From Cuniculiplasma divulgatum (lineage in GTDB: Archaea > Thermoplasmatota > Thermoplasmata > Thermoplasmatales > Thermoplasmataceae), in assembly GCA_031200235.1 (NCBI GenBank), contig CP133595.1, positions 124,001 through 188,000 on the forward strand: 64,000 nt of DNA, in the 5' to 3' direction. Shown here piece after piece: positions 1 through 64,000 of the stretch. Made by a program: the position numbers and the translations under genes. Every line of letters begins with the position of its first letter. Within the stretch, counting starts at the first letter, position 1. Under the pieces are notes generated by a model. The model was not told the origin of the DNA. It did no database searches and worked only from the letters and a program-made list of their open reading frames with translations.

Positions 1-1
1 G

Positions 2-220
2 GAGAACACATCAGGCCTGTTCATGGAGGCAATGACCATGTTCGCCATTCCGATCTTCAATTTATTCAAGAAGCCGGTGCCTCCGGAGCTGCAGCAGATA
101 TATGATGCAATTCCGGCAAGGAGGAGGAACAAAATATACGCCATGATAACAAGCAGGCGGAGGGCCCTGATGCCAAAACCCCTCATGATAGGAAGGAAGA
201 AAAATGAAAAGAAGCAGTAG
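2..220 (+). CDS. C-terminal end of an unknown membrane-associated protein (partial)
   Basis: The frame is open from the first bases of the window, so this is the tail of a gene that begins to the left. Seventy-two residues are visible. A short hydrophobic stretch (MTMFAIPIFNLF) is followed by a proline-rich turn and a very basic tail with runs of Arg and Lys. This suggests a membrane protein with a positively charged cytoplasmic end. The stop overlaps the next gene by 17 bp, which points to one operon. An internal ATG at position 23 could in principle be a start, but nothing resembling a ribosome site precedes it. No family is recognised. Confidence 0.5.
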   Translation, partial: ENTSGLFMEAMTMFAIPIFNLFKKPVPPELQQIYDAIPARRRNKIYAMITSRRRALMPKPLMIGRKKNEKKQ

Positions 221-782
221 CATAGGAATAGCCATCGTACTGATTGCCATGATGCCGTTTCTCGCAGCCGGCATATCAACCGCATCCCCGGGGGGACTGC
301 CGGCAGGAATGAGTGCCCAGATAATGGGGTATTATGCACCCTATGATCTGTATGTGACGGCCCCCTCAGGCCAGAGCTCCCCCATGATTGCACCGTTCCA
401 GCTGAACCTGACCAGCGTTGGCACCACCTCTGTCACCGTCAATGCCTCCGGTGCCGTGATATATGCCGGGACATTCACCAATCATACAGTCATCTATGAT
501 AACACCACATATGCAGGCAATGTGAATCTCACAGTGACAATGGTATCGTCCCAGGGTACGGCCGTGATAACATGGAAGCTGGACTTCATGTCCCCTGTCA
601 CATACATTTCCTACGTTAAGGCCAAGGTGCCGGTCTCCGTGGGTGTGCCCTATTATATGCTGGGCACATTCGGGGTGCTGGGTGTTTTCCTGACCATCAT
701 ATTCATGCGGATCTGGACCCCGGGAATGAGGTACCGTGTAAAGAGCAAGTGGATCTCTGCAGGAGGTGTCCGCCATGTCTGA
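204..782 (+). CDS. Secreted, C-terminally anchored surface-type protein
   Basis: The 192-residue protein starts with a typical signal peptide (Lys-Arg, then a hydrophobic core to about residue 25). An extracellular part of about 120 residues follows, rich in Ser, Thr and Asn with several Asn-X-Ser/Thr sequons (NLT, NAS, NHT, NTT). One transmembrane helix lies near residues 145-167, followed by a basic cytoplasmic tail. This is the architecture of archaeal surface or virion spike proteins, but no family match is recognised. It overlaps the genes on both sides (17 bp upstream, 8 bp downstream), so it belongs to the same operon as the ATPase at 2753. Confidence 0.8.
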   Translation: MKRSSSIGIAIVLIAMMPFLAAGISTASPGGLPAGMSAQIMGYYAPYDLYVTAPSGQSSPMIAPFQLNLTSVGTTSVTVNASGAVIYAGTFTNHTVIYDNTTYAGNVNLTVTMVSSQGTAVITWKLDFMSPVTYISYVKAKVPVSVGVPYYMLGTFGVLGVFLTIIFMRIWTPGMRYRVKSKWISAGGVRHV

Positions 783-1986
783 CGGCTATGCGGAAGGCCC
801 TGAACAGGACAGTCCGATACCGGGAAAGAGGCAGCCGTTCCGGAAGCTCTTCCGGAGGGGCGGAAAAACATACGTGGAGCCTGATGCGAGCCTCATCCAG
901 ACCACCGTTGTGGAGAAGGGGGGATGGATGCGTGATTTCAGGAAATTCATCGAACGAAACCAGATACATTACATCGTATTCTTCACCCTGGTCCTCATCC
1001 TGACCTATGTGGCAGCCAGCCGGTATTATCCCGGATATACAGAGGTCATAACGGGCATAGTGGCCACGTCCATAATAGTGAGTGCAGCTGCATCATATTC
1101 CCAGGCAGTAGCTGATGACCGCCATCACCGGGAATGGATCCATGGTGCACAGTTTGAGTTCGACGAAATCGACCTGGGCCAGGAGATGGACAATCTGAAC
1201 CTGAGCAGGAAGGTGCTCCAGGTCCGCATGACCAGGGTTTTCCTCTACGAGATCAGAGATTACATGAGGACAGAGGAAAGCGCCCTGAGGATCCAGCTGG
1301 AGAATGACCATGTGTTCGATGGCCTCACCAAGATCCATGAGGTAACAAGCGTTGACGACACCGGGAGGATCTTCATAGGCGACAGGGACGGCATCCCCTC
1401 GGGAGTTGTGCTGCAGATGGGCATGCCGTCCGCAGACTACGTGGCGGAAAGAATAAAGAAGGCCCGGAAGGACATCGAGAAGAACGGCAACTCATATGAT
1501 GACATTCAGGGATTCATACGCCTACACACAGCATGGGGAAAGGTATGGGACAAGATGATGAAATACCAGAAGGAGAAGCACCTTCACATCATAGATGTGG
1601 ACGGATCCCCGGAATGGGCAAAAAAGTATTTCCTTGCCCTTGAGAAGGCATCCCTCCCATACTGGAGTGACCGCCCGGAGAAGGGGGAGGTTGGCATGTC
1701 CTTCTTCCACTCTATGCCGCCTGAGGCCCGGCTCCCCATCATGCTGCGCCTGAAGCGTGACTATGATGAGATCAAGCATGAGAAGGTGCAGATGGCCATA
1801 CAGAGGCAGTCCGACCTCCTTGACAACCGTGTTTTCGCCATTCTGGAGGTCCTGAAGATGCTGGGCATAATGGACGAGGAGATCGAGAAGATCCTGGCAC
1901 AGAAGAAGATCTCCCTCACGTCTGTGGAGGACAGGGAGATCATGCTGAAAATAGAGGAGGCGAAGAAAGCTGCCGGAGAACAGTGA
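775..1986 (+). CDS. Membrane protein with two N-terminal helices and a large charged domain
   Basis: The start is set at ATG 775 because AGGAGG lies at 761-766, eight bases upstream; a GTG at 766 overlaps that site. The protein has 403 residues. After a basic, hydrophilic N-terminus, two transmembrane helices occur at about residues 64-83 and 88-110. The remaining 290 residues are highly charged and mostly helical by composition, with a Glu/Lys-rich C-terminus likely to form coiled coil. No motif or family is recognised. The position between a secreted anchored protein and a P-loop ATPase suggests part of an envelope-spanning or virion-assembly complex; this is inference. Confidence 0.75.
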   Translation: MSDGYAEGPEQDSPIPGKRQPFRKLFRRGGKTYVEPDASLIQTTVVEKGGWMRDFRKFIERNQIHYIVFFTLVLILTYVAASRYYPGYTEVITGIVATSIIVSAAASYSQAVADDRHHREWIHGAQFEFDEIDLGQEMDNLNLSRKVLQVRMTRVFLYEIRDYMRTEESALRIQLENDHVFDGLTKIHEVTSVDDTGRIFIGDRDGIPSGVVLQMGMPSADYVAERIKKARKDIEKNGNSYDDIQGFIRLHTAWGKVWDKMMKYQKEKHLHIIDVDGSPEWAKKYFLALEKASLPYWSDRPEKGEVGMSFFHSMPPEARLPIMLRLKRDYDEIKHEKVQMAIQRQSDLLDNRVFAILEVLKMLGIMDEEIEKILAQKKISLTSVEDREIMLKIEEAKKAAGEQ

Positions 1987-2389
1987 CCACAAAGAAGAAG
2001 CAGTCAGTGCCGATGCAATCCATGAATTCCGGAGGCAGCTCGAGGATTACTTCCTTGATCTGGGATTCTCCAGGGAGCAGATCACAATCCTCTTCACGCA
2101 GCAGTCCTTCGAGGCCACATGGTTCCTGAACCGCCTGCAGCTCTACGACACCAGGAAGAACTATACAGTCAGGGAGATCAGCCAGATGATGGCCCGGGAT
2201 CCAAAATACCGGAACCTCAGTCCTGATACCATAATGGAGGTGGCTGATGCCCTGATTGCACCACTGAAACAGGGTTTCATCCGCCTCATCGCACAGGACT
2301 TGGCGCCTGCCGCCAAATCATCACTGAAGGCCTCTGACAGGCTGCACTTCTCCACCAATCCAAGGAGGCGCATGTTTTGGCCGAAGTAG
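1970..2389 (+). CDS. Small helical protein, probably started at CTG
   Basis: The frame is open from 1955 and protein-like throughout (acidic, helical, about 139 residues), but its first ATG is only at 2186. Starting there would discard half of a convincing coding stretch. The only near-cognate start in a sensible place is CTG at 1970, nine bases after AGGAGG at 1955-1960. This matches the strong ribosome sites of the neighbouring genes. It overlaps the end of the preceding gene by 17 bp and the next gene by 13 bp. No family is recognised. The exact start needs N-terminal data; the frame itself is well supported by composition and spacing. Confidence 0.6.
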   Translation: MPENSDHKEEAVSADAIHEFRRQLEDYFLDLGFSREQITILFTQQSFEATWFLNRLQLYDTRKNYTVREISQMMARDPKYRNLSPDTIMEVADALIAPLKQGFIRLIAQDLAPAAKSSLKASDRLHFSTNPRRRMFWPK

Positions 2390-2766
2390 AGCTGCCATTT
2401 CCGGATCTGGACAAGCAGATCAAATACACACTCTACATGAACATCATGAATGACATGCGCATTCCCTCCAGGGACCCGGACCACATGGAAAGGACCCTGA
2501 GGGACATCATACTTTTCGATGCACGTATCAGGGCCGAGCGTGGATCACCCCAGGACATGGACCGGTATATAGAGAGGATGGAGAAGCTGTCAGACCGATT
2601 GAATGATCTTGATCCGGATTCCAGCGATTATTCGCAGAAGGTATTCGCGGTGATGCATGACATGATAATAGAGATAAATTTCCTTGTGGAGGCCCTGAAC
2701 ACATTCGGAACACCGGCCAAGAAGAGGCAGATGCCTGTGGAGGGGATACCGTATGAGAAGATCTGA
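2377..2766 (+). CDS. Acidic helical protein of unknown function, TTG start
   Basis: This is a 129-residue protein with a TTG start eight bases after AGGAGG (2363-2368). It is rich in Asp, Glu, Arg and Met and appears all-helical, without transmembrane segments or cysteines. The gene overlaps the gene before it by 13 bp and the ATPase gene after it by 14 bp. The three are therefore almost certainly translated together. A role as an adaptor of the ATPase or as a small structural protein is possible from position alone. No known family was recognised. Confidence 0.7.
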   Translation: MAEVELPFPDLDKQIKYTLYMNIMNDMRIPSRDPDHMERTLRDIILFDARIRAERGSPQDMDRYIERMEKLSDRLNDLDPDSSDYSQKVFAVMHDMIIEINFLVEALNTFGTPAKKRQMPVEGIPYEKI

Positions 2767-3664
2767 TTATTATGTGCTTCCAAGGTTCATGGATCTCCAG
2801 AGGGACGGAGAGCAGGGCCATAACGCCCTTCTGATGGGGATGCCCGGAGCGGGAAAGACCACACTCCTCCAGTATCTGGCAATCCTGGCGGCAAAGGGAA
2901 AAGACATTTTCGGCGACAGCAGGGAGAAGCAGGCGGGAATCTGGAGAGCAAGAAGGCATGACAAGTACCTGGAGTTCTTCTCCCTTGGAATAGGCCGCCT
3001 GATGTTGCCCGCAGGCTCAAACTACGATATTCTCAAGGTGAGGGGCACAGATAGGCAGATCATCACCCTGGATGACCTCGAATCCGAGGGCATAGATTAC
3101 GACACATATGCATCCGCTGCAGAGATAGTAGAGAAGCTGGAACCCGGAAAGATACTGGCCATACTGTACCCGGGGAACACATTAGAGGAGACGGCATTCT
3201 ATGCCGAACTCTTCAGGGCTCTTGTCAACAGGAAGACAGACGAATGGGTTCATCTCAGCATCGATGAGGCTGGAGATCTTCTCCCTCCCTACACCGGGGA
3301 TTCCTGGAAGATACAGAAGGACTTTGTGGATGCCACAGCAGATTTTCGTAAGCGTCTCATTAACAGCGAATTCGGCTGCCACTGGCATACGGATCTGGAT
3401 CCACGACTGTGGGGAAAATTGCCATACCACATATACAAGATGGGCGCAAAACGGATGAAGGGCGAGACCCCAAGGCTGAAGCAGGAGACGATCAACAATA
3501 CAGGCGTTGGCGAGGGCTGGATAACGTACGGGGCATTCTTTGACAAGTTCTTATATCCGCCAATGCAAGCCAGTGCGGCACTTGGTTATTCATTGCAGAC
3601 CATATCGAGGTCCATGCAGGTGGAGGTGGAGGATTCATGGGGACAGAAAAAGAAGAAAAAGTAG
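2753..3664 (+). CDS. P-loop ATPase of the HerA/FtsK- or Zot-like type
   Basis: The 303-residue protein has a clear Walker A motif (GMPGAGKTT, residues 29-37) and a Walker B motif (hydrophobic strand then IDEAGDL, about residues 165-176, with Asp171 and Glu172). No transmembrane helix is seen, and the last residues are a Lys run. ATPases of this plan pump DNA into virions or through conjugation pores, or assemble filamentous-virus particles. Which of these applies cannot be told from the sequence. It lies directly after membrane-protein genes and overlaps the serine recombinase by 28 bp. This arrangement supports a DNA-packaging or DNA-transfer module rather than a host repair role. Confidence 0.75.
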   Translation: MRRSDYYVLPRFMDLQRDGEQGHNALLMGMPGAGKTTLLQYLAILAAKGKDIFGDSREKQAGIWRARRHDKYLEFFSLGIGRLMLPAGSNYDILKVRGTDRQIITLDDLESEGIDYDTYASAAEIVEKLEPGKILAILYPGNTLEETAFYAELFRALVNRKTDEWVHLSIDEAGDLLPPYTGDSWKIQKDFVDATADFRKRLINSEFGCHWHTDLDPRLWGKLPYHIYKMGAKRMKGETPRLKQETINNTGVGEGWITYGAFFDKFLYPPMQASAALGYSLQTISRSMQVEVEDSWGQKKKKK

Positions 3665-4305
3665 GCCCAGTGTATGCCCTCTATGCCAGGGTCTCCCACG
3701 ATGACCGGATCCAGGATCCCGAAGTGCAGCTGATGCCAATGAGGGAGTATCTCCGGGCCCGGGGTTACAGATGGATGGAGTATGTGGATAAGCAGACAGG
3801 CCGAACCATCGACAGGCCAGGATACCGGCAGGCAATGGACGATATCGAGAAATGGGATACATTTGCTGTTCTTTTTGCTGACAGGCTGACACGTGAAGGC
3901 CCGGAAAGAGGAAAGAAGGAAGTCAGGAGGATGCTTGAGAATGGAAAGGGTTTCCTCATCCTGAGTGCGGCCATAGAGATTCGTGGAAGAATGACCGCAA
4001 CAACGGAGCTCATCCTGGACGTTCTATTCGCCCTGGCAGCATTCGAATCCAACATCATCTCAGAAAGGACCAGGGCCGGAATGGAACGCAAGAGGAGGGA
4101 AATAGAGGAGAAGGGACACACCACGTCCAAGAGGTCAGGCCAGATCATATCATCCCTTGGAAGACAGTCATCCGTATCCGTCTCGATTGACCAGATCCTC
4201 AAACTCAGGGATGAAGGCATGTCACTGGCAGAGATTGCAGCTGAGCTGGGAAGTAAGAAATCGACAATCCACAGCATCCTGAAGCGGCATTTCGGTTCTC
4301 AATAG
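3637..4305 (+). CDS. Serine site-specific recombinase (resolvase/invertase type)
   Basis: The 222-residue protein starts the resolvase domain with YARVS, placing the catalytic serine at residue 20. The conserved ADRLTR block follows at about residues 81-86, and a long dimerisation helix at about 120-150. A C-terminal helix-turn-helix (about 178-215, with EGMSLAEIAAELG) would bind the recombination site. The length fits small resolvases and invertases, not large integrases. In the element it could resolve dimers or invert a segment, while the tyrosine enzyme at 9178 does the integration. An inverted repeat just downstream (4347-4373) is a possible target. Confidence 0.9.
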   Translation: MGTEKEEKVGPVYALYARVSHDDRIQDPEVQLMPMREYLRARGYRWMEYVDKQTGRTIDRPGYRQAMDDIEKWDTFAVLFADRLTREGPERGKKEVRRMLENGKGFLILSAAIEIRGRMTATTELILDVLFALAAFESNIISERTRAGMERKRREIEEKGHTTSKRSGQIISSLGRQSSVSVSIDQILKLRDEGMSLAEIAAELGSKKSTIHSILKRHFGSQ

Positions 4306-4592
4306 ATCAATTAGGGTTTCTATTTTTTTAAAAAAACACGGGAAACCGTCCGAAGCCGCCCGCATCTCGGACGAACCGCCCTGTCGGATGATACACAGAA
4401 CCTTTGTACTGCGCTTTCCACAATCAATCGGCATCATCACGGATTTCCCCCGGGAGATGACCCCCTCCCTGCCGGAGCTTTCCTTTTTTAGAAATTTATG
4501 AAATTAATTATGTTATGGGGTGGGGGGGAGTAGTTTTCAGCATTCCTGAACGCTGGTGGGAAGGCTAAAATACAGCTTCATCATGGCAAATC
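4306..4592. other. Non-coding stretch after the recombinase, with an inverted repeat
   Basis: No convincing gene is seen. A T-run (4320-4329) just after the recombinase stop could end transcription. A GC-rich block follows with a perfect 7-bp inverted repeat, CGTCCGA at 4347-4353 and TCGGACG at 4367-4373, with a 13-base spacer. Two related direct repeats (cgaagccgccc near 4351 and cgaaccgccct near 4372) overlap it. It could be a recombinase site, an operator or a short structured RNA. The region then becomes AT-rich and ends in the promoter of the gene at 4593. Confidence 0.5.
4565..4573 (+). promoter_or_regulatory. TATA-like box for the gene at 4593
   Basis: CTAAAATAC lies about 25 bases before the ATG at 4593, the spacing expected for a leaderless archaeal transcript. 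No ribosome-binding site precedes that ATG, which agrees with a leaderless message. Confidence 0.5.
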
Positions 4593-4889
4593 ATGACCGA
4601 GTGGAGAACAGTAAGGAGGAACGGCAGGAAGGTCAGGATCCCCGTCACCACAGCAGGCAACGGGCACCTGAATATACAGAAGTCCATAAAGCACCCTGGA
4701 AGGGTCCGGGAGTACGTGAGGAGGGAATACGGCGATGAGGCCTTCACGGAGCGCGGCACCATAAAGCCAGAATACCTGGAGAAGGCAAAGGAGAGGGCAG
4801 AGGCCCAGCACAACAGGTCTCTCGTGGATGCAATAGATCTGGCCATGCGGCTGAACGCATTGAGACAGCATAATGTCCAAAGTCAGTAA
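4593..4889 (+). CDS. Small basic protein of unknown function
   Basis: This 98-residue protein is rich in Arg and Lys with no cysteines or membrane segments. The basic N-terminal half (residues 1-45) could bind nucleic acid, and the C-terminal half is helical. The start is supported by a TATA-like box about 25 bases upstream. It stands alone as the first gene of the right arm of the element, with non-coding sequence on both sides. No family is recognised, so a regulatory or replication role is only a guess. Confidence 0.6.
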   Translation: MTEWRTVRRNGRKVRIPVTTAGNGHLNIQKSIKHPGRVREYVRREYGDEAFTERGTIKPEYLEKAKERAEAQHNRSLVDAIDLAMRLNALRQHNVQSQ

Positions 4890-5030
4890 TAGCCAAGAAC
4901 ATTATGATGCCATCCGGGAGAGATCCACGGGGCTTTTCTTTTCGGCTGTCGGTTATTTCTAAATGATACCGACACAGCGTCGGGAATATTGGACAATTAT
5001 TCACCACCACTGGAACTTTATTTCATCAAT

Positions 5031-5040
5031 CTTTATATAG
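5031..5040 (+). promoter_or_regulatory. TATA-like box ahead of the small gene at 5151
   Basis: CTTTATATAG is a good archaeal TATA element. Transcription would begin near 5060, giving a leader of 40-90 nt depending on whether the next gene starts at TTG 5103 or ATG 5151. The 200 bases around it are otherwise non-coding. Confidence 0.5.
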
Positions 5041-5150
5041 CCCCGTATTCCAAACATCATCCCGGCCCTGCCGTTCCCGGCATTTGGGCTCATTTTCTCA
5101 TTTTGCAGCGAGATAGGAAAGCTAAAGCTGTATCACGGCGTCTTATTCAG

Positions 5151-5327
5151 ATGAAACTGAACAGGTTGGATCTGGACTTTAATGCCGGCCTCACAGCAGG
5201 GATAGTTGCCTGCCATGAGATACTGGAAGGCAGCACAACAGTTGAAGAGGCCCAGGAAAAAGTCACTGAGCTCATGTCACACATAAGGGAGAGGATACTC
5301 CAGATGGTTGAGGACATCCTTTCCTGA
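5151..5327 (+). CDS. Small helical protein of unknown function
   Basis: From ATG 5151 the product is 58 residues. An in-frame TTG at 5103 would add 16 basic residues, and neither start has a clear ribosome site. The protein is acidic and helical (VEEAQEKVTELMSHIRERIL), typical of a short dimerisation or coiled-coil protein. It ends exactly where the convergent ribbon-helix-helix gene ends (5328). No family is recognised. Confidence 0.5.
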   Translation: MKLNRLDLDFNAGLTAGIVACHEILEGSTTVEEAQEKVTELMSHIRERILQMVEDILS

Positions 5328-5513
5328 TCACTTCAGGATGTGGTCACTGTACCATCGCTCAATTTCTTTCTTTGTGGCCATTCTGATAAATTCCTGAACA
5401 GAAAGGTAAGACTGGTCTTTCTGCAGTATGTCTTCGATCTCCTTCAGCAGTCCTACAGGAAGGCGAACTCCCACATTCTTAGTCACTATTTTAGGCACAA
5501 TATCCCTGGACAA
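5328..5513 (-). CDS. Ribbon-helix-helix DNA-binding protein
   Basis: The 61-residue protein has the pattern of a CopG/Arc-type ribbon-helix-helix regulator. A short strand carries VGVRLPVGLL, helix one is KEIEDIL, and helix two is VQEFIRMATKKEIERW. Such dimers bind operator DNA through the strand and often control plasmid copy number or act as antitoxins. The start is taken as TTG 5513; an in-frame GTG slightly inside is an alternative. It is the only minus-strand gene in the element and is divergent from another small RHH-like gene at 5582. The 68-base gap between them is a likely operator. Confidence 0.75.
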   Translation of the reverse strand: MSRDIVPKIVTKNVGVRLPVGLLKEIEDILQKDQSYLSVQEFIRMATKKEIERWYSDHILK

Positions 5514-5552
5514 CTAACACTCAATACTCAATAAATAGTATGAAGCATGAAA

Positions 5553-5560
5553 TTTATATA
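5553..5560 (+). promoter_or_regulatory. TATA box of the long zinc-protein operon, in a divergent control region
   Basis: TTTATATA lies 22-29 bases before ATG 5582, so the first gene of the operon is read from a leaderless message. An AT-rich TATTTATT-like stretch for the minus strand lies near 5530, serving the divergent RHH gene. The repeated CTCAATA motif (about 5519-5533) between the two genes could be an operator. Everything from 5582 to 10092 may be read from this one promoter, because later genes overlap without gaps. Confidence 0.6.
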
Positions 5561-5581
5561 CTCTGTTGTTTATTGCTAACT

Positions 5582-5734
5582 ATGGCTAACAGAACAGCAA
5601 CAATGATTAGGGTAAAGGAACCCACCAGGGAAGCCCTGGAAACCATGAAGATAGTTCCTGAAGAGCCCTACGACAAGGTGGTTCAGAGGCTCCTTGCATT
5701 TTTTAAGGAGCACCAGAAAGAGGAGGTCCATTGA
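5582..5734 (+). CDS. Short RHH-type protein, antitoxin- or regulator-like
   Basis: ATG 5582 is chosen because the TATA box sits about 26 bases upstream; a longer frame from 5540 would start before the expected transcript. The 50-residue product has a strand (TATMIRVKEP) and two helices (TREALETMKI, YDKVVQRLLAFF). This is the pattern of small archaeal VapB-like ribbon-helix-helix proteins. No toxin gene follows; the next gene encodes a zinc-knuckle protein. It probably autoregulates the operon it heads, perhaps together with the divergent RHH protein. Confidence 0.65.
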   Translation: MANRTATMIRVKEPTREALETMKIVPEEPYDKVVQRLLAFFKEHQKEEVH

Positions 5735-5735
5735 A

Positions 5736-5870
5736 ATGACCTGCAAATTCTGTGACCGCCCGGGTCACACGGCCACAGTCAGGCTCCCCGGCTTTGACGG
5801 TCAGAAGGTGGAGGCCACAATCGAGATCTGCGATCAGGACGCAGAGCTGCTGAGGAAGGTGAAGCAATGA
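5736..5870 (+). CDS. 44-residue zinc-knuckle protein
   Basis: The short gene follows the previous stop by one base, after AGGAGG at 5721-5726. Its product begins MTCKFCDRPGH, with a CxxC pair and a nearby His, and has one more Cys near residue 32. That is enough for a single zinc site. The stop overlaps the next start (ATGA at 5867). It is the first of a series of tiny zinc-binding proteins in this operon. Function unknown. Confidence 0.65.
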   Translation: MTCKFCDRPGHTATVRLPGFDGQKVEATIEICDQDAELLRKVKQ

Positions 5871-6103
5871 GCCCACTCGAGATCGAGAAGAGAGAGCACG
5901 ACAGGCAGCTGGTCCTGGAATACCAGAGGATGGCCAATGAATGTGCCAGGGCCCGCGTAACCTTCCCAGACAATGTCTACCTCCAGAACGCGATGAATTT
6001 TGCCATACGGAAGGCTGCCTCGAGCCTGAAGAAATTCGTGAAGAAATACGGCATGCAGCCTATCGTGGAAGTACTGCTTGAAAATGAAGTGGAGGGATTC
6101 TGA
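5867..6103 (+). CDS. Small basic helical protein, unknown
   Basis: The 78-residue protein is helical and basic in its second half (KAASSLKKFVKKYG). Only a single Cys is present, so it is not a zinc finger. It overlaps the preceding gene by four bases (ATGA) and the following gene by one base (TGATG), indicating coupled translation. No family is recognised. Confidence 0.65.
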   Translation: MSPLEIEKREHDRQLVLEYQRMANECARARVTFPDNVYLQNAMNFAIRKAASSLKKFVKKYGMQPIVEVLLENEVEGF

Positions 6104-6351
6104 TGTCCCATCTTTTCATCGTGAAAAAGAGCGATGGCTACCACATAGAGTCTCTCTTTTCAGAGACCCCTGACGGCGATAGCTATGCAGTCAGATACAC
6201 GTGCACACATAGGCAACCAACGAAGGATGACGGCATCTATGATTTCTACGATTGCCTTCAGAGAGGGTTTGGAAAGGATGTGGAGGTTTCACAGGTGAGC
6301 TTTAATCCTAAGCTGTTTCAGGTGGTAGAGGAGCGAAAGGAGGGGCTCTGA
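6103..6351 (+). CDS. Small acidic protein, unknown
   Basis: The 82-residue protein is a mix of beta and helical sequence with many aromatic residues (YDFYDCLQRGFG) and two isolated cysteines. It has no membrane segment or known motif. The ATG overlaps the previous stop and the stop overlaps the next ATG, one base each. It is a member of the compact element operon. No function can be assigned. Confidence 0.65.
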   Translation: MSHLFIVKKSDGYHIESLFSETPDGDSYAVRYTCTHRQPTKDDGIYDFYDCLQRGFGKDVEVSQVSFNPKLFQVVEERKEGL

Positions 6352-6500
6352 TGGGGGTAACACTTCGTGTGTGTCCGCGGTGCGGTTCCGAGGATGTCGA
6401 GATCGACCGGGATGATTACTGGGTCTTGATCGTCGTGTGCCCTATCTGTGGATGGTCAGGCCACGCTGACGAGCTGAAAGAAGTGAAGGTGAGCGTCTGA
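6351..6500 (+). CDS. 49-residue zinc-ribbon protein
   Basis: The product is a minimal zinc ribbon: CPRCG at residues 8-12 and CPICG about 25 residues later, separated by acidic beta-like sequence. Free-standing ribbons of this size usually bind nucleic acid or another protein. The gene overlaps both neighbours by one base and is preceded by AAGGAGGGG, a strong ribosome site. Confidence 0.7.
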   Translation: MGVTLRVCPRCGSEDVEIDRDDYWVLIVVCPICGWSGHADELKEVKVSV

Positions 6501-6676
6501 TGTCGGAAGTACATTGCAGGAACTGCGGCCATCTTCTCTATCTGGTGCAATTTGGCCATTATGAGCATTTCACACGGTACTACCGTCCCTCGGGCCTTCC
6601 CTATACGACAGTCCGGTGCCATGCTCCCAGGTGCAGCTGCACGGATCCTCAGCCTGTGCTGGAGGTGATATCATGA
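6500..6676 (+). CDS. 58-residue zinc-binding protein
   Basis: CRNCGH at residues 6-11 is paired with CHAPRCSC near residues 44-51, giving a four-Cys (or Cys/His) zinc site around a tyrosine- and histidine-rich middle. It overlaps the preceding gene by one base and the next by four (ATGA at 6673). It was found by reading between longer frames; no start other than ATG 6500 fits the coupling pattern. Function unknown. Confidence 0.65.
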   Translation: MSEVHCRNCGHLLYLVQFGHYEHFTRYYRPSGLPYTTVRCHAPRCSCTDPQPVLEVIS

Positions 6677-6873
6677 AATGCCCCAAGTGCAACATGGAAA
6701 TGCAAAGGATTGCCAAGACCGTGAACGGCTATGACGGCACGTACACCTTCTGGCTCTGCAACGGGGAAGGAAGATTTCCGAGAAAGCACATCATAAAGAC
6801 AGAGGAATGGGGCAGAAACGTGTATTTCTATGAGGTTGGAGAGTGGAAGATGATTTCACAGGGGGTGGCCTGA
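6673..6873 (+). CDS. 66-residue zinc-knuckle protein
   Basis: The start is ATG 6673, after GGAGG at 6661-6665. The product begins MKCPKCNMEM and has one further Cys (LCNGEGR) in a beta-rich fold. It resembles the first half of a zinc ribbon. It overlaps its neighbours by four bases and one base. No function is assigned. Confidence 0.65.
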   Translation: MKCPKCNMEMQRIAKTVNGYDGTYTFWLCNGEGRFPRKHIIKTEEWGRNVYFYEVGEWKMISQGVA

Positions 6874-7334
6874 TGTCAAAGAGAGTGCTGGTTTTTGACG
6901 AGGCCTACAGAATGCTTGAGGAGGCAAGGGAGCAGAGAATCCAGGACGGATGGAAGCGTGGGGACTCACTCGAGCAGATAGCCTCTGAGGCAATTATTTT
7001 CTGGTACAGCCAGGGAGACAATGAAAGGTTCAGAGACAACAATGACGAGAAATTCATAATCGAGAATGCGGGAAAACCCGTTAATGTCGCGTGCGAGAAA
7101 TGTGGCCAGCCTGGAGAATCATATCACTTCCCGGAGTCTGAGGAGCTGCACTTCTTCTGCCATGACCATGCGAAGGATGAGGGCTTCTGCCCGTCCTGCG
7201 GTAATTTTGTTGCAGGAATTGAGATTGAGGATTTCATCTTCATGCCGAAGTACGGAGTGTGTTCGGAATGCTACAGGGGAACCCAGGAGGAACTTAGCCA
7301 AGAGGATGATGAGGGACAGGAGGCTGAGGCCTGA
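6873..7334 (+). CDS. 153-residue protein with N-terminal helices and a multi-zinc C-terminus
   Basis: The start is ATG 6873, overlapping the previous stop by one base; the longer frame from 6843 lies inside the preceding gene. Residues 1-60 are charged and helical (FDEAYRMLEEAREQRIQDG). Then come CEKCG, an FFCHDH block, CPSCG and CSEC, enough for two zinc sites. An acidic Glu/Asp-rich tail ends the protein. The helical part plus metal-binding part suggests a DNA- or partner-binding adaptor. No family is recognised. Confidence 0.7.
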   Translation: MSKRVLVFDEAYRMLEEAREQRIQDGWKRGDSLEQIASEAIIFWYSQGDNERFRDNNDEKFIIENAGKPVNVACEKCGQPGESYHFPESEELHFFCHDHAKDEGFCPSCGNFVAGIEIEDFIFMPKYGVCSECYRGTQEELSQEDDEGQEAEA

Positions 7335-7516
7335 TGCCTCCCAGATACAGAACAGCAAGGCAGGGCTCACAGTTCCGTGCCTTTGCGGAATGTTCCTGCG
7401 GTAGGATAGTCACCACAAAGTCGATCAACAGGCACATCAGGGACAATCCGGGACATTATGAGGTCCGCCGGTTCGAGAGGAGCAAGGCCCTGCTGCTGAA
7501 GGAGGCACTGCAATGA
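7334..7516 (+). CDS. 60-residue single zinc-finger protein
   Basis: This basic protein has a CxC pair (ECSCGR) followed by a helix with two histidines (INRHIRDNPGH). That is a C2H2-like finger, preceded and followed by Arg-rich sequence. Such a protein could contact DNA directly. It overlaps the previous gene by one base and the next by four. Confidence 0.7.
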   Translation: MPPRYRTARQGSQFRAFAECSCGRIVTTKSINRHIRDNPGHYEVRRFERSKALLLKEALQ

Positions 7517-7740
7517 CATGCAGGACCTGCGGCGGAACAGGAGGAATCTCATCCACAATCAATGGCGCCCCCTATGGTGCCGGCTACTGGCCTATGGATT
7601 ACGGAGAACCGTGTCCTGATTGCGTAGAAATGGGAATATGCCCAAAGTGCGACAGCAGGATGGTCTTTGACATTGATTCGGGAGCGTACAGGTGCCCCGT
7701 ATGCGGCTACGACGAGCTGACAGGGGAGGTAAAGAAATGA
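7513..7740 (+). CDS. Zinc protein with a DnaJ-like knuckle and a zinc ribbon
   Basis: The 75-residue protein starts MTCRTCGGTGG, the CxxCxGxG pattern of DnaJ zinc-finger repeats, followed by CPDC. It ends with a classical ribbon (CPKC, then CPVCG). Eight cysteines would bind two zinc ions. A zinc-finger region like that of DnaJ but without a J domain fits a small nucleic-acid- or protein-binding adaptor. It overlaps neighbours by four bases on each side. Confidence 0.7.
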   Translation: MTCRTCGGTGGISSTINGAPYGAGYWPMDYGEPCPDCVEMGICPKCDSRMVFDIDSGAYRCPVCGYDELTGEVKK

Positions 7741-8477
7741 TAGCCTCAGAGGTGCAGCTCTGTTCAACATGCGGCCATCCCATCAAGGAGAAGGAGGACG
7801 GCAGCTGGAGGCACACGAACTCAGTTGATGGCCATGTCTTCACCACGAAGGCCTGCCAGCAGTGCATCGCCGAGGGCAGGGAGTGCCGGAACGCCCAGCC
7901 CCACAACATGGAAGTGTCCGTGACCGGAACGGCCGGTGAAGTGGCGCTTCCCAGGGTTCCGAAGGTGAAGGAGGAGCACTATATCATCTGCAAAATCTGT
8001 GGGATATACGCAAAATCACAGGTAGCCCTCATGTCGCATTACAGGGAGAAGCATCCAATCGACCATAAGGAGCTCCTGCGCCTCTACAAGGAGGGAAAGA
8101 CAGTGGAGGAGATGGCCGCCATCCTGGAGAGGACACCGGCGACCATAAGATACCATCTTCTGAAGCTCCCTGAAATCCCGGAAGAACCGAAGCCTGCCGA
8201 TCCATCCGATGATGATATCAGGCACGAGAACGCCGAGCTGAAGAGGGAAGTGGAGGATCTTCGCCAGAAGATCAGGGAGATCCAGGAGAAGCCTTCCGGA
8301 TGGACCAGGGTATTCCATCTTGAATCATCCGGCGACGGTGCACATGAGGGGGTTCAGGCCGTCCGTAATGCAATAAAGTCTGCCCTCCCCTATTTCCCCC
8401 TCTCAGTCTCCCTGGACGTGGAATCAAACAAGGAGCTGCATTCCACACGGATATTTGTGGAGGTCAGGACAAAATGA
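7737..8477 (+). CDS. Multidomain zinc-finger, helix-turn-helix and coiled-coil protein
   Basis: The start is ATG 7737, overlapping the previous stop by four bases. Within 246 residues, a CSTCGH/CQQC zinc site is followed by a C2H2 finger (CKICG, then HYREKH) at about residues 83-105. A helix-turn-helix follows (EGKTVEEMAAILERTPATIRY), then a coiled coil (about 160-187) and a compact C-terminal domain. It looks like the main DNA-binding regulator or nucleoprotein of the operon. The domain combination is not one I recognise from a named family. Confidence 0.75.
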   Translation: MIASEVQLCSTCGHPIKEKEDGSWRHTNSVDGHVFTTKACQQCIAEGRECRNAQPHNMEVSVTGTAGEVALPRVPKVKEEHYIICKICGIYAKSQVALMSHYREKHPIDHKELLRLYKEGKTVEEMAAILERTPATIRYHLLKLPEIPEEPKPADPSDDDIRHENAELKREVEDLRQKIREIQEKPSGWTRVFHLESSGDGAHEGVQAVRNAIKSALPYFPLSVSLDVESNKELHSTRIFVEVRTK

Positions 8478-8917
8478 TGACTATCCAGAAACAGGATCTC
8501 CGGGAGCTGTTTGATCCTGTGAAGAAGGAACTCACTGGGGTTGATGGTCGCACATTCTGGAGGTGCAGGAAGTGCGGAAAGCTCTTTATTGCAAAATCCC
8601 GGGGCGAGCACCTGAAGAGGAAGCATCCCGAGGTCAGGCTCTCCGGGCCCATCCCCACACCTGACAGGATCAGGGAGGCATGGATAAGATGGTATGAGAG
8701 CGGCCCCCACAGCATCGACCTTCGAGAAAGGATGGAATCCGACCTTGACAGAATCACCGCTGTCACCATGGAATCGGAGATAAAGCGGATAGTGGGGCTC
8801 ACCGGGCACACAATCACATGTCCCGGCTGTGGCCATGAATGGACCAGGAGATCCAGGACGGCAGGGGCAGCAAGATGCCCGCACTGCGGGAAATTTTTCC
8901 AGGAGGATGAAATATGA
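8474..8917 (+). CDS. C2H2 finger plus zinc-ribbon protein
   Basis: The 147-residue protein has a C2H2 finger near its N-terminus (CRKCGK, then HLKRKH). A helical linker follows, and a C-terminal zinc ribbon (CPGCGH, then CPHCGK). Both modules commonly bind DNA. It overlaps the previous gene by four bases, and its stop overlaps the next ATG. The N-terminal finger resembles that of the preceding protein, which suggests the two are related. Confidence 0.75.
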   Translation: MMTIQKQDLRELFDPVKKELTGVDGRTFWRCRKCGKLFIAKSRGEHLKRKHPEVRLSGPIPTPDRIREAWIRWYESGPHSIDLRERMESDLDRITAVTMESEIKRIVGLTGHTITCPGCGHEWTRRSRTAGAARCPHCGKFFQEDEI

Positions 8918-9084
8918 AGACACTGAAAGATGCAATGAAGCAGGCATTGAAGGAGATGAACCTTGCGGAGATCCCTCCGCCGTCGACTCCGGCAAGGCAT
9001 GAGTTTGTGGTAAAGGTCCTCAGGATCATGAGATCTGAGGGTGAGGTCCAGAGGAAGATCTCGAAGCTGGAGGATTTCCCATGA
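8914..9084 (+). CDS. 56-residue helical protein
   Basis: The product is basic and mostly helical, with a Pro-rich turn in the middle (EIPPPSTPARHE). It has no Cys. AGGAGG at 8901-8906 precedes ATG 8914 by seven bases, and the four-base overlaps with its neighbours support it as a real gene. Function unknown. Confidence 0.6.
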   Translation: MKTLKDAMKQALKEMNLAEIPPPSTPARHEFVVKVLRIMRSEGEVQRKISKLEDFP

Positions 9085-9188
9085 CATTCTCACTTACAAA
9101 CTTCTGCCCTGGCCCGGTCCATCCGGCTATATGGGCCCAGTGGCAGCGGATTGGCGATGATGAAGGAGGGCATGAAATTGAAGCCTGA
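9081..9188 (+). CDS. Very short reading frame before the integrase
   Basis: The frame starts at an ATGA overlap with the preceding stop and runs 35 codons, ending 11 bases inside the integrase gene. The peptide is Trp-, Pro- and Gly-rich. Its main role may be to carry ribosomes to the integrase ribosome site, which lies within it (9164-9169). The overlap pattern supports translation, but composition is too short to judge. Confidence 0.4.
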   Translation: MTFSLTNFCPGPVHPAIWAQWQRIGDDEGGHEIEA

Positions 9189-10092
9189 GTTCATGGAATA
9201 CATCCAGGAGAAATATGCCATCAAGACCCAGGTGAATTATCTCAGATCCCTGAGGCACCTGGAAGCCCAGGGAATAGTACTGGAGGACAAGGAATTATTC
9301 CGTTCCTGGGCAATATCACAGCGCAACAGGGGAATGAGGGACCGCACCCTGAACGTCTACCTGAAGGCCTACAACGCTTATCTGGACTTCCTTCGTCTTC
9401 CGAGGTTCAAGCCCTATAAGACGTTCGACGCCATCAAAAGGGATCGGGCCACCATGGACGATTACAGGCTCCTCCTTAAGGGTTGCAGGGGCTATACCGA
9501 GCCCAGGGACTCCCTTATTGTGGAGCTGCTCTTCAAGGCAGGAATCCGGTACAGGGAGCTCATATCCCTCTCTGTGGACAGCATCACGGAGGACAAGATC
9601 ATAGTGGAGGCAGGAAAGAACCAGAAGTACCGCGAGATAGTGACGTTCCCCTCTGTGTACAGGGCCTACAGGTCATATCTTCCATTCAGATCGCAGCTCA
9701 TCAGGAGATCCAACAGGAACACCACAGCTCTCCTGGTGAACCAATATGGAGATCCGGTCACGGTTGAAGGCGGCAGACACGTCATATACAGGATAGCAAA
9801 GCGTGCAGGCATTGAGTTCTCACCCCACAGGGCCAGGAGGTTCTTTGCAAGGCATCTGTGGGAATCAGGCGTCAGGGCCGAATTAATTCAGAAGGCCATG
9901 GGGCATGAGAAGCTCGACACCACGCTGACATACATAGCACCCGATGGAACGGATGCATTCGAGGAGATGCGGGCAAGGATGAAGAAGCTGGATTTTAGCG
10001 TGCCCCTCACAGGAGGGGGGCAAATCCTGGAGCATATGGGACGCCCCGAACGGGATTTGGACCCGTGTCACGAGCTCGACAGGCTCGTATGA
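9178..10092 (+). CDS. Tyrosine-recombinase integrase of the element
   Basis: This 304-residue XerC/D- and SSV-like recombinase would insert and excise the element at tRNA-Asp. The catalytic residues are visible: Arg in AGIRYREL (about 124), the PHRARR box (His217, Arg220), His243 in MGHEKL, and the nucleophile Tyr252 in LTYIAP. A core-binding N-terminal domain precedes them. The start is taken as TTG 9178 because AGGAGG (9164-9169) lies eight bases upstream, exactly as for the genes at 775 and 2377; ATGs at 9157-9172 are too close to it or upstream of it. The last 17 codons are the antisense of the tRNA-Asp 3' half. Confidence 0.9.
   Translation: MKPEFMEYIQEKYAIKTQVNYLRSLRHLEAQGIVLEDKELFRSWAISQRNRGMRDRTLNVYLKAYNAYLDFLRLPRFKPYKTFDAIKRDRATMDDYRLLLKGCRGYTEPRDSLIVELLFKAGIRYRELISLSVDSITEDKIIVEAGKNQKYREIVTFPSVYRAYRSYLPFRSQLIRRSNRNTTALLVNQYGDPVTVEGGRHVIYRIAKRAGIEFSPHRARRFFARHLWESGVRAELIQKAMGHEKLDTTLTYIAPDGTDAFEEMRARMKKLDFSVPLTGGGQILEHMGRPERDLDPCHELDRLV
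10042..10092. other. Probable right attachment site inside tRNA-Asp
   Basis: The integrase reading frame runs into the 3' part of the tRNA-Asp gene, and the element lies on the tRNA 3' side. This is the usual geometry for archaeal integrases that target tRNA genes. The att core should be a segment of the tRNA 3' half, repeated at the other element end outside this window. The exact core length cannot be seen here. Confidence 0.6.
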
Positions 10093-10114
10093 TAGGCCGC
10101 TACACTATCGGGGC
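10042..10114 (-). tRNA. tRNA-Asp (GTC)
   Basis: A 73-nt cloverleaf is read on the minus strand. The acceptor stem GCCCCGA pairs with TCGGGGC, with discriminator G. The anticodon stem CGAGC/GCTCG holds the loop CTGTCGA, giving anticodon GTC. The T-stem ACGGG/CCCGT holds TCCAAAT. No CCA is encoded. It appears intact, so the element restored the gene when it integrated. Confidence 0.95.
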
Positions 10115-10179
10115 TCCCACGTTTATGGCTTACATTTATATGAATTTAATGCACACCGCGATTCACACGCCTGAAAACT

Positions 10180-10923
10180 TTACCGGAAATCCTGGCGACT
10201 GTCATGAAGATCGCCCACATAACCAAAATCCACAATTCCGAATTCTTCCGTTATGCCATATACCCTGAATTTACGGGAATCTGAATGTCTGAGAACTGGT
10301 GTAAAGTGCTCCTCACTGAGCAAACTCTGTGTAACATCCGTGCCAGAGGAAAAGAAACTCATCGCAGGGGTTATGAGTATCCTGGAATCCTTATTGTATA
10401 CGAATGCAGGAATTTTGAAAATCCCACCAATCCTGTCTCTCAGAACCAGAGAGGGATGTTCATGCCCGAGTATGGTGAGTTTTCTGAGTCCTGCGTCCCT
10501 GTCTCCGTGGTAAATATAATAGTTTTCAGTTTCTATGTTATCAACAAGCTCAATGCCTTTCTTCTTCAGGATTGTTATGAGATAGTTATCATGGTTTCCC
10601 CTTACGAATCTCAGCTTTGTGGAATCAGCATAACGGTTCACGAAATGCACTATATCATCCCATTCCTGGGGGAGATTCCTGGAAAATTCATGCTTGAAAT
10701 CTCCATTGATTATGACTGATTCCGGGTTGTATCTTTCGAGAATCCTGTCCATCACTCCTTCAACATGACTGAGCTGGAGCTTTGGAAGGAAAAGCCCATG
10801 AAGATTCATTTCCTCTTCAAACCCCAGATGGAGGTCAGATACCACAACTGCGGAAATATCCCGTAGATATACGCAGTAAAGGTCAGAGAGGTAAACGTTG
10901 TCGTCGATCTGGATGTCCTTCAA
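10180..10923 (-). CDS. Calcineurin-type metallophosphoesterase
   Basis: The 247-residue protein carries all the metal-binding motifs of the family in order: SDLHLG, NGDFKHEF, RGNHD, HGD and GHEHP. It resembles the archaeal ICC-like phosphoesterases (COG1407), whose substrate is unknown. These are often cytosolic and Mn- or Fe-dependent. The start is TTG 10923. It is divergent from the aldose epimerase gene and its 3' end faces the tRNA-Asp integration site. It is the first chromosomal gene after the element. Confidence 0.85.
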   Translation of the reverse strand: MKDIQIDDNVYLSDLYCVYLRDISAVVVSDLHLGFEEEMNLHGLFLPKLQLSHVEGVMDRILERYNPESVIINGDFKHEFSRNLPQEWDDIVHFVNRYADSTKLRFVRGNHDNYLITILKKKGIELVDNIETENYYIYHGDRDAGLRKLTILGHEHPSLVLRDRIGGIFKIPAFVYNKDSRILITPAMSFFSSGTDVTQSLLSEEHFTPVLRHSDSRKFRVYGITEEFGIVDFGYVGDLHDSRQDFR

Positions 10924-10978
10924 TTCCAGGATGCATGTCTTTATTGGTATTGACCCTTTTCGGCATGTGTGAAGAAAG

Positions 10979-11800
10979 ATGACGGTTCATGAAATAAAAA
11001 ACAGAGGGAGCAGACTGGTTTTTAATTCCATTGGAGCTTACGTAAAATCACTCAGCCTATCAGGTGTGGATATACTCATGGAAACTCCAGACGGTGAACA
11101 GACCCATGGCGGGGCTGCCCTGCTGATACCATATGCAAACAGGGTCAGGAACGCCTCATACACATGGAATGGAAAGGAATACCATCTTCCAAAAAATAAT
11201 GGGCAACACAGCATACATGGGCTGACACGGGCACTTGACTGGGACGTCCTGACGGAGGCAGATGAAACTGTATTATCCACTGATATCAGAAATGAGGGAT
11301 ATCCAGATGGTGTGAAGGTTAAGGTGAGGATGTTGTTGAACACTGACTCATTTGAGGTCTCCATGGATTTCCAGAATTCCGGTGAATTACCAGTGCCGCT
11401 TTCACCTGGAATGCATCCCTACTTCATTTTTAAGGACCGGTGGCAGATCAGAGCTTATGAGGAGATAAAAATGCTTGAGTACGCTGATGAATACTTTCCA
11501 GATGGAAATCTCATAAAAACAGGTGCTGATCTCCTGTCATCGGATTCAGGAAAGGTCCTTGACAACTGTTTCCTCATGGGAAACAGGCTGACATTGATGC
11601 TTGGCACTCATTCCATAAATATTGAAACCCGTAACATGCCTTACTTTGTGGTGTACAACGGTAAATACTCCGCAGGAAAATCTGTTGCAGTGGAGCCCAT
11701 GGTTGCCCCTCCCGATGCCTTCAATAACCACATTGGACTTGTCACTGTGTCCCCTGGAGAGCACTTCTCGTGCAATGCGAAATTTGAACTTGCCAGGTAG
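10979..11800 (+). CDS. galM: Aldose 1-epimerase (mutarotase) family protein
   Basis: The 273-residue protein has the GalM-type beta-sandwich signature: an N-terminal NSIGAYVKSL strand, NRVRNASY, a catalytic-type His region (HSIHGL), SPGMHPYF and a late Glu near VAVEPMVAPPD. Family members interconvert alpha and beta anomers of aldoses such as glucose or galactose. The length is a little short of the 300-340 typical of GalM, close to the archaeal and YeaD-like members. The precise sugar is not evident. Confidence 0.8.
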   Translation: MTVHEIKNRGSRLVFNSIGAYVKSLSLSGVDILMETPDGEQTHGGAALLIPYANRVRNASYTWNGKEYHLPKNNGQHSIHGLTRALDWDVLTEADETVLSTDIRNEGYPDGVKVKVRMLLNTDSFEVSMDFQNSGELPVPLSPGMHPYFIFKDRWQIRAYEEIKMLEYADEYFPDGNLIKTGADLLSSDSGKVLDNCFLMGNRLTLMLGTHSINIETRNMPYFVVYNGKYSAGKSVAVEPMVAPPDAFNNHIGLVTVSPGEHFSCNAKFELAR

Positions 11801-11862
11801 ACCACATGTGAAATATCGCAATTTCTTGCAGCACAGAACTGTATTGTCTGAATTATTAGAGC

Positions 11863-12066
11863 ATGGTCATCATTCTTGAAGAGGAATATGAATCAGCCTG
11901 TTTCCTTCAAGCTATTTTGCAAATGCCTTTGCTGAAGGGACTGATGCTGAGAACGGGTTATGAAGAGGGAGAAGCATGGGATGAGATTCACCTGTTCCTG
12001 GAAACGGGAGGGCAACTGAAAATCTATTTTATATCATACTGGGAAAGTCCATTGCTGACACTTTAG
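11863..12066 (+). CDS. Small unknown protein, weakly supported
   Basis: A 67-residue frame starts at ATG 11863. The product is acidic and hydrophobic, with no motif. No ribosome site or clear TATA element at the right distance was seen, and codon use is not distinctive. It may be a real short gene or chance. It lies alone between the epimerase and the pilin gene. Confidence 0.3.
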   Translation: MVIILEEEYESACFLQAILQMPLLKGLMLRTGYEEGEAWDEIHLFLETGGQLKIYFISYWESPLLTL

Positions 12067-12283
12067 TTGGCGAAATTTTCTCGAACAGACCTTCGTTAAG
12101 TACATTTTTATATCTGAAATACAAGCCTGCGAACATACATAGTTTGATACATCATCTCAAGAACATTAAATTTACTGGTCCCGATGTGGCAATGAAATTA
12201 TTTCATGCACGCGAAAGCCCGATTCTATGGAGATAACTTTTAAATATATACCACTGGTATAGATTTACTTCAAAAGTGATCAT
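12067..12283 (+). promoter_or_regulatory. Intergenic region with the pilin-gene promoter
   Basis: No gene is seen in this AT-rich stretch. TAAATATATA at 12241-12250 is a strong TATA element about 35-40 bases before ATG 12284. Transcription would start near 12272, leaving a leader of roughly 12 nt. Confidence 0.6.
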
Positions 12284-12790
12284 ATGAAACGGGTAATAAG
12301 GAAGGATGATAAGGCAGTATCACCAATCATAGCTACAATACTTCTGGTTGCCATTACCGTGGTGCTCGCAGCCACCCTTTACACAATACTTGGAGGATAT
12401 ACCACTTTCCTTGGAGCTTCAACTCCCCTTGGCGACATAACTGTTACCAACACATCGGCCGGAAGCCTGCACAGTTACCGGGTTTATGTGAACCAGTTCG
12501 GCGGAAATCTTTCACTGAACTACACGGAAATGGAAATAGTGAACTCCAATGGAACCGTAACCAATGTGGTGCTTGGTGCAGCCGTTCCCAGTATAACCGA
12601 TAATGGAACAGGCTATAACTGGACTGTCTCAGTGGCAGGAGGATCCTATCTGTCCAGCACCACCATAATAGATCTCACGCACAGTACATCGGACAAGGGC
12701 GGTAAGATCAACGCCACCTACGTCACAGAAATTCGACTGGTTGATCTCAGGACAAATGGGGTCATAGGATCAGGCAGCCCAACAAACTGA
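12284..12790 (+). CDS. Archaeal type IV pilin-like protein
   Basis: The 168-residue protein has the archaeal pilin N-terminus: a short basic leader (MKRVIRKDDKA) followed by VSPIIATILLVAITVVLAAT. The hydrophobic helix is cut by a prepilin peptidase and forms the filament core. The rest is Gly/Ser/Thr/Asn-rich with several sequons, as expected for a glycosylated surface head domain. It could be an adhesion pilus subunit or a membrane-anchored exported protein of the same class. No pilus ATPase or peptidase gene is nearby. Confidence 0.8.
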   Translation: MKRVIRKDDKAVSPIIATILLVAITVVLAATLYTILGGYTTFLGASTPLGDITVTNTSAGSLHSYRVYVNQFGGNLSLNYTEMEIVNSNGTVTNVVLGAAVPSITDNGTGYNWTVSVAGGSYLSSTTIIDLTHSTSDKGGKINATYVTEIRLVDLRTNGVIGSGSPTN

Positions 12791-14869
12791 TCACCTTTTT
12801 TTATCAAGCACTGCAATGGCTGCCTCCACATTCTCTGACGGCGGAAGGCAGTTCATCTGCGTGCATATCATTATCTCCTTCCCGTTCTTGTTACTACCAG
12901 CTGAGACTGGCTCATCCAGTACCCGCATGAAATCGGCATCATCCTGATTGATCATAACAAGTTCCGCGTCCGGATAAAATCCTCTCCACATCTTTACCTT
13001 CAGTTTTTCCATTTCAGGGTTATGAATGGATGTCTTGACAAGATAACTTCCGCCTTTCAGGTAATCAATGGCAAGAGCCATGAAACTGAAGTACATTGGA
13101 GATCTTGCAATATCACTTGCGAATGCTCTGCCAGTGGATTCCGCCCGGGAGAGATACTCGTCGTTTGACAGAATGCTTCCCAGCCTGGCAAGATTCAGCA
13201 TCTGAACAGAGTTTCCGGAAGGATAAGAACCATCATGACCTTCCTTTATCCGTATAAGCAGCTTTTCACCGTCGTCTGCAGTGAAGAAATAACCACCACT
13301 GGCGGAATCTTCGAAGTGGCTTTGGATGGTTGAGGCCATTTCAACAGCCATGGACAGATATGCCGCATTCATTGTTGACAGAAAGAGTTCTATGAGGCCG
13401 TAGGAAAGGAATGCATAATCATCAAGATATCCCGGTATTGCTGCTTCACCATCCTTGAACCTGTGGAATACCCTGCCATCCTTCATCATCCTGCCGGTGA
13501 CAAAATCAGCACATTTCCTTGATGCCTCCAGAAACCTTGAATCACCGGTTGCCCTGTATGCCTTTGCCAGTGCTGCAATCATCAGGCCATTCAAGTCAGC
13601 AAGTATCTTTTCATCCCTGTGCGGCTTCACCCTTCTGTTCCTGTATTCCTGGAGTTTTACCCTCATGGATGACAGTCTTTCCTGGAGTTCCTTGGTTGAT
13701 ATGCCCAGCCTCTCTGCCTCATCATCCAGTGAACCGGTGAGATGCAGTATGTTCTTCCCCGTGCTCCTGCCAGTGGCTTCTTCCAGGTAGTTGCCTGCCG
13801 GGTCAACATTGTAGACCTGCATGAATATGCTGGCATCCTCCTGCCCCAGTACAGCCATGATTTCCGATGCTTTCCACGTGTAGAATTTTCCCTCCTCACC
13901 CTCGCTATCAGCGTCAAGGGCACTGTAGAAAGCCCCATCTGATGACATCATCTCATTGGCAAGGAAGGTGAATATTTCGCCCAATACCCTTTCATAGGAA
14001 TGATCTCCTGTGGCCTGATAGGCTTCAGTGTAGGCCATCATCAGATAAGCCTGGTCATATATCATCTTCTCAAAATGGGGAAGGAACCACGCAGGATCTG
14101 TGGAATAACGATGAAACCCGTACCCGATGTGATCAAAGATTCCACCATTCCTCATTGCTGACAGCGTCCTGGTCACCATTTCAAGGGCCTTTTTATCACC
14201 CGTCCTGTGATGGTACCTGAGCAGGAACATGAGATTCTGGGGTGACGGGAATTTTGGTGAACTCCCAAAACCCCCGTACTCGCTGTCGAAGTATTCAGAC
14301 ATCTGCCTGAAGACCTTTTCAGGAACGTCATTGCCCAGAGTTCCTGACGGTGAGTGGGCATTCATGTTCTTCAGGTTGGAGAGCACTTCCTGTGCCCTTC
14401 TTTCCACATCCTCATGCCCTTCAGTCCACAGCTCGTTGATCTGGTTCGCAAGATCAATAATGCCCACCTGTCCGCCCCTGCTTTCCCTTGGAATATAAGT
14501 GAGGGCAAAAACTGGGACTCCATCGGGTGTCAGGATTATGTTCAGGGGCCATCCGCCTGTACCGGTCATCATCTGGCTCACAGCCATGAAAGTGCTGTCA
14601 AGATCGGGCCTTTCCTCCCTGTCCACCTTTATGCACACAAAGGTGCGGTTGAGCACATCTGCAACCTGCGGATGTTCAAAGCTCTCCCTCTCCATGACGT
14701 GGCACCAGTGGCATGTTGAATATCCTATGCTGAGAAATATCGGCCTGTTTCGTGATTTCGCCTCTTTGAAGGCTTCCTCTCCCCATGGATACCAGTCCAC
14801 AGGGTTATGGGCGTGCTGTTGCAGGTATGGACTCTTCTCATTTATCAGTCTGTTGGTGTATTCTGTCAT
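12791..14869 (-). CDS. yyaL: YyaL-type thioredoxin-fold protein (DUF255)
   Basis: The 692-residue protein matches the COG1331 family. An N-terminal thioredoxin-like domain ([18 protein letters not shown], within residues 1-165) is followed by a large alpha/alpha-barrel domain like that of glycan-processing enzymes. Human SPATA20 belongs to the same family. The biochemical role is not established; the CxxC pair suggests redox activity. The length is typical. The start overlaps the upstream region of the divergent transporter gene, and the 3' end abuts the convergent pilin gene. Confidence 0.9.
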
Positions 14870-14980
14870 ATATCTGTCCCCATGACGATGTGTAACTTAA
14901 CACCTATGTGCAGGAAGAGGTTACATTCAGGCAATTCCATCACTCTGGCGGCAGATGGAATATTTATAAAACCAGTGAAT

Positions 14981-16282
14981 ATGCGCCTGCAAGGGCTATC
15001 ATTGTTTGGACTGAAGTTTGCACTGTCCCTGGCCATATTCATGATCACCATGATCCTGGTAATACTGAGACCCAGGAACCTTGGCATAGGATATTCAGCC
15101 CTCATTGGAGGAGCTGCTTCCGTCATACTGGGAATCACAACAATTCCTGAAATAATACAGGTATGGAATATTGTCTGGAATGCCACATTCACCTTTGTTG
15201 CCATAATCATAATGTCCCTGATATATGATGAAGTCGGCTTCTTCGAGTATGCATCCATGAAGCTTGCTGGTTTTTCAGGAGGTTCTGGGAAGAAATTCTT
15301 TGTTCTCATGATCCTGCTGGGGGCGGTCATATCGGCTTTCTTTGCCAATGATGGCGCCGTACTGGTACTGACACCAATTATGTATTCCTTCCTGTCCAGA
15401 TCAGGTGCGGACAGGAAAGCTTACCTTGCATTCATAATGGCTGTAGGTTTCATCTCGGACACAGCCAGCATGCCATTTGTCATAAGCAATCTTGTCAATA
15501 TAATAACTTCCGGCTATTTCCACATTGATTTCCTCCACTACACCCTTGTGATGTTTGTGCCATACCTGGTGTCTGTGGCAGCTAGCCTTGGAGTGCTGTA
15601 CGCGTTCTACAGGAAAAGCATTCCATCAAGGATAGGGACGTACAGGATACAGGACGGAATAATCCGGGACAGGGCAGTCTTCCTCTCCGCGGTGCCTGTG
15701 CTGGCTGTCCTCATAACACTCTATGCGGTCACCGGACTTTTGGGGATACCGGTGGCATTCATTGCAGTCCCTGCAATTGCCGTCCTTTTTGTCATAGTGG
15801 CAATCAGGGGGAAGATAAACACAGGAAAAATACTCAGGGAGGCGCCGTGGCAGATAGTGCTTTTTTCCCTTGGAATGTATATAATTGTATACGGCATGGG
15901 CGAGAACGGCCTCATTTCAGTGATATCTGGAGCCATTGAATCCTTTTCAGGGTTGTGGGGTCCGCTTCCTTACATATTCTCCGGATATCTCTTTGCCCTG
16001 ATGGCTTCCGTGATGAACAACCTGCCGTCCGTGATGCTGGGAAATCTTTCCATAGGCTTTGCCCACCCTGGCATCCTCCCCTATGTCAACGTAATTGCAA
16101 ACGACATCGGCCCCAAGTTCACTCCGGTTGGATCCCTGGCCACTCTACTGTGGCTGTACACGCTTGACAGAAAGAGAGGGATGAAGATCTCCTACGGATA
16201 TTACATGAAGGTTGGCTTCGTACTGGCACTACCGGTGCTCACAGTGACTCTCGTATCCCTCTGGGCTGTATCCCTGATCTGA
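14981..16282 (+). CDS. arsB: ArsB-type anion transporter (arsenite-efflux family)
   Basis: The product is a polytopic membrane protein of 433 residues from ATG 14981, with about 11-12 hydrophobic helices. Family motifs include FANDGAVLVLTPIM and the MNNLPSVML loop with its second re-entrant region. ArsB proteins export arsenite or antimonite; related members of the superfamily carry other anions. A TATA-like TATTTATAAA lies at 14961-14970, so a leaderless start at TTG 15002 is also possible. The longer frame from 14807 overlaps the yyaL gene and is rejected. No arsR or arsA is adjacent. Confidence 0.8.
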   Translation: MRLQGLSLFGLKFALSLAIFMITMILVILRPRNLGIGYSALIGGAASVILGITTIPEIIQVWNIVWNATFTFVAIIIMSLIYDEVGFFEYASMKLAGFSGGSGKKFFVLMILLGAVISAFFANDGAVLVLTPIMYSFLSRSGADRKAYLAFIMAVGFISDTASMPFVISNLVNIITSGYFHIDFLHYTLVMFVPYLVSVAASLGVLYAFYRKSIPSRIGTYRIQDGIIRDRAVFLSAVPVLAVLITLYAVTGLLGIPVAFIAVPAIAVLFVIVAIRGKINTGKILREAPWQIVLFSLGMYIIVYGMGENGLISVISGAIESFSGLWGPLPYIFSGYLFALMASVMNNLPSVMLGNLSIGFAHPGILPYVNVIANDIGPKFTPVGSLATLLWLYTLDRKRGMKISYGYYMKVGFVLALPVLTVTLVSLWAVSLI

Positions 16283-16327
16283 TGGTAGCCCCTGAACTGT
16301 TTATATTTTATGAAGGCATTGTGTAGC

Positions 16328-16900
16328 GTGCGTATTGCTATTCTTGTCAGGCACGGTGAAAGTGAAGTCAATGTCAGGAAGATCATATCCAGTGACATCA
16401 ACGGATACCCCCTGACCGAAAGGGGAATGCGGCAGGCGGAATTCACGGCAGAGCAGCTTAAGGGACTGCACATTGATGGGATTCTGTCCAGCCCGGTACA
16501 GAGGGCATTGCAGACGGCAAATATTATCGGAAGTACCATTGATCTGGTGCCGGCCATAGAGAGCAATATTACGGAATCGGGAATGGGGCCCTACAACAAC
16601 TCAATGATGGCGGGTCTTCCCCCGGGTTCACGGGATGAGCTTGGAATGGAATCCTGGAATTCACAGGTTCTGAGGATGAGATCTGTCCTTGAAGGCATCC
16701 AGGGCGTGCAGCTGCTGGTCAGCCATGCCATGCCCATAAGGGCGGCAATCTCAAGCTACCTGGGCCTGGACGAGGTAGAAAGCTTCGGCATTGAGATCAG
16801 GAATGCTTCAATGTCGGTTATGGATGTGCAGAATGAAAGAATTGTCTGCATTGGTTCACTTTTAGTAAGCGACCGCCTGAGATCTATGCTTGCGCCATGA
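16328..16900 (+). CDS. Histidine-phosphatase (phosphoglycerate-mutase-like) family protein
   Basis: The protein begins RIAILVRHGESEVN, the catalytic RHG motif with its phosphorylated His. LSSPVQRALQTA and a late His (VSHAMPIRA) complete the active site. At 190 residues it fits the small broad-specificity phosphatases rather than true mutases. The start is set at GTG 16328 because a TATA box (TTATATTTTA, 16301-16310) lies about 25 bases upstream; ATG 16310 would fall inside the promoter. Its 3' end overlaps the convergent MFS gene by 17 bp. Confidence 0.8.
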   Translation: MRIAILVRHGESEVNVRKIISSDINGYPLTERGMRQAEFTAEQLKGLHIDGILSSPVQRALQTANIIGSTIDLVPAIESNITESGMGPYNNSMMAGLPPGSRDELGMESWNSQVLRMRSVLEGIQGVQLLVSHAMPIRAAISSYLGLDEVESFGIEIRNASMSVMDVQNERIVCIGSLLVSDRLRSMLAP

Positions 16901-18086
16901 TTCGGCCTGTCCTTGAACCGGTGTATACCATTGCAGAAAGAACCATGGCCACACCCATAAGCACAAGCATGATGACAAGTGCCGAAATCTGGGAACCCCT
17001 GTTCAGCTGGAGCCCCAGAATTATTCCACTGGCTGTCCCACCGGCGAACTGCCCCACATGCTGGAGAGTGTTGAAAATGCCCAGGTTGGAACCGTAATGG
17101 TACCTGGATGCGAACCTTGTGATGGCAGTTGGGAACACGATCTCATACAGCGAATATCCAAGGAAGAATACCACGGAACCAATCTCTATTATGAGCAGCG
17201 AACTTTTCTGCAGGGGTGCAAGAAACAGTATGGGCACGGATACCAGGATCACTGCTATGGAGGCAACGGCCATTACCGTGGTGCGCTTTCCCTCAAATCT
17301 CCCTGCAATCATCACAGCTATGCCGCCCCCGATGACGCCGGGAATGAAAATGGGAAGCACGTAATTATTCTGCAGCAGTATTCCGGTAGCGAAAACCTGG
17401 AAATAATAGAAGAACAGTATCATGAAGAATGATACTGAAAATCCGGCCACGGCCAGTGAAGCTGAGACCCTGTTGATGCCGTAAATTGCCGATGGCCTGT
17501 GCACAACCCTGTTCTGTGACACCTTCAGCGGGATGACTATGGCAACGGCTGCAACTCCCAGAACGGCCGATATGAGGAAGAGATAATAAAAACCGATTGC
17601 GTATCCAAGCTCCGGACCAAGGAGCAGGCCTATGAGAAATGCAATTCCAACCGGAATGCCCACCAGGGCCATGGCAGCATTCCTCTTCTGTTCCGGGACG
17701 TTTTCCTGGACCATTGCTGTGGCCACTGACCCTATGGCACCCGCACCTGCGATGAATCTGCCTGCAATAAGCATGAGTATGGTGTGGTCTGCGAAGGTGA
17801 GAAGGTTGCCTGCGATGAAGGGTATGAGACCTATTATTATGGCGGCTTTCCTGCCTATCCTGTCCGAAAGGATTCCGAAGAAACTCTGGAAAATTGCCGA
17901 GGCAAGCCCGTATGCTCCAAATGCAAGGGCAATGAGTATTACGGACCTGGTAAGGCTTGCGGAATATACTTCAAGCACAGGCAGTATGAGGAAGATGCCA
18001 AGCATTCGGACCACCTCCATGAAACCAACAGCGCCTATGAGCTGCCTGTCCTTTCGGTTTAAGCCTGCCATCATGCCATCCTTCAT
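16884..18086 (-). CDS. Major facilitator superfamily transporter
   Basis: The 400-residue protein has 12 predicted helices. The MFS signature DRIGRKAA lies between helices 2 and 3 (about residue 75), and a weaker repeat lies in the second half. The sequence resembles drug:proton antiporters, but the substrate cannot be read from it. A short basic N-terminus (LNRKDRQ) precedes helix 1. It is followed on the same strand, upstream, by a DMT-family exporter. Confidence 0.85.
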   Translation of the reverse strand: MKDGMMAGLNRKDRQLIGAVGFMEVVRMLGIFLILPVLEVYSASLTRSVILIALAFGAYGLASAIFQSFFGILSDRIGRKAAIIIGLIPFIAGNLLTFADHTILMLIAGRFIAGAGAIGSVATAMVQENVPEQKRNAAMALVGIPVGIAFLIGLLLGPELGYAIGFYYLFLISAVLGVAAVAIVIPLKVSQNRVVHRPSAIYGINRVSASLAVAGFSVSFFMILFFYYFQVFATGILLQNNYVLPIFIPGVIGGGIAVMIAGRFEGKRTTVMAVASIAVILVSVPILFLAPLQKSSLLIIEIGSVVFFLGYSLYEIVFPTAITRFASRYHYGSNLGIFNTLQHVGQFAGGTASGIILGLQLNRGSQISALVIMLVLMGVAMVLSAMVYTGSRTGRIMAQA

Positions 18087-18113
18087 TGCAGAAACCTATA
18101 AAATCTGAATGAT

Positions 18114-19046
18114 TTATTCAGCTGCGGTCTTTGGCCTGAACGAGAAAAGCTGAACTATGATTATGGCCATGATTATCATCACGCCTCCCACATACTGGAA
18201 ACCCGTCAGGAATATTCCAAGGAGGATTGCAGACGACAGTGCAGCTGTGATGGGCTCCATTGTTCCGGCGAGGGAGGCCTGAGTGGCAGTGATCTCCTGC
18301 ATGCTCCTTATATAGAGGCCGAAAGCCACAAGTGTTCCAAACACTGCCACCAGGAGCACCAGGGTCACGATGGCTGGCAATTCGGCCACATTTATATCTG
18401 AGAAATATGCATAGCTGACATTCGCGCTGAAGACAATGGAGAAGGCTCCGCCGATTATGAACGCCCATGTGATCACCGGGAGCGTGCCATTCTGCCTTAT
18501 GAGCGGCCCGGACATTATTGTGTACAGGGCTGCAGTCAGGGCCGACAGCAGTCCGAAAACCAGGGCAAGAGGGCTGAGGATTATGGCAGCTGAATGGCTG
18601 GGAAAGCTGGTTGTGAGCTCAAATGTTCCGCCCAGCGCAAGGGCCACGGATACCAGTATCCCCGCCGTAAGGCTGACTTTCCTCCTGGCAACTTCATATA
18701 CCATCACCATGGGAAAGAACAGATACTGCAGGAGAGTGGCAGTCGGCGCATTGGAGTAGCTGATTGTTGCAAGGTATGTTATCTGGACGCCAAAAAGGCC
18801 TGCCAGTGCAAAGACAAGGAAATCGCGCACTGATCTTTTCGGGAATTTTGGGCGCAATACAGCCAGAGCAATTATTCCGGCAAGTATCATCCTCAGGGAT
18901 ACAAGGGTCGAGAAAGGCATGCCGTAATCTTTGAAGAGGATTGATGACAGTGTCCCGGAAAGGCCCCAGAGGGATGCTCCGATGATTGCAAGAACGATTC
19001 CTCCTGCCTGAATTCTTCTCCTGTTCTCTACAGGCGCTACCTCCAT
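18114..19046 (-). CDS. EamA/DMT-family transporter
   Basis: The 310-residue protein has ten hydrophobic helices arranged as two similar halves. The first contains GLSGTLSSILFKDYGMPF, and the second begins near residue 165. This is the drug/metabolite transporter plan of metabolite exporters (RhaT/EamA). The substrate is unknown. It is 27 bp upstream of the MFS gene on the same strand, so both may be co-transcribed. It is divergent from cysS. Confidence 0.8.
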   Translation of the reverse strand: MEVAPVENRRRIQAGGIVLAIIGASLWGLSGTLSSILFKDYGMPFSTLVSLRMILAGIIALAVLRPKFPKRSVRDFLVFALAGLFGVQITYLATISYSNAPTATLLQYLFFPMVMVYEVARRKVSLTAGILVSVALALGGTFELTTSFPSHSAAIILSPLALVFGLLSALTAALYTIMSGPLIRQNGTLPVITWAFIIGGAFSIVFSANVSYAYFSDINVAELPAIVTLVLLVAVFGTLVAFGLYIRSMQEITATQASLAGTMEPITAALSSAILLGIFLTGFQYVGGVMIIMAIIIVQLFSFRPKTAAE

Positions 19047-19155
19047 CCCTATGTAAACCTGCAGTTGCTATTAATTTTCCATGTTCCATGCTTAATGCCC
19101 CTCTGTTACCCACTGGGTGAATTTTATTATCTCAGTGCAATATGGTTCCAGGCAG

Positions 19156-20538
19156 ATGAGGATTTATGATACAATGGCCCGGGCCAGGGTTGCTCTTGAT
19201 CTCCCTGAGGATAGGGTCATAAGGGTGTTTGTCTGCGGACCGACTGTGCAGGACAATTTTCACATAGGCCATGCCAGGACGTACATCTTCTTCGATGCTT
19301 TTGTGAAATACCTGAGAACATCCGGGTACAGGGTGTTCTATCTGCAGAACATAACTGACATTGACGACAAGATCATAGATCGCGCCAATGCTGAGGGCGT
19401 CAGCTATGATGTCATTTCCAGACGTTACACCGAAGAATTCCATAATATAATGTCAGGGCTCAGAGTGGATAGCGTTAACTTCTTTGCACACGCAACGGAC
19501 CACATTGCAGAGATTCTGAACCAGATATCAATACTGATAAAGAAGGGAATAGCTTATGAAACAGATGACGGCGTGTACTTCGACATATCAAAGTTTCCGG
19601 ATTACGGAAAACTATGGGGGCAGAATCCGGATACCCTGCTGCCTTCTTCCGATAGCTCCTCCACCAAGAAAAATCCCCGGGACTTTGCCATATGGAAGAA
19701 GATGAAGCCGGGAGAACCATACTGGGAATCACCATGGGGTAAGGGCAGGCCTGGCTGGCACATTGAAGACACTGCCATAACCGACAGATACTTCGGGCCG
19801 GTGTATGATATCCACGGAGGGGGGATGGACCTCATATTTCCGCACCACGACGCGGAGATCGCCATTGAACGTTCAATAAGCGGAAAAGACCGCCTTGTGG
19901 ATTACTGGATTCATACTGGAATGATAAACGTGAATGATGAGAAGATGAGTAAATCCCTGAAGAACTTCATCACCATAAGAGAGGTTCTCAGGTCATACAG
20001 GGCAGAAGACCTTCGATTCGCACTTCTGAACGCTAACTTCAGCAGTTCCCTGAACTATTCCGAATCCCTGCTCCAGGAGGCCAGACGGAATGTAAGCCAG
20101 ATCTCAATCCTTTACAATAAGGTACTCCTGAAACTTGGAGACAGTGCGAAATACAGCAAGGACTATGACCTCATTGCATCGCTGGACTCAATAATCCAGG
20201 ATAACATGGATTTCCGCAGTCTGTTCCGCGATGTCATTAAACTTGTTGGGTCCTGGAACGCAGATCTTGAACATCTTGGGAAAGACGAGCTCAATCAGGC
20301 ATACAGCGTCCTGAAATGGGTGGATTCATTTGCAGGAATCATCAGGAGGGGCTCTTCTGATGCGACAGTTTCCGGAACTGTGGAACTTCTCCTCAAAATA
20401 AGGAAAGAGCTCAGAGCAATAAAGCAGTACCAGCTGGCAGATTCCATAAGGAGCAGGCTGCTGGAGATGGGAGTATACATAGAGGATAACGGCAGTGACA
20501 CAGCATGGTGGGTGAATTCAGCAGAAGGAGGTGATTAA
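19156..20538 (+). CDS. cysS: Cysteinyl-tRNA synthetase
   Basis: This class I synthetase of 460 residues has HIGH in NFHIGHAR and KMSKS in NDEKMSKSLKNF. ATG 19156 is favoured over ATG 19117: a TATA-like ATTTTATTAT sits at 19121-19130, and the family starts at this RIYDTMAR strand. Of the zinc ligands known from the E. coli enzyme, the first Cys (FVCGPT), the His and the Glu (PHHDAEI) are kept. The second Cys is replaced by Asp (WHIEDTAI). The gene overlaps the nicotinamidase start by one base, and the unit continues into NAD salvage. Confidence 0.95.
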   Translation: MRIYDTMARARVALDLPEDRVIRVFVCGPTVQDNFHIGHARTYIFFDAFVKYLRTSGYRVFYLQNITDIDDKIIDRANAEGVSYDVISRRYTEEFHNIMSGLRVDSVNFFAHATDHIAEILNQISILIKKGIAYETDDGVYFDISKFPDYGKLWGQNPDTLLPSSDSSSTKKNPRDFAIWKKMKPGEPYWESPWGKGRPGWHIEDTAITDRYFGPVYDIHGGGMDLIFPHHDAEIAIERSISGKDRLVDYWIHTGMINVNDEKMSKSLKNFITIREVLRSYRAEDLRFALLNANFSSSLNYSESLLQEARRNVSQISILYNKVLLKLGDSAKYSKDYDLIASLDSIIQDNMDFRSLFRDVIKLVGSWNADLEHLGKDELNQAYSVLKWVDSFAGIIRRGSSDATVSGTVELLLKIRKELRAIKQYQLADSIRSRLLEMGVYIEDNGSDTAWWVNSAEGGD

Positions 20539-21071
20539 TGGTGAAGCGTGCATATGTTGCGGTGGACCTTGTGAATGATTTTGTCACGGGGAAATTCGGG
20601 TCCCAGAGGGCTGTTGACGTGGCAAACCGGGCAGTGCGCTTTCTTTCAAGGCTTCCCACCGGATCAGAGGTGATATTCACACTGGACACACATGTTAAGG
20701 ATGATCCTGAATTCGCCGTATGGGGCGAACATTGTCTTGCGGGCACTTCTGGCTCCCGCCTCTATCCGGCACTTGAGGTCATCAGCGGGTACAGGATCAC
20801 AAAGCGCCATTATGATGCTTTCTTCCAGACAGATCTTGATGGATACCTCAGGGCAAGGCACGTCACGGATCTTGTAATATTCGGGATAAGCACAGACATA
20901 TGTGTGCTGCACACCTGCTCCGGTGCGTTTTTCAACAACTATGGCGCCGTGGTGCTTGCCGACCTCTGCACTGCCATTGACGAAAAGCACCATGAAGATG
21001 CCATGGAATTTATATCCCGGAACTATGGCTTCAGAATAACAACAAGTGATGAATTTCAAAAGGAACTGTGA
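20538..21071 (+). CDS. pncA: Nicotinamidase (isochorismatase superfamily)
   Basis: The 177-residue protein has an N-terminal catalytic Asp (VAVDLVNDF), a metal site (DTHVKDD, then H in GEHC), a Lys in ITKRHYDAF and the nucleophile Cys in STDICVLHT. It converts nicotinamide to nicotinate for the NAD salvage pathway. The next gene encodes the enzyme that uses nicotinate, which strongly supports this call over other isochorismatase-like hydrolases. Confidence 0.9.
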
Positions 21072-21078
21072 AAGGATT

Positions 21079-22257
21079 ATGACAGGCTACAATATTGCAT
21101 CGGAGAAAGAAATCTCGGAAGGACTGGCCTCAGACGTTTATTTTCAGAGAAGCCTGAGCGCATCAGGATCGGAAGCCGGTGACCGCGTGAAAGCAGAGGT
21201 AACTGTATCGGGTCCCCTTGATACCTGGGTGAACTTCTCTGGGCTTGATGAGGTAATTCATCTTCTCAGGGGCAAGGGTCTTGATGTTTACGCCATACCT
21301 GAGGGGACAATAGTGCCACCCCGTGATTCCACTGGAACACCTGTACCTTTCCTGAGAGTGGAAGGCCCATACTCAAGCTTCGGGAACCTGGAGACTGCCA
21401 TACTTGGCTTCATCTGCCAGGCGTCAGGCATTTCAACCTACTCCGCAAAGATCAGGAAGGAACTGGGCGACACTCCATTCTTTTCCTTCGGCATAAGGAG
21501 GATGCATCCTGCAATATCGCCCATGATTGACAGATCCGCATACATTGGTGGTGCGGATGGGGTTTCCGGAATACTTGGCGGCAGGGTCACCGGGACAGAT
21601 CCAGTTGGCACAATGCCCCATGCCCTTGCACTGCTCATGGGAGACAGAAAGGCATGGGACCTCACAGTAAAATCGGCTGCACCCGGCAAAAAAACAGTGC
21701 TCATAGACACATTCATGGACGAAAAGTTTGCTGCCATTGAAGCTGCGTCCACAATACCGGACCTGGATTTCATCAGGGTTGACACACCGTCATCAAGGAG
21801 GGGCAATTTTGCCGCACTGATACGTGAGATTAGGTGGGAGCTTGACCTCAGGGGATATGGGCATGTCAAGATAATGGCCAGCGGAGGCCTCAGGCTAGAG
21901 AATCTCAGGGAGCTTAAGGAAGCAGGTGTTGCCGCATTCGGCATAGGCACATCAATCTCCTCTGCCAGGCCCTTTGATTTTGCAATGGACATAGTGGAGG
22001 TCAACGGAGAGCCGCTCACCAAGAGGGGAAAGTTCTCCGGTGCCAAGCAGGTGCTCAGATGCGAACGCTGCTACAGCACCCTTGTTGTGCCATTTGGCCA
22101 GGATGTTAAGACCTGTCAGTGTGGAGGCAATATGACCCCGGTCATGCAACAGTACCTGAAATCCGGCGAACCCGTGGGAAAATATCCATCACCTTCGCAG
22201 ATAAGAAAGCGCACACTTGAGGAACTTGAGAAGCTGGAGAAAGTGCCGGTGCTATAG
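21079..22257 (+). CDS. pncB: Nicotinate phosphoribosyltransferase
   Basis: The 392-residue protein matches the NAPRTase family. It has [17 protein letters not shown], a conserved GVSG block, VDTPSS (a ribose-phosphate-type loop) and [11 protein letters not shown] zinc-ribbon-like end (CERC, later CQCGG) is typical of the archaeal form. It makes nicotinate mononucleotide from nicotinate and PRPP. ATG 21079, preceded by AAAGG, is favoured over ATG 21046, which overlaps pncA by 26 bp. With pncA it forms a two-step salvage pair. Confidence 0.9.
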
Positions 22258-22273
22258 ATCTTCTCCGGGTTGA

Positions 22274-22627
22274 TCATATATCCTGAAGGATGAACTCCCT
22301 CAGGACACTTGCACTGTTCTTCTCCGTTTCCCTTGATGCAAAGAGGAATGTAACCATGGGATGGCTGAGTACAGCATCCTTGAATTCCGCAAGTTTATGG
22401 TTTGACCTTAACTCCTCCATGTATCTCCCTCTGAATTCAACCCACTTATCCGGATCATGGGAGTACCAGCGTCTCAGTTCAGTACTGGGCGCAATTTCTC
22501 TGGCCCAGTAGTCCACATGGGCCTTTTCCCTGGATATGCCCCTTGGCCAGAGCCGTTCAACAAGCACCCTGAAGCCATCGTCTCCAACGCTTTCATAGAC
22601 GCGCTTTAGTGCGATATTGGGTTTCAT
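22274..22627 (-). CDS. DUF488 family protein
   Basis: The 117-residue protein has the DUF488/YeaO signature: LVERLWPRGISREKA, WAREIAPSTELRRWYSHDP and a C-terminal FLFASRETEKN block. Members are widespread in bacteria and archaea, but their function is not established. The full family length is present. It is convergent with the NAPRTase gene. The 290 bases upstream hold no other gene until the YHS protein at 22919. Confidence 0.85.
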   Translation of the reverse strand: MKPNIALKRVYESVGDDGFRVLVERLWPRGISREKAHVDYWAREIAPSTELRRWYSHDPDKWVEFRGRYMEELRSNHKLAEFKDAVLSHPMVTFLFASRETEKNSASVLREFILQDI

Positions 22628-22918
22628 ATGATATGATTGCCACAGGGATACCTAAACATTTTGGAGTTCATTGCGCCACATCATTTTATCCAAGCATCAA
22701 TCTGCTTTGCTTTTATCATTATGTTTTGCAGTATGCACTGTCACAGGGGCTTTGCTTCAAAACCTCAAAAACAGTCTCCTGCACCCATCGGCGCGTCCCT
22801 CAGTGCAAAGACTGGGAAAGATGGCTGCGAGAACGCAATAACATTCTGTATACACGAGTCCGTTTCAGTTTGCATAACTTCAACGCGCATTTGAAATAAA
22901 GGGGCGCAATAAGCATTT

Positions 22919-23059
22919 ATGGCAATAGATCCTGTTTGCGGAATGAAAGTGAAGGAAGACACGCCACTGAAGACATCCTACAAGGGTAAGACCTACTATT
23001 TCTGCAATGAGACGTGCAAGGAGACCTTTGAAAAGAATCCATTGAAATACACAAGATGA
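22919..23059 (+). CDS. Small YHS-domain metal-binding protein
   Basis: The 46-residue protein is a single YHS domain: DPVCGM at the N-terminus, then a TYYFCNETC pair. Its sequence closely parallels the N-terminus of the copper ATPase at 23800. In acidophilic Thermoplasmatales, similar small metal-binding proteins accompany the copper pump as chaperones (CopZ-like). An AT-rich GAAATAAAG about 25 bases upstream suits a leaderless start. The gene is below the usual size cut-off but is well supported by homology of the motif. Confidence 0.8.
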   Translation: MAIDPVCGMKVKEDTPLKTSYKGKTYYFCNETCKETFEKNPLKYTR

Positions 23060-23076
23060 GAATCATTCGATGATTC
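23060..23076. terminator. Perfect inverted repeat just after the YHS gene
   Basis: GAATCAT and ATGATTC flank a three-base TCG loop immediately after the YHS stop codon. It is followed by moderately T-rich sequence. It may act as a transcript end or as an operator near the copper regulator gene. Confidence 0.4.
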
Positions 23077-23167
23077 TGGCTGCACGCTGAAAATGTTTTC
23101 CATGCAGCTTCAAATAGATTGAAGAATCATATTTCTCCATATTCTTTTCTAATTCCATTCATACATT

Positions 23168-23698
23168 TCATTGCTGTGTGCGTTCAATGCTTTCCAGCCT
23201 TCTCTTCATGTCACGTTCGCAGTTCGGGCAGCAGACATAGTAAGTTTTCCGGTTGCTTTTCACGGAAATTGGCGTTCCCCTGATCTCTGCATCACAGTAA
23301 TCGCAGTGCAGGGATGGGTACCTGGGCACAGGGCTTCCATTTTTCCTGTGGGATACAATCTGTACATCAATTATCCCTGGATCCTTCACAGAAGCTATTT
23401 TTTCCAGATAAACCAGTACCAGTGATGTTCCGTCAATCAGATCGAATTCTTCCAGTACCAGATCATGGGGAATCACGGTTCCGCTTCTCACGTGGATCAG
23501 GGCGAGATCATTCTGGTCACTGCTTGATTCCACAGTGAACCTGGTGATCTCCCGGGATTCCACCATGCCATCGATGATCTTCCGGGCGGTGATCCTGCTG
23601 ATTCCCAGTTCCGCTGCAATATCAACAACGCTCTTCCTGGAATCCTCCTTCAGCATCATGAGCACCCGCTGTTCAAGTTCCCTGGATTGCTTTTGCAT
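23168..23698 (-). CDS. Copper-responsive regulator with winged helix and TRASH domain
   Basis: The 176-residue protein has an Lrp-like helix-turn-helix at residues 1-55 (DIAAELGISRITARKI) and a middle sensor-like region. A C-terminal TRASH domain follows (CDYC, then YYVCCPNCERDM). TRASH domains bind metals and occur in archaeal CopT/CopY-type copper regulators. It lies between the YHS protein and the copper ATPase and is divergent from the latter across about 100 bp, the expected operator. It very likely controls both genes; copper as the signal is inferred from context. Confidence 0.85.
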   Translation of the reverse strand: MQKQSRELEQRVLMMLKEDSRKSVVDIAAELGISRITARKIIDGMVESREITRFTVESSSDQNDLALIHVRSGTVIPHDLVLEEFDLIDGTSLVLVYLEKIASVKDPGIIDVQIVSHRKNGSPVPRYPSLHCDYCDAEIRGTPISVKSNRKTYYVCCPNCERDMKRRLESIERTQQ

Positions 23699-23799
23699 AT
23701 TGTTATATTTTACAGGTAATATTATACATTGTGTTCCAAAACAGATTATGAATTATACCACCATACGTAACCATGAAATGCATAATGGAAGTGGTATGA

Positions 23800-25860
23800 G
23801 TGCCCACTGATCCTGTTTGCGGCATGTTTGTGCCGGACAATTCGACCCTGAAGATGGAAAAAAATGGCAAGACCTATTACTTCTGTTCCAGAGATTGCAT
23901 GGAAAAATTCATGTCTCCGGAAGACCAGGTAAAGAGGTTGAAAGTGCGCCTTATTGTGGCATGGCTTTTCTCTCTTCCAGTCCTCCTGCTGACATATTTA
24001 ACGCATTTTCCAGCAAAGGACTACGTGCTTCTTGCTCTTGCCCTTCCGGTGCAGTTTTATGCAGGGCTTGGTTTTTACAGTGGAGCCTACCAGGCCTTAA
24101 AGAACAGGATGGGGAATATGGACATACTGATATCCCTGGGAACACTCACTGCATTCTTCTTCTCCTTATTCATAACATTTTTCAGGAATGCCATTCCCGG
24201 ATCAGGCGTATATTTCGATGCTTCGTCGTTCATAATCACGCTTATTCTCACGGGAAGCTTCATCGAATCAGTAACAAAGAGGTCTGCAGGTGATGCTGCA
24301 TCCAGACTGCTGGAGATAATGCCTAAAACAGCACATCTTGTCACGTATAGCGGTGTGAAGAACATACCTGCCGATCAGGTGAAGGCCGGGGACAGAATAA
24401 GCATCCGCGCTGGAGAAGTCATTCTTGCCGACGGCACCGTGGATGATGGAACGGGCGATGTTGACCCATCCGCCATAACGGGAGAGCAGGAGCCGTTAAC
24501 TGTAAAGCCTGGCGACCATGTAATATCCGGCATGAAAAACATGAACGGTGCCATTACAGTTCTTGTTGAAAAGGCAGGGCAGGATTCCACCATATCCAGA
24601 ATCTATGAAATGCTTCAGGCAGCGTCCTCAGGCCGTGCCAAGATACAGAGAGTTGCGGACATTTTCTCTACGTACTTTGTTCCGGTTGTACTGATTTCTG
24701 CTGCAATCTCTGCCATCACATGGGCGATGATACTGCGTGGCACAGGCCTGGACATTTCCATTCCTGTCCTTGCCTTTGTTTCGGTTGTCGTAATCGCATG
24801 CCCATGTGCCATTGGGCTTGCTGCACCAATAGTCATGCTCATAACTTCGTCAACGGCATCATCAAAAGGTATACTGTTCAAGAATACCAGTGTCCTTGAC
24901 AGGCTGGCCAGAACAACCATGGTGGTATTTGATAAGACAGGGACTGTCACAGAATCTGTGCCCTCAATTGCAAGGATTGAGACCAATATGGAAATGGACG
25001 AGTTTCTCTCATATGCATACGCAATTGAATCCCATTCAAACCATCCTGTAGCAAGAGCCATAGCAAGATACTGCAGGGAACATGGCACATTGGAATCCGC
25101 AGCGTCGGATGTTTCTGAGAAACCTGGAACCGGGATTCAGGGAAGTGTTGGAGGTCACACGATCATCATGGAAAGGTCCAGAGAGACCACAGGATCCGCC
25201 GTCTCAATGTCAGTTGATGGTGTGTCTGCTGGCACCATTTTCATGGAATATAAAATTCGCCCTGAAATGCCTGGTGTTGTGGCGAAACTCCATGAAATGG
25301 GAATGAAGGTTGCCATGGTATCAGGAGACAGAAGGGATGCTGTTGAATCGGTTGCAGGAAGCACAGGCATTGATATCTACGAGGGCGAATGCACCCCGGA
25401 GGAGAAGGCTGCCATCATACAGGGCTACCAGGAAAAAGGGGAGTTTGTGGCATTTGTGGGCGATGGCATAAATGATGCTGTTGTCATGGAAACTTCCGAT
25501 GCCGGCATTGCAGTGTCAAATGCCTCAGACATAGCCATGGACGCAGGCGACCTGATTCTCGCCAGGGATGATCTAACCCTTGTCGCGGAAGCAATGGTCA
25601 TGGCAAGGCTCTCCATGAGGAAGATCAGGCAGAATATTGGGTGGGCCATAGGATATAATACCATTCTCATTCCCGTTGCCGCCGGAATACTTGTGCCCGC
25701 CTTCGGACTCGGCATCTATTCCTTCCTGCCAATGCTCTCTGCGCTTGCAATGGGGCTCAGCTCAACAAGTGTGGTTCTGAATTCCCTCATGCTGAAGCGG
25801 TCCTTCAGGATCACTTCCCTTGGCAGTTCAGTAAGATCAGTTGTGGCTTCCAAAGCGTGA
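23800..25860 (+). CDS. copA: Copper-exporting P1B-type ATPase
   Basis: The 686-residue P-type ATPase has the metal-translocating CPC motif (residues 334-336), the phosphorylated Asp378 in DKTGT, HP in SNHPVARA, GDGINDA, and a late GLSST helix typical of Cu(I) pumps. Instead of the usual CxxC heavy-metal domain, it starts with a YHS domain (Cys7, Cys29, Cys33) like the small protein at 22919. It would export Cu(I) from the cytoplasm. The start is GTG 23800. The divergent TRASH regulator is the probable controller. Confidence 0.95.
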   Translation: MPTDPVCGMFVPDNSTLKMEKNGKTYYFCSRDCMEKFMSPEDQVKRLKVRLIVAWLFSLPVLLLTYLTHFPAKDYVLLALALPVQFYAGLGFYSGAYQALKNRMGNMDILISLGTLTAFFFSLFITFFRNAIPGSGVYFDASSFIITLILTGSFIESVTKRSAGDAASRLLEIMPKTAHLVTYSGVKNIPADQVKAGDRISIRAGEVILADGTVDDGTGDVDPSAITGEQEPLTVKPGDHVISGMKNMNGAITVLVEKAGQDSTISRIYEMLQAASSGRAKIQRVADIFSTYFVPVVLISAAISAITWAMILRGTGLDISIPVLAFVSVVVIACPCAIGLAAPIVMLITSSTASSKGILFKNTSVLDRLARTTMVVFDKTGTVTESVPSIARIETNMEMDEFLSYAYAIESHSNHPVARAIARYCREHGTLESAASDVSEKPGTGIQGSVGGHTIIMERSRETTGSAVSMSVDGVSAGTIFMEYKIRPEMPGVVAKLHEMGMKVAMVSGDRRDAVESVAGSTGIDIYEGECTPEEKAAIIQGYQEKGEFVAFVGDGINDAVVMETSDAGIAVSNASDIAMDAGDLILARDDLTLVAEAMVMARLSMRKIRQNIGWAIGYNTILIPVAAGILVPAFGLGIYSFLPMLSALAMGLSSTSVVLNSLMLKRSFRITSLGSSVRSVVASKA

Positions 25861-25869
25861 TGGGGACTC

Positions 25870-27375
25870 CTAATCTTCCGGATCCTTTACTGCTGACCTG
25901 ACACCTTTACGTGAAGTAAGAACGCCTCCCTGAACAAAAGCCAGATGATTCAGTGCCTGATGGGTGGCATACCACATGACAGGGAGCATCACGAGCCATG
26001 CAACGATTGAAAATTCAGTCTGGCCCGAAAGGGTGAATGACGGCCATATTGCTTTCTGCAGTCTGTCTGTTATGTAAAAAATTGTCAGGGGAAGCAGGCT
26101 GAATATAACTGTTATGTATTCGTTGAACACATACCTGTCATTTCTATCCAGCATTGAATATGCGGTACCCAGAAGTACTCCACCGGCGAATCCTGAAATG
26201 GTCATTACACCGAAAATTGAGGGTGAATGGTAAGCTGCCTCCGTCATGAACGGCAGGAACCAGACAACAGGGATAAATGTTCCAAGAAATGCCATTCCAG
26301 AACTGATCCATCTGGAAGATTTGCCGTAAGGGATTATGCGGAAAAGCTCAACCATGAATACATAGCCAACAAGTACCATCAACATATTGGAAAGGAAGAA
26401 AAATAACGCGTATCTCTGCCAGGAATAGTAGATACCGATTGTGAAAACCACTGGCACGGAAACCAGTATGAAGGCGACAAATACAATCTTCAATGTTTTC
26501 ACGCCTTTCCACATGTCCGGCATGAAAAAAGCTACGTAATGTTTCCTCCTGTAGAGCCTTGAGACAAGTAAATACGTGCCAGCCAGGAGGGCAGCACTTA
26601 CAAAGATCATGGGAACAAGAATTTCATCGATCAGGAGTATGCTCACAGCCGGAAGGAGAGCAATAAAACTCTCGCACTGGCAGCTGAGTGCCCCTGTCAA
26701 CCCGTATACAGCAACCCCCAGTCTGTTGGAGAACGACTTATGACCGGTCAGGTATGTTATTATCTCGTGATAATTCTCCGAAACCAGTGCCGCTATTCCA
26801 AAGAAGAGAACAAGTTCCACCGGGCTGAGTATCATGTTGATCTTTGTTGAAAGAACAGTTATGCCAAACTTTTCAAGAAGCGGAACCTTGAGGCCGATGA
26901 ATACGAACATGGCAGCTGTACTCTCAATTGTTACAGGAAATCCAGGAGGCTGATTTGCCGGTCCCACAATACTCCCTATTATGGCCATAAGAGCCAGCGT
27001 GATGAAAAAAGTAGGAACCCTGACCTTAAGGTCTCCTGTGTCCCTGATGGAAAGTACATAGTAAATCAGAAATAGCCCCAAGGAGGATACAAGCATGAAG
27101 AACTGTGGAAAAGCTGCAAACGCAACAGTAAGGAATAAAAGGAAGGTAAGTGTGAAGGAAGCCAGGTAAAGCTGAAGTGGGTGCCAGTATTTCATGAAGA
27201 CAGGCTGCAGAGCATAGAAAAGTACCATTATTGTGACGATTATTGCCATAGAACTAACTGCAGCAGTATCAATAACAAGGTCACCCAGTTCATAGGCCAT
27301 AAGTATTGAGATAAAAAATAGGATAAAGCTCAGGGAGAATGCCAGTGCCTCCAGCGTTTTTGTCTGATTCAACAT
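25870..27375 (-). CDS. Large polytopic membrane protein of the bc-type respiratory cluster
   Basis: The 501-residue protein has about 14 hydrophobic helices and few charges. A CQCES sequence in the middle (LTGALSCQCESFIAL) is the only notable cysteine pair; there is no His pattern for haem. It sits 36 bp downstream of the cytochrome b gene on the same strand, so it is probably part of the same transcript. It could be an extra subunit or an assembly factor of the cytochrome b-Rieske complex. No known family was recognised. Confidence 0.7.
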   Translation of the reverse strand: MLNQTKTLEALAFSLSFILFFISILMAYELGDLVIDTAAVSSMAIIVTIMVLFYALQPVFMKYWHPLQLYLASFTLTFLLFLTVAFAAFPQFFMLVSSLGLFLIYYVLSIRDTGDLKVRVPTFFITLALMAIIGSIVGPANQPPGFPVTIESTAAMFVFIGLKVPLLEKFGITVLSTKINMILSPVELVLFFGIAALVSENYHEIITYLTGHKSFSNRLGVAVYGLTGALSCQCESFIALLPAVSILLIDEILVPMIFVSAALLAGTYLLVSRLYRRKHYVAFFMPDMWKGVKTLKIVFVAFILVSVPVVFTIGIYYSWQRYALFFFLSNMLMVLVGYVFMVELFRIIPYGKSSRWISSGMAFLGTFIPVVWFLPFMTEAAYHSPSIFGVMTISGFAGGVLLGTAYSMLDRNDRYVFNEYITVIFSLLPLTIFYITDRLQKAIWPSFTLSGQTEFSIVAWLVMLPVMWYATHQALNHLAFVQGGVLTSRKGVRSAVKDPED

Positions 27376-27411
27376 ATGCTACCAAAAATAAAAAGTGGGT
27401 TATTTAGGCTA

Positions 27412-29028
27412 TCATTCATTGTAAATGGTAGCCCTGTACATTCTCAGTACTGCACCGCCAATCAGCAATATGACACCCAGCCCAATTGCGTACAGCGAAG
27501 TTTTGAACACGGTGTCAGGGTTGATCACTGAAATTTCGAAGAGTATGAATATTGCTGATGCTGTGAATCCAGAACCCGCCAGTGTATAGGCATTCTTGCT
27601 CATGGGCTTGTAAACATCGGCACGCTGAGTAAATATGCCCCTTGAAATGGCGATCACCACTACGGCTGAGATTGCTGTTACCATCAGTGTGAGTATCATT
27701 GAGATGGTGTACAGTAATGATGGCGCCCTGATGTCTGCAAGTATGAGCATACCAGATCCAAATGCGGAAACTGCCATTATGGCCATTGTTGCAAATGCCC
27801 ACGGAGCATTCCTTACATGAATCTTCTCTTTTTTCATTGCATCTGCTATAACCCAGGTGAGTGAGATTATTGCAATGCCTGGCAGGAAGAAGAACAGCGC
27901 AACCTTCCAGTTTGCTATTGCAATACCGGGAGTAAGTGCTCCCCAGAGTGAAAGACTGGCGAGGTAAATCGTGCCAAGAATCGCAAAGGATACTGTTATG
28001 GGCCTGTCCCTCATTTTAAGTGAACTGCTTTTATCCACATATGGTAGAATCAGGAGATAAACCAGGGGCATTCCTGCAAATATCACTGTGGCCCAGAATG
28101 GTGTTAAGGACTGCGCAAACTGGAAGTCAAGCTCCTTGTAAACAAACAGCAGGAACCATGGTGGATATGCCGGGACACTTGCTGCAAGGGGGCTGGTTGG
28201 AGATACCTGGGGGAATGGCGAGAACAGTGGTGGAACGCCGGGAAGCAATGCCAGAATGGATGGAACTATTATTATAATCCCGAATGTCAGAAGCATCAGT
28301 TGAATCATATACACAAGATTGTAAGGATACCATGGTTTGTAGCTTCCATCATCATGATCAATTGCCGGAGCCTTATAGCCCGATTCTTCCCTCTTTGGCA
28401 TGATGGTGTTGTATTCTGCCATGAAGAAATGCACAGCAAACAGAAGACCAATAACAGCCACGAGAATTATGTGCCAGGCGAGCATTCGTGAAAACAGAGA
28501 AAGTTGAGTACCGTTTCCGAAAAAGATTCCAAGAATCCAGTTACCAATCACCGGAAATCCTCCTGCTATACCTCGACCAACATCTGTGGCATCTGCCGAA
28601 AGCACATCTCCGCTCATTGAATAGCCGAAGAACCCAGCACCAAGTGTTGTCACCAGAAGGAGAACGCCTGTCAGCCACTGGCTTTCACGTGGATGCTTGT
28701 AGGCGCCTTCATAAAGATTCCTCAGAAGGTGTATATAGACCAGAACCACCATGGCATAAGCGCCATAAAGATGGGTTGTCAAGATGAACGAACCAAATGG
28801 CGTGCTGGAAAGAAAAGCCTCTGTGCTTGCATAAGCGTTTGACGGCTCATAGTAAAGCAGCAGAATGAGACCGGTGATAACTTCATAGAGAAACGCAAAC
28901 ATAACCATTGCGCCGGTCCAGAACCAGCCGCCACCCTTGGATCTCATGTAATCTGGAACCTTACGTGGTATGGGCTGGGGTTCGTTCATTATTTTCTCAA
29001 TCATATTTTCCTTTTTTTCATTCGGCAT
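27412..29028 (-). CDS. Cytochrome b of a bc-type complex (extended archaeal form)
   Basis: The 538-residue protein has the two haem-ligand His pairs of cytochrome b with the family spacing: His86/His100 (THLYGAYAMVVLVYIH) and His186/His200 (AWHIILVAVIGLLFAVH). The first four helices resemble other cytochromes b. The C-terminal half is long, with about eight further helices, as in archaeal SoxN/SoxC-like proteins. It would pass electrons from quinol to the Rieske centre encoded just upstream. Ten bp separate the two genes. Confidence 0.9.
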   Translation of the reverse strand: MPNEKKENMIEKIMNEPQPIPRKVPDYMRSKGGGWFWTGAMVMFAFLYEVITGLILLLYYEPSNAYASTEAFLSSTPFGSFILTTHLYGAYAMVVLVYIHLLRNLYEGAYKHPRESQWLTGVLLLVTTLGAGFFGYSMSGDVLSADATDVGRGIAGGFPVIGNWILGIFFGNGTQLSLFSRMLAWHIILVAVIGLLFAVHFFMAEYNTIMPKREESGYKAPAIDHDDGSYKPWYPYNLVYMIQLMLLTFGIIIIVPSILALLPGVPPLFSPFPQVSPTSPLAASVPAYPPWFLLFVYKELDFQFAQSLTPFWATVIFAGMPLVYLLILPYVDKSSSLKMRDRPITVSFAILGTIYLASLSLWGALTPGIAIANWKVALFFFLPGIAIISLTWVIADAMKKEKIHVRNAPWAFATMAIMAVSAFGSGMLILADIRAPSLLYTISMILTLMVTAISAVVVIAISRGIFTQRADVYKPMSKNAYTLAGSGFTASAIFILFEISVINPDTVFKTSLYAIGLGVILLIGGAVLRMYRATIYNE

Positions 29029-29037
29029 AAATGCACC

Positions 29038-29760
29038 TCAGCTTGTAGGGGTGAGAGTTGTTATTTCTGTGTACGTTGAGGATGGAAGCTGGCTCCCTCC
29101 GCTCAAATCACTGGAATGTCCGTATATGGTTGGACCCACGAGGCTCGTAACACTGTACTGATCTTTTGAAGAATCATAAGCCAGAACAGTGTTGGGCAGC
29201 GGATGAGTGGTGGGACCGGTTACCACTGCGAATCCCTTGTATGGATCATATGTGCTGCCATGGCAGTTGCAGTGAATCTTGCCAGGATATGAAGGCGATG
29301 AGGGCGGATAGAAATGTATTATTGGCGGGATGCATCCAAGGTGCTGGCAAATTGCACTGGAGGCCACCACCGACTTGTATGGCCCCACTCCTCCTGCTGA
29401 TGTGAAAGTTTTGCCGGTTGCGAGAATTTTCACTGTTGTTGGTTCTATGGCCTGGTCATTGTTGCTGCTGTCTCCAAGCCTGAGAAGAAAATTAGGCTCG
29501 TTCTGCAGTGGATAGTCAAAGAGTACAATGGTTGAATTGTTAACCTTGAGATCGCTGGTGCCGATTGGCTTCCCGCTCTGAGAGTAAAGTAACAGGGTGG
29601 GAAAGGAGCTGAATGCCGCCGTAATTGGCGGGCTCACATTCTCCAGCACGCCACGCAGTGCCCCTATGCCGCCGGCGGCAATTGCCGCCACTCCAAGGAA
29701 CTTGAAGAAATTTCTTCTGTCCTTGTCAACTGGCTCATCTGCATCGTTCTTTCCATTCAT
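29038..29760 (-). CDS. Rieske iron-sulfur protein
   Basis: The 240-residue protein has the two Rieske boxes, CQHLGC (Cys138, His140, Cys143) and CNCHGS (Cys164, Cys166, His167), which hold a 2Fe-2S cluster and a disulfide. The N-terminus has DRRNFFKF followed by a hydrophobic stretch, a Tat-type signal anchor. It lies between cytochrome b (10 bp) and sulfocyanin (17 bp), making the electron path quinol, Rieske, sulfocyanin very likely. Confidence 0.92.
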   Translation of the reverse strand: MNGKNDADEPVDKDRRNFFKFLGVAAIAAGGIGALRGVLENVSPPITAAFSSFPTLLLYSQSGKPIGTSDLKVNNSTIVLFDYPLQNEPNFLLRLGDSSNNDQAIEPTTVKILATGKTFTSAGGVGPYKSVVASSAICQHLGCIPPIIHFYPPSSPSYPGKIHCNCHGSTYDPYKGFAVVTGPTTHPLPNTVLAYDSSKDQYSVTSLVGPTIYGHSSDLSGGSQLPSSTYTEITTLTPTS

Positions 29761-29777
29761 TGCATTTCACCGGATAA

Positions 29778-30560
29778 TTACGATACAGTGATGGTCCCCA
29801 TCATCCATCCGGCTGTTGCCATTGCACCATCCCATCCAGAAGGACCGGTACCACATGGTGCGTAACACTGCCAGTTAAGGGTTGTTCCACTGGTCTGGTT
29901 GAGATAGAATGATGCATGGGTAACAGTTCCGCCACTTGGGTTAGTTCCAGCCCAAGATGGAATATTAACTGCAACACTTGAACCGCTAAGAATGGTGAAT
30001 GTGTGAGTTACCATGTACCCACCAGATGCACCGCCAATCCAAGGAAGGGACTTAACGGCCCATCCAGTACCTTTGTTTATTGAAATCCCATTTGTAACAT
30101 TGCTGGTAAAAGTCGCATTCTCAGCTGCTGCCGTGCCGTTGTAAATGTATTCCACTCCTCCTACCGTTCCAATGACTTTTGCAAAGTAAGAATTATTCTG
30201 GACACCAGTGGAGGTTGCATTTCCAAGTCCCGGTGCAGGACCACTGTCGTAATCAATTATGGTCAGCGAAATCAACTGGTGACCCGGAAGCGTTATGCTT
30301 GCAGATGACCCCAGGGTCCCGTTGGGTTCCAGCACAAAGAAAGCAGGCTGCCCGCCATGGTGCCCAATATATGAGTTGTTTCCATGTATTGTATCATTAT
30401 ACCAGTTATTTGGGGTAATCACAAGGGTGAGCGAACTTGATGGCGGGGTGCTAACAGCGTGGACACTTGAAACGCTGTCATAATACGCAGCGCCAATGCC
30501 TATACCTGCAACCACTACTATTACAGCAATTATCGTATAGAATGTCTTTTCAGCAGACAT
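29778..30560 (-). CDS. Sulfocyanin-type blue copper protein
   Basis: The 260-residue protein has an N-terminal membrane anchor (residues 7-27) and a cupredoxin fold. The C-terminal sulfocyanin signature is present (NWQCYAPCGTG, later a GWMMG block), giving the copper Cys and Met ligands; His ligands lie in THASF and upstream. Sulfocyanins carry electrons outside the membrane to a haem-copper oxidase or from iron oxidation in acidophiles. It is the first gene of the Rieske-cytochrome b unit. No oxidase subunit is in the window. Confidence 0.88.
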   Translation of the reverse strand: MSAEKTFYTIIAVIVVVAGIGIGAAYYDSVSSVHAVSTPPSSSLTLVITPNNWYNDTIHGNNSYIGHHGGQPAFFVLEPNGTLGSSASITLPGHQLISLTIIDYDSGPAPGLGNATSTGVQNNSYFAKVIGTVGGVEYIYNGTAAAENATFTSNVTNGISINKGTGWAVKSLPWIGGASGGYMVTHTFTILSGSSVAVNIPSWAGTNPSGGTVTHASFYLNQTSGTTLNWQCYAPCGTGPSGWDGAMATAGWMMGTITVS

Positions 30561-30617
30561 GAATAGGAGAAAAAAATGAGCTATTTGAATGTGCCTCCTT
30601 ATCTGTTAGGCATTATT

Positions 30618-32606
30618 TTAACGCTGACTTGTTTCGACGCTGTTTGCTGAATTGATTATTGACCAGACTTCTGCTTCAGTTATTTTTCCCTGGGAAGAAA
30701 ATGTATGAACAGGTGGAATGCTGAGATTGTAATTTGCATCCAATGCTGACCAGTTGACCTGAAACACTACTGCCCAGCTGGAGGGTGAGGTGAAGTTGAA
30801 GTAGACTGGCTGGAACGGCTTGGAAAAGAACTTGAGAAAACTCGCGTTATCCATGGTCACAGGCCGTATGTATGGATCAGTAAGACCATCGTAGCCCCAC
30901 ACGCCATTTTTGAACATATAATTATCAATCAATATGTACCCAACCGAAGTGTAGTTGTAGCTTGAATAATATGCGTTCCCCATGAGTTCATGCAGCACCG
31001 ATATGTTCACACCGGTGGAATTCCATAAATAGTAAATGCTTTCAAAGCTGCTGGAAATATTATATCCGTTAAGCAGCAGACCAAGGATATGATCGGTTGC
31101 AACTGAATAATTCCTGCTTGCATTATGATCAAGCCAGACAGCAGCATTATGATCCGGGATGTTAATAGACTGGTTACCTGACGGAGTAACAACCTTCTGG
31201 ACCTGGTACGGAGTAGCGGCAGAGGATGCAAGAACCACCACAAGAAGCCCGATTACAGCAAATGACTTCACGTTGTTTATTCTCATGGCCTTAAGCTGTA
31301 TGCTTGCACGCTTCAACAATCTCAACAGGTAACCCTTCAGGCTGGCTTCGCGTGCTTCAAGTATCCGGATAGTCTGCACGAATCCTCTCTTCTTCCTGAA
31401 TCTGAAATCAGTAACAAGGGAAGATCTTGCATGCTGAAGAATGCCGTATATCCCAATAGCCTCAAGTATGGATAAAGGTTCGAAAAGGTATTCAAAATAT
31501 CTTCCAGGATACAGGATCATGTTCCAGGTAACAAGAGAATATATGAAAGATATGAACATCAGTATGAGCCAACCTGTGGTAACGTACTTGGCCCTTCCAG
31601 AAACCATGTTGAGACCCATGATGGCAATGCCGCCGTCCATCATCAGAGGCAAAATTGTTATTACATCCCTAACAGAGAATGTTGGAAGGATCACATAGAG
31701 TAGAGGTACTGAAATACCAATGGCTGCAAAATAGATGAGAAGTGAAGCATATATGAGTGGTTGGTACATCCTATGACGGGATGCCTCAATCCTCTCAATG
31801 AAAGGCTTCAAAAGATTGGTTGGTGAGAATATCACAATGGTTATGATCAAGAAAAATCCGGCAATGATGAAACTGGCGGGCAGATGGAGTATGCCGCCGC
31901 TCAGGAAACCGCTGAAGTTGGGAAAGAACACATACCAGTATGCGAAAATGAAAGCCGAAAACGGATAGAGGAAAGCTGCGTAACGGAGACGATTTCTCAG
32001 CCTTGGGTCCAGGAAAAGGCCAATCATTGTAATTCCAACCACTGCCATAACGTACATGTAAGTGGATAGTGGATGTGACATCACAAGCAGGAAAGACGAA
32101 ACAAGCACTGCAGGGTAATATCTCCGGTCATCCATATAGTAAAGGAAGAATAGAACGGTAAGAAGCCCGAAAAAGTGGCCAAATACCAGGATGGATGAAA
32201 TTGATGTCTGGAACACTATGATTGGGTTAAAGGCATCGAAAAGTGCAGCAAGGAGAGAGATTGTTGGGTTTTTTGTAATCTTATATGCGATGAAGAATAT
32301 GATTATAGAAGCCAGGCCGCCAAATATTGGGGGAATCTTGACCAAAAGGAGAGTATAGCTTATTCCGGTAAGTTTCCAAAGTGCAATTATTATCCAGTAC
32401 ATTACAGGGAAATCACCATACCCTGCACCTCCCCAGGGGGAAGGGAAAGTGTCCATGATTTTCCCACTCTTCACGAACTCCTGGAGTATTGTATAATAAA
32501 TTCCAAAGTCGTTTCCAATGGCGAAAGCCCTTAATGAGGGGAGTATTCTTATGAAAATCGCTGCAAGTCCGATCATAGATACTGCAGCGACGGTCTTTCT
32601 ATCCAT
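30618..32606 (-). CDS. GT-C-like membrane glycosyltransferase
   Basis: The 662-residue protein has about 12 helices in its first two thirds. An early loop has an acidic GNDFGIYY motif, and a later one has GYGDFPVMYW. A C-terminal extracellular domain follows (from about residue 450, with sequons). This is the plan of GT-C enzymes that move sugars from lipid carriers, such as STT3/AglB or GT39/83 relatives, but the hallmark WWDYG motif is not seen. The substrate is unknown. It lies downstream of the divergent dehydrogenase gene and upstream of the sulfocyanin gene, 57 bp away. Confidence 0.65.
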   Translation of the reverse strand: MDRKTVAAVSMIGLAAIFIRILPSLRAFAIGNDFGIYYTILQEFVKSGKIMDTFPSPWGGAGYGDFPVMYWIIIALWKLTGISYTLLLVKIPPIFGGLASIIIFFIAYKITKNPTISLLAALFDAFNPIIVFQTSISSILVFGHFFGLLTVLFFLYYMDDRRYYPAVLVSSFLLVMSHPLSTYMYVMAVVGITMIGLFLDPRLRNRLRYAAFLYPFSAFIFAYWYVFFPNFSGFLSGGILHLPASFIIAGFFLIITIVIFSPTNLLKPFIERIEASRHRMYQPLIYASLLIYFAAIGISVPLLYVILPTFSVRDVITILPLMMDGGIAIMGLNMVSGRAKYVTTGWLILMFISFIYSLVTWNMILYPGRYFEYLFEPLSILEAIGIYGILQHARSSLVTDFRFRKKRGFVQTIRILEAREASLKGYLLRLLKRASIQLKAMRINNVKSFAVIGLLVVVLASSAATPYQVQKVVTPSGNQSINIPDHNAAVWLDHNASRNYSVATDHILGLLLNGYNISSSFESIYYLWNSTGVNISVLHELMGNAYYSSYNYTSVGYILIDNYMFKNGVWGYDGLTDPYIRPVTMDNASFLKFFSKPFQPVYFNFTSPSSWAVVFQVNWSALDANYNLSIPPVHTFSSQGKITEAEVWSIINSANSVETSQR

Positions 32607-32722
32607 GTTTCAGGGAGGATCAACAACAATCATTATATTATTTTGCCTTGTTGGATAAATTGAAAAAGTGCTGAGAAATTACGAATTGCAAATAGTTTTA
32701 TGCAATAAGACAATGTGAAAAT

Positions 32723-34201
32723 ATGAAATTGTTAATCGATGGAGAATGGATCGATGCGGAAAATAAAGAACAGCTGAAGAAGTTCAGTCCTGTGGACGGG
32801 ACACTTATGGGTGAATTCCCCGCTGCATCAAAGAATGATGTGGACAGGGCAATGGATGCTGCATCAAAGGCCTTTGAATCCTGGTCATCCCTGGGATCAG
32901 TTCCGCGATCGAGATACATTTACAAAGCCAGGGAACTGATTGAGAAATCCAGAGGAGAGCTGGAAAATCTGCTTTACAGGGAAAATGGGAAGATACCCAT
33001 AGAGGCGAGACAGGAGGTTGACGGGGTTCTTGACCAGATGCAGTATTACGCGGAATTTGCCAGAAAAATTACTGGAGATATAGTTGAAGGCGAGACCCCC
33101 AAGAGAAAGATCTTCCAGTACAAGGTCCCATTAGGGATAGTGGTTGCCCTGACACCCTGGAATTTCCCGGCGGCAATGGTTGCCAGAAAGCTCGCCCCTG
33201 CACTGCTCACCGGTAATACAGTAGTGCTCAAACCAAGCTCCGACACCCCGTATACTGCCGAATGGATCGTCAGGAAATTTCAGGAAGCGGGTCTTCCCAA
33301 AGGCGTACTGAACTTTGTTCCCGGAAGAGGTTCAGAGATAGGTGATTATATAGTATCACATAAAAAAGCCGCGCTGGTTACACTAACTGGTTCAACCGAA
33401 ACCGGTCAGAGAATAATGCAGAAAGCGTCGGCAAACATGTCGAAGCTCATCCTTGAGCTGGGTGGCAAAGCTCCCTTCATGGTATGGAAGGACGCGGATC
33501 TCAAGAATGCTCTCAGGACATTCCTTTGGGCAAAGTTCTGGAACGCAGGTCAATCCTGCATCGCCGCGGAGCGTCTTTATGTTCACAAAGATGTATATGC
33601 CAAATTCATGTCAATGGTAAAGAAAGCTACTTCCTCAATTGTTACCGGGGACCCGAAAAAATCCGACATGGGACCACTTATTAACAAAGTTGCCCTGGGA
33701 AACATGGAAGCAATCGTTGAAAATGCAAAGTCAAGCGGATATAAAATTGATACAGGGGGAAGCAAACCAAAATTATCAGGACCAGCTGAAAATGGATACT
33801 ACTTCCTTCCAACGGTCATAGAGGGGGTGGCGCAGGATTCATCAGTATTCCAGGATGAGATATTCGGGCCGGTGGTAGGTGCCATGGAAGTCACATCCAA
33901 GGATGACATGTTCAAGCTTGCAAACGATTCAAAGTACGGTCTTGCGTCTTACCTCTTCACAGCCGATCAGAATTTGATGTTTGACGCTTTTGAACGTATT
34001 AGATTTGGCGAACTTTACGTGAACATGCCGGGTCCCGAAGCATCACAGGGATACCACACCGGGTTCAGGCTTACTGGCCAGGCAGGAGAGGGCAGCAAGC
34101 ATGGCATTGAGGAATACCTTAAACTGAAAAACATATATGTTGACTATGCTGGAGGAGATCTTCACATAGAAACCGTAAGGGAAGACCTCATCAAGGAATA
34201 A
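32723..34201 (+). CDS. NAD(P)-dependent aldehyde dehydrogenase, probably glyceraldehyde-type
   Basis: The 492-residue protein carries the family motifs: LTPWNFPAAM, KPSSDTPYTA, the catalytic Glu in LELGGKAPF and the nucleophile Cys in NAGQSCIAAER. Thermoplasmatales use closely similar enzymes for D-glyceraldehyde oxidation in the non-phosphorylated Entner-Doudoroff pathway, so this is the favoured substrate; succinate semialdehyde is an alternative. A TATA-like AGTTTTATG at about 32693-32701 fits a leaderless start at ATG 32723. It is divergent from the glycosyltransferase gene. Confidence 0.8.
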   Translation: MKLLIDGEWIDAENKEQLKKFSPVDGTLMGEFPAASKNDVDRAMDAASKAFESWSSLGSVPRSRYIYKARELIEKSRGELENLLYRENGKIPIEARQEVDGVLDQMQYYAEFARKITGDIVEGETPKRKIFQYKVPLGIVVALTPWNFPAAMVARKLAPALLTGNTVVLKPSSDTPYTAEWIVRKFQEAGLPKGVLNFVPGRGSEIGDYIVSHKKAALVTLTGSTETGQRIMQKASANMSKLILELGGKAPFMVWKDADLKNALRTFLWAKFWNAGQSCIAAERLYVHKDVYAKFMSMVKKATSSIVTGDPKKSDMGPLINKVALGNMEAIVENAKSSGYKIDTGGSKPKLSGPAENGYYFLPTVIEGVAQDSSVFQDEIFGPVVGAMEVTSKDDMFKLANDSKYGLASYLFTADQNLMFDAFERIRFGELYVNMPGPEASQGYHTGFRLTGQAGEGSKHGIEEYLKLKNIYVDYAGGDLHIETVREDLIKE

Positions 34202-34330
34202 TCGCTAAATCACTTACATTTTTTACCTGATAGACTGGTCTGGCCGCGTCTACCACCATTTTTGGCCATTTTCTTATTCTGCAACTTTTAATTACTGATA
34301 AATTTGAATAACCTATCAATTAACAAATCA

Positions 34331-34403
34331 TGCGGGTGCCGGGATTTGGACCCGAGGCACGAGCTTGGCAAGCTCGCGTGTTACCAGGCTACACCACACC
34401 CGC
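34331..34403 (-). tRNA. tRNA-Gly (GCC)
   Basis: A 73-nt cloverleaf is read on the minus strand. The acceptor stem is GCGGGTG/CACCCGC with discriminator A. The anticodon stem CGAGC/GCTCG holds TTGCCAA, giving anticodon GCC. The T-loop is TCCAAAT. No intron or encoded CCA is seen. Confidence 0.95.
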
Positions 34404-34870
34404 TTAGCACTGTGATTGTGTGGTAAATATTAATTTTTGCGGAGCTTACAGGTGGGGCCCACTCATCTTTCATGAAGCTGCAGATAGCCCTGCTCTGTAT
34501 GCCAGTATTCCGGAAATGTATAGCAGAGCCTTTAATTTACTGTATTTTTATAAATTTGAATTCTATATATGGCAAGCTATTAGCTGACTCTGCTAAAAAA
34601 AATGTCTACTTTCCCAGAAAAAATATTGCTATACGCACCTGAGCCTATTTCCAGCGGTACAACAGATATCATATTAAAGTGTTGCTGTATCAATAACAAA
34701 CTTCAGCAATATTAAATATAAGATAAATGCAGCTCCTGTTATTTTCGGTGTTAGTAAGCATTACGTCAAAGGTTGATTATGTTGCTCATGGAACTAATAT
34801 ACTGGAGGGGCATTTCGCATGCCTTACTACAAAAATCTTTTAATAATTGTAATCTTGTAGCATAAAATAG
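34404..34870. other. Long intergenic region between tRNA-Gly and the tetraether synthase gene
   Basis: No convincing reading frame is seen in 460 AT-rich bases. Near its right end, CTTTTAATA (34837-34845) is a likely TATA element for the radical-SAM gene. A-rich and T-rich runs around 34540-34620 could hold promoters or a small RNA, but nothing definite was found. Confidence 0.5.
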
Positions 34871-34882
34871 GTGATTCCAAGA

Positions 34883-36703
34883 ATGATTGTATCTGAAGAG
34901 AGAAACAGGTATCCCGAGGTCAAGTTTTCTGCAGACTTCGAGATAAGTAAAAACGCACCGTTCAAGACGGTGGATGAATTCGTCAATGCGATGGGACACC
35001 TTATAACTCCAGACATGATGGTTATGAGGGTCACAGAGAGTTTGTGCCCTATCTGCGTTGATGACGAGAAGTTTGATCAGATGAGGATACCCGCTATAGT
35101 CTACGAGAATGCCGGAGAAGTCAAGCTTATCAAGGAATGCGCTGAACACGGTGTTACAAAGGAGAAATACTGGGAAGACTATGAGATGTATCAGGAAGCC
35201 AAGAAGTGGCAGGACCCCGGTGTCAGAATCCTGAATCCTCACGTTGCATATCTGGAATCCAAGATTGTATGCCCCACGCACTGCGGTCTCTGTATAAAGC
35301 ACAAATCACACACAGGACTTGGCAATGTTGTGGTAACAAACCGCTGTGACCTTTCATGCTGGTACTGCTTCTTCTACGCAAAGGAAAACGAGCCCATATA
35401 TGAGCCAACACAGGACCAGGTCAGGATGATGCTCAGGAGAATGAGGAACGAGAAGCCTGTTGGAGCTAATGCTGTCCAGATAACTGGCGGAGAGCCCACA
35501 ATCAGGGATGATATCATTGACATAATCAAGATCGCCAGGGAAGAGGGGTACGAACACATACAGCTCAACACCAACAGTATCAGGGCTGCATTCGATCCTG
35601 ATTTCCCCAAGAAGGTAAGGGCTGCTGGCTCCAATGTCATATATACAAGCTTTGACGGGCCAACCCCCAGATCAAACCCCAAGAACTTCTGGGAAGTCCC
35701 GGCTGCTCTTGAAAACTACAAGAAGGCTCCGCTGGGGGTCGTACTGGTTCCAACTGTCATTGGCGGTGTAAACGACCAGTATCTGGGAGACATCATCAGG
35801 TTTGGGCTCTCCAACATAGATGTTGTAAGAGCAGTCAACTTCCAGCCTGTCAGCCTTGTTGGAAGAATGCCTGACAGGATGAGGGAAAAACAGAGGATAA
35901 CCATTCCTGGAGCAATCAAGAAGATAGAGCAGCAGACCGATGGCCTCATAGGAAGAGAGGACTTCTTCACTGTTCCTTCAACAGCCAAGGTATCTGACTT
36001 TGTTGAACAGCTGAAGGGCAAGGAAATGTACAAGCTCTCAATTCATTTCGCATGCGGAATGGGTACATATCTCTTCAAGGACGATGACAGAATCATACCA
36101 ATAACCAGATTCATTGATGTGCGTGGAATGTTCGAAAAAATCGGAGAACTTGCTGATGAGATAAAGGGATCCAACTTCAAGAGGCTCAGCAAGGCCGTCA
36201 CAGTTCCGAAGCTGCTTCTCAGCCTGAACAAGTTTGTGGATTACGAGAAGGCCCCCAAGGACTTCAAGCTGAAGGATATGATATACAATGCCTTCACAGA
36301 AGGAGATTACCATGGACTCAAGGCTTTCCACTACAAATCAATGTTCATCGGTTTCATGCACTTCATGGATCCGTACACATATGATGTGGACAGGGTTGAG
36401 AGATGCGATATCCACTATGCAATGCCTGATGGCAGGGTTGTGCCTTTCTGTGCATTCAATGTAATACCTGAACTCTACAGGGATGCAACACAGAGGAAAT
36501 ACTCAATTCCAGCCAAAACCTATGAAGAGAGGACAGGAAAGATACTCAAGAAGGACAAGTACTTCAGGGAATATACAAAGGAAGACAAGAGAAGAATACT
36601 TGCTTTCTATGAGCAAAGCATAGGCAGGAAGCTCAGCGAAGATGAAATAGGTCTCAACCTTGAAGAAGCCATCCCAGTGATTTCTTCACAGAGACCCGAG
36701 TAA
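34883..36703 (+). CDS. tes: Radical-SAM tetraether lipid synthase (Tes/GDGT-MAS family)
   Basis: The 606-residue protein has the radical-SAM cluster motif CDLSCWYC, preceded by Cys-rich segments (SLCPICVDD; CPTHCGLCIKH) that bind further iron-sulfur centres. It also has ITGGEPTIRDD and a C-terminal Cys region. This pattern matches the MJ0619-type enzymes that join two archaeol molecules into membrane-spanning tetraethers, the main lipids of Thermoplasmatales. ATG 34883 is favoured, with AGGTGA ten bases upstream; GTG 34871 is possible. The family match is by pattern recall, not alignment. Confidence 0.8.
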   Translation: MIVSEERNRYPEVKFSADFEISKNAPFKTVDEFVNAMGHLITPDMMVMRVTESLCPICVDDEKFDQMRIPAIVYENAGEVKLIKECAEHGVTKEKYWEDYEMYQEAKKWQDPGVRILNPHVAYLESKIVCPTHCGLCIKHKSHTGLGNVVVTNRCDLSCWYCFFYAKENEPIYEPTQDQVRMMLRRMRNEKPVGANAVQITGGEPTIRDDIIDIIKIAREEGYEHIQLNTNSIRAAFDPDFPKKVRAAGSNVIYTSFDGPTPRSNPKNFWEVPAALENYKKAPLGVVLVPTVIGGVNDQYLGDIIRFGLSNIDVVRAVNFQPVSLVGRMPDRMREKQRITIPGAIKKIEQQTDGLIGREDFFTVPSTAKVSDFVEQLKGKEMYKLSIHFACGMGTYLFKDDDRIIPITRFIDVRGMFEKIGELADEIKGSNFKRLSKAVTVPKLLLSLNKFVDYEKAPKDFKLKDMIYNAFTEGDYHGLKAFHYKSMFIGFMHFMDPYTYDVDRVERCDIHYAMPDGRVVPFCAFNVIPELYRDATQRKYSIPAKTYEERTGKILKKDKYFREYTKEDKRRILAFYEQSIGRKLSEDEIGLNLEEAIPVISSQRPE

Positions 36704-36742
36704 TCCCAAATTTTATTTTTAAATACCAATACCTTTACTCAA

Positions 36743-37150
36743 TTGCAATACGAGATTTTTGACCATACAGGCGATGTGGGCCTCAGGTTTTACGGATCTA
36801 CATTTGAGGAGTTATTTTCTTCCGCTGTTGCGGGCATGGCAAGGCTTATGGGGCGCCAGCCAGGCAGGCACCTCCACGTTTCCAGAAAAGAGATCATAGC
36901 CGAGACAGGAAACGAACTTATCCTGTACACCATCCTCTCCCGCGTGCTTTATTACTTTGAGGCTCAATCGGAACTCTACAGCAATGCCAGTTTCCCTGAA
37001 GGTATTATACCCGGAGAAACACAGGTACTGCTCACAGGATACAGAATCAATTCACGATTCAGGTACGACTACGTCATCAAGGCTCCAACATTCCACAGGC
37101 TGGTACTGCGTCCAGCCGAGGGTTACGGCACCATAGTTTTTGACATATGA
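36743..37150 (+). CDS. Archease, activator of the RtcB RNA ligase
   Basis: The 135-residue protein has the archease signature: DHTGDVGLRFYG at the N-terminus, GNELILYTILSRVLYYFE in the middle and late acidic metal-binding residues. Archease helps RtcB ligate tRNA exons after intron removal; tRNA-Met in this window has such an intron. The start is TTG 36743, preceded by a TATA-like TTTTATTTTT. No rtcB gene lies nearby. Confidence 0.85.
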   Translation: MQYEIFDHTGDVGLRFYGSTFEELFSSAVAGMARLMGRQPGRHLHVSRKEIIAETGNELILYTILSRVLYYFEAQSELYSNASFPEGIIPGETQVLLTGYRINSRFRYDYVIKAPTFHRLVLRPAEGYGTIVFDI

Positions 37151-37257
37151 AGCATTGCCTCTCTACCGGATGGCTGGTCAGTGCCTGCTTAACAGGCATG
37201 CAGCTATTCATCTCCTGCAATGATCAAGATTTTAATTGAAATGACATAACCCTACCA

Positions 37258-37809
37258 ATGACTAGTCTTGTTCCGAAGAAAATCTTCTTCACACGGGGAG
37301 TGGGGAGAGGACAGAGCCAGCTGCAGTCCTTTGAGGAAGCGCTCAGGGATGGAGGAATTGCGCCATTCAACCTGGTTGGCATAAGCTCCATCTTCCCGCC
37401 ATTTGCGGAAACTGTTACCAGGGAGCAGGGGCTCAGACTTCTGTCTCCCGGGCAGATTCTTTTCACTGTTCTTGCAAGAAATTCATCGGATGAGCTTAAC
37501 AGGATGATTTCTGCAGCAATAGGTTATGCCATACCAACGGACAGGAGCAGGTGGGGATATCTCAGCGAGCACCACAGTTTCGGCGAGACCGAGAAAACAG
37601 CCGGATACTTTGCAGAGAAACTCGCTGCAGAAATGCTTGCCAGCACCATGGGTACAACCGACAAGCTGATCTGGAACCAGGAGAAGGAGGAATACGTTCT
37701 GGAGAACAGAATACTGACAACAAAGAACATATGTTCCACCGCTGTTGTTATGAAACCTGGTGAATGGACAACTGTAATAGCTGCAGCTGTCCTGATCGTA
37801 GAGGAGTAA
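37258..37809 (+). CDS. pdaD: Pyruvoyl-dependent arginine decarboxylase
   Basis: The 183-residue proenzyme resembles the M. jannaschii PvlArgDC. It has [11 protein letters not shown] near the start, the GISSIFPP self-cleavage site whose second Ser becomes the pyruvoyl group, and a late Glu ([10 protein letters not shown]). It makes agmatine from arginine for polyamine synthesis. A length near 165-185 is typical. It is three bases upstream of leuS, so the two are probably co-transcribed. Confidence 0.9.
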
Positions 37810-37812
37810 GAA

Positions 37813-40563
37813 ATGGACCAGTCCATCGAGGAGAAGTGGCAGAAAAGGTGGGCCGAATCCCATGTTTTTGAGCCAGATATGGACCCTGCAAGAAAAAAAT
37901 TCATGATAACTGTGCCATGGCCATATACCAACGGACCACTGCATGTTGGCCACGGAAGGACGTACACTCTGGCTGACATAATTGCAAGGTACAGGAGAAT
38001 GACAGGATACAACGTTCTCTTCCCCATGGCTTTCCACCAGAGTGGCACCCCGATTCTTGCCTTTTCTGAGAGAATCCGCCTCAATGATGAGAAGACCATA
38101 AAACAGTACCGTGAAAACCTGTCCGAATATGAAGAACCTGAGAACATTGACTCCATAATAGAATCGTTCAGGAAGCCGGAGAATATTGCTGCGTACTTTT
38201 CGGAGAGAATAATAAAGGATTTCACAAGCCTCGGATATTCAATGGACTGGACCAGGCGTTTCACCTCAGCAGATCCATTTTACCAGGACTTTGTTGTATG
38301 GCAGTTCAACAGGCTTCATGACAGGGGGCTCATAAAAAGTGGCAAATATCCTGTCCTGTACAGTGTTGACGATCAGAATGCAGTGGGTGAGGACGACATC
38401 AGCGATGGCGACATAGACAAGGTCACCATTGAGGAGTATACAGCCGTGATCTTCAAGGGAAATGAGTATTCACTGGTGGCTGCCTCCCTGAGGCCCGAAA
38501 CAATATTCGGCATAACAAACCTCTGGATTTCACCGTCCGGTGACTATGTCCTTGTTGAGATGGATGGCGAGAAATTTGCGGTTTCCAGGGAAGCCTCTGA
38601 AAAGCTTGCACTGCAGCATGACGATATCACGGTAATTGGAAGCATCCGGAATTCTCAGATTCTCTCCCAGGAATTTACCGCACCCTTCAGCGGCAGGAAA
38701 CTGAGGGTGTACCAGGCAGAGTTTGTTGACCCTGACAACGGCACAGGCGTCGTGTATTCCGTTCCGGGGCATGCGGTATGGGATTTTGTTGCCATGAAGG
38801 AGTACTCAATAAATGTTGACCCGGTTACAGTTATCGATGTTTTATCTGATCCGGGAATCACAGTTCAGTCACTTGTTTCCCAGACCGGCATAAAGGGAAT
38901 AAATGATTCTGATCTCATCAGGGAGGCAACCCAGAGGCTGTACAGGGAAGAATTCTATTCTGGAAGGATGAATGGCGAAAACGGAAAATATTCAGGAATG
39001 ACCGTACAGCAGGCAAGGGACTCCATTAAGGGCGACCTTTTCCAGGAGAAACTCGGCTTCATTTTCTATGAGACCTCGCGGCATGCCACAACCCGCGCGG
39101 GATCAAAGGTTGTGGTTGCAGTCATGAAGGATCAGTGGTTCATAGATTATTCAGTTCCATGGTGGAAGAAACTCTCCCATGAACTTGTGGGAAGGATGTT
39201 CTACTACCCCGAATTCTACAGGAACGCAATGAACGACGCAATAGACTGGCTACGAGAAAGACCATGCGCACGCCGGAGAGGCATAGGAACCAGACTTCCC
39301 TTTAACAGGGAATGGGTCATAGAGTCCCTGTCCGATTCCACAATATATCCTGCAGTTTACACAAATTCAACCCAGCTCAAGGAGATATTCCGGCTGCTTG
39401 GCAGGATACCGGAGGGAATCATGGAATTCATCTACGGCTCAGGGGACAGGAGTTTGCTGGCAGAATATGATGAGGCTGTTCAGGATCTTGCCAGGGAAGC
39501 CAGAAGGAGCCTTGAATACTGGTACGGCGTGGACATAAGGCTCACGGCCCACCCACACCTGAGCAACCACCTGTCATTTTATGTTATGAACCATGCTGCC
39601 CTGTTCCCGGAAAATCTGCAGCCCAGGGGCCTCATAATATCCGGGCTTGTAATATCAAACGGCGCCAAGATCTCCAAGAGCAAGGGAAATGCAATATCAC
39701 TTCTCAGGATATCGCACCGTTATTCGGCCGATCTTTACAGGCTCTTTGTTGCAGTCAATGCAGACATTGCGTCAACGCTTGACTGGAATGAGGACGAAAT
39801 CCAGGCTGTCAGGAAGAAGTATGAGACCTTCCTTGCCCTTGTTTCCAACCGCCAGCATGAACCCGGATTCATCTCCACCCAGATTGAGAACTGGTTCGAA
39901 TCAAGGTTCAACCAGCATCTCGGGGAATATTTCCAGGGCATGGAGAATTTCGATCTGAGGGGTGCAATCATCTCCATATTCTATGAGGTCATGAATGACA
40001 TCAGGTATGTGGAACAGAGAGGCGGAAATACAGGATATGCTGTCTCACGCATTCTGGACCGCTGGATCCAGGCGCTGGCACCGGTGATACCTCACACCTG
40101 CGAAGAACTATGGGAATCCATGGGAAAAGAGGGGTTTGTGAGCACTACAATAATGGATAAAGACAATTCCGGGCCTGTTGATCATGAGATCCTGTCAGCA
40201 GAAAAGTACCTGCAGAAGGTTATACAGGACGTAAGGGACATAATGAAGGCAACATCCATAAATCCTGCAGTAATAGAAATCAGCGTATGCGGAAGTGAAA
40301 TGAGGAAACTGGCCTTACTGCTGGCAGAAAATCGGGCATCGGAAGCAACGCCACGCCTGAAGCCATTCATTGGGGATTACATGAAGAACAAAAGGAATAT
40401 TGACACCTCTGTCAGCGGAGAGGCAGCCATCCTCAGGGAAAGCCTCACCTACCTTGAGAAGACCTTCCAGTGCCAGGTCAATATAAGCGAGAATTCTCCC
40501 ATACCGGGGAAAAAGATCGCATGGCCCGGTAGGCCCGTCATAACGCTGAAGCCCTCATCCTGA
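37813..40563 (+). CDS. leuS: Leucyl-tRNA synthetase
   Basis: The 916-residue class I synthetase has its HIGH motif as HVGHG after PWPYTNGPL, and its KMSKS motif as KISKSKGN near residue 620. The editing domain is recognised by the GVVYSVPGHAVWDFVA block. The overall plan, with a long archaeal C-terminal part, is of the archaeal/eukaryotic LeuRS type. It follows pdaD by three bases; GAG-rich sequence just upstream could serve as ribosome site. Confidence 0.95.
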   Translation: MDQSIEEKWQKRWAESHVFEPDMDPARKKFMITVPWPYTNGPLHVGHGRTYTLADIIARYRRMTGYNVLFPMAFHQSGTPILAFSERIRLNDEKTIKQYRENLSEYEEPENIDSIIESFRKPENIAAYFSERIIKDFTSLGYSMDWTRRFTSADPFYQDFVVWQFNRLHDRGLIKSGKYPVLYSVDDQNAVGEDDISDGDIDKVTIEEYTAVIFKGNEYSLVAASLRPETIFGITNLWISPSGDYVLVEMDGEKFAVSREASEKLALQHDDITVIGSIRNSQILSQEFTAPFSGRKLRVYQAEFVDPDNGTGVVYSVPGHAVWDFVAMKEYSINVDPVTVIDVLSDPGITVQSLVSQTGIKGINDSDLIREATQRLYREEFYSGRMNGENGKYSGMTVQQARDSIKGDLFQEKLGFIFYETSRHATTRAGSKVVVAVMKDQWFIDYSVPWWKKLSHELVGRMFYYPEFYRNAMNDAIDWLRERPCARRRGIGTRLPFNREWVIESLSDSTIYPAVYTNSTQLKEIFRLLGRIPEGIMEFIYGSGDRSLLAEYDEAVQDLAREARRSLEYWYGVDIRLTAHPHLSNHLSFYVMNHAALFPENLQPRGLIISGLVISNGAKISKSKGNAISLLRISHRYSADLYRLFVAVNADIASTLDWNEDEIQAVRKKYETFLALVSNRQHEPGFISTQIENWFESRFNQHLGEYFQGMENFDLRGAIISIFYEVMNDIRYVEQRGGNTGYAVSRILDRWIQALAPVIPHTCEELWESMGKEGFVSTTIMDKDNSGPVDHEILSAEKYLQKVIQDVRDIMKATSINPAVIEISVCGSEMRKLALLLAENRASEATPRLKPFIGDYMKNKRNIDTSVSGEAAILRESLTYLEKTFQCQVNISENSPIPGKKIAWPGRPVITLKPSS

Positions 40564-40631
40564 TTGCTTCAGCCAGTTCCCAGGATTTCCTCTTTCGATA
40601 TTTAATTAAACATAACAGGCATTTCGGCAGT

Positions 40632-42608
40632 ATGGCTGAAGAACGCAAAGGAATAACATTCAACTCACCGCTGGAAGAGCGAGTTTATTATTCAAGACTT
40701 CTGGGCGGGGATTCCTCCCTTGTGCTGCATGGGGGCGGCAACACCTCAGTAAAGGTAACGGAGAAGGATCATACTGGAAGGGATATCCATGTCCTCAGGG
40801 TGAAGGGGAGCGGATCGGATCTTGCCACCATCACGGAGAGAGGCTTCACCGGCCTCAGGATGGACGATCTCCTGGCCGCAAGGAAAATTAAGGAAATGTC
40901 CGATGAGGAAATGGTTGCATATATGCGGAAGAGCATGGTTGACCCTTCTGAATCCTCTCCAAGCGTGGAATCATTCCTGCATGCCTTCATACCGCACGCC
41001 TATGTAGATCACTCGCATTCTGACGCAATACTGTCCATCACAAACACCACAATGAAGCCTGACGAGATAAAGAACATACTTGGAAATGTAATGGTGATAC
41101 CGTACATCCCACCGGGCTTCAAGCTTGCAAGGGCTCTTCTGGAGACAATAGAATCAATGGGGCCAGAAATAAAGGGAATTGTGCTTTCACGCCACGGCCT
41201 CTTCACCTTCGGCGAAAGCGGAAAGGAGAGCTACGACCGCCATATGGAGATAGTTTCTGCGGCGGATAAATACATCAATGGAAAGCTGAAAGGCACAGAT
41301 CTTTTCCCGAAGAAATATGACAGGGTCGATCCCGCAGCTGTGGAATCATTGCTTCCCACAATCCGTGGACTCCTGTCCAGATCAACCAGGAAAGTTCTGA
41401 AGATTGCGACAGATGAGGCTTCATTGAAGATATCCATGTCGGGAGAGGCAGAGAAGCTGGCCACCAACGGACCTGCAACTCCAGATATGCTCATCAGGAC
41501 AAAGTTTGATTATGCCTACATTGACCATGTGTCCAGATCAGCTGACGTGATCGATGAATATGCAGCAAAATACCGAAAAGAGTACGAGGAATATGTCAGG
41601 GGATTCCCCATGCATGACCCATATCCTTCATGCATTGTCATAAGGGGATACGGACTCATTACAGCCGGTATAAATTCCCGAGAAGCGTCAATTGCAATGG
41701 ACCAGATGAGACACTCCCTGCTGGTGAATGCCAGGGCAATGAGGCTCGGAGGTAACTCATTCATATCCCGGAAGGAGGCGTATGAAATGGAATACTGGCC
41801 TCTGGAGGAAGCCAAGCTGAAGAAATTCCACCCACGCCCTCTTGAGGGTCATGTATCGGTGGTCACAGGAGCGGCCAGCGGAATCGGCCTGGAGGTTGCC
41901 AGGAAACTTGCCATGAACGGTTCAGCAGTCATTGCCTGCGATCTGGATCCGGATGTCACCAGCGTTTCAAAGACACTGGGAACTGAATCAGGAAATCCAG
42001 TAATCCCCGCTGTCATTGACATCTCCAGCGAAGAGGCCGTGGAGAAAGCTTACAGGAATGCAGTGCTGGAGTTCGGTGGCGTGGACATGCTGTTCAACAA
42101 TGCGGGTGTGCTCAAGAGCAGCCTCATTGAAGATACAACTGTCCAGGATCTTGACCTCCATTACAGGGTTAATGCCAGAGGCACATTCCTGATGACACGT
42201 GAGGCATTCAAGATCATGAAGGCACAGAACATTGGGGGCAACATGGTTTTCAACATAACCAAGAATCTCACAAATCCGGGCCCCGGAATGCTGTCATACG
42301 GATCCACAAAGGCATTTGCAGCCCACGTATGCCATTACGTTGCCAAGGAAGGTGGGAAATATGGAATCAGGGCAAACATAGTCAATCCTGACAAGATATT
42401 CAGGGGTTCCAAGATCTGGGAAAATGGCGTCCTTGAAGCCAGGGCTAAGGCAAAGGGACAGACCGTTGAACAGTACAAGACCCAGAATCTGCTGAGAAGG
42501 GAAGTGCTGCCCGATCACGTCGCAAACGTTGTCCTTGCCCTGATAAATGAGGATGCTTTTGGAGCCACAACAGATGCAATGATACCAATAGATGGCGGAA
42601 TCATCTGA
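40632..42608 (+). CDS. Class II aldolase fused to a short-chain dehydrogenase
   Basis: The 658-residue protein has two enzyme domains. Residues 1 to about 380 are a class II (RhaD-like) aldolase with zinc ligands in DHSHSDAI and SRHGLFTFG and a GGGNTS motif. Residues from about 410 are an NAD(P) dehydrogenase with TGAASGIGLEVA, NNAG and catalytic Tyr/Lys in SYGSTKAF. Bacterial relatives (RhaD/YuxG type) handle rhamnulose phosphate and lactaldehyde; the archaeal substrate is unknown. The end overlaps the convergent flavoprotein gene by eight bases. Confidence 0.88.
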   Translation: MAEERKGITFNSPLEERVYYSRLLGGDSSLVLHGGGNTSVKVTEKDHTGRDIHVLRVKGSGSDLATITERGFTGLRMDDLLAARKIKEMSDEEMVAYMRKSMVDPSESSPSVESFLHAFIPHAYVDHSHSDAILSITNTTMKPDEIKNILGNVMVIPYIPPGFKLARALLETIESMGPEIKGIVLSRHGLFTFGESGKESYDRHMEIVSAADKYINGKLKGTDLFPKKYDRVDPAAVESLLPTIRGLLSRSTRKVLKIATDEASLKISMSGEAEKLATNGPATPDMLIRTKFDYAYIDHVSRSADVIDEYAAKYRKEYEEYVRGFPMHDPYPSCIVIRGYGLITAGINSREASIAMDQMRHSLLVNARAMRLGGNSFISRKEAYEMEYWPLEEAKLKKFHPRPLEGHVSVVTGAASGIGLEVARKLAMNGSAVIACDLDPDVTSVSKTLGTESGNPVIPAVIDISSEEAVEKAYRNAVLEFGGVDMLFNNAGVLKSSLIEDTTVQDLDLHYRVNARGTFLMTREAFKIMKAQNIGGNMVFNITKNLTNPGPGMLSYGSTKAFAAHVCHYVAKEGGKYGIRANIVNPDKIFRGSKIWENGVLEARAKAKGQTVEQYKTQNLLRREVLPDHVANVVLALINEDAFGATTDAMIPIDGGII

Positions 42609-43575
42609 TAAAAAGTTCCCTCAACACACGGACAATGCCCAGGTCAATACCGAAATTCCTGAAGTCTCTCTTCACCGCCGGTATGGCTGCGATATTGGCC
42701 GGTTTTGCCATCTTCCCGTTTCTGGCATCCATGAGGAGCGAAAAGAGCTTCTCGTAGTGGCCGAATTTCCTTCTTACGGCATTTCCGTACTTTATCTTTA
42801 TCTCCTGGAGTTCTGTTTCATGGCATAGGGTCTGGTACAGTATTTCTGCGCACTCAATTGAGGGAAGTATGCCTTCACCGGTTATGGGGCTCACAGTACC
42901 GATTGATTCACCAACACCCACAGCTCTTCCGCTGAACATTCTGCTGAAAAGAGGCCTGAGCCTCAGATCCCTGGCCATTATGGCCGAATGATCAATATTT
43001 TCAAGGCTCTTCATTATGAGACCCGTTGAATCTGAGCCTGCTCCCACGTGGTAGCCCTGCTCCAAAGGAAATTCCCAGTAATAGCCATGTCCTCCGGGAA
43101 AATACCTGAAATAAAATTCTTCATGGCTGGCTGATCCGGAAAGGTATTCTGTGGTATGCATCGTGAAGTCCTCAGGGGCTGCACCAAGATAGTGCCTTGA
43201 AATCCCGGTGGCATCCACCAGTATGTCATCCTCTCCAGGCAGTGGCGCCATTCTCCTTTCAACACCGACTGTAGACACAAGGTCAGCCTCAAGCCTGTTC
43301 TTGTCTACTGTGCACAGTCCCCTGGATGGAAAGTGCATTTCCGGCATACCGTCGCCTGTGAGTATTACCGAATCAGCTCTTCTCTGGATATATGAATCGC
43401 CATCCAACCCAGCAAGCTCTGCATATTTCCTGAAATTGAATTTGTTTGTTGCGTAACCGCATGGAATCCTGAATCCAGGTTTTTTTGGGTCATACAGCCT
43501 CAATTCGACTCCCGTTGTGGAAAGTCTCCTTGCAAGATATGAACCAGCCACGCCTGAACCGGCTATTATTATCAC
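42601..43575 (-). CDS. Geranylgeranyl-reductase-family flavoprotein
   Basis: The product begins with an FAD-binding Rossmann motif (IIIAGSGVAGSYLARRL). It continues with DATG and GDS-like segments (VGESIGTVSPITGEGI) typical of archaeal geranylgeranyl reductases, which saturate isoprenoid lipid chains. The start is GTG 43575, about 25 bases after a shared AT-rich promoter. The 72 residues of open frame further upstream lie inside the promoter and truA and look non-coding. At 324 residues it is shorter than the usual 390 or more, so a smaller subfamily is likely. Confidence 0.75.
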   Translation of the reverse strand: MIIIAGSGVAGSYLARRLSTTGVELRLYDPKKPGFRIPCGYATNKFNFRKYAELAGLDGDSYIQRRADSVILTGDGMPEMHFPSRGLCTVDKNRLEADLVSTVGVERRMAPLPGEDDILVDATGISRHYLGAAPEDFTMHTTEYLSGSASHEEFYFRYFPGGHGYYWEFPLEQGYHVGAGSDSTGLIMKSLENIDHSAIMARDLRLRPLFSRMFSGRAVGVGESIGTVSPITGEGILPSIECAEILYQTLCHETELQEIKIKYGNAVRRKFGHYEKLFSLLMDARNGKMAKPANIAAIPAVKRDFRNFGIDLGIVRVLRELFIR

Positions 43576-43593
43576 CGGGGAGCATGCTATGCG

Positions 43594-43602
43594 TAAATAA
43601 TA
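43594..43602. promoter_or_regulatory. Shared bidirectional TATA element
   Basis: TAAATAATA lies about 24-32 bases before truA ATG 43626 on the plus strand. Read in reverse, its TTATTTA lies about 19-25 bases before GTG 43575 on the minus strand. One short AT-rich block therefore seems to serve two leaderless genes in opposite directions. Confidence 0.6.
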
Positions 43603-43625
43603 CCTGTTGCCATATACCACAGAAA

Positions 43626-44414
43626 ATGAGGATCGCCATAAAGTTCGGCTATCTTGGATGGGATTACAGCGGATTCCAGGCTGGAAACGGTGAAAACAGC
43701 ATTGAGGACACAATATCTGAAAGTCTTGTGAGGATCGGCACATCCTCTGAGATACACAGTGCTGCCAGAACCGACAGAGGAGTTTCTGCACTATCGAACG
43801 TGCTCACTGTTGAGACCGATCTCCCGGCTCCACGGATAATGGGATCGCTGAATTCCATGATTGACAGCATGGTGTTCCATTCATGGAGCCCTGTTGCTGA
43901 GTCCTTCAATCCCAGACACTGTGAGAACAAGACGTACCGCTACATGCTGCAGCAGGACGACCTACCCAACAGAGAACTTATTCTGCCGCAGCTCAGGCTG
44001 TTTCTCGGCACACATGACTTTTCTGCCTACTCCCGACGGGATGGTCGGAATCCAGTAAGGACAATAGAGTCCATTGAACTCAGCGAAGATGGGGGAACAT
44101 TCATGATAGACTTCACCGCCAGGAGTTTTCTCTGGAACCAGATCAGGACCATAATTGCCTTTGTTGTTGAAAGCAATGCTGCCGGGGAGATACGTGATCC
44201 ATTCAGTTCCACTGATCGCTTTCCAAAGATCGCTGCAGCAGCACCCCTCATACTCATGGACGTAAGATATCCCGATATAACATTCAGCCCATGTGTCGGA
44301 AGATCAAAACTTGCTGCATTCAGCAAAAAGTTGAATGAAATCAGGTTCCGTGGATGGGTTTCGCAGCAGTTGACCAGAGGAATCACAGGAATAACTAGTA
44401 ATATAAGGAAATAA
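43626..44414 (+). CDS. truA: tRNA pseudouridine synthase TruA
   Basis: The 262-residue protein has the TruA fold signatures. The catalytic Asp lies in AARTDRGVSA (about residue 49), SFNPRHCENKTYRY follows, and later FLWNQIRTI. It modifies uridines 38-40 of the tRNA anticodon arm. ATG 43626 fits a TATA box upstream; the longer frame from 43485 overlaps the divergent gene. The following MFS gene starts ten bases after it. Confidence 0.92.
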   Translation: MRIAIKFGYLGWDYSGFQAGNGENSIEDTISESLVRIGTSSEIHSAARTDRGVSALSNVLTVETDLPAPRIMGSLNSMIDSMVFHSWSPVAESFNPRHCENKTYRYMLQQDDLPNRELILPQLRLFLGTHDFSAYSRRDGRNPVRTIESIELSEDGGTFMIDFTARSFLWNQIRTIIAFVVESNAAGEIRDPFSSTDRFPKIAAAAPLILMDVRYPDITFSPCVGRSKLAAFSKKLNEIRFRGWVSQQLTRGITGITSNIRK

Positions 44415-44424
44415 TGCCCTCTGA

Positions 44425-45627
44425 ATGGGGTACAGGGCACAGGCCATTTCTATCAATGCATCAAGGGCTGTTTATGCTCTGAACTGGTTCAACATTGCCC
44501 CCGGTCTTCAGTACATATCAAGGGATCTCGATCTTTCACTGGTCCAGCTTGGCATAATGACAACTGCATTTTACATCGGTCTCTCAACGTTTCAGCTGGT
44601 TGGAGGCCTCCTTGCCTCAAGGATAGGAAACAGGGCCACCTCGTCCCTGGGAATAACCATACTTGGAGCTGCAGTTATTGCAACCGGATTATCCCAGAAC
44701 CTTCCCGATCTTTTCCTTTCGCGCCTCTTTGCCGGCATCGGATCCGCCATGTTCTTCTCCCCTGCCCTGGGAATGATTTCAGAGATTGTGCCGCAGGACA
44801 AATACAGCTTCCACGTTGGGCTTTTCAACGGATCATTCAATCTTGGGGGAGGAGTAGGGATAATAGGCTGGGATTTCCTGGACCAGGCATTCAGCTGGCG
44901 CACTCCTCTCTTCCTCTCGGGAGGCATTATGATAGCACTTGCAGTTGAAAACTACATAATTCTCAGGGGAGCTAAAACCAGCACCTTCGGCGCAAGGGTC
45001 TTCAGCAGGGCCGGTGAGGTGCTGAGATCCAGGCTCATCTGGATCCTCCCCATAGCCGCGCTCTCCGGCATACTGTCCGAAACCGTCATAGGGCAGCTTT
45101 TTGTATATTACGCCGAAACAGGGCTTCATATGTCGCCCAATGTTGCAAGCGTTCTTGGCACTACATACCTGCTAATAGGCTTCGTGGGAGGCATGCTGGG
45201 AGGTTACATTTTCGGTAGGATCAGGAAGAGGATCCTGATGTTCCTTGCATGGGCGCTCATGGTAGGCGCATTCACTGCGGTGATATGGATGACCTCCAGC
45301 TTCATCCTGCTTTTCCTCCTGCTGATACTTCTTGGAATACTTACAGTAAATGTGCTGTCAATGCTTTACACCCTGACTGCCGAAGCCACAAAGGATCGCG
45401 GCATGGTGTCATTCGCCCTCTCATTCGTCAACTTTGTGCAGAATATCATAGGTTCATTCAGTCCCCTGCTATTTTCACTTGTATACGACCATTCAAACTA
45501 TGCATTCTCATGGATAACCATAGGGGCAATAGGTGCCGCCTGCGTATCTGCGGGATACATGTCGCTGGGCTACCTGAGATCTGAAATATATGGAAGACAG
45601 CCATTCTTTAATACTGATTCCAGATAA
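44425..45627 (+). CDS. Major facilitator superfamily transporter
   Basis: The 400-residue protein has 12 helices and a degenerate MFS loop (ASRIGNRATS) after helix 2. It has the usual central loop near residue 200. The substrate is unclear; the sequence resembles general metabolite carriers. It is ten bases after truA and six bases before the DNA ligase gene, so the three may form one transcription unit. Confidence 0.85.
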   Translation: MGYRAQAISINASRAVYALNWFNIAPGLQYISRDLDLSLVQLGIMTTAFYIGLSTFQLVGGLLASRIGNRATSSLGITILGAAVIATGLSQNLPDLFLSRLFAGIGSAMFFSPALGMISEIVPQDKYSFHVGLFNGSFNLGGGVGIIGWDFLDQAFSWRTPLFLSGGIMIALAVENYIILRGAKTSTFGARVFSRAGEVLRSRLIWILPIAALSGILSETVIGQLFVYYAETGLHMSPNVASVLGTTYLLIGFVGGMLGGYIFGRIRKRILMFLAWALMVGAFTAVIWMTSSFILLFLLLILLGILTVNVLSMLYTLTAEATKDRGMVSFALSFVNFVQNIIGSFSPLLFSLVYDHSNYAFSWITIGAIGAACVSAGYMSLGYLRSEIYGRQPFFNTDSR

Positions 45628-45633
45628 TCAACA

Positions 45634-47391
45634 GTGTTGTTCTCAGCCGTTTCAGAAAAATTCAACCAGCTGTCCGGTACACGGAAAAGGCTGGAGCTTA
45701 CTCAGATACTGGTGGATCTCCTCAAGGAAGCAGGTAAGGACCTGAGAATTCTCACATACCTGATCCAGGGGAAGCTGGGACCGGATTACCTTGGAATAGA
45801 GTTGGGACTTGCTGATAAGCTCATCATAACAGCACTTTCCGGAATATCTGGCAAGACAGAGGATGAAATCAATAACATGTTCATGAAATCCGGGGACCTG
45901 GGATCTGTGGCCAAAGAAATTACTGCGGCAAAGTCGCAGAACTCACTTTTTTCCCATGATCTTACTGTGGAGGCCGTTCATTCATCGTTGCTTAAGCTTG
46001 CCTCTGTGAAGGGAGAAGGCAGCGTGAAGAACAAGATCAGGATATTCCAGGACCTTCTTCTTAATGGAACACCTGATGACGCACAGTACATTACAAGAAT
46101 TGCCACAGGAAAGCTCAGGCTAGGAGTATCTGACGCCACCATACTGGATGCACTGGTTAATGCCTTCTCAACTGCAGATAAATCCGCCGAGATTGATGAG
46201 GCATACAATTTCCACCCTGACATAGGCTATGTGGCTGAGCTTCTGTCCAGCGGGCGTGAATCCGAGCTCATCAATGTGGGGCCTGAACCCATGGTGCCGG
46301 CCAAGGTGATGCTGGCAGAACGCCTTCCAGACATACCCCAGATTCTGCAGAAGATGGGTGGTAAGGCCGCCTTTGAATACAAATACGATGGGATGAGGAC
46401 ACAGATACACTATTATGGCGGACAGGTGAAGATCTTTTCAAGGGGCACAGAGGAAACCACCTCAAATTTTCCTGACATAGCAAGGAACTTCAAAACCACC
46501 TTTTCTGTTGAATCGTGCATCCTTGATGGCGAAGCCGTTCCGTATAACCCGGAAACAGGAGAGCTGTATCCCTTCCAGGTGGTTTCCCAGAGGAGGGGAA
46601 GAAAATACGATCTTGACCGGCTGGAGGCGGACGTGCCACTGGTTGTATTCCTTTTTGATGTTATATACCTCAACGGGGAGCCTTTGCACAGGAAGCCGTA
46701 TCTGGAGAGGCGCCGCATTCTGGAAGGTCTTTTCACCCCAAATGATTCCTTCAGGACCGCAACTCAGATAGTGTCCGATAATCCGGAGGAGGTTCAGAAG
46801 TTCTTCGACGAATCCATCAATTCCGGCTGCGAAGGAGTTGTTGCCAAGAACGTTTCTGAACAGTCCATCTACCGTGCGGGTGCAAGAGGATGGCTCTGGA
46901 TCAAGCTGAAGAGAGACTACCAGTCTGAGTTTGAGGATTCACTTGACCTGACTGTAATTGGGGCATTTGGGGGCCATGGCAGGAGAAAGGGCACCTACGG
47001 CGCACTTCTCATGGCAACATACAACAAGGTGACGGATGTTTTCGAATCCATATGCAAGCTGGGAACAGGCTTTACGGATGATGTACTCTTTGCACTTCCT
47101 GCCAAATTCAAGGATCACATAGTGCCAGATAAGCCCGCACGAGTGGAATCACTTCTGCAGCCTGACGTGTGGATAGAGCCTTACTTCGTGATGGAGATAA
47201 TTGGCTCTGAGATAACTGTAAGCCCCGTGCACTCATGCGCATTCGGCAAAATTGAAAAGGGGGCTGGTCTCGCAATAAGATTCCCGAGATTTACAGGGAA
47301 ATGGCGCGAGGACAAGAGGCCTGAAGATTCAACAAGCACGCAGGAAATTCTGGAAATGTTCCATGATCAGAAAAAAAGAATAAAGGGCTGA
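45634..47391 (+). CDS. lig: ATP-dependent DNA ligase
   Basis: The 585-residue archaeal ligase has its adenylated Lys in [12 protein letters not shown] (motif I), a DGE motif (LDGEAVPY), EGVVAKN and WIKLK near the C-terminal OB domain. An N-terminal DNA-binding domain occupies about residues 1-200. It seals nicks in replication and repair. The start is TTG 45634, six bases after the MFS stop. Its 3' end faces the convergent single-strand-binding gene, with 22 bp between. Confidence 0.95.
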
Positions 47392-47413
47392 GAAGCCCTT
47401 AACTGGGAATTGT

Positions 47414-47890
47414 TCAGAAATCGTCTCTGGGTGGTCTTCCCCTTCCGCCCTGGTTATTGTTGTTGTAGTAACCGCCGCCGCTTCCGCCTCTTCTGAAGTT
47501 TCCGCCGCCGGTTCTCCTTGGGCCTCTGAAGGTGTTTTCGTATTCCTTCTCACTCATGTCAACTTCATCGTTGACCTCTGAGATTTCCTCTTCTCCAACC
47601 TTTAGGGTGCCATATTTGCCCACATTGAGCCTCATGTGCCCCCTAACCAGAGAAATGTAACCGTTATCTATGTAAAGCGTCTGACCGTCAGTTGCCTGAC
47701 CTGCCTGGTCGCCCCACAGTGATAGTATTATCTTTCCTGTCTCGTCGCCAATATAGACCTCTGTTACGGATTTATCTTCTCCAAATCTGGTCTGTATTTC
47801 CTTCGGTTCGCCTACGCTAACAACCTTGGCAAGGACATTTACTCTCCTTGATTCTGGTGTAAGGTCTTTTATTTTGGTAGTTCCTTCCAT
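47414..47890 (-). CDS. ssb: OB-fold single-stranded-DNA-binding protein
   Basis: From ATG 47890 the product is 158 residues: one OB fold (about 1-105, with KIILSLWGDQA) and a Gly/Arg/Asn-rich tail ending in acidic residues. This is the plan of crenarchaeal-type SSB and other single-OB proteins. AGGAAG lies about eight bases upstream, and a TATA-like TTTAAATA at about 47940-47947 explains a short leader. A longer open frame adding 16 residues is within that leader. RNA binding is a possible additional role. Confidence 0.85.
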   Translation of the reverse strand: MEGTTKIKDLTPESRRVNVLAKVVSVGEPKEIQTRFGEDKSVTEVYIGDETGKIILSLWGDQAGQATDGQTLYIDNGYISLVRGHMRLNVGKYGTLKVGEEEISEVNDEVDMSEKEYENTFRGPRRTGGGNFRRGGSGGGYYNNNNQGGRGRPPRDDF

Positions 47891-48006
47891 TCTATTACTT
47901 CCTTTGTCTGTATAGAAGACTAGGACTAATTGTGTCACCGTATTTAAATGATACGCAAGATTGAAGATGCGAAATTCGTACGGCTCAAATTCCAGCGAGG
48001 AAATGT

Positions 48007-48828
48007 TTACAGATCATCCAGTTTTTCCATTGTCCATGGAATGACCTCCCTTATGAACGCGGGGCCATGATGGGCAAAAAAATCCAGCTTCCCAGGGGTT
48101 ACGAAGAATCTCCCAAGCTTGACTGCACTCAGGTTCTCCCATTTTCTCTCCTTGATGAGCTTCTGCTGCATTGCATTATCAAATCTGCCGTACATCTTTG
48201 GTTCATAGAAGATTACGTCAGGATCTGATTCCATGACAAAGTCCAAATCTGGCTGGACCCATTCCGAATCGGTTTTTCTGTAGATACTGTTCACCCCCAT
48301 CAGGGACAGTGCGTCAGTTATATAGCTCATGGATCCGAAGGTTACAGGACCGCCCAAATCTATCTCCAGGTAACCGGTCAGTGCAGGATGTCTTCGTATG
48401 GAACCAAGATATTTCATAAGCTCAAAGTTCATGTATTTGGATTCGTCAACGCGTCCAGTAACTATGCCAACCCTTGACACAAGGTCCAGTATGCCTGCCA
48501 CTGAGGAGGGCAGCTCAAATATGAACACCGGGTACCTTTCAGACAGTTTCATTGCAAAGTCCTTCTGGTACCCGGATATTGCAAGAATCAGGTCAGGATT
48601 CACCGCATCAAGAACCTCAGTTCTGGCACTTCCGTAGCTTCCGACACGTCTGATGCCTGCAACTTCCCTGGGGCGCTGGCAGAATGCCGAAACGCCAACA
48701 ATATTGCTGCCAAGACCAAGCTCGAAAAGTATCTCTGTCACCGCTGGGCTGAAACTTACTATTCTCTTGGGATTGAGCGGTACTTTTACTTCCCTGCCTG
48801 TATGATCAATTAGCGTCCTGGAATCCAT
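48007..48828 (-). CDS. BtuF-like helical-backbone metal-receptor protein without signal peptide
   Basis: The 273-residue protein has the two-lobed PBP fold of vitamin B12, haem and iron-siderophore receptors. It starts DHTGREVKVPLNPKRIVSFSPAVTE and contains AVNPDLILAI and SDPDVIFYEP. Unlike exported receptors, it begins directly at the mature domain, with no signal peptide or lipobox. No permease or ATPase lies beside it. It may work in the cytoplasm, for example in cobamide or metal handling, or use an unrecognised export route. Confidence 0.8.
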   Translation of the reverse strand: MDSRTLIDHTGREVKVPLNPKRIVSFSPAVTEILFELGLGSNIVGVSAFCQRPREVAGIRRVGSYGSARTEVLDAVNPDLILAISGYQKDFAMKLSERYPVFIFELPSSVAGILDLVSRVGIVTGRVDESKYMNFELMKYLGSIRRHPALTGYLEIDLGGPVTFGSMSYITDALSLMGVNSIYRKTDSEWVQPDLDFVMESDPDVIFYEPKMYGRFDNAMQQKLIKERKWENLSAVKLGRFFVTPGKLDFFAHHGPAFIREVIPWTMEKLDDL

Positions 48829-48857
48829 GACCGGTTAACTGCACAATGGATAAAACC

Positions 48858-50081
48858 TTAAGCTGCTGATGCCAGCTTTTCCGCCTTCTCCCTGGTGGGC
48901 AGAAATGGCAAAAACAGCAATGACCCTATGGCAAATGGAAACATGTACAGGATTGCCGTTGGAACATTGACAAAGAGCGTGAACAGCGTGATGACTGCCG
49001 CACCTATGCCACCGCCAACGGTCTGTCCGATCCCCCAGACCAGCCCGTTTGATGCACCGGAAAATTCCTTGGGCACAACCTGCCCCACATAGCCAAGGAA
49101 TACAGGGAATCCACTGTATGCTGCAAAAGCGTATCCTCCGTAGAGAATTATGGTCAGTATGAAATTATGGTAGAATATGAGGAACAGCCCAAAGAACACA
49201 GTTGAAAGTACGAAGGTAACAATAACAGTAAATCTGCCGCCATATTTGGCAGTGATCTTTCCAAAGTATGGCTGGCCAATTATGGGAGAAATGTAGGCGA
49301 GGGTGATTATGGTGACCATAAGGGTCTTGCTCTTGAATGTCTCATCGAATAGAGTTGGGATAAAGGTGATGGTGCCCGTCAGGAACAGTGACCGGACGAA
49401 AACCGCAGCAGTTAGCATGTACAGGAACGGCATAAACGCCTTCATGCTCCTTTTCGTCTCTGCCTTTCCTGAAGAATCGGCTGCGATGACTTTCTTTTTG
49501 CGTGACATCTCCTGTCCTCTCAGACCGCCGTAGATTATTGCTGCACTGACCAGGCTGTATAACGTGTATATCAGAAGACCGTGAAAATCACCAAGTGCGG
49601 TCATGAGGAACACAATCACCAGGGGCATTATGGCTCTTCCAAGGCTTCCAAATGAGCCGTTGACTCCCATTGCGCTTGGGGCAGACCTTGGCTCAAAGGT
49701 TGACCTGAGTACAGCTGCCCCGAGAGGGTGATAGAAGGCCTGCCCTATTCCAAGGACTGTTGCGCCGGCCAGTATAAGGGCAAGAGTATACCCCTTTATG
49801 ATAAAGGGCAGTGCCAGAAGAAAGGAGGAAAGGGCGAGAATCAATATCCCAACAGCAATGAGCGTGCCATGGTTTCCTTTCCGATCGGCATAGTTCCCTA
49901 CCGGGGTGCTGAATATCCCTGAAATAATATTGAATATTATGGCCATTGCTCCAAGGTACGGTATCTTGATTCCCGGCAACTCTACATAATAGGTAATCAG
50001 AGTGGGATAAAGCAATGTGGTGCCATCATTGGAGAAATGACCCAGAGAAGTGAAGGCCAGGGATCGAAGCTTTCCATACAT
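48858..50081 (-). CDS. MFS transporter of the fosmidomycin-resistance-like group
   Basis: The 407-residue protein has 12 helices and a characteristic N-terminus (TSLGHFSNDGTTLLYPTLI) like Fsr-type exporters. NYADRKGNHG is its MFS loop. A charged central loop with Lys and Arg runs separates the halves. The substrate is unknown. It is 29 bp from the metal-receptor gene on the same strand and may be its upstream partner. Confidence 0.82.
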   Translation of the reverse strand: MYGKLRSLAFTSLGHFSNDGTTLLYPTLITYYVELPGIKIPYLGAMAIIFNIISGIFSTPVGNYADRKGNHGTLIAVGILILALSSFLLALPFIIKGYTLALILAGATVLGIGQAFYHPLGAAVLRSTFEPRSAPSAMGVNGSFGSLGRAIMPLVIVFLMTALGDFHGLLIYTLYSLVSAAIIYGGLRGQEMSRKKKVIAADSSGKAETKRSMKAFMPFLYMLTAAVFVRSLFLTGTITFIPTLFDETFKSKTLMVTIITLAYISPIIGQPYFGKITAKYGGRFTVIVTFVLSTVFFGLFLIFYHNFILTIILYGGYAFAAYSGFPVFLGYVGQVVPKEFSGASNGLVWGIGQTVGGGIGAAVITLFTLFVNVPTAILYMFPFAIGSLLFLPFLPTREKAEKLASAA

Positions 50082-50185
50082 CTTGCTGTGGATGGGATAT
50101 TCCTATTTAACGGTGATTTAGCACTGTACATAATTCATGTAATGCGATCAAACGTGCAAAGAGAGCAAATTATTATCATGACGTA

Positions 50186-51013
50186 ATGAAGGATGGCATT
50201 TTAACCGGAGAGGTTGAGGAACAAAAACAAAATTTATCAGTAGATGATAGCTCAAACGTGAATGATGCAGAGAAGATTTTCAATGGAACATCTTTATTTT
50301 ATTCCAGGTATAGACCTACATATCCCCATGACATAATTGACACCCTATCCGAAGTTGCCGACTTCAGCAGTGACTGGACGGTTGCAGACATAGGGTCAGG
50401 AACGGGAATCCTCGCTACTCTTTTCCTTGAGAATGGCAACCACGTGAAATGCATTGAGCCCAACGGAGAAATGAGGGAAATGTCCATTCGAAATCTTGCG
50501 GGAGCCGGTAAGGTGGATTTCATTGAGGGGACAGGCGAGTCCTCAGGGCTTCCAGACGCTTCCGTGGACCTTGTTGTTTGCGGACAGTCGTTCCACTGGA
50601 TGGATGCCAAACCTGCAATGCAGGAGTTTTCCCGAATTCTTCGAGGCAGGAAGTGGGTTGCACTCATCTGGAATGACAGGGTGATGGAGCCTGGAACCTT
50701 CACCTGGGATTATGAATCCGTTGTCCGCAAATATAGCAGCAAATATCATTCCACAGGGAGCACCGTGCTTGACTGGAAAGACCTTGGAACGCTTTTCAGG
50801 GAAAATTTTCAGACGTTCAAGTTCCCCAATGTCCAGAAACTTACGCTGGATGCAGTTATGGGGCGTTATCGGTCTGCTTCGTATGCAATCACCCAGAATG
50901 ACCCGGCTTACTGGAAGTTGGTTGATGATTTTTCAAGCATATTCCATCGCTATGAAACCAACGGAAGCGTGGAAATGGTATACAGGACAGTACTGTTTCT
51001 CGGAAGCATTTGA
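50186..51013 (+). CDS. SAM-dependent methyltransferase (class I)
   Basis: The 275-residue protein has SYRP-like YRPTYP, followed by the SAM-binding motif VADIGSGTGILA (about 67-78), an acidic motif II (IEPNGEM) and VVCGQSFHWMD. This combination is usual in small-molecule methyltransferases of the type 11 family. The substrate is unknown. The N-terminal 30 residues are polar, and an internal start cannot be excluded. Confidence 0.8.
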   Translation: MKDGILTGEVEEQKQNLSVDDSSNVNDAEKIFNGTSLFYSRYRPTYPHDIIDTLSEVADFSSDWTVADIGSGTGILATLFLENGNHVKCIEPNGEMREMSIRNLAGAGKVDFIEGTGESSGLPDASVDLVVCGQSFHWMDAKPAMQEFSRILRGRKWVALIWNDRVMEPGTFTWDYESVVRKYSSKYHSTGSTVLDWKDLGTLFRENFQTFKFPNVQKLTLDAVMGRYRSASYAITQNDPAYWKLVDDFSSIFHRYETNGSVEMVYRTVLFLGSI

Positions 51014-51253
51014 AAATTTTCAAAATAACCGTTAGAATAAACCGCAATTCTGGCGTAATTTCTGGAAAAATGCACGAATTGGCGCGAAACCTGTATGGAT
51101 GGCACCATGTGAGAATTATACTGCTTTTGAGATGGGGCGATATAACTCAGGACATAATTGTTATCCTGTTCTAAATTTAGAAGTTAAGTTGCAGGAATCC
51201 ACTTTATATTCCACATAGAAGCCTTAATGAAACAGAAATAACATAGTTAACAG

Positions 51254-51326
51254 TGGGTCTGCCCGGATTTGGACCGGAGTTTCCAACTCCCGAAGCTGGA
51301 AGGATACCAGGCTACCCCACAGACCC
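51254..51326 (-). tRNA. tRNA-Pro (CGG)
   Basis: A 73-nt cloverleaf is read on the minus strand. The acceptor stem is GGGTCTG/CAGACCC with discriminator A. The anticodon stem CCAGC/GTTGG holds TTCGGGA, giving anticodon CGG. The T-arm contains GTCCAAATC. No intron is seen. Confidence 0.93.
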
Positions 51327-51637
51327 TTATCCCGGGAACATAGCAAGCGTGAATATTTCATTTTCCCTGACCTTTATGGCAAAGGCCACCCGAATTAAAC
51401 CACTATATTAATACTTTGTGCACATTTAAGGGCCTTTTGTTAAATTTACAGCCTCATTTCATGCGGTGCAGGCATCATTTTCATATTTCATCGACATATG
51501 CCGATAGCAGACATTAACAGAAAAGGAAGAGCTTAAATATTGTAAAAAATAAAGAGAATTGAGATTTGGAATGGTCGTGGGTTCCTTTGTATTCGCCGAT
51601 ACTGCAGGAATTTCGCGATTCACATGGGTGTGTTGTG

Positions 51638-53413
51638 ATGGAAAAAGAAAAACTGAAATCTGTCGAAGAGTGGGTTGAGAGCGTTGCGGATCTGGTTACA
51701 CCAGAGAAAGTGGTATTCTGCGATGGTACTGAAGAAGAATACAAATCAATAATCAGAGAGATGCTTTCGAGCAAAGAGTTGATAGAACTCAACCAGGAAA
51801 CATACCCTGGGTGTTACCTTTCCAGAAGCGATCCACGGGACGTTGCCCGAACGGAGAAGGCAACATTTATTATATCACAGGATAGCAAACAGGTAGGCCC
51901 ACTTAACAATCATATGTCCATAGAGGAGTCCAACAGGATTGTTGACAGACTTCTGAAGAATTCAATGAGGGGCAGAACCATGTACGTGGTTCCCTACATA
52001 ATGGGTCCCGAAGATTCCCCATACGCGGAGGTTGGGATTGAAATCACAGACAGCCCGTACGTAGTCGTGAATATGTATATTATGACCAGAATGGGGCAGG
52101 TTGCTCTCCAGAAAATAAGGGAGCGGGGAGATTACATAAGAAGCATCCATGCTTCCCGCGATCTTGACCCTGAAAACCGCTATATTCTACATTTTCCTTG
52201 GGAAAGGCCAAGTGTCGATGCGCATGTAGTGAGCATAAATTCAGCCTATGGAGGCAACGCATTGCTAAGCAAGAAATGCCATGCCCTCAGGATTGCTTCT
52301 GTGGAAGCCCGTCAACAGGGCTGGATGGCTGAGCACATGCTCATACTCGAAGTTCAGAATCCTGAAGGCAGAAAATACTATTTTCTTGCTGCATTCCCAA
52401 GTGCAAGCGGAAAGACAAACCTGGCAATGATCAATCCACCTGCTGAATATGCCAGGAATGGATGGAAGACACGCCTCATAGGAGATGATATTGCATGGAT
52501 ACATCTTGGTGAAGATGGGCGGCTGTACGCAATGAATCCAGAAAATGGATTTTTCGGAGTTGTACCCGGAACAAACAGTAGAACTAACCCCAATGCCATG
52601 AAGTCCATAACACATGACACCATATTCACAAATGTAGCTCTTACGGATAAGAATGAGCCCTGGTGGGAAGGTTTGCCGGACACAGGCGGTGAAATTATTG
52701 ACTGGCAGGGAAGAAAATTCATGAGAGGACAGGGAGCAAAGGCTGCTCATCCTAATTCCCGTTTCACAACACCTCTGACAAACTATCCGGACCTTTCCAC
52801 TGAAGTCAATAACCCCAATGGAGTACCGGTGACAGGTATAATATTTGGAGGAAGGCGTGGGGACTCCGTTCCATTGGTGTATCAGGCTTTTGACTGGGTT
52901 CATGGGGTGTTCCTGGGAGCAACCATGGGCGTTGAGCAGACGGCTGCAGCCGAAGGAAAAGTTGGAGAAATCAGAAGAGACCCGATGGCCATGAGGCCAT
53001 TCTGCGGGTACAATATTTCTGAATATTTCCAGCACTGGATTGAGATCGGAAATCAGTCCAATCATCTTCCCGGAATCTTCTATGTAAACTGGTTCAGGCG
53101 AGACGGCAAGGGATCATTCATATGGCCTGGGTATGGCGAGAATCTGAGGGTGATTGAATGGATGATAAACAGACAGGAGAACCGGGCTGGAGCCATCAAG
53201 ACGGAAATTGGCTACATTCCAGACAGCGATTTCAACCTGAATGGAATTGACCTTCCGGATGATCACAGGAAACTGCTGTTCAAAATTGACAGGGATGAAT
53301 GGAAGAAGGAAATAAGTGAAATAGGGGAGTACCTGGATTCACTTGGGCCAGAACTCCCGGGTAAAATAATGGAGCAGTACACAATGCTCAGGAACAGATT
53401 CCGGTTTTCCTGA
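51638..53413 (+). CDS. pckG: GTP-type phosphoenolpyruvate carboxykinase
   Basis: The 591-residue protein has the family kinase loop FPSASGKTN, a GGRRGD block and GDDIAWIH. The N-terminus resembles the GTP-dependent class (WVESVADLVTPEKVVFCDG). It interconverts oxaloacetate and phosphoenolpyruvate for gluconeogenesis. ATG 51638 fits the family start. A TATA box at 51532-51540 favours a leaderless start at TTG 51566, which would add 24 residues, so the start is not settled. Confidence 0.93.
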   Translation: MEKEKLKSVEEWVESVADLVTPEKVVFCDGTEEEYKSIIREMLSSKELIELNQETYPGCYLSRSDPRDVARTEKATFIISQDSKQVGPLNNHMSIEESNRIVDRLLKNSMRGRTMYVVPYIMGPEDSPYAEVGIEITDSPYVVVNMYIMTRMGQVALQKIRERGDYIRSIHASRDLDPENRYILHFPWERPSVDAHVVSINSAYGGNALLSKKCHALRIASVEARQQGWMAEHMLILEVQNPEGRKYYFLAAFPSASGKTNLAMINPPAEYARNGWKTRLIGDDIAWIHLGEDGRLYAMNPENGFFGVVPGTNSRTNPNAMKSITHDTIFTNVALTDKNEPWWEGLPDTGGEIIDWQGRKFMRGQGAKAAHPNSRFTTPLTNYPDLSTEVNNPNGVPVTGIIFGGRRGDSVPLVYQAFDWVHGVFLGATMGVEQTAAAEGKVGEIRRDPMAMRPFCGYNISEYFQHWIEIGNQSNHLPGIFYVNWFRRDGKGSFIWPGYGENLRVIEWMINRQENRAGAIKTEIGYIPDSDFNLNGIDLPDDHRKLLFKIDRDEWKKEISEIGEYLDSLGPELPGKIMEQYTMLRNRFRFS

Positions 53414-53438
53414 GGGAGAATTATACTTTATTCCGAGA

Positions 53439-54692
53439 TCAGTAGGACCTTGAGCCGCCATAGGTGCGGTTTCCGGGCCTTCTTCTGTTATTGCTGTAAC
53501 CGGATCTGCTGCCCATATTCCTTCTTGGCCTCTGGCCACCACGCATGCCCATTGAAATGCTGTCACTTATGTGGGCAAAAGGTTCTTGGTCCAGTTCTAT
53601 CCTGCTCATGTGAATCTTCACGTTTTTTTCTATATTCTTTATGAGATTCATCTCATCGTCGTAAATTATGCTGAAGGCTGTTCCATTCTTGCCCATTCTT
53701 GCTGATCTGCCAACCCTGTGCACGTAAACTTCAGGCTCTCCTGGAAGATCAAAGTTAATTACATCCGATACGTCGTCTATGTCAAGGCCCCTGGCTGCCA
53801 CATTTGTAGCCACCAGAAACTGCGCACTCTTGCGGAACTGTTCAAGGGAATGCTCCCTCTGTGCCTGTGTCAGATCGCCATGCATAACCATTGCGGAATA
53901 GCCCTGCTTCACCAGTATCCTGTATATGTAGTCTGCGCCTCTCTTGGTCTCGGAGAATATTATGGATTTCGGAGGCTTGTATTCATTCAGGTATGCCAGC
54001 AGCGTTGCAATCTTGGAATGATCAGCAGAGAATGCGTAGCTGTGTGATATTGTGTTAACAGTGAGAACTTTTTCTTCGCCAACCTTGATGAACTCAGGAT
54101 CATGCATATGCTTCTTTGCCAGTTTAAGGATCCTTTCCTGTACTGTTGCCGACAGTAGCATTGTCTGCCTTGTTGCTGGTGTCTTGGAAAGGATGTATTC
54201 AACATCCTCAATAAAGCCCAGATCAAACATAATGTCTGCTTCATCAAGAACAACAAACCGAACTCTGGAGAGGTCAAGTTCACCTCTCTTCATGAGATCG
54301 ATTAGCCTGCCGGGTGTTCCAATTATGATGTTTGTTCCCCTGTGTATGTTCTGTATCTGCCTTTCAATGCTTACCTTTCCGTAAACAACAGTTGATCTTA
54401 TGCCAGAAGACATGCCCATCTGTGCTGCAACCTCGTAAACCTGCAGTGCAAGTTCCCTGGTGGGTGCAACAATCAATGCTGCGTTTCTGTCTTTCTTCTC
54501 AAGCTTCTGAATGATAGGAATCAGGAATGCACCTGTCTTCCCGGTGCCGGTCTTGGATCTGACAACCATGTCAGTTCCTTCCAGTGCCAGAGGAATAGCT
54601 TTCTCCTGGACTTCAGTAGCTTCGTCAAAACCTATTTTGTGCAGTGAATTTAAAAGTTCACTTTTCAGCTGGAATTCTTCGAATTTTGTCAT
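53439..54692 (-). CDS. DEAD-box RNA helicase
   Basis: The 417-residue protein carries the family motifs in order: a Q-motif region, SKTGTGKT, PTRELA, TPGRL, DEAD (VLDEADIMF), SAT, ARGLDI and HRVGRSAR. A short Arg/Gly/Asn-rich tail would bind RNA. It is similar to RhlE-type and cold-shock helicases that unwind structured RNA. A TATA-like element near 54770 suggests a leader of about 55 nt, which could be regulatory. Confidence 0.93.
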   Translation of the reverse strand: MTKFEEFQLKSELLNSLHKIGFDEATEVQEKAIPLALEGTDMVVRSKTGTGKTGAFLIPIIQKLEKKDRNAALIVAPTRELALQVYEVAAQMGMSSGIRSTVVYGKVSIERQIQNIHRGTNIIIGTPGRLIDLMKRGELDLSRVRFVVLDEADIMFDLGFIEDVEYILSKTPATRQTMLLSATVQERILKLAKKHMHDPEFIKVGEEKVLTVNTISHSYAFSADHSKIATLLAYLNEYKPPKSIIFSETKRGADYIYRILVKQGYSAMVMHGDLTQAQREHSLEQFRKSAQFLVATNVAARGLDIDDVSDVINFDLPGEPEVYVHRVGRSARMGKNGTAFSIIYDDEMNLIKNIEKNVKIHMSRIELDQEPFAHISDSISMGMRGGQRPRRNMGSRSGYSNNRRRPGNRTYGGSRSY

Positions 54693-55007
54693 TTTAACAC
54701 TCTTGCGTTGCGAACTCAGAAAAATTAGATGTTTCCTGCGTTATCGTCAACTACTATATTCAGCACGAGTATATAAAAATGAGTTAGCCTGTGCGGACAT
54801 GAGCATAAATATATCGAAATGCAAAATAGCAACTGTTTCCAGTATGATATTCGCTTCATCATGTTTTCCTCACCATAGCGGTTATGGAGTCCTATGCCTG
54901 ATTTCGCAGGCAATAACATCACGTAAATTGACGCACCATACGTTTTACGGACGTTTTTATCGCAAATGTTTACAACATCCTTAAAAAGGGTGCCCAAATC
55001 CAGCATA

Positions 55008-55310
55008 ATGGCAGAATTTAAATGCTTTGTATGCGCCAGGCCTGTTAAAACTGGTGAAAAATTCACGTTCACCAGAGATGGATCGGTTCACTTTGACTGT
55101 TTCGTGTCCAAACGCAGACAGGAAGTTTCACCGGAAAAACAGGAAGATCTAAGGATACTGGCAAACATACTTGACAGTGAACTGCAGCACCTGCTGAATA
55201 TCCTTGCACTGCAGAATACGCCGGAATCTGTAAAGGAAAAGGTCCGGGTGAAATACAAGGATGTTGAGAAGGCAGCCGGCGAAACAACAAGAATGATCTC
55301 TGAACTTTAA
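55008..55310 (+). CDS. DUF2175 archaeal zinc protein
   Basis: The 100-residue protein has CFVCARPV, then SVHFDCF, giving a likely zinc site (two Cys, His and Cys). A helical C-terminal half follows. The archaeal DUF2175 family has this pattern and no known function. ATG 55008 is chosen because TTAAAAAG lies about 28 bases upstream; the longer frame from 54966 covers the promoter. It is convergent with the B12 radical-SAM gene. Confidence 0.8.
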   Translation: MAEFKCFVCARPVKTGEKFTFTRDGSVHFDCFVSKRRQEVSPEKQEDLRILANILDSELQHLLNILALQNTPESVKEKVRVKYKDVEKAAGETTRMISEL

Positions 55311-55312
55311 AA

Positions 55313-56917
55313 TCAGCGGGACTCCTTTATCATGAAATAGGGATTCCTTTTCTCCCCCTGATCATACACTATCTTGTTTGAGGTCTCAAGGGCCTCTGCA
55401 ACCTTTTCAGAATCAAGAGCGGGATGTTTTCTGAAATTCCAGTACAGATCATACGTCTGAAGGATATATCTGGGAAAACCGAAAAATTCCCGCAGATATT
55501 GTGGCATCATCTTAAGTATGAAATTATAGGCATTGTCAACAAGTTGAGTCTTTGCGGCGCTTCTCTTTATGCCTTTCAGCTTGTCTCTCAGGAACTTGTG
55601 TATGTAGAAGCTGTATGATGCATAAAACTGGGCCATCTGGTCCCTTACCGGTCCGAAACCGGTTTTCATTACCGGCGTGAGAACATCATATCTGTCCCAA
55701 TCCAGTGTGAACAGTGTATTTGTTCTCAGGGCATCATCAAATATTCTTGTTCCAGGCAGGGGCGTGTAGATTGAAAATTGAACAGCATCAGCTCCTGCGG
55801 CCTCAAGCTGCCTGGAGAAGCGTATTGTGGAGATTACGTCCCTGAATCTTTCATAGGGTGCCCCGATCATCATGCCTATGAGAACAATTATTCCATTCTG
55901 GTCAAGAGTTTTGACTGCCTGCACGGATTGAGGAGTGAATTCACCCTTGTGCATTTTTTTCAAAATTTCCTCACTGCCAGATTCAACCCCGAGGAACGAT
56001 ATGCGCATTCCGGCCTGTGATGCTTTCTTTATCAGTTCCGGGTACTTTGCGGTAACATCTGCCCTCATCTGCACTATCCATTTCATGTCAAGGTTCTCTT
56101 CTATGATCATGTCAAAAAGCTGTTCCCTGTGCTTTACATTTGGATGCACAACGAAAATATCATCTGTGAAGAATATCCAGTTGTAGCCGGCGACCTTGGC
56201 AAGACGCATCTCCTCCAGAATTCTCTCGTTGGATTTGTTTCTCCACATGTTGCCCCATGTTGGGGTTACTGAGCAGAAGTCACATGCGTATGGACAGCCG
56301 CGGGATGTCTCAAGACACATTACCTTATCTTCTGCACCGAACACGCTGAAAGTATACTTTGAAGAATCCAGAAGATCAAGCGGCGGCATGGGCAGGCTGT
56401 CCAGGTCCGGAATGAGTCTTCTGGGCCTGTTCCTCTTAATCATACCGTTACTCAGGTAGACAATACCGGGTATATTCTGGAATCCTGTGTTTTCAGCCAC
56501 TGCCTTTGCAATTTCATAGATAGTCTCATCGCCTTCGCCGAGAACAGAAATGTCAAAACCGGATCTTATGATTTCCTTTGGAAGAAACGTAGCATGATGT
56601 CCGCCTGCCACCAGAATGGTATCAGGGCTCTTCTCCTTTATCTTTCTGGCAATATAACCTGCAGTATTATGTGCTGCTGTGGCATGCAGGGTGATTCCAA
56701 CAAGATCAGGTTTGAATTTAACAGCCTCATCAACCGCATCATCAAGACTGAGTTTATCACCCTCCATATCTATTATCTTTATGGAACTGTCCTGGAGCCT
56801 TCTGATTTCTCCGGCAAGCGTCAGTAGACTCAGCGGGGCAGGAAGAAATCCCCATTTGGTCATGTATGCGCTGCCCGTTTTGTTTGAAGGCCTTATAAGT
56901 ACAGCCCTGATTGCCAT
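55313..56917 (-). CDS. B12-binding radical-SAM enzyme
   Basis: The 534-residue protein has an N-terminal cobalamin-binding Rossmann domain (AGEIRRLQ, VAGGHHATFLP, LGEGDETI). A radical-SAM domain follows with the cluster motif CPYACDFC (about residues 208-215) and a helical C-terminal extension. Members methylate or couple unactivated carbons; some modify archaeal lipids (GDGT ring synthases, calditol synthase) or hopanoids. Lipid modification is plausible in an acidophile but not shown by sequence alone. It stands as a single gene. Confidence 0.8.
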   Translation of the reverse strand: MAIRAVLIRPSNKTGSAYMTKWGFLPAPLSLLTLAGEIRRLQDSSIKIIDMEGDKLSLDDAVDEAVKFKPDLVGITLHATAAHNTAGYIARKIKEKSPDTILVAGGHHATFLPKEIIRSGFDISVLGEGDETIYEIAKAVAENTGFQNIPGIVYLSNGMIKRNRPRRLIPDLDSLPMPPLDLLDSSKYTFSVFGAEDKVMCLETSRGCPYACDFCSVTPTWGNMWRNKSNERILEEMRLAKVAGYNWIFFTDDIFVVHPNVKHREQLFDMIIEENLDMKWIVQMRADVTAKYPELIKKASQAGMRISFLGVESGSEEILKKMHKGEFTPQSVQAVKTLDQNGIIVLIGMMIGAPYERFRDVISTIRFSRQLEAAGADAVQFSIYTPLPGTRIFDDALRTNTLFTLDWDRYDVLTPVMKTGFGPVRDQMAQFYASYSFYIHKFLRDKLKGIKRSAAKTQLVDNAYNFILKMMPQYLREFFGFPRYILQTYDLYWNFRKHPALDSEKVAEALETSNKIVYDQGEKRNPYFMIKESR

Positions 56918-57059
56918 GTTTAAAAATTAATTTCAATATCATATTCTTTGTGTCAATTTTTTGCTGACATTATTTTTATTATTCGATTGATAATTATTAA
57001 TTTACACCGTAAAAAAGCTTTTTGCAATATATATTTTTCAGAGTGAAACCATTTCCACC

Positions 57060-57718
57060 ATGTCAGGGGATGACAAGGACTCCCCAATTAAATTTAACCA
57101 TCACATGTTGGCGATGTATTGTGCAGCACATAAACAGGCTATATCTACATGCTTGAGCACGCCAACGTGTATAAATTCATGAGAAAGGGATTGCAGGAAG
57201 CAAAGATAGAGAGGCGCATATATCCGCACCTGTTCAGGCATACCAGGGCAACAATACTGGCATCCGGGGTCACTGAGGCACCGCTGGAGGCACAGATGGG
57301 ATGAGCTCATAGATCAAGGAAGACGCAGACATACTTGCAATTTTCCGGTAGGGACCAGGACAATGCAATCCTGAAGGCATACGGCATTGAGGTCAAGGAA
57401 GAAAGATCAATAGAATCTCAGGAGCCATCTGTATGCCCAAGGTGCAGGGAACCCAATGATCCCAAGGCGAGGTTCTGCTGGAAGTGCGGCATGATCCTTG
57501 GCCGCTCACTGACGGAGAAAAAACTGAAGGAGGAGGCAAGAGAGATCGAAACTGCAATAATGAAGTCGGAAGTGGTGGATGATCCCACAAAGAGGATCGT
57601 CGAATCATTTCCCGATGACTTCCAGGATCTGATCCTCGAGACGGTGCTGCAGCAGATTGCGGATAATCCGGAAATGAAGGAGAGATTTCAGAAGGAACTG
57701 ATTAAGGAGGAGAAGTAA
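57060..57718 (+). pseudogene. Broken tyrosine-recombinase integrase
   Basis: The C-terminal half of a tyrosine recombinase is clear. PHLFRHTRAT carries the catalytic box, EAPLEAQMG follows, and then TYLQFSGRDQDNAI with the nucleophile Tyr. A zinc ribbon (CPRC, CWKCG) follows, typical of archaeal integrases. The catalytic part is cut by an in-frame TGA (57301-57303) exactly where homologues have Trp in the QMGW motif. Upstream, an intact start (ATG 57060, TATA near 57029) leads into about 40 codons in another frame, so the middle is deleted or shifted. It is no longer functional. Confidence 0.8.
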
Positions 57719-57743
57719 GTGGACCGGTCGGGATTTAACGAAA

Positions 57744-58013
57744 TTGAGCGGGAAATCCCCCCTTCCGAAAGGGAGGGACGAAGGTGAAACTTTTTTATGT
57801 TTTCTAGAAGTATTACGATGCTCACCAGCAGACAGAATGGAAGAAGGTTGGATAACGCGTGGCTCCATGCGTGCCTGTGTCCGTAAAGTCCATTGGCTGA
57901 GCATGGAGAGCAAAGTGCCCCCGGGCCGGAGGGAATTCATGCCTGTGGAGGTTCCGCTGGTAACCGTGGAAGCAGGAAGCCCCTTTCGAAAGATAGGGTA
58001 GGAGGTCACTAAC
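57744..58013 (+). pseudogene. TnpB 3' remnant with IS605/IS1341-type right end
   Basis: From about 57840 to 58001 the frame reads MRACVRKVHW, REFMPVEVPLVTV and EAGSP, resembling the C-terminal tail of TnpB proteins of IS605/IS1341 elements. The nuclease and zinc motifs are missing. The stop is followed by GGAGGTCAC, as at element right ends where the guide RNA scaffold overlaps the gene end. A self-complementary CTTTCGAAAG (57983-57992) sits inside. The match is by pattern only. The element is truncated at its 5' side. Confidence 0.5.
57751..57790 (+). repeat. Second copy-like hairpin end resembling the TnpB right end
   Basis: A hairpin at 57757-57777 (CCCTT, CCGA, AAGGG, with flanking C and G runs) is followed by ACGAAGGTGAAAC. 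The arrangement parallels the right end at 57975-58013 (GGAAGC, a CCCTTTCGAAAG hairpin, then GGAGGTCACTAAC). It is probably another IS605-type end fragment, lying 220 bp upstream in the same orientation. Confidence 0.4.
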
Positions 58014-58398
58014 TCTCTACTCTCAAACCTTCTATATCGTTAAAATGCTTAATATTTCGAGTGACTAGGATCTCATTTCTTCTTGAACAGATACCTGCAA
58101 TCATAGAATCTTCTGGTTCTATTGTTGATCCATTCTTTCTTTTTTGTGCAAAGATCTTTCCAGCCTCTATTGCAGAATCCTCATCAAAACTTATTATTGA
58201 TAGGCCTTTGAGTATTCGATTTATCTTATTTCTCTCCCGATCCTGTTTAATGCTAAGGGTCACACCAACGAACAACTCAAAAATTGAAATCGAGGTAACT
58301 GCGATAGTGCTTCCTTTATTTTCAATTTCCTCAGCTTTCTTTATAGCCTCTTTATCAGATTTCATTATGTCTATAAGAAATGAAGTATCAGCTATCAT
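58009..58398 (-). CDS. vapC: VapC-type PIN-domain toxin
   Basis: The 129-residue PIN-domain ribonuclease keeps its acidic active site: Asp4 in IADTSFLID, Glu in SIFELFVG and Asp in PEDSMIAG. It ends with a VTRNIKHF motif. VapC toxins cut specific RNAs, often tRNAs, when not bound by antitoxin. It overlaps the antitoxin gene by 11 bp, the standard arrangement. Its 3' end touches the TnpB remnant. The gene looks intact. Confidence 0.9.
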   Translation of the reverse strand: MIADTSFLIDIMKSDKEAIKKAEEIENKGSTIAVTSISIFELFVGVTLSIKQDRERNKINRILKGLSIISFDEDSAIEAGKIFAQKRKNGSTIEPEDSMIAGICSRRNEILVTRNIKHFNDIEGLRVES

Positions 58399-58609
58399 TA
58401 TCTATTCTTTCCTTGCTTAGTTTCCTCGAATCTCCAATATTTTCCTCTAAGGATTTTCCCTCATCTTCACTTATGATGTCCCTTAAATCAAGCACATTTG
58501 TTTTATTTGTCAATCTATAAATGAGTTCTGTAAAACTTTCGTTTTTTAACTTTAGCTCTGATAACCTTAAGTAGGCTTCATCAGAAATAGATATGTTTTT
58601 GCTTCCCAT
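58388..58609 (-). CDS. vapB: VapB-type antitoxin
   Basis: The 73-residue protein has the DUF217-like pattern: KNISISDEAYLRLSELK, then ESFTELIYRLTNK. This is an N-terminal DNA-binding domain with a C-terminal toxin-neutralising tail. It lies directly upstream of and overlaps vapC. An AT-rich stretch containing ATATATTTGTGTG upstream (about 58622-58635) may be the promoter and self-operator. The pair appears functional, unlike its surroundings. Confidence 0.88.
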   Translation of the reverse strand: MGSKNISISDEAYLRLSELKLKNESFTELIYRLTNKTNVLDLRDIISEDEGKSLEENIGDSRKLSKERIDNDS

Positions 58610-58904
58610 CTAGTTCACACACATATATTTGTGTGTAAAACATATTAACCTTTTTCTGGTTCATGATTCAAGAAATGCTGGTTCTTTCCTACTCCCCTGA
58701 AATAGCCAGCAGATATTAGCTTAAGGAATATCTTCCAATCCTTTCCCTAGGCTTATGGAAGGAATTGATGACATAAATGGGCCTAGAATCAGGAATTTGA
58801 TCATGTTTCCATACGTATTAACACCTATGACTCAAGATCTAATTCTGACTTGAGATTCCGGATCTATTATCAAAACGTGATAATGTTATTCAGGAAATGT
58901 TAAA
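58610..58904. other. AT-rich intergenic region upstream of vapB
   Basis: Apart from the likely vapBC promoter at the left end, no gene or clear repeat is seen. Stops are frequent in all frames. It is probably degraded mobile-element DNA. Confidence 0.5.
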
Positions 58905-59042
58905 ATGAGGGCTCTTCGTAAAGTTGAGGCTTATAATCATCGCGGCGAACCACTCACACCTATACTCAATGGAATTTGGGGCCTTAGGGTAAGAGATTAT
59001 TTAATAATTTTTCAGAAAAAGAACAATGAACAGCCGTTTTAG
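58905..59042 (+). pseudogene. Possible RelE-type toxin fragment
   Basis: A 45-codon frame reads PLTPILNGIWGLRVRDYLIIFQ, resembling the late part of RelE/ParE toxins, where a Gly-x-Trp-x-x-Arg-Val-x-Asp-Tyr strand is conserved. The N-terminal half is missing and stops lie just upstream. No antitoxin gene is adjacent. It is probably a relic, and the match is short. Confidence 0.35.
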
Positions 59043-59347
59043 TAATAATGGTCGATCACTGAAAAAATTGTATGACTAAATAAAATTCTACGATCCAGTT
59101 AGGATTTGATTAATATTTTAAGTGAATACGATTTTTATCCTTCACAAATACTCCCTTATCAGATAATGATAGGGCAACAAAGTGAGTGCTGTTCCAGGCT
59201 ATATAAGTAAGCTCGAAGACATAAGAACATCCACCTTTATTCAGCTTTCAAACGAACGCATTAAGAATAGCTTCAATGACAGAAAGATGCATGAGAGTGG
59301 TAAGATAACCATTGTGGAAGCAATATAGCATTGAACTTTTTGGGGTA
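59043..59347. other. Intergenic region between the island and tRNA-Met
   Basis: No gene is recognised in about 300 AT-rich bases. No partial copy of the tRNA-Met 3' end, which would mark an attachment site, was seen here. Confidence 0.5.
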
Positions 59348-59440
59348 TGCCGGGATCGGGGTTCGAACCCGAGACCTCCGGATTTCTCAGAACATTCCAT
59401 TCTTATGAGTCCGGCGCTCCTCCAGCTAAGCCACCCCGGC
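59348..59440 (-). tRNA. tRNA-Met (CAT) with an intron
   Basis: It is read on the minus strand over 93 nt. The acceptor stem is GCCGGGG/TCCCGGC (last pair G-T) with discriminator A; the T-arm is TCGGG-TTCGAAC-CCCGA. The anticodon stem CCGGA/TCCGG holds CTCATA-A, giving CAT, interrupted after position 37 by about 20 nt. This is the usual archaeal intron site cut by the splicing endonuclease. Without the intron the tRNA is 73 nt, an elongator-type Met tRNA. Confidence 0.88.
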
Positions 59441-59449
59441 ATAAAAAAA

Positions 59450-60088
59450 TCAGGATGCCTGTTCTATTCCAGGCTCTTCGGTATTAACTGCATTTCCGCT
59501 GTTCTCGTGGGTAACAAGTACCGACTTTCTGAGCTCAATCTTCCTGATAGGGTATATATCTTTCGCCGCGTTGATTATGTCATTGTATATGTCGTCGCCA
59601 ACAACGTACTTGGCAAGATCTCCGTATGTCATACCACTGGATTTCTCATCAAGGAAGGATAGAACGGAGTTTCTGATTTCCACTCTCTTGGAGGCATTGA
59701 GTTTTCCGTCTGTGACGATGACCACCTTGAGAACCATCTTTGACTTATCGGATGCATTGACCTCATGAATAATATCTATTCTCTCTTTTCTGCGCCTGAC
59801 CATTCTTCTGATATAGTCATCACTAAGGGAGTGACCCAGGAATTCAGTGGAACACTTTGTTCCCTGGCAGGAAAGGATCTTGAATATCATCTTTGCGTTG
59901 GCTCTTTTGAAATTCCCTGTAAAATCTGAAACCGGCACTTCCACCTTCCTGCCAACCATGCTCTCAGGCGAGTTGCCAAGACTCAGTGTAAGCTCTTTTC
60001 CGCCGAAATAATCAGGTGATACTATGGTGTACCAGTTTTTCTCCTTGAATTTGTCCTTTCCTTTCTTTGAACTTCTATCCTTTGCCAT
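59450..60088 (-). CDS. rps3ae: 30S ribosomal protein S3Ae (eS1)
   Basis: The 212-residue protein matches archaeal eS1. A basic N-terminus is followed by KNWYTIVSPDYFGGKEL, a TKCSTEFLGHSLSDDYIRRM-like block split by short loops, and an IRKIELRKSVLV end. It sits on the small ribosomal subunit near the mRNA exit. It is nine bases upstream of the tRNA-Met gene on the same strand, and the two may be co-transcribed. Confidence 0.93.
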   Translation of the reverse strand: MAKDRSSKKGKDKFKEKNWYTIVSPDYFGGKELTLSLGNSPESMVGRKVEVPVSDFTGNFKRANAKMIFKILSCQGTKCSTEFLGHSLSDDYIRRMVRRRKERIDIIHEVNASDKSKMVLKVVIVTDGKLNASKRVEIRNSVLSFLDEKSSGMTYGDLAKYVVGDDIYNDIINAAKDIYPIRKIELRKSVLVTHENSGNAVNTEEPGIEQAS

Positions 60089-60173
60089 TAAATCCCTCTA
60101 AATTTTCTGTGATCTATCGTGATGTCAGCGTAATGCTGATTTTGAATTAAAGGTTTCGATGTGATGGGTGGGA

Positions 60174-61439
60174 TCAGCGTGAAAGCGCTGCGGTCATGCA
60201 GTGGGCTCCACCGTATCCACCTGTCAATTCACTCAGTTTAACCTCCACATGGTCGATGCCATGATCCCTGACAGCCTTGCTGTTTGGAAAGAGGTCATTT
60301 CTCCCCTTATTCTCCAGATCCTTTTGTACTTCCCGCTCCACATAGTCTGGAAATACATGCTGTCCGAGAAGCCTGTCAAGCACGGTCGCAACGTTAACTG
60401 CAACAATTTTCCTGTCCCGGAGTGTAAGAAAGTTTGAGGAATACCCAAGCTGCTCTGCCAGACTCAGTTCCACCAGACTGAAGCTTTTCTTTTTCAGGTA
60501 ACTGTACAGGGTATCCTTTCCCATCACGGTTCCCCGGTCCGACCCTCTTCCTGAATAGATTGTCAGTTCAGCCTTTCGCATTAGTTCGCCAGCACCAACC
60601 GCAACACCATCTCCGGCCAGATTGAAGTATGTGTCAAGGTGCATGTTCACCATGGGGTCTTTGGGGCTTCCAGCCATGAAATCATAGAGTGGGTTATTCA
60701 CCACTGCAATCTCATCGAAGTCCAGAAGACCAGATCTTATTGCCTGCATGGCACCGTCCAGATTGGTCCTTGATCCTGTTCCAATGAGGGCGAACTTCCC
60801 TGCTGGCATGAAATCCCCGCCTTCAAAGACTCCGTTCTCTGATATTGTTATGGAGTTCTTCTCCCTCAGGGCCCTGGAAATAACGAACTGCGTGATCTCT
60901 GGTTCCTTCATTCTCTGCAGTCTCTTCATCTTCCCGAAGATTACCCCTCCCGGAACAACGGCCTGCTGATCCCTCATGAAATACAGGTTTGCAAGAGGCA
61001 CGTTGGAATAAACCGTAGGATACTCACTACCAGGTTCGCTGTCCTCCTTCAGGTCAATGGACGGCTCAAGTGTTATAATATTGAAAAGTGTTGATGAATC
61101 CAGGTATTTTATATTTCTTTCAAGTTCTGCCTTTGCCTGCCCGGATCTGTTCAGGTTCCCAAAGAATCTTACTGTGTCCAGAACTTTCTGCTCCAGCTCC
61201 TGCCGAAAATCAGGATTCTGGTCCGCAGCGTCCACAACTGTGTTCCTGAGCAATCTCACCCTTACTCCGTTCTCCTTCAGCACCAGTTCCAGATTCTCGT
61301 GCTCCTGAACCGCAACCCGTGACTTGAATGGCCTTTCGAAGAGAAACGCCTTTGGCGCCAGCATGGCATAATCGATCTCTGTGCCTGGCCTGTGCATCAT
61401 GACCTCCCTTAGCGGATCCCATTCAGATCTTATGTTCAT
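60174..61439 (-). CDS. arcA: Arginine deiminase
   Basis: The 421-residue protein has the guanidino-group-modifying enzyme motifs: FMRDQQ, EGGDFM, NMHLDTYF and a C-terminal GGYGGAHCMT with the nucleophile Cys (near residue 415). It hydrolyses arginine to citrulline and ammonia. The carbamoyltransferase and carbamate kinase that usually follow are not in the window, so its pathway role is uncertain. It may supply ammonia for acid tolerance. Confidence 0.92.
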   Translation of the reverse strand: MNIRSEWDPLREVMMHRPGTEIDYAMLAPKAFLFERPFKSRVAVQEHENLELVLKENGVRVRLLRNTVVDAADQNPDFRQELEQKVLDTVRFFGNLNRSGQAKAELERNIKYLDSSTLFNIITLEPSIDLKEDSEPGSEYPTVYSNVPLANLYFMRDQQAVVPGGVIFGKMKRLQRMKEPEITQFVISRALREKNSITISENGVFEGGDFMPAGKFALIGTGSRTNLDGAMQAIRSGLLDFDEIAVVNNPLYDFMAGSPKDPMVNMHLDTYFNLAGDGVAVGAGELMRKAELTIYSGRGSDRGTVMGKDTLYSYLKKKSFSLVELSLAEQLGYSSNFLTLRDRKIVAVNVATVLDRLLGQHVFPDYVEREVQKDLENKGRNDLFPNSKAVRDHGIDHVEVKLSELTGGYGGAHCMTAALSR

Positions 61440-61485
61440 AAATCCACGCCGATGGATATGACAGGATGAAATAATAATGATGCCG

Positions 61486-62499
61486 CTAATTCCTTTTTAC
61501 TATAAATTTGCCATTATAATCGAAGGCACTGATCTCTCCGCTGAAATTGCCCTTAACAAAGTGAGTGGTGAATGTTACGCTGTCCATTATCTGTGTCTCG
61601 TCGTTTCCGGCTGCAAGGACAATATATTTCCTGAGAGGGACAACTTCGTTAGAGTACGTGTATGACCCAGAATAGAAGTCGTTCTGCTGCACATCCACCC
61701 TTCTCTCCGATGAAGCATCGATTAATTTCAGGGTATTTGCTGTAGCTGTTTCAAGAATGTACGTAATCCCATTATGGTACATCAGTGTGCCTGCTTTAAG
61801 ATTCATCAGCCTGACAAGGTATGTGTATCGGTAGAAATCCTCTCCTTCCTTCCTGCCAGCAAGTTTTTTTGTGGTCTTTATCTCCGAGAAGAAGTTGTCA
61901 TGTAAGAATTTTGAAATTTTAAGCGCATCATTCTTTTTGCCTATATACAGATCTAGGCCTTCCTTGAGCCTGACAATCTTTGAAACAAAGGAATCGTTTG
62001 AGTTGCTCTCCATGTTGACCAGGAAAGGATCGATGAGGTCCATTGCGCTGTCGATGATTGGGGAATATTCAGCGTCCAGGGTCCTCATCTGGATTATAGC
62101 CTCGTAATATGACCCTGTGATCTTGTTGCAGGTTGGGCAGCTGTTCAGAAGAATCTTACCGGGTATGCTCAGGTGGCGCGGTTGTGACACAAGATTCCTG
62201 TAGTCGGCTGTCACAAGGAAGTCAATCCTGCCTTCGGTCCTCTTAATATCAATGGAATCAGCAACAACTCTCAATTCTGTTCCAGTTTCACCACTGGAAA
62301 TATGCTTCTCAAGTTTTGAGGCAAGGTTCGCCTTCATTGCTGACCTGTGCCACCTGTTTCCTATTTTGTATGAGCCACACTTGGGGCATATTGTTATGTC
62401 TATTGAACCGGTTACAGAAATCTGCAAACCTTTGCTAAGGCATTCAAGGCACTGCCCGTGATCCACTGCCTCATTCTTATCGCAGACGATACACTTCAT
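61486..62499 (-). CDS. nmd3: NMD3-like ribosome biogenesis protein
   Basis: The 337-residue protein begins with paired zinc motifs (CIVC, CLEC, CPKCG) and later CPTC, as in NMD3. Mixed alpha/beta domains follow. In eukaryotes NMD3 accompanies the 60S subunit; archaeal homologues are thought to act in large-subunit maturation. It lies four bases downstream of the acyl-CoA dehydrogenase stop on the same strand, suggesting co-transcription. Confidence 0.85.
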   Translation of the reverse strand: MKCIVCDKNEAVDHGQCLECLSKGLQISVTGSIDITICPKCGSYKIGNRWHRSAMKANLASKLEKHISSGETGTELRVVADSIDIKRTEGRIDFLVTADYRNLVSQPRHLSIPGKILLNSCPTCNKITGSYYEAIIQMRTLDAEYSPIIDSAMDLIDPFLVNMESNSNDSFVSKIVRLKEGLDLYIGKKNDALKISKFLHDNFFSEIKTTKKLAGRKEGEDFYRYTYLVRLMNLKAGTLMYHNGITYILETATANTLKLIDASSERRVDVQQNDFYSGSYTYSNEVVPLRKYIVLAAGNDETQIMDSVTFTTHFVKGNFSGEISAFDYNGKFIVKRN

Positions 62500-62502
62500 A
62501 TT

Positions 62503-63660
62503 TCATTCCGGTATTACCCCATCCCTCTTATAGCTTTTAACAAGCGCAGTTGAAATCAGGTGTTTCCTTATTTCTGTGGTTCCACCGCCTATCTGCCCGA
62601 GGATTGCATCACGGAGAAGTCGTTCCACACCAAAGTCCTTCACATACCCATATCCGCCATGTATCTGGATAGCTTCCCGTGCAATGTATTCGGCGCTTTC
62701 CGACGCATGCAGCACTGCTGATGCTGCTGAAAGTGAATCCAGCGGATCAGCCTCCACCTTTACCAGAGCATCCTGGGAAATTAGCCGGCTTGTCCTGTAT
62801 CGCACATACATGTACGCTAATTTTTCCTCTATGAGCTGAAATTCATAAAGATGCCTGCCGGATTGTTTCCTTTCCATGGAATACTTCAGGGCAGTGTCCA
62901 GTGCCTTTCTTGCCACCCCAATAAACAGAAATGCCAGTATGATCCGCTCTGAGTTGAGGCCGCTGAGCATTATATGCTTCCCGTCTCCGATTTTTCCAAG
63001 TATGCGGGAATGATCAAGCTCTATCCTGTCAAAGAAGATTGTTCCGGTTGGAGAACCGCGCATTCCCATCTTCGAGAACTTGTTACCCCTGGAGAAACCC
63101 GTGTCGGTGGCCAGGACAGCGAACGCAGAATGCCCGTCATCGGTTCTGGCGTAGGTGAGAAAAAGATCGGAATAGGGCGCATTGGTGATAAGGGTTTTCG
63201 AACCGCTGAGATAATACCTGCCGTTTTCCTTCACCGCCTGCGACTTCATTGCAAGTGCATCCGAACCAGACCCCGGCTCTGTCATTGCCAGGGAACCGAT
63301 CCATTCACCGGAGCAGAGTTTTGGGACGAATTTCTCCCTTATTTCCCTGCTGCCGTTTCTGTAAAGGTTGTCAAGACAGAGATTGCTGTGTGCCGCATAT
63401 GAGAGTGCAAGGGATGCTGATTCATAGGCTATTTCCTCAGTAACTATGGCCTGTGCAAGATAATCCATCCCTGAACCTCCGAATTCCTCTGGAATGGTTA
63501 TCCCAAGCAGGCCCATCTTTCCCATTTCTCTGAATATCTCAACCGGGAATTCATCATGCTCATCCATTGTTGCTGCAACAGGAGCTACTTTTTTGGAAAC
63601 GAATTCCCTTACCGTATTCTTCAGGATCTCGTGCGTTTCAGGCAATCTGCTCTCTTCCAT
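62503..63660 (-). CDS. Acyl-CoA dehydrogenase
   Basis: The 385-residue flavoprotein has the family signature MTEPGSGSDA, a FMN/FAD-type GSKTLITNAP stretch and QIHGGYGYVKDFGVERLLRDA near the C-terminus. It oxidises acyl-CoA thioesters to enoyl-CoA. The chain-length preference is not readable. It is divergent from rpoE1 across about 220 bases with no other gene. Confidence 0.92.
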   Translation of the reverse strand: MEESRLPETHEILKNTVREFVSKKVAPVAATMDEHDEFPVEIFREMGKMGLLGITIPEEFGGSGMDYLAQAIVTEEIAYESASLALSYAAHSNLCLDNLYRNGSREIREKFVPKLCSGEWIGSLAMTEPGSGSDALAMKSQAVKENGRYYLSGSKTLITNAPYSDLFLTYARTDDGHSAFAVLATDTGFSRGNKFSKMGMRGSPTGTIFFDRIELDHSRILGKIGDGKHIMLSGLNSERIILAFLFIGVARKALDTALKYSMERKQSGRHLYEFQLIEEKLAYMYVRYRTSRLISQDALVKVEADPLDSLSAASAVLHASESAEYIAREAIQIHGGYGYVKDFGVERLLRDAILGQIGGGTTEIRKHLISTALVKSYKRDGVIPE

Positions 63661-63879
63661 AATGTGAAAGTAATGAATAGAATGTTATTAGTTTGCTGGT
63701 CTGGATATATTGCTGTTATGGTTTTCAGTATCACAACATTAATAATTCCCGTCATTATACAGCAACGTATGCCTGCTGTCAGGCTGTCCAATATGCAACG
63801 CAACAATCCTGGACTCACGTCCTGGTAAGTTTGAATGGATGCAGTTGCTGGTAATGGCATTCAGCAGGGAAGGTGAAGG
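63661..63879. other. Intergenic region between the acyl-CoA dehydrogenase and rpoE1 genes
   Basis: Two divergent promoters are expected here. AAGGTGAAGG just before 63880 is a ribosome site for rpoE1. Short open frames exist, but none has support as a gene. Confidence 0.4.
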
Positions 63880-64000
63880 ATGTACATTATAATTGAAGAT
63901 GAATACATAGCCAGAATACCACCGGAGAAGCTGGGATTCGATTACGGAGAAGCAGTCAAGGATGTTTCCAAAGGGTCCCTTGAAGGGAAACTCATCGATC
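63880..64000 (+). CDS. rpoE1: RNA polymerase subunit RpoE1 (Rpb7 homologue), partial
   Basis: The first 40 codons read MYIIIEDEYIARIPPEKLG, then AVKDVSKGSLEGKLID. This is the start of the Rpb7-type N-terminal domain (strand, IPPE loop and EGK end). With RpoF it forms the stalk of the archaeal RNA polymerase. ATG 63880 follows AAGGTGAAGG. The gene runs out of the window at the right edge. Confidence 0.8.
   Translation, partial: MYIIIEDEYIARIPPEKLGFDYGEAVKDVSKGSLEGKLID

Follow-up and report, generated by a model that had tools for sequence, protein, structure and literature searches.

We propose that a chain of small zinc-type genes leading into the integrase of a provirus in the Cuniculiplasma divulgatum chromosome (order Thermoplasmatales) is, at a probability of about 0.52, an early or lysogeny-control operon of temperate virus-like Thermoplasmatales elements, whose zinc proteins would have DNA or the transcription apparatus of the host as binding partner. 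The chain comprises 14 small genes (5582-9188 of the window, the whole 64,000-nucleotide stretch of DNA analysed) followed by the integrase (9172-10092), with nearly all overlaps being 1 or 4 bases, and the 25.3-kb provirus sits in a tRNA-Asp gene. Its features are as follows.

2753-3664, plus strand: P-loop ATPase, kept (62%) in the related proviruses with which it was compared
4593-4889, plus strand: gene of a VP2-like virion DNA-binding protein (PF25632, E 3.5e-22)
5328-5513, minus strand: divergent ribbon-helix-helix (RHH) regulator, probable operon repressor, start codon uncertain, with homologues in other elements
5550-5560, plus strand: TATA-like box (TTTATATA region) in the sequence, about 27-30 bases 5' of the g1 ATG
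5582-5734, plus strand: g1, 50 aa, small antitoxin/RHH-like protein (DUF7557, E 0.0014, below cut-off)
5736-5870, plus strand: g2, 44 aa, single CxxC knuckle by sequence; homologue search found none
5867-6103, plus strand: g3, 78 aa, helical, lacking a zinc motif, with homologues in the G003 and G010 elements
6103-6351, plus strand: g4, 82 aa, matching no family in the profile search
6351-6500, plus strand: g5, 49 aa, zinc ribbon with two CxxC and a sub-threshold Lar profile match
6500-6676, plus strand: g6, 58 aa, CxxC plus CHxxxCxC in its sequence, matching no family in the profile search
6673-6873, plus strand: g7, 66 aa, CPKC at the N-terminus plus Cys/His, by sequence
6873-7334, plus strand: g8, 153 aa, N-terminal domain in common with a G024 protein, then a Cys-rich zinc part
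7334-7516, plus strand: g9, 60 aa, CSC and two His, candidate finger by sequence
7513-7740, plus strand: g10, 75 aa, four CxxC, with a homologue in a G019 element
7737-8477, plus strand: g11, 246 aa, zinc knuckles, C2H2 finger, helix-turn-helix (HTH), coiled coil and alpha/beta C-terminal domain
8474-8917, plus strand: g12, 147 aa, fusion of a C2H2 protein with the signature zinc ribbon (Zn_ribbon_SprT, barely above cut-off)
8914-9084, plus strand: g13, 56 aa, conserved in alignment, KLEEF tail
9081-9188, plus strand: g14, 35 aa micropeptide frame, from its overlap and ribosome site; homologue search found none
9172-10092, plus strand: tyrosine integrase (PF00589, E 3e-24), final codons inside the tRNA-Asp gene
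10042-10054, no strand: attachment site CGCCCCGAACGGG, 3' end of tRNA-Asp
10042-10114, minus strand: tRNA-Asp(gtc), integration target

The 13-bp repeat at the attachment site has a second copy at genome position 108749, left of the window, and the two copies lie 25.3 kb apart. Hence, with a tyrosine integrase adjoining the tRNA and a direct repeat marking the opposite end, the provirus fits a temperate integrated element with tRNA attachment. We call it virus-like because VP2, ATPase and resolvase genes are present; small membrane-type proteins are found at L001:12980-14281. The VP2-like protein matches Thermus IN93, SSeV and SSV1. The provirus thus has in common with Fuselloviridae-type proviruses the VP2 homologue by which these are recognised, and which is also found in Thermus IN93-type viruses, but the SSV-type split of the integrase gene on integration was not found, the integrase being a single intact frame at one end.

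Every junction from g2 to g14 overlaps by exactly 1 or 4 bases, g1 and g2 are separated by 1 base, and g14 overlaps the integrase by 17 bases. A GGAGG or GGTGA-like ribosome site stands directly 5' of each gene from g2 onward, and the spacing of the TATA-like box to the g1 ATG suggests a leaderless transcript. The thirteen overlapping or abutting genes of the first-pass annotation were borne out, as positions 5736-9084 hold 12 genes, 13 with either g1 or g14, and 15 with both and the integrase.

Nine products (g2 and g5 through g12) have Cys/His clusters, in line with the nine zinc-module genes claimed earlier, but complete four-ligand sets occur only in five (g5, g8, g10, g11 and g12), with g2, g6, g7 and g9 weaker. 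The concentration of such modules had been called unusual, and we found CxxC in 8/13 operon genes vs 11/101 neighbouring host genes (Fisher p = 1e-4), gene counts being approximate for host and element since our simple gene caller missed the true start of VP2 as well as some genes on the opposite strand. Corroborating this, the operon has 15.7 CxxC per 1000 residues vs 1.06 in neighbouring host genes (about 15-fold) and a Cys content of 4.3% vs 0.9%. Hence, the CxxC concentration of the operon is not chance. The closest, weak relatives of the ribbons are RNA polymerase subunit P and the TFS and TFIIB ribbons, and the products look, from their sequences, like nucleic-acid-binding or transcription-type zinc proteins. 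Resemblance of this kind to ribbons of the transcription machinery is weak, and zinc ribbons in general show it.

Two individual assignments were rejected. The DnaJ-like finger of the first-pass annotation did not survive for g10, as DnaJ zinc-domain families were absent from its profile search up to E = 1 and, of its four CxxC, just the first lies in a CxxCxGG-like context; its best matches, also weak, are TFIIB- and TFS-type ribbons. Restriction alleviation by a Lar protein was dismissed for g5, which scores below both curated cut-offs (PF14354, 25.3 bits vs 28.6; TIGR03655, 23.3 vs 39.6). For g11, we found a match to a transcription regulator (phrog_323, E 9e-7), with the Pfam matches of its HTH and finger below cut-off. 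AlphaFold models built without alignments were of low confidence (mean pLDDT 58 and 60), and the g11 HTH has a pLDDT of about 88-90 in the AF2 model. The modelled C-terminal domain of g11 has a weak Alba-like fold match with no E-value below 0.03, which is a lead only.

We looked for conservation of the short frames and their order in related elements, and found that eight other elements from six related species carry homologous chains with a tyrosine integrase as the last gene (one with an early frameshift). Their tRNA neighbours are Pro, Ser(TGA), Ser(GCT), Ala and Lys in the five elements with a tRNA on the contig, and of the 72 junctions across chains, 48 overlap by exactly 4 bases. Most weaker A6 profile matches (E > 1e-6) fall in unrelated frames and were excluded from these counts. 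For the element ends, a 12-bp repeat was found at the left of G003 and none in three others, where we looked for left-end repeats; the ends are not firmly placed.

Gene content differs strongly between elements. The zinc-ribbon cysteines are invariant in 8 elements and the C2H2 ligands in 4, and the C2H2 and ribbon parts of g12 are two adjacent separate genes in the G003, G002 and G010 elements. Further homologues are those of g3 (G003 and G010; blastp E 2e-5 and 1.5e-4), g8 (L111:5695-5982 in G024; E 8e-6, with a DZR match below cut-off) and g10 (L058:1286-1516; 50% identical when aligned, E 2e-20), and strong profile matches of g13 are limited to the tRNA-Asp provirus and three G019 elements. 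Near the g14 position, the G019 elements encode a conserved peptide of 34-36 aa that differs from g14. The orphan frames of the chain are g2, g4, g6, g7, g9 and g14, and five of the nine zinc proteins (g2, g5, g6, g7 and g9) have no credible homologue in other elements. Since homologous chain genes have dN/dS of mostly 0.1-0.36 (leaving out the g12C row for tRNA-Asp provirus/L107, which has an out-of-frame coordinate), translation of the small frames is supported, and by this estimate the conserved chain genes are under purifying selection. Hence, the chain looks less like an accident than like a control module common to temperate elements.

Viral contigs yielded no match to g11, VP2 or the ATPase, a phage collection none to g11 or g12, and plasmids none to g12; the comparison therefore relies on Thermoplasmatales genomes. 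A DNA-level search of 61 relatives returned only the query stretch itself and trivial matches. The available sequence of the VP2/ATPase-bearing proviruses L016-L019 has no zinc-operon homologues, and because most of these contigs end before the integrase side, this apparent non-conservation is misleading.

A divergent RHH or winged-HTH (wHTH) gene lies 5' of the chain, at varying distance, in the tRNA-Asp provirus, G003, G010, G019a, G019b, G011 and G024; none was identified upstream of the G019c chain. The regulator at 5328-5513 has homologues at L056:26-214, L059:4555-4977 and L017:125-316, and TATA-like sites occur at -29 to -32 in the G010, G019b and G024 elements also. Hence, the chain start has a phage-like genetic switch layout that recurs in relatives, with a divergent DNA-binding regulator before an early operon. 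In the lambda-type immunity region, a divergent repressor adjoins an early operon with integration functions among its genes; the layout is the same, the proteins are unrelated, and repression here is putative.

In the operon we propose, the promoter would be flanked by the divergent RHH protein and g1, and a single leaderless transcript would cover g1-g14 and the integrase, the ATGA/TGATG overlaps coupling translation of adjoining genes. The RHH protein would repress the operon. The zinc proteins, by predicted zinc and nucleic-acid binding, would act on DNA or the host transcription apparatus, timing expression of the integrase and other element genes and, once the element has entered or been induced, retuning transcription of the host. 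Last to be made from the same transcript, the integrase would put the element into tRNA-Asp. The orphans g2, g5, g6, g7 and g9 fit accessory or anti-defence genes equally, and anti-defence roles for lineage-specific zinc proteins are possible.

By analogy with Orf2/Orf3 for IntSNJ2, the small proteins might instead be recombination helpers or directionality factors of the integrase. Co-transcribed small helpers are established for IntSNJ2 (PMC8371274), the integrase ends the chain in the tRNA-Asp provirus and other elements, and six elements retain a protein of about 130 aa encoded immediately before the integrase; however, that protein is missing from the tRNA-Asp provirus, and a dedicated partner should travel with its integrase. 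We found integrases only 31% identical in the G002/G010 pair vs 91% for the ribbon and 72% for the 130-aa protein, and 29% in the G019a/G019b pair vs 72% for the ribbon and 71% for a 121-aa protein. By these identities, integrases were swapped at least twice while their zinc-ribbon partners stayed 72-91% identical; across elements, integrase and ribbon identities still have a positive rank correlation (0.53). Since the module was kept across integrase swaps, an integrase-specific cofactor role is lowered, and we consider it unlikely. The exchange argument rests on two clear cases. An early cassette of host-takeover or anti-defence micro-proteins, in which the conserved members only regulate the cassette, is about equally doubtful: variable content, the five orphan zinc proteins, the sub-threshold Lar match and the richness of archaeal virus early genes in anti-defence genes (PMC11065993) speak for it, but the Lar scores fall short, PADLOC matches reflect only generic ribbon similarity to Cas12f, and the search found no homologue of any tested anti-defence protein.

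The earlier proposal of a shared nucleoprotein, here a nucleoprotein or packaging complex on the viral genome, had the weak Alba-like match of g11, a fold of chromatin proteins, behind it, and the operon adjoins the VP2 gene. It is very improbable, given the truncated L016-L019 sequence without the zinc operon and the presence of the module in G019 and other loci where no virion-gene match was seen. That the overlapping frames arose by chance is scarcely credible; most are very short (35-80 aa), but the ribosome sites, the consistent overlaps and the selection on homologues oppose this, and for the conserved genes it is already contradicted. Of the roles proposed earlier, one in transcription fits best with what is seen, a virus-like element whose products look like transcription-type zinc proteins.

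The control-operon reading has partial parallels in known systems. In haloarchaeal virus SNJ2, IntSNJ2 is co-transcribed with small proteins (orf1-orf3), a suggested lysogeny control point (PMC8371274). Small genes beside an integrase are common to both, and the overlapping chain here predicts a shared transcript with the integrase; compared by description, two helpers there (coiled-coil and MarR-like) contrast with a zinc-protein chain here, where the integrase can be swapped without the module, co-inheritance not being a known requirement of IntSNJ2 helpers. Zn-ribbon/RHH genes recur in archaeal integrated elements, for example thaumarchaeal arCOG08677 in the relevant part of PMC6563490, and ArcVen-P3 has VP2, RHH and, per the figure key, a Zn-binding protein (PMC4158269). 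These descriptions share with our provirus small zinc-binding and CopG/RHH proteins, whereas up to nine zinc genes in an integrase-terminated operon are not described in those parts of the two sources. AFV1p06, a small C2H2 finger protein of an archaeal virus, binds zinc and DNA and resembles g11/g12 by kind rather than by demonstrated sequence relation, but usually one or two finger sequences occur per virus (PMC3541406).

Our literature search found no description of such a zinc/integrase module and few described Thermoplasmatales viruses. It is a speculative, quite unlikely extension that integrated elements of this order share a dedicated control module of interchangeable zinc micro-proteins that target the archaeal transcription machinery by imitating, or competing with, its Rpo12, TFS or TFIIB ribbons, and that this module persists as the integrase, the insertion site and further genes around it are exchanged. 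The choice between integration, maintenance and excision in archaeal temperate elements is little understood beyond a few model systems, and this compact recurrent operon, with a probable repressor, small zinc regulators and an integrase, is a defined gene set for experiments. Its conserved ribbon and C2H2 proteins are markers for locating such elements in Thermoplasmatales genomes, and the natural integrase-exchange pairs tell general regulators from integrase-specific factors.

The small genes g1-g14 lead directly into a tyrosine integrase gene. We found that the junctions from g2 to g14 overlap by 1 or 4 bases and that a GGAGG/GGTGA-type ribosome site lies ahead of every gene from g2 onward.

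Features of the operon and its borders (window positions)
5328-5513, divergent from g1: RHH gene, 68 bases from g1
5582-9188, plus strand: small operon genes g1-g14
9172-10092, plus strand: tyrosine integrase gene (PF00589, E = 3e-24), stopping inside the tRNA-Asp gene
10042-10114, minus strand: tRNA-Asp gene

The first-pass annotation had described nine or more tiny zinc proteins in one overlapping chain. The chain stands, and nine operon products carry Cys/His clusters; complete ligand sets are found in five of those. The operon has 15.7 CxxC motifs per 1000 residues; the figures are 1.06 for neighbouring host genes and 0.71 for the remainder of the element. The enrichment is confined to this operon and is not element-wide.

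Homologues of the divergent RHH gene occur in genomes G003 and G019 and in a VP2-bearing provirus (L017). A TATA-like box lies ~29 bases ahead of the g1 start, and three other elements have similar boxes ~31 bases ahead of their first gene. A divergent RHH or wHTH gene also stands upstream of the chain in G003, G010, G011, G024 and two of the three G019 elements (G019a and G019b), somewhat removed from it in G019b and G011; upstream of the G019c chain, no such regulator was identified. Judged by its layout, the control region would be one in which a repressor gene faces an early operon.

The search of other elements that the first-pass annotation had proposed brought up homologous integrase-terminated chains in eight further elements. 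A first search with the concatenated operon proteins against 390 genomes returned G003 (same genus) and G019, whose loci, when read, held chains of tiny overlapping genes with the integrase last. A profile of g12 added copies in G002, G010, a third G019 element, G011 and G024, giving nine elements in seven species with the window included. Most of the others sit on draft contigs, and that of G002 starts at a contig edge, inside the gene chain. An integrase gene terminates all nine elements (frameshifted near its start in G011, running off the contig in G010), and the targets are tRNA-Asp (window), tRNA-Pro (G003), tRNA-Ser(TGA) (G002), tRNA-Ser(GCT) (G019 contig C22), tRNA-Ala (G011) and tRNA-Lys (G024). 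The overlap is exactly 4 bases at 48 of 72 junctions. CxxC motifs occur in 24 of 59 non-integrase genes of the eight other operons vs 11 of 101 host genes (p = 2e-5), an enrichment partly built in because most of these operons were found using ribbons.

The signature ribbon (the C-terminal half of g12) recurs in eight elements; just nine of its positions are invariant, and these include its four cysteines. In G003, G002 and G010 the C2H2 half of g12 exists as its own gene, immediately upstream of the ribbon gene and with all four ligands invariant; the G010 draft sequence has it broken in two. Since the two are fused in g12, we suggest from this arrangement that the C2H2 and ribbon proteins work together. 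The window shares g13 with all three G019 elements, g10 with one of them (50% identity, E = 2e-20), g3 with G003 and G010, and the g8 N-terminus with G024. No credible homologue of g2, g4, g5, g6, g7, g9 or g14 was found in the eight other elements, the single g5 match (E = 0.01) being generic. For most pairs close enough to compare, dN/dS was 0.1-0.36 (0.67 in one pair), of which only the direction is safe because several synonymous distances are near saturation.

Small proteins acting as integrase-specific directionality factors would be expected to travel with their integrase. Instead, the G002 and G010 ribbons are 91% and their 130-aa proteins 72% identical, whereas the integrases share 31%; similarly, G019a and G019b have ribbons 72%, 121-aa proteins 71% and integrases 29% identical. 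Conversely, G003 and G010 have integrases 89% identical and ribbons only 64% identical. Because small-protein identities are high where integrases are 29-31% identical, these comparisons indicate that the module was retained through at least two integrase exchanges, and because it outlasts them, a general regulatory role is favoured. A helper role is possible for individual small proteins; IntSNJ2 is the known archaeal precedent for integrase helpers, and its integrase is active without them (PMC8371274).

Several modules are joined in g11: zinc knuckles, a C2H2 finger, a coiled coil, an alpha/beta end domain and a helix-turn-helix modelled at a pLDDT of about 90. The PHROG that g11 matches (E = 9e-7) carries the annotation transcription regulator, and the end domain gave repeated weak Alba-family matches (entries named Alba scored no better than E = 0.1). 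The ribbon profiles weakly match RNA polymerase subunit P (E = 0.001), and g10 weakly matches TFIIB and TFS ribbons. Because zinc ribbons resemble each other, this likeness to the transcription machinery is only a hint.

The window covers bases 124001-188000 of a 2.0-Mb single-contig genome, and the 13 terminal bases at the 3' end of tRNA-Asp (CGCCCCGAACGGG) have a second copy to its left, at genome position 108749. The repeats are 25.3 kb apart, and the element spans L001:4749 (L001 being the host chromosome left of the window) to window position 10054. Within it we found a VP2-type virion protein (PF25632, E = 3.5e-22) with relatives in Thermus IN93, SSeV and SSV1, as well as a P-loop ATPase and a resolvase, both of which have ~60-64% identical relatives on other Thermoplasmata contigs. 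It also encodes a surface-type protein of >1,900 aa (L001:14263 to about window position 217) with a C-terminal membrane helix, partly conserved in L017 and L018. The 25.3-kb element is a provirus or virus-like element. This VP2-bearing provirus has relatives only in Thermoplasmata contigs: L016, L017, L018, L019 and a G003 element in tRNA-Pro, which has left-arm genes in common with it. The G019 elements, as far as their sequence was read, gave no virion-gene match. For the ATPase, the one other virion-side protein searched besides VP2, the phage collection gave no credible hit. The provirus may represent a new virus group, in part related to fuselloviruses or IN93-type viruses. The left arm holds a second cluster (L001:7234-9457), with a zinc-bearing 281-aa protein that has a relative in L017 and a Gp37-like gene ~50-70% conserved in L016, L019 and the G003 element. 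A second integrase-like frame (L119:11438-12493) lies close to what is probably the far boundary of the G003 element.

Archaeal integrated elements commonly carry zinc ribbons and RHH proteins (PMC6563490; PMC4158269), and finger sequences typically number one or two per archaeal virus, in several families (PMC3541406). We found no description of this operon in the open-access literature searched. We rate the operon as one of the known lysogeny/integration kind, from which it differs in its unusual zinc-protein content.

A micropeptide of 34-36 aa with a conserved LQIGPFFMVIPI-type core occurs in all three G019 operons (L058:1072-1176, L059:1980-2090 and L109:7414-7521). On contigs C22, C28 and C33 (L109, L058 and L059), this one genome carries three different elements, each with a version of the module and an integrase unlike the other two, which makes it a good natural test for cross-talk.

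What the first reader, a model, noticed from the sequence alone, without database searches (positions are those of the whole stretch)
25870..27375. Unknown 14-helix protein downstream of the cytochrome b-Rieske-sulfocyanin genes
Seen: a 501-residue, almost entirely hydrophobic protein with a CQCE motif, in line with the bc-type genes. Known: archaeal bc-like complexes often contain extra lineage-specific subunits. Inference: a new subunit or assembly factor of the Thermoplasmatales complex.
Basis: partly seen in the sequence, partly recalled or inferred. Interest (0 to 1): 0.5.

Follow-up and report, generated by a model that had tools for sequence, protein, structure and literature searches.

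The report
Likely archaeal copper-loading membrane protein
An undescribed 14-helix membrane protein in acid-loving archaea travels with copper-containing respiratory proteins, and is better explained as a helper that loads copper into them than as a part of the cytochrome bc-like complex.

Summary
The ORF is real: 501 aa, minus strand, last gene of a run cupredoxin–Rieske–cytochrome b–this gene. Its family is in 89 of 117 genomes of the order and hardly elsewhere in the phylum. It has 14 helices and no Pfam, NCBIfam or convincing PDB match. N201, C232-Q-C-E235 and G399 are invariant in 98 of 98 rows; no His is conserved, so it is no cytochrome. Homologues form a cupredoxin/bc clade and oxidase-linked clades (COX2–COX1–cupredoxin–CtaB–[gene]). 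It follows 14 of 22 cytochrome b operons that have a cupredoxin and 0 of 41 that lack one. Five Thermoplasma-type genomes without COX1 keep it beside the cupredoxin. Its C-half is a distant DUF1404 homologue. It co-occurs with a Met-rich, NapH/CcoG-like membrane ferredoxin (both in 82 of the 90 genomes with either). Best explanation: a Cu(I) delivery factor for respiratory copper sites, one paralogue for the cupredoxin of the bc-like complex, another for the oxidase. Function is inferred, not shown. 'bc subunit' is weakened; 'assembly factor' is supported.

The parts
25870..27375 (-). 501-aa, 14-TM protein of the finding (called Q here); N-half TM1-8 with CQCE, C-half TM9-14 DUF1404-like
26671..26682 (-). 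codons of the invariant C232-Q233-C234-E235 motif, middle of TM7
   Evidence: 98 of 98 rows; position computed from residue numbers
26773..26775 (-). codon of invariant N201 (TM6)
   Evidence: 98 of 98 rows; position computed from residue numbers
27412..29028 (-). cytochrome b (SoxC-like) of the bc-like complex
   Evidence: PF13631 1.8e-45; NF041076 4.5e-129, below its curated cut-off
29038..29760 (-). Rieske 2Fe-2S protein (SoxL2-like) with a weak Tat-signal match
   Evidence: PF00355 2.1e-5; TIGR03171 3.7e-64, below cut-off
30618..32606 (-). 662-aa polytopic membrane protein, next upstream; seen only in the own genus, so probably not part of the module
   Evidence: found in 4 of 100 loci; no Pfam or NCBIfam hit
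23800..25860 (+). copper-type P1B ATPase with YHS domain, convergent neighbour (mostly own-genus arrangement)
   Evidence: TIGR01511 1.8e-143; ATPase within 5 kb of Q in 6 of 100 loci
23168..23698 (-). HTH regulator with archaeal TRASH metal-sensing domain
   Evidence: PF08394 1e-16

Best explanation
Q is a polytopic biogenesis factor that handles copper in the membrane and loads it into the copper sites of the archaeal respiratory chain. Shown by computation: family, invariant intramembrane N/CxC/E residues, DUF1404-like C-half, paralogues split by copper client, co-occurrence with a Met-rich NapH/CcoG-like membrane ferredoxin (C4FER). Inferred: C4FER reduces Cu(II) and passes Cu(I) along its Met/Glu-lined helices; Q receives Cu(I) on C232/C234 in TM7 (with N201, E200 and perhaps M391 and Y434 as further ligands or gate residues) and releases it on the outer face to the apo-protein. 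The bc-clade paralogue serves the cupredoxin made from the same operon (29778-30560); the oxidase-clade paralogue (own genome C1:241230-242591) serves CuA/CuB and the oxidase's cupredoxin. Direction of transport and the exact client site are not determined.
For: Neighbourhood: 71 of 100 homologue loci lie within 5 kb of COX1, COX2 or a cupredoxin; directly upstream on the same strand are CtaB in 34, cyt b in 19, cupredoxin in 9. Client specificity: Q follows 14 of 22 cupredoxin-bearing Rieske-cyt b operons and 0 of 41 without cupredoxin (one locus re-assigned; Fisher 9e-9, phylogeny not corrected). Natural loss of the oxidase: 5 of 5 g16 genomes (Thermoplasma) lack COX1 yet keep Q directly after the cupredoxin. 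Tree: a cupredoxin/bc clade of 30 rows (SH-aLRT 100) apart from oxidase clades; 12 label changes against 55.1 in shuffles. Presence over 117 genomes: Q and COX1 both in 79, Q only 10, COX1 only 1, neither 27; Q and C4FER both in 82, Q only 7, C4FER only 1, neither 27. Chemistry: C232, Q233, C234, E235, N201, G399 invariant in 98 of 98, no conserved His (best column 17 of 98), M391 in 91 of 98; a review (PMC7558416, passages) describes Cu(I) sites of P1B ATPases as two Cys plus Tyr, and Asn plus Met and Ser. Partner: in 28 C4FER rows 9 of 57 invariant columns are Met (p 0.001 against background, the start Met counted) with invariant Glu in MxxEM-like motifs and NapH-type clusters. Split version: in family f18 C4FER, a CC-motif protein and DUF1404 are neighbouring genes beside COX1/COX2, cupredoxin or Rieske-cyt b; in two f7 genomes the CC-motif protein is next to COX1 with a cupredoxin domain. 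DUF1404 against Q C-half: P 4.3e-7, first of 75 families.
Against: No copper binding or phenotype is shown. 24 of 100 loci have neither a copper respiratory gene nor C4FER within 5 kb, mainly a 15-row clade beside FAA hydrolase and a HerA-like ATPase, though 14 of the 15 carrying genomes have COX1 elsewhere (not G054, 72% complete). 8 of 22 cupredoxin-bearing cyt b operons lack Q downstream; the three I inspected carry a longer cupredoxin frame. 7 of 89 Q genomes show no C4FER (6 under 90% complete, G078 is 94%). N-half similarity to the CC-motif protein is only suggestive (P 0.02 with 7 rows, rank 2 of 75; 0.0055 with 9 rows, ahead of the 74 backgrounds). Link to bacterial CtaG is not supported. 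Distances between N201, C232/C234, M391 and Y434 in the model could not be measured. In one Thermoplasma genome (G098) both Q and C4FER appear broken.
Confidence: 0.58

Rival explanations
1. Q is a lineage-specific structural or accessory subunit of the bc-like complex, comparable with the uncharacterised hydrophobic CbsB of the Sulfolobales cbsAB-soxLN cluster; the oxidase paralogue would be a subunit of the oxidase.
For: Directly after cytochrome b in 19 of 100 loci, short intergenic gaps, conserved in two families of the order. CbsB is described as an uncharacterised hydrophobic protein of an analogous cluster (PMC5461723, passages).
Against: 0 of 41 cupredoxin-less cyt b operons have it; in Thermoplasma it sits with cupredoxin and C4FER instead of cyt b; paralogues go with a different complex; no heme ligand is conserved.
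Confidence: 0.2
2. Q is an intramembrane thiol-disulfide carrier (CxC redox pair) that keeps the cysteine pairs of CuA/CxxxC cupredoxin sites reduced before metallation, working like CcdA/DsbD, with electrons from the C4FER ferredoxin.
For: Invariant CxC in mid-TM7; vicinal CC in the split relative; CxxxC in all 25 neighbouring CUP and all 34 COX2 rows; C4FER is an electron-transfer-type protein.
Against: CxC rather than CxxC; oxidase-linked CUP2/CUP3 are single-Cys type-1 sites; C4FER's invariant membrane residues are Met/Glu beside two Cys pairs, not a plain dithiol relay.
Confidence: 0.12
3. Q acts in heme handling (heme O/A transfer or insertion) rather than copper, given its place after CtaB.
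For: CtaB directly upstream in 34 of 100 loci.
Against: No conserved His; Q follows the cupredoxin alone in 9 loci and is kept in Thermoplasma without COX1.
Confidence: 0.05
4. Q is an unrelated transporter (for example an exporter) that is merely co-inherited with respiratory genes.
For: 24 of 100 loci without respiratory copper gene or C4FER within 5 kb; 14-TM shape.
Against: No transporter family or fold match; repeated association with three kinds of copper operon and clustering on the tree.
Confidence: 0.05

Closest known systems
DUF1404 (PF07185), family of unknown function
   Same: Q's C-half aligns with DUF1404 proteins of family f18 at P 4.3e-7; in the own genome the only two PF07185 hits at E<=1 are Q and its paralogue.
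   Different: Below the Pfam gathering score (17.2 against 29.4 bits); the His of DUF1404's FSHYALF and WHxP stretches have no conserved His in Q; DUF1404 is a separate gene of about 200 aa.
Caa3_CtaG (PF09678) and C. glutamicum CtiP
   Same: Polytopic copper-site assembly factors encoded with oxidase genes; CtiP is a 16-TM protein with an uncharacterised N-part and a CtaG C-part whose loss destabilises the bc1-aa3 supercomplex (PMC9145763, passages).
   Different: No PF09678 match in the own genome or in eight f18 genomes at E<=10; CtaG has conserved His and Asp (PMC9145763), Q has no such His.
CcoG/NapH-type membrane ferredoxins (for the partner C4FER)
   Same: NapH-like C-terminal region (NF007013 8.1e-11); CcoG is a cupric reductase needed for cbb3 oxidase assembly (PMC7558416, passages).
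   Different: C4FER has an additional large Met-rich membrane domain, absent from the CcoG description I read; it scores below NapH's curated cut-off. That CcoG and NapH are related kinds is recalled.
Cu(I) P1B-type ATPases (CopA)
   Same: Intramembrane paired Cys plus Asn, Met and Tyr as possible Cu(I) ligands.
   Different: No ATPase domains, no sequence relation.
CbsB of Sulfolobales
   Same: Uncharacterised hydrophobic protein of a bc-like gene cluster (PMC5461723, passages).
   Different: Sequence could not be compared here; no Sulfolobales genome was reachable.

Membership tests
DUF1404 (PF07185) | score over the curated gathering cut-off | tested here: not met
   17.2 bits against 29.4; 3 of 98 members match at E<=0.1, best 4.5e-5
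DUF1404 (PF07185) | detectable common descent by profile comparison | tested here: met
   P 4.3e-7 for the C-half; rank 1 of 75 families, next 0.055
Caa3_CtaG (PF09678) | PF09678 match | tested here: not met
   no hit at E<=10 in the own genome
Caa3_CtaG (PF09678) | conserved His and Asp as candidate metal ligands | tested here: not met
   best His column 17 of 98; Asp columns at most 61 of 98
Caa3_CtaG-like function | needed for copper-site assembly | not testable with these tools
   needs deletion and metal analysis
Subunit of the archaeal bc-like complex | encoded with cytochrome b wherever the complex is | tested here: not met
   0 of 41 cupredoxin-less cyt b operons have it directly downstream
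Subunit of the archaeal bc-like complex | present in the purified complex | not testable with these tools
   no proteomics
Known transporter families | match to a curated transporter model | tested here: not met
   no Pfam or NCBIfam transporter model for the window protein; among 98 members only scattered weak hits, such as MerE in 1 and PRK13747 in 2
Known transporter folds | fold match to a solved transporter | tested here: inconclusive
   Foldseek best E 0.034 with TM 0.15; VIA best Z 6.9, rmsd 4.7, 196 aligned; N-half best E 1.4, Z 5.0
P1B copper ATPase | P-type ATPase domains | tested here: not met
b-type cytochrome | conserved axial His ligands in membrane helices | tested here: not met
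   no His column above 17 of 98

The most novel reading that the evidence does not exclude
Thermoplasmatales carry a two-protein copper-loading machine not described before: C4FER, a membrane ferredoxin with a methionine/glutamate ladder that reduces and conducts copper, and Q, a 14-TM insertase with an invariant intramembrane N...CQCE site, duplicated so that one copy serves the cupredoxin of the bc-like complex and another the heme-copper oxidase; Q arose by fusion of two proteins (CC-motif protein and DUF1404) that are still separate genes next to oxidases in other Thermoplasmata.
Probability: 0.33. Interest if true: 0.75.

Novelty: new variant of a known kind. Interest (0 to 1): 0.58.

Why it matters
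How archaea put copper into cupredoxins and heme-copper oxidases is poorly known; a 2020 review names only CopZ of Archaeoglobus for archaeal Cu(II) reduction (PMC7558416, passages). If right, this gives a function to DUF1404, to a 14-TM family with no recognised fold and to a Met-rich ferredoxin family in nearly every COX1-bearing genome of the order, and names the residues (C232, C234, N201, E235) and clients to test. It also warns against counting every gene of a respiratory operon as a subunit.

Tried and rejected
Family look-up of the window protein: Pfam gave only COX14 at E 0.48 and NCBIfam nothing; PDB sequences gave nothing; plasmid records gave nothing. Full-length and N-half fold searches gave only loose helical matches (otopetrin, MFS, ABC, GPCR, designed repeats), read as no evidence.

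CtaG relation: a weak DUF1404 ring in B. subtilis at E<=1 suggested DUF1404 resembles CtaG; it did not ring at E<=0.01, and PF09678 found neither Q nor DUF1404 proteins. Dropped. Internal duplication of the two halves: N-half against C-half P 0.32. Dropped. CbsB: no Sulfolobales sequence could be reached; the one genome-contig scan returned only Thermoplasmata and Euryarchaeota-titled loci. Literature: DUF1404 in 0 papers; searches for archaeal copper-insertion factors and Thermoplasmatales clusters listed no paper that I saw describing Q (listings and abstract starts only, plus passages of four papers); a published Acidiplasma/Ferroplasma sulfocyanin cluster figure legend lists named genes plus unnamed hypotheticals (PMC12524180, passages). 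These searches cover open-licence PMC only.

Full report
WHAT IS THERE. The finding's ORF is at 25870..27375 on the minus strand, 501 aa from an ATG. Upstream on the same strand follow cytochrome b (27412-29028, SoxC-like), Rieske (29038-29760, SoxL2-like) and a cupredoxin-like gene (29778-30560), with gaps of 36, 9 and 17 bp. Downstream and convergent lie a copper P1B ATPase (23800-25860, +) and, beyond it, a TRASH-domain regulator (23168-23698, -). The gene is under purifying selection: against its nearest relative 117 synonymous and 40 non-synonymous codon differences. AF2 with 98 rows gives a confident model (pLDDT 87.8, pTM 0.84) with 14 membrane helices by my count, a small domain between TM5 and TM6 (residues 134-184), and CQCE in the middle of the helix 218-245. 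K+R count 19 inside and 6 outside for an N-in, C-in topology. I call the protein Q.

FAMILY. A single-protein search found homologues in 87 of 117 genomes of the order, a profile in 89 of 117. In 389 genomes sampled across the phylum, 37 of 38 hits were in two families of the order and one was a weak stray. I fetched 100 of the 107 matches (the other seven, several of them fragments, were left out) and aligned 98 (two truncated rows dropped). N201, C232, Q233, C234, E235 and G399 are identical in all 98; P165, I205, P242, S260, L263, W372, P375, M391, E419, Y434, L464, P465 and W468 in 90% or more. No His column exceeds 17 of 98. Neither Pfam nor NCBIfam names the family, and PDB gives no sequence match and no convincing fold match for the whole protein or for the N-half alone. 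An invariant CxC and Asn in a family down to 16% identity to the window protein points to a chemical function.

COMPANY IT KEEPS. Directly upstream on the same strand: CtaB (heme O synthase) in 34 of 100 loci, cytochrome b in 19, a cupredoxin in 9, none of these in 38; 71 of 100 lie within 5 kb of COX1, COX2 or a cupredoxin. The oxidase arrangement is COX2-COX1-cupredoxin-CtaB-Q. In the tree a cupredoxin/bc clade of 30 rows, with the window protein, has SH-aLRT 100; labels need 12 changes against 55.1 when shuffled (quick method, several long branches). The own genome's second copy (C1:241230-242591, 26% identical) falls with oxidase-type rows; the own COX2-COX1-cupredoxin-CtaB locus is intact but has no Q after CtaB (L275), so this copy appears to have moved; it now follows a NosD-like beta-helix gene.

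COPPER RATHER THAN CYTOCHROME b. A scan for cytochrome b returned 79 loci. After dropping 16 with contig ends too near, and re-assigning one (L231) whose cupredoxin frame overlaps the Rieske gene, Q follows cyt b in 14 of 22 operons that begin with a cupredoxin and in 0 of 41 that do not (Fisher 9e-9, relatedness not corrected). The three Q-less cupredoxin operons that I inspected (L214, L221, L231) have a longer cupredoxin frame. Over 117 genomes: Q and COX1 together 79, Q only 10, COX1 only 1, neither 27. So Q tracks copper proteins, not cyt b and not only the oxidase. The window's cupredoxin itself is unusual: one His, CxxxC and two Met conserved in 25 of 25 rows, no second His; two of 14 rows hit Cupredoxin_1 and two COX2 in Pfam, six CoxB and three sulfocyanin in NCBIfam, none strongly.

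THE PARTNER. C4FER (640-740 aa) is within 5 kb of Q in 36 of 100 loci and co-occurs with it: both 82, Q only 7, C4FER only 1, neither 27 of 117. Its C-terminal part is NapH-like with 4Fe-4S motifs. Across 28 rows (26-58% identical to the first) 9 of 57 invariant columns are Met (one is the start), against a 4.6% background (p 0.001), together with Glu in NExxM, MxxEM and MGxEM motifs. A stand-alone copy of its N-terminal domain (about 300 aa) lies next to a full-length gene in many genomes, the own one included (C1:859285-860115 beside 860189-862144). CcoG, which I recall as a related kind of membrane ferredoxin, is a cupric reductase for cbb3 oxidase assembly (PMC7558416 and PMC13344008, passages). 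I infer that C4FER reduces and conducts copper.

TWO MODULES. PF07185 (DUF1404) gives in the whole own genome only two hits at E<=1: Q (residues about 320-471) and its paralogue. Over 389 genomes at E<=0.01 it gives 15 hits: one true member (G407), six that are Q, eight others. Around G407, 7 of 8 genomes of its family carry a 270-aa protein with GGASCCISLP or close to it; DUF1404 was found in six of the eight fetched loci, close to C4FER, COX1/COX2, cupredoxin, Rieske-cyt b or a TatC-like gene (TatC recognised by eye). DUF1404 against Q's C-half: P 4.3e-7; controls 0.77 for the other Q half and 0.09 to 0.3 for four respiratory families; rank 1 of 75 families, next 0.055. The CC-motif protein against Q's N-half: P 0.02 and rank 2 of 75 with seven rows, 0.0055 and ahead of all 74 background families with nine rows, the CC aligned with CQC; suggestive only. 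The two added rows come from two f7 genomes where the CC-motif protein lies next to COX1 carrying a cupredoxin domain. So Q is probably a fusion of two proteins that elsewhere are separate but keep the same company.

MECHANISM. Shown: sequence, topology model, invariants, linkage, co-occurrence, C-half homology. Inferred: Cu(II) is reduced by C4FER, Cu(I) passes to the C232/C234 thiolates of Q (N201, E200/E235, M391, Y434 as candidate ligands or gate), and is released on the outer face to apo-cupredoxin or to the oxidase. P1B ATPases use a similar set of intramembrane ligands (PMC7558416, passages). The nearest functional parallel is C. glutamicum CtiP, a 16-TM fusion ending in a CtaG domain, whose loss destabilises the bc1-aa3 supercomplex (PMC9145763, passages); Q is not a CtaG by any test here.

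AGAINST. 24 of 100 loci have neither a copper gene nor C4FER nearby, chiefly a 15-row clade in g4 and g6. No residue has been tested. G098 has frame-broken Q and C4FER, either decay or sequence error. Searches outside the phylum were not possible except in plasmids and the one cytochrome b scan.

VERDICT.

Noticed in passing
L042:8458-10407 and relatives; own genome C1:860189-862144: C4FER, a NapH/CcoG-like membrane ferredoxin with an extra membrane domain full of invariant Met and Glu (MxxEM motifs), in 83 of 117 genomes of the order: candidate archaeal cupric reductase / Cu(I) conduit.
   Followed up: partly
own genome C1:859285-860115 (L274:6283-7179): Stand-alone copy of C4FER's Met-rich N-terminal domain next to, and opposite, a full-length C4FER; same pairing in many genomes.
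   Followed up: no
29778-30560: The 'sulfocyanin' has a CuA-like CxxxC with one His and two Met and no second His in 25 of 25 relatives: an unusual copper site.
   Followed up: partly
L045:5045-8263 (G098): Q and C4FER are both frame-broken in this Thermoplasma-type genome: decay or sequencing error.
   Followed up: no
L282:8223-13193, L283:8014-12792: COX1 with an N-terminal cupredoxin domain fused to it, followed by a CC-motif protein, in two genomes of another family of the class.
   Followed up: partly
L275:3061-4768 (own genome C1:289060-290767): Own oxidase operon lacks the Q gene that normally follows CtaB; the oxidase-type Q is about 46 kb away beside a NosD-like gene.
   Followed up: partly
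59347-59441: ARAGORN reports a tRNA with a four-base anticodon call (cata), probably an intron-bearing tRNA.
   Followed up: no
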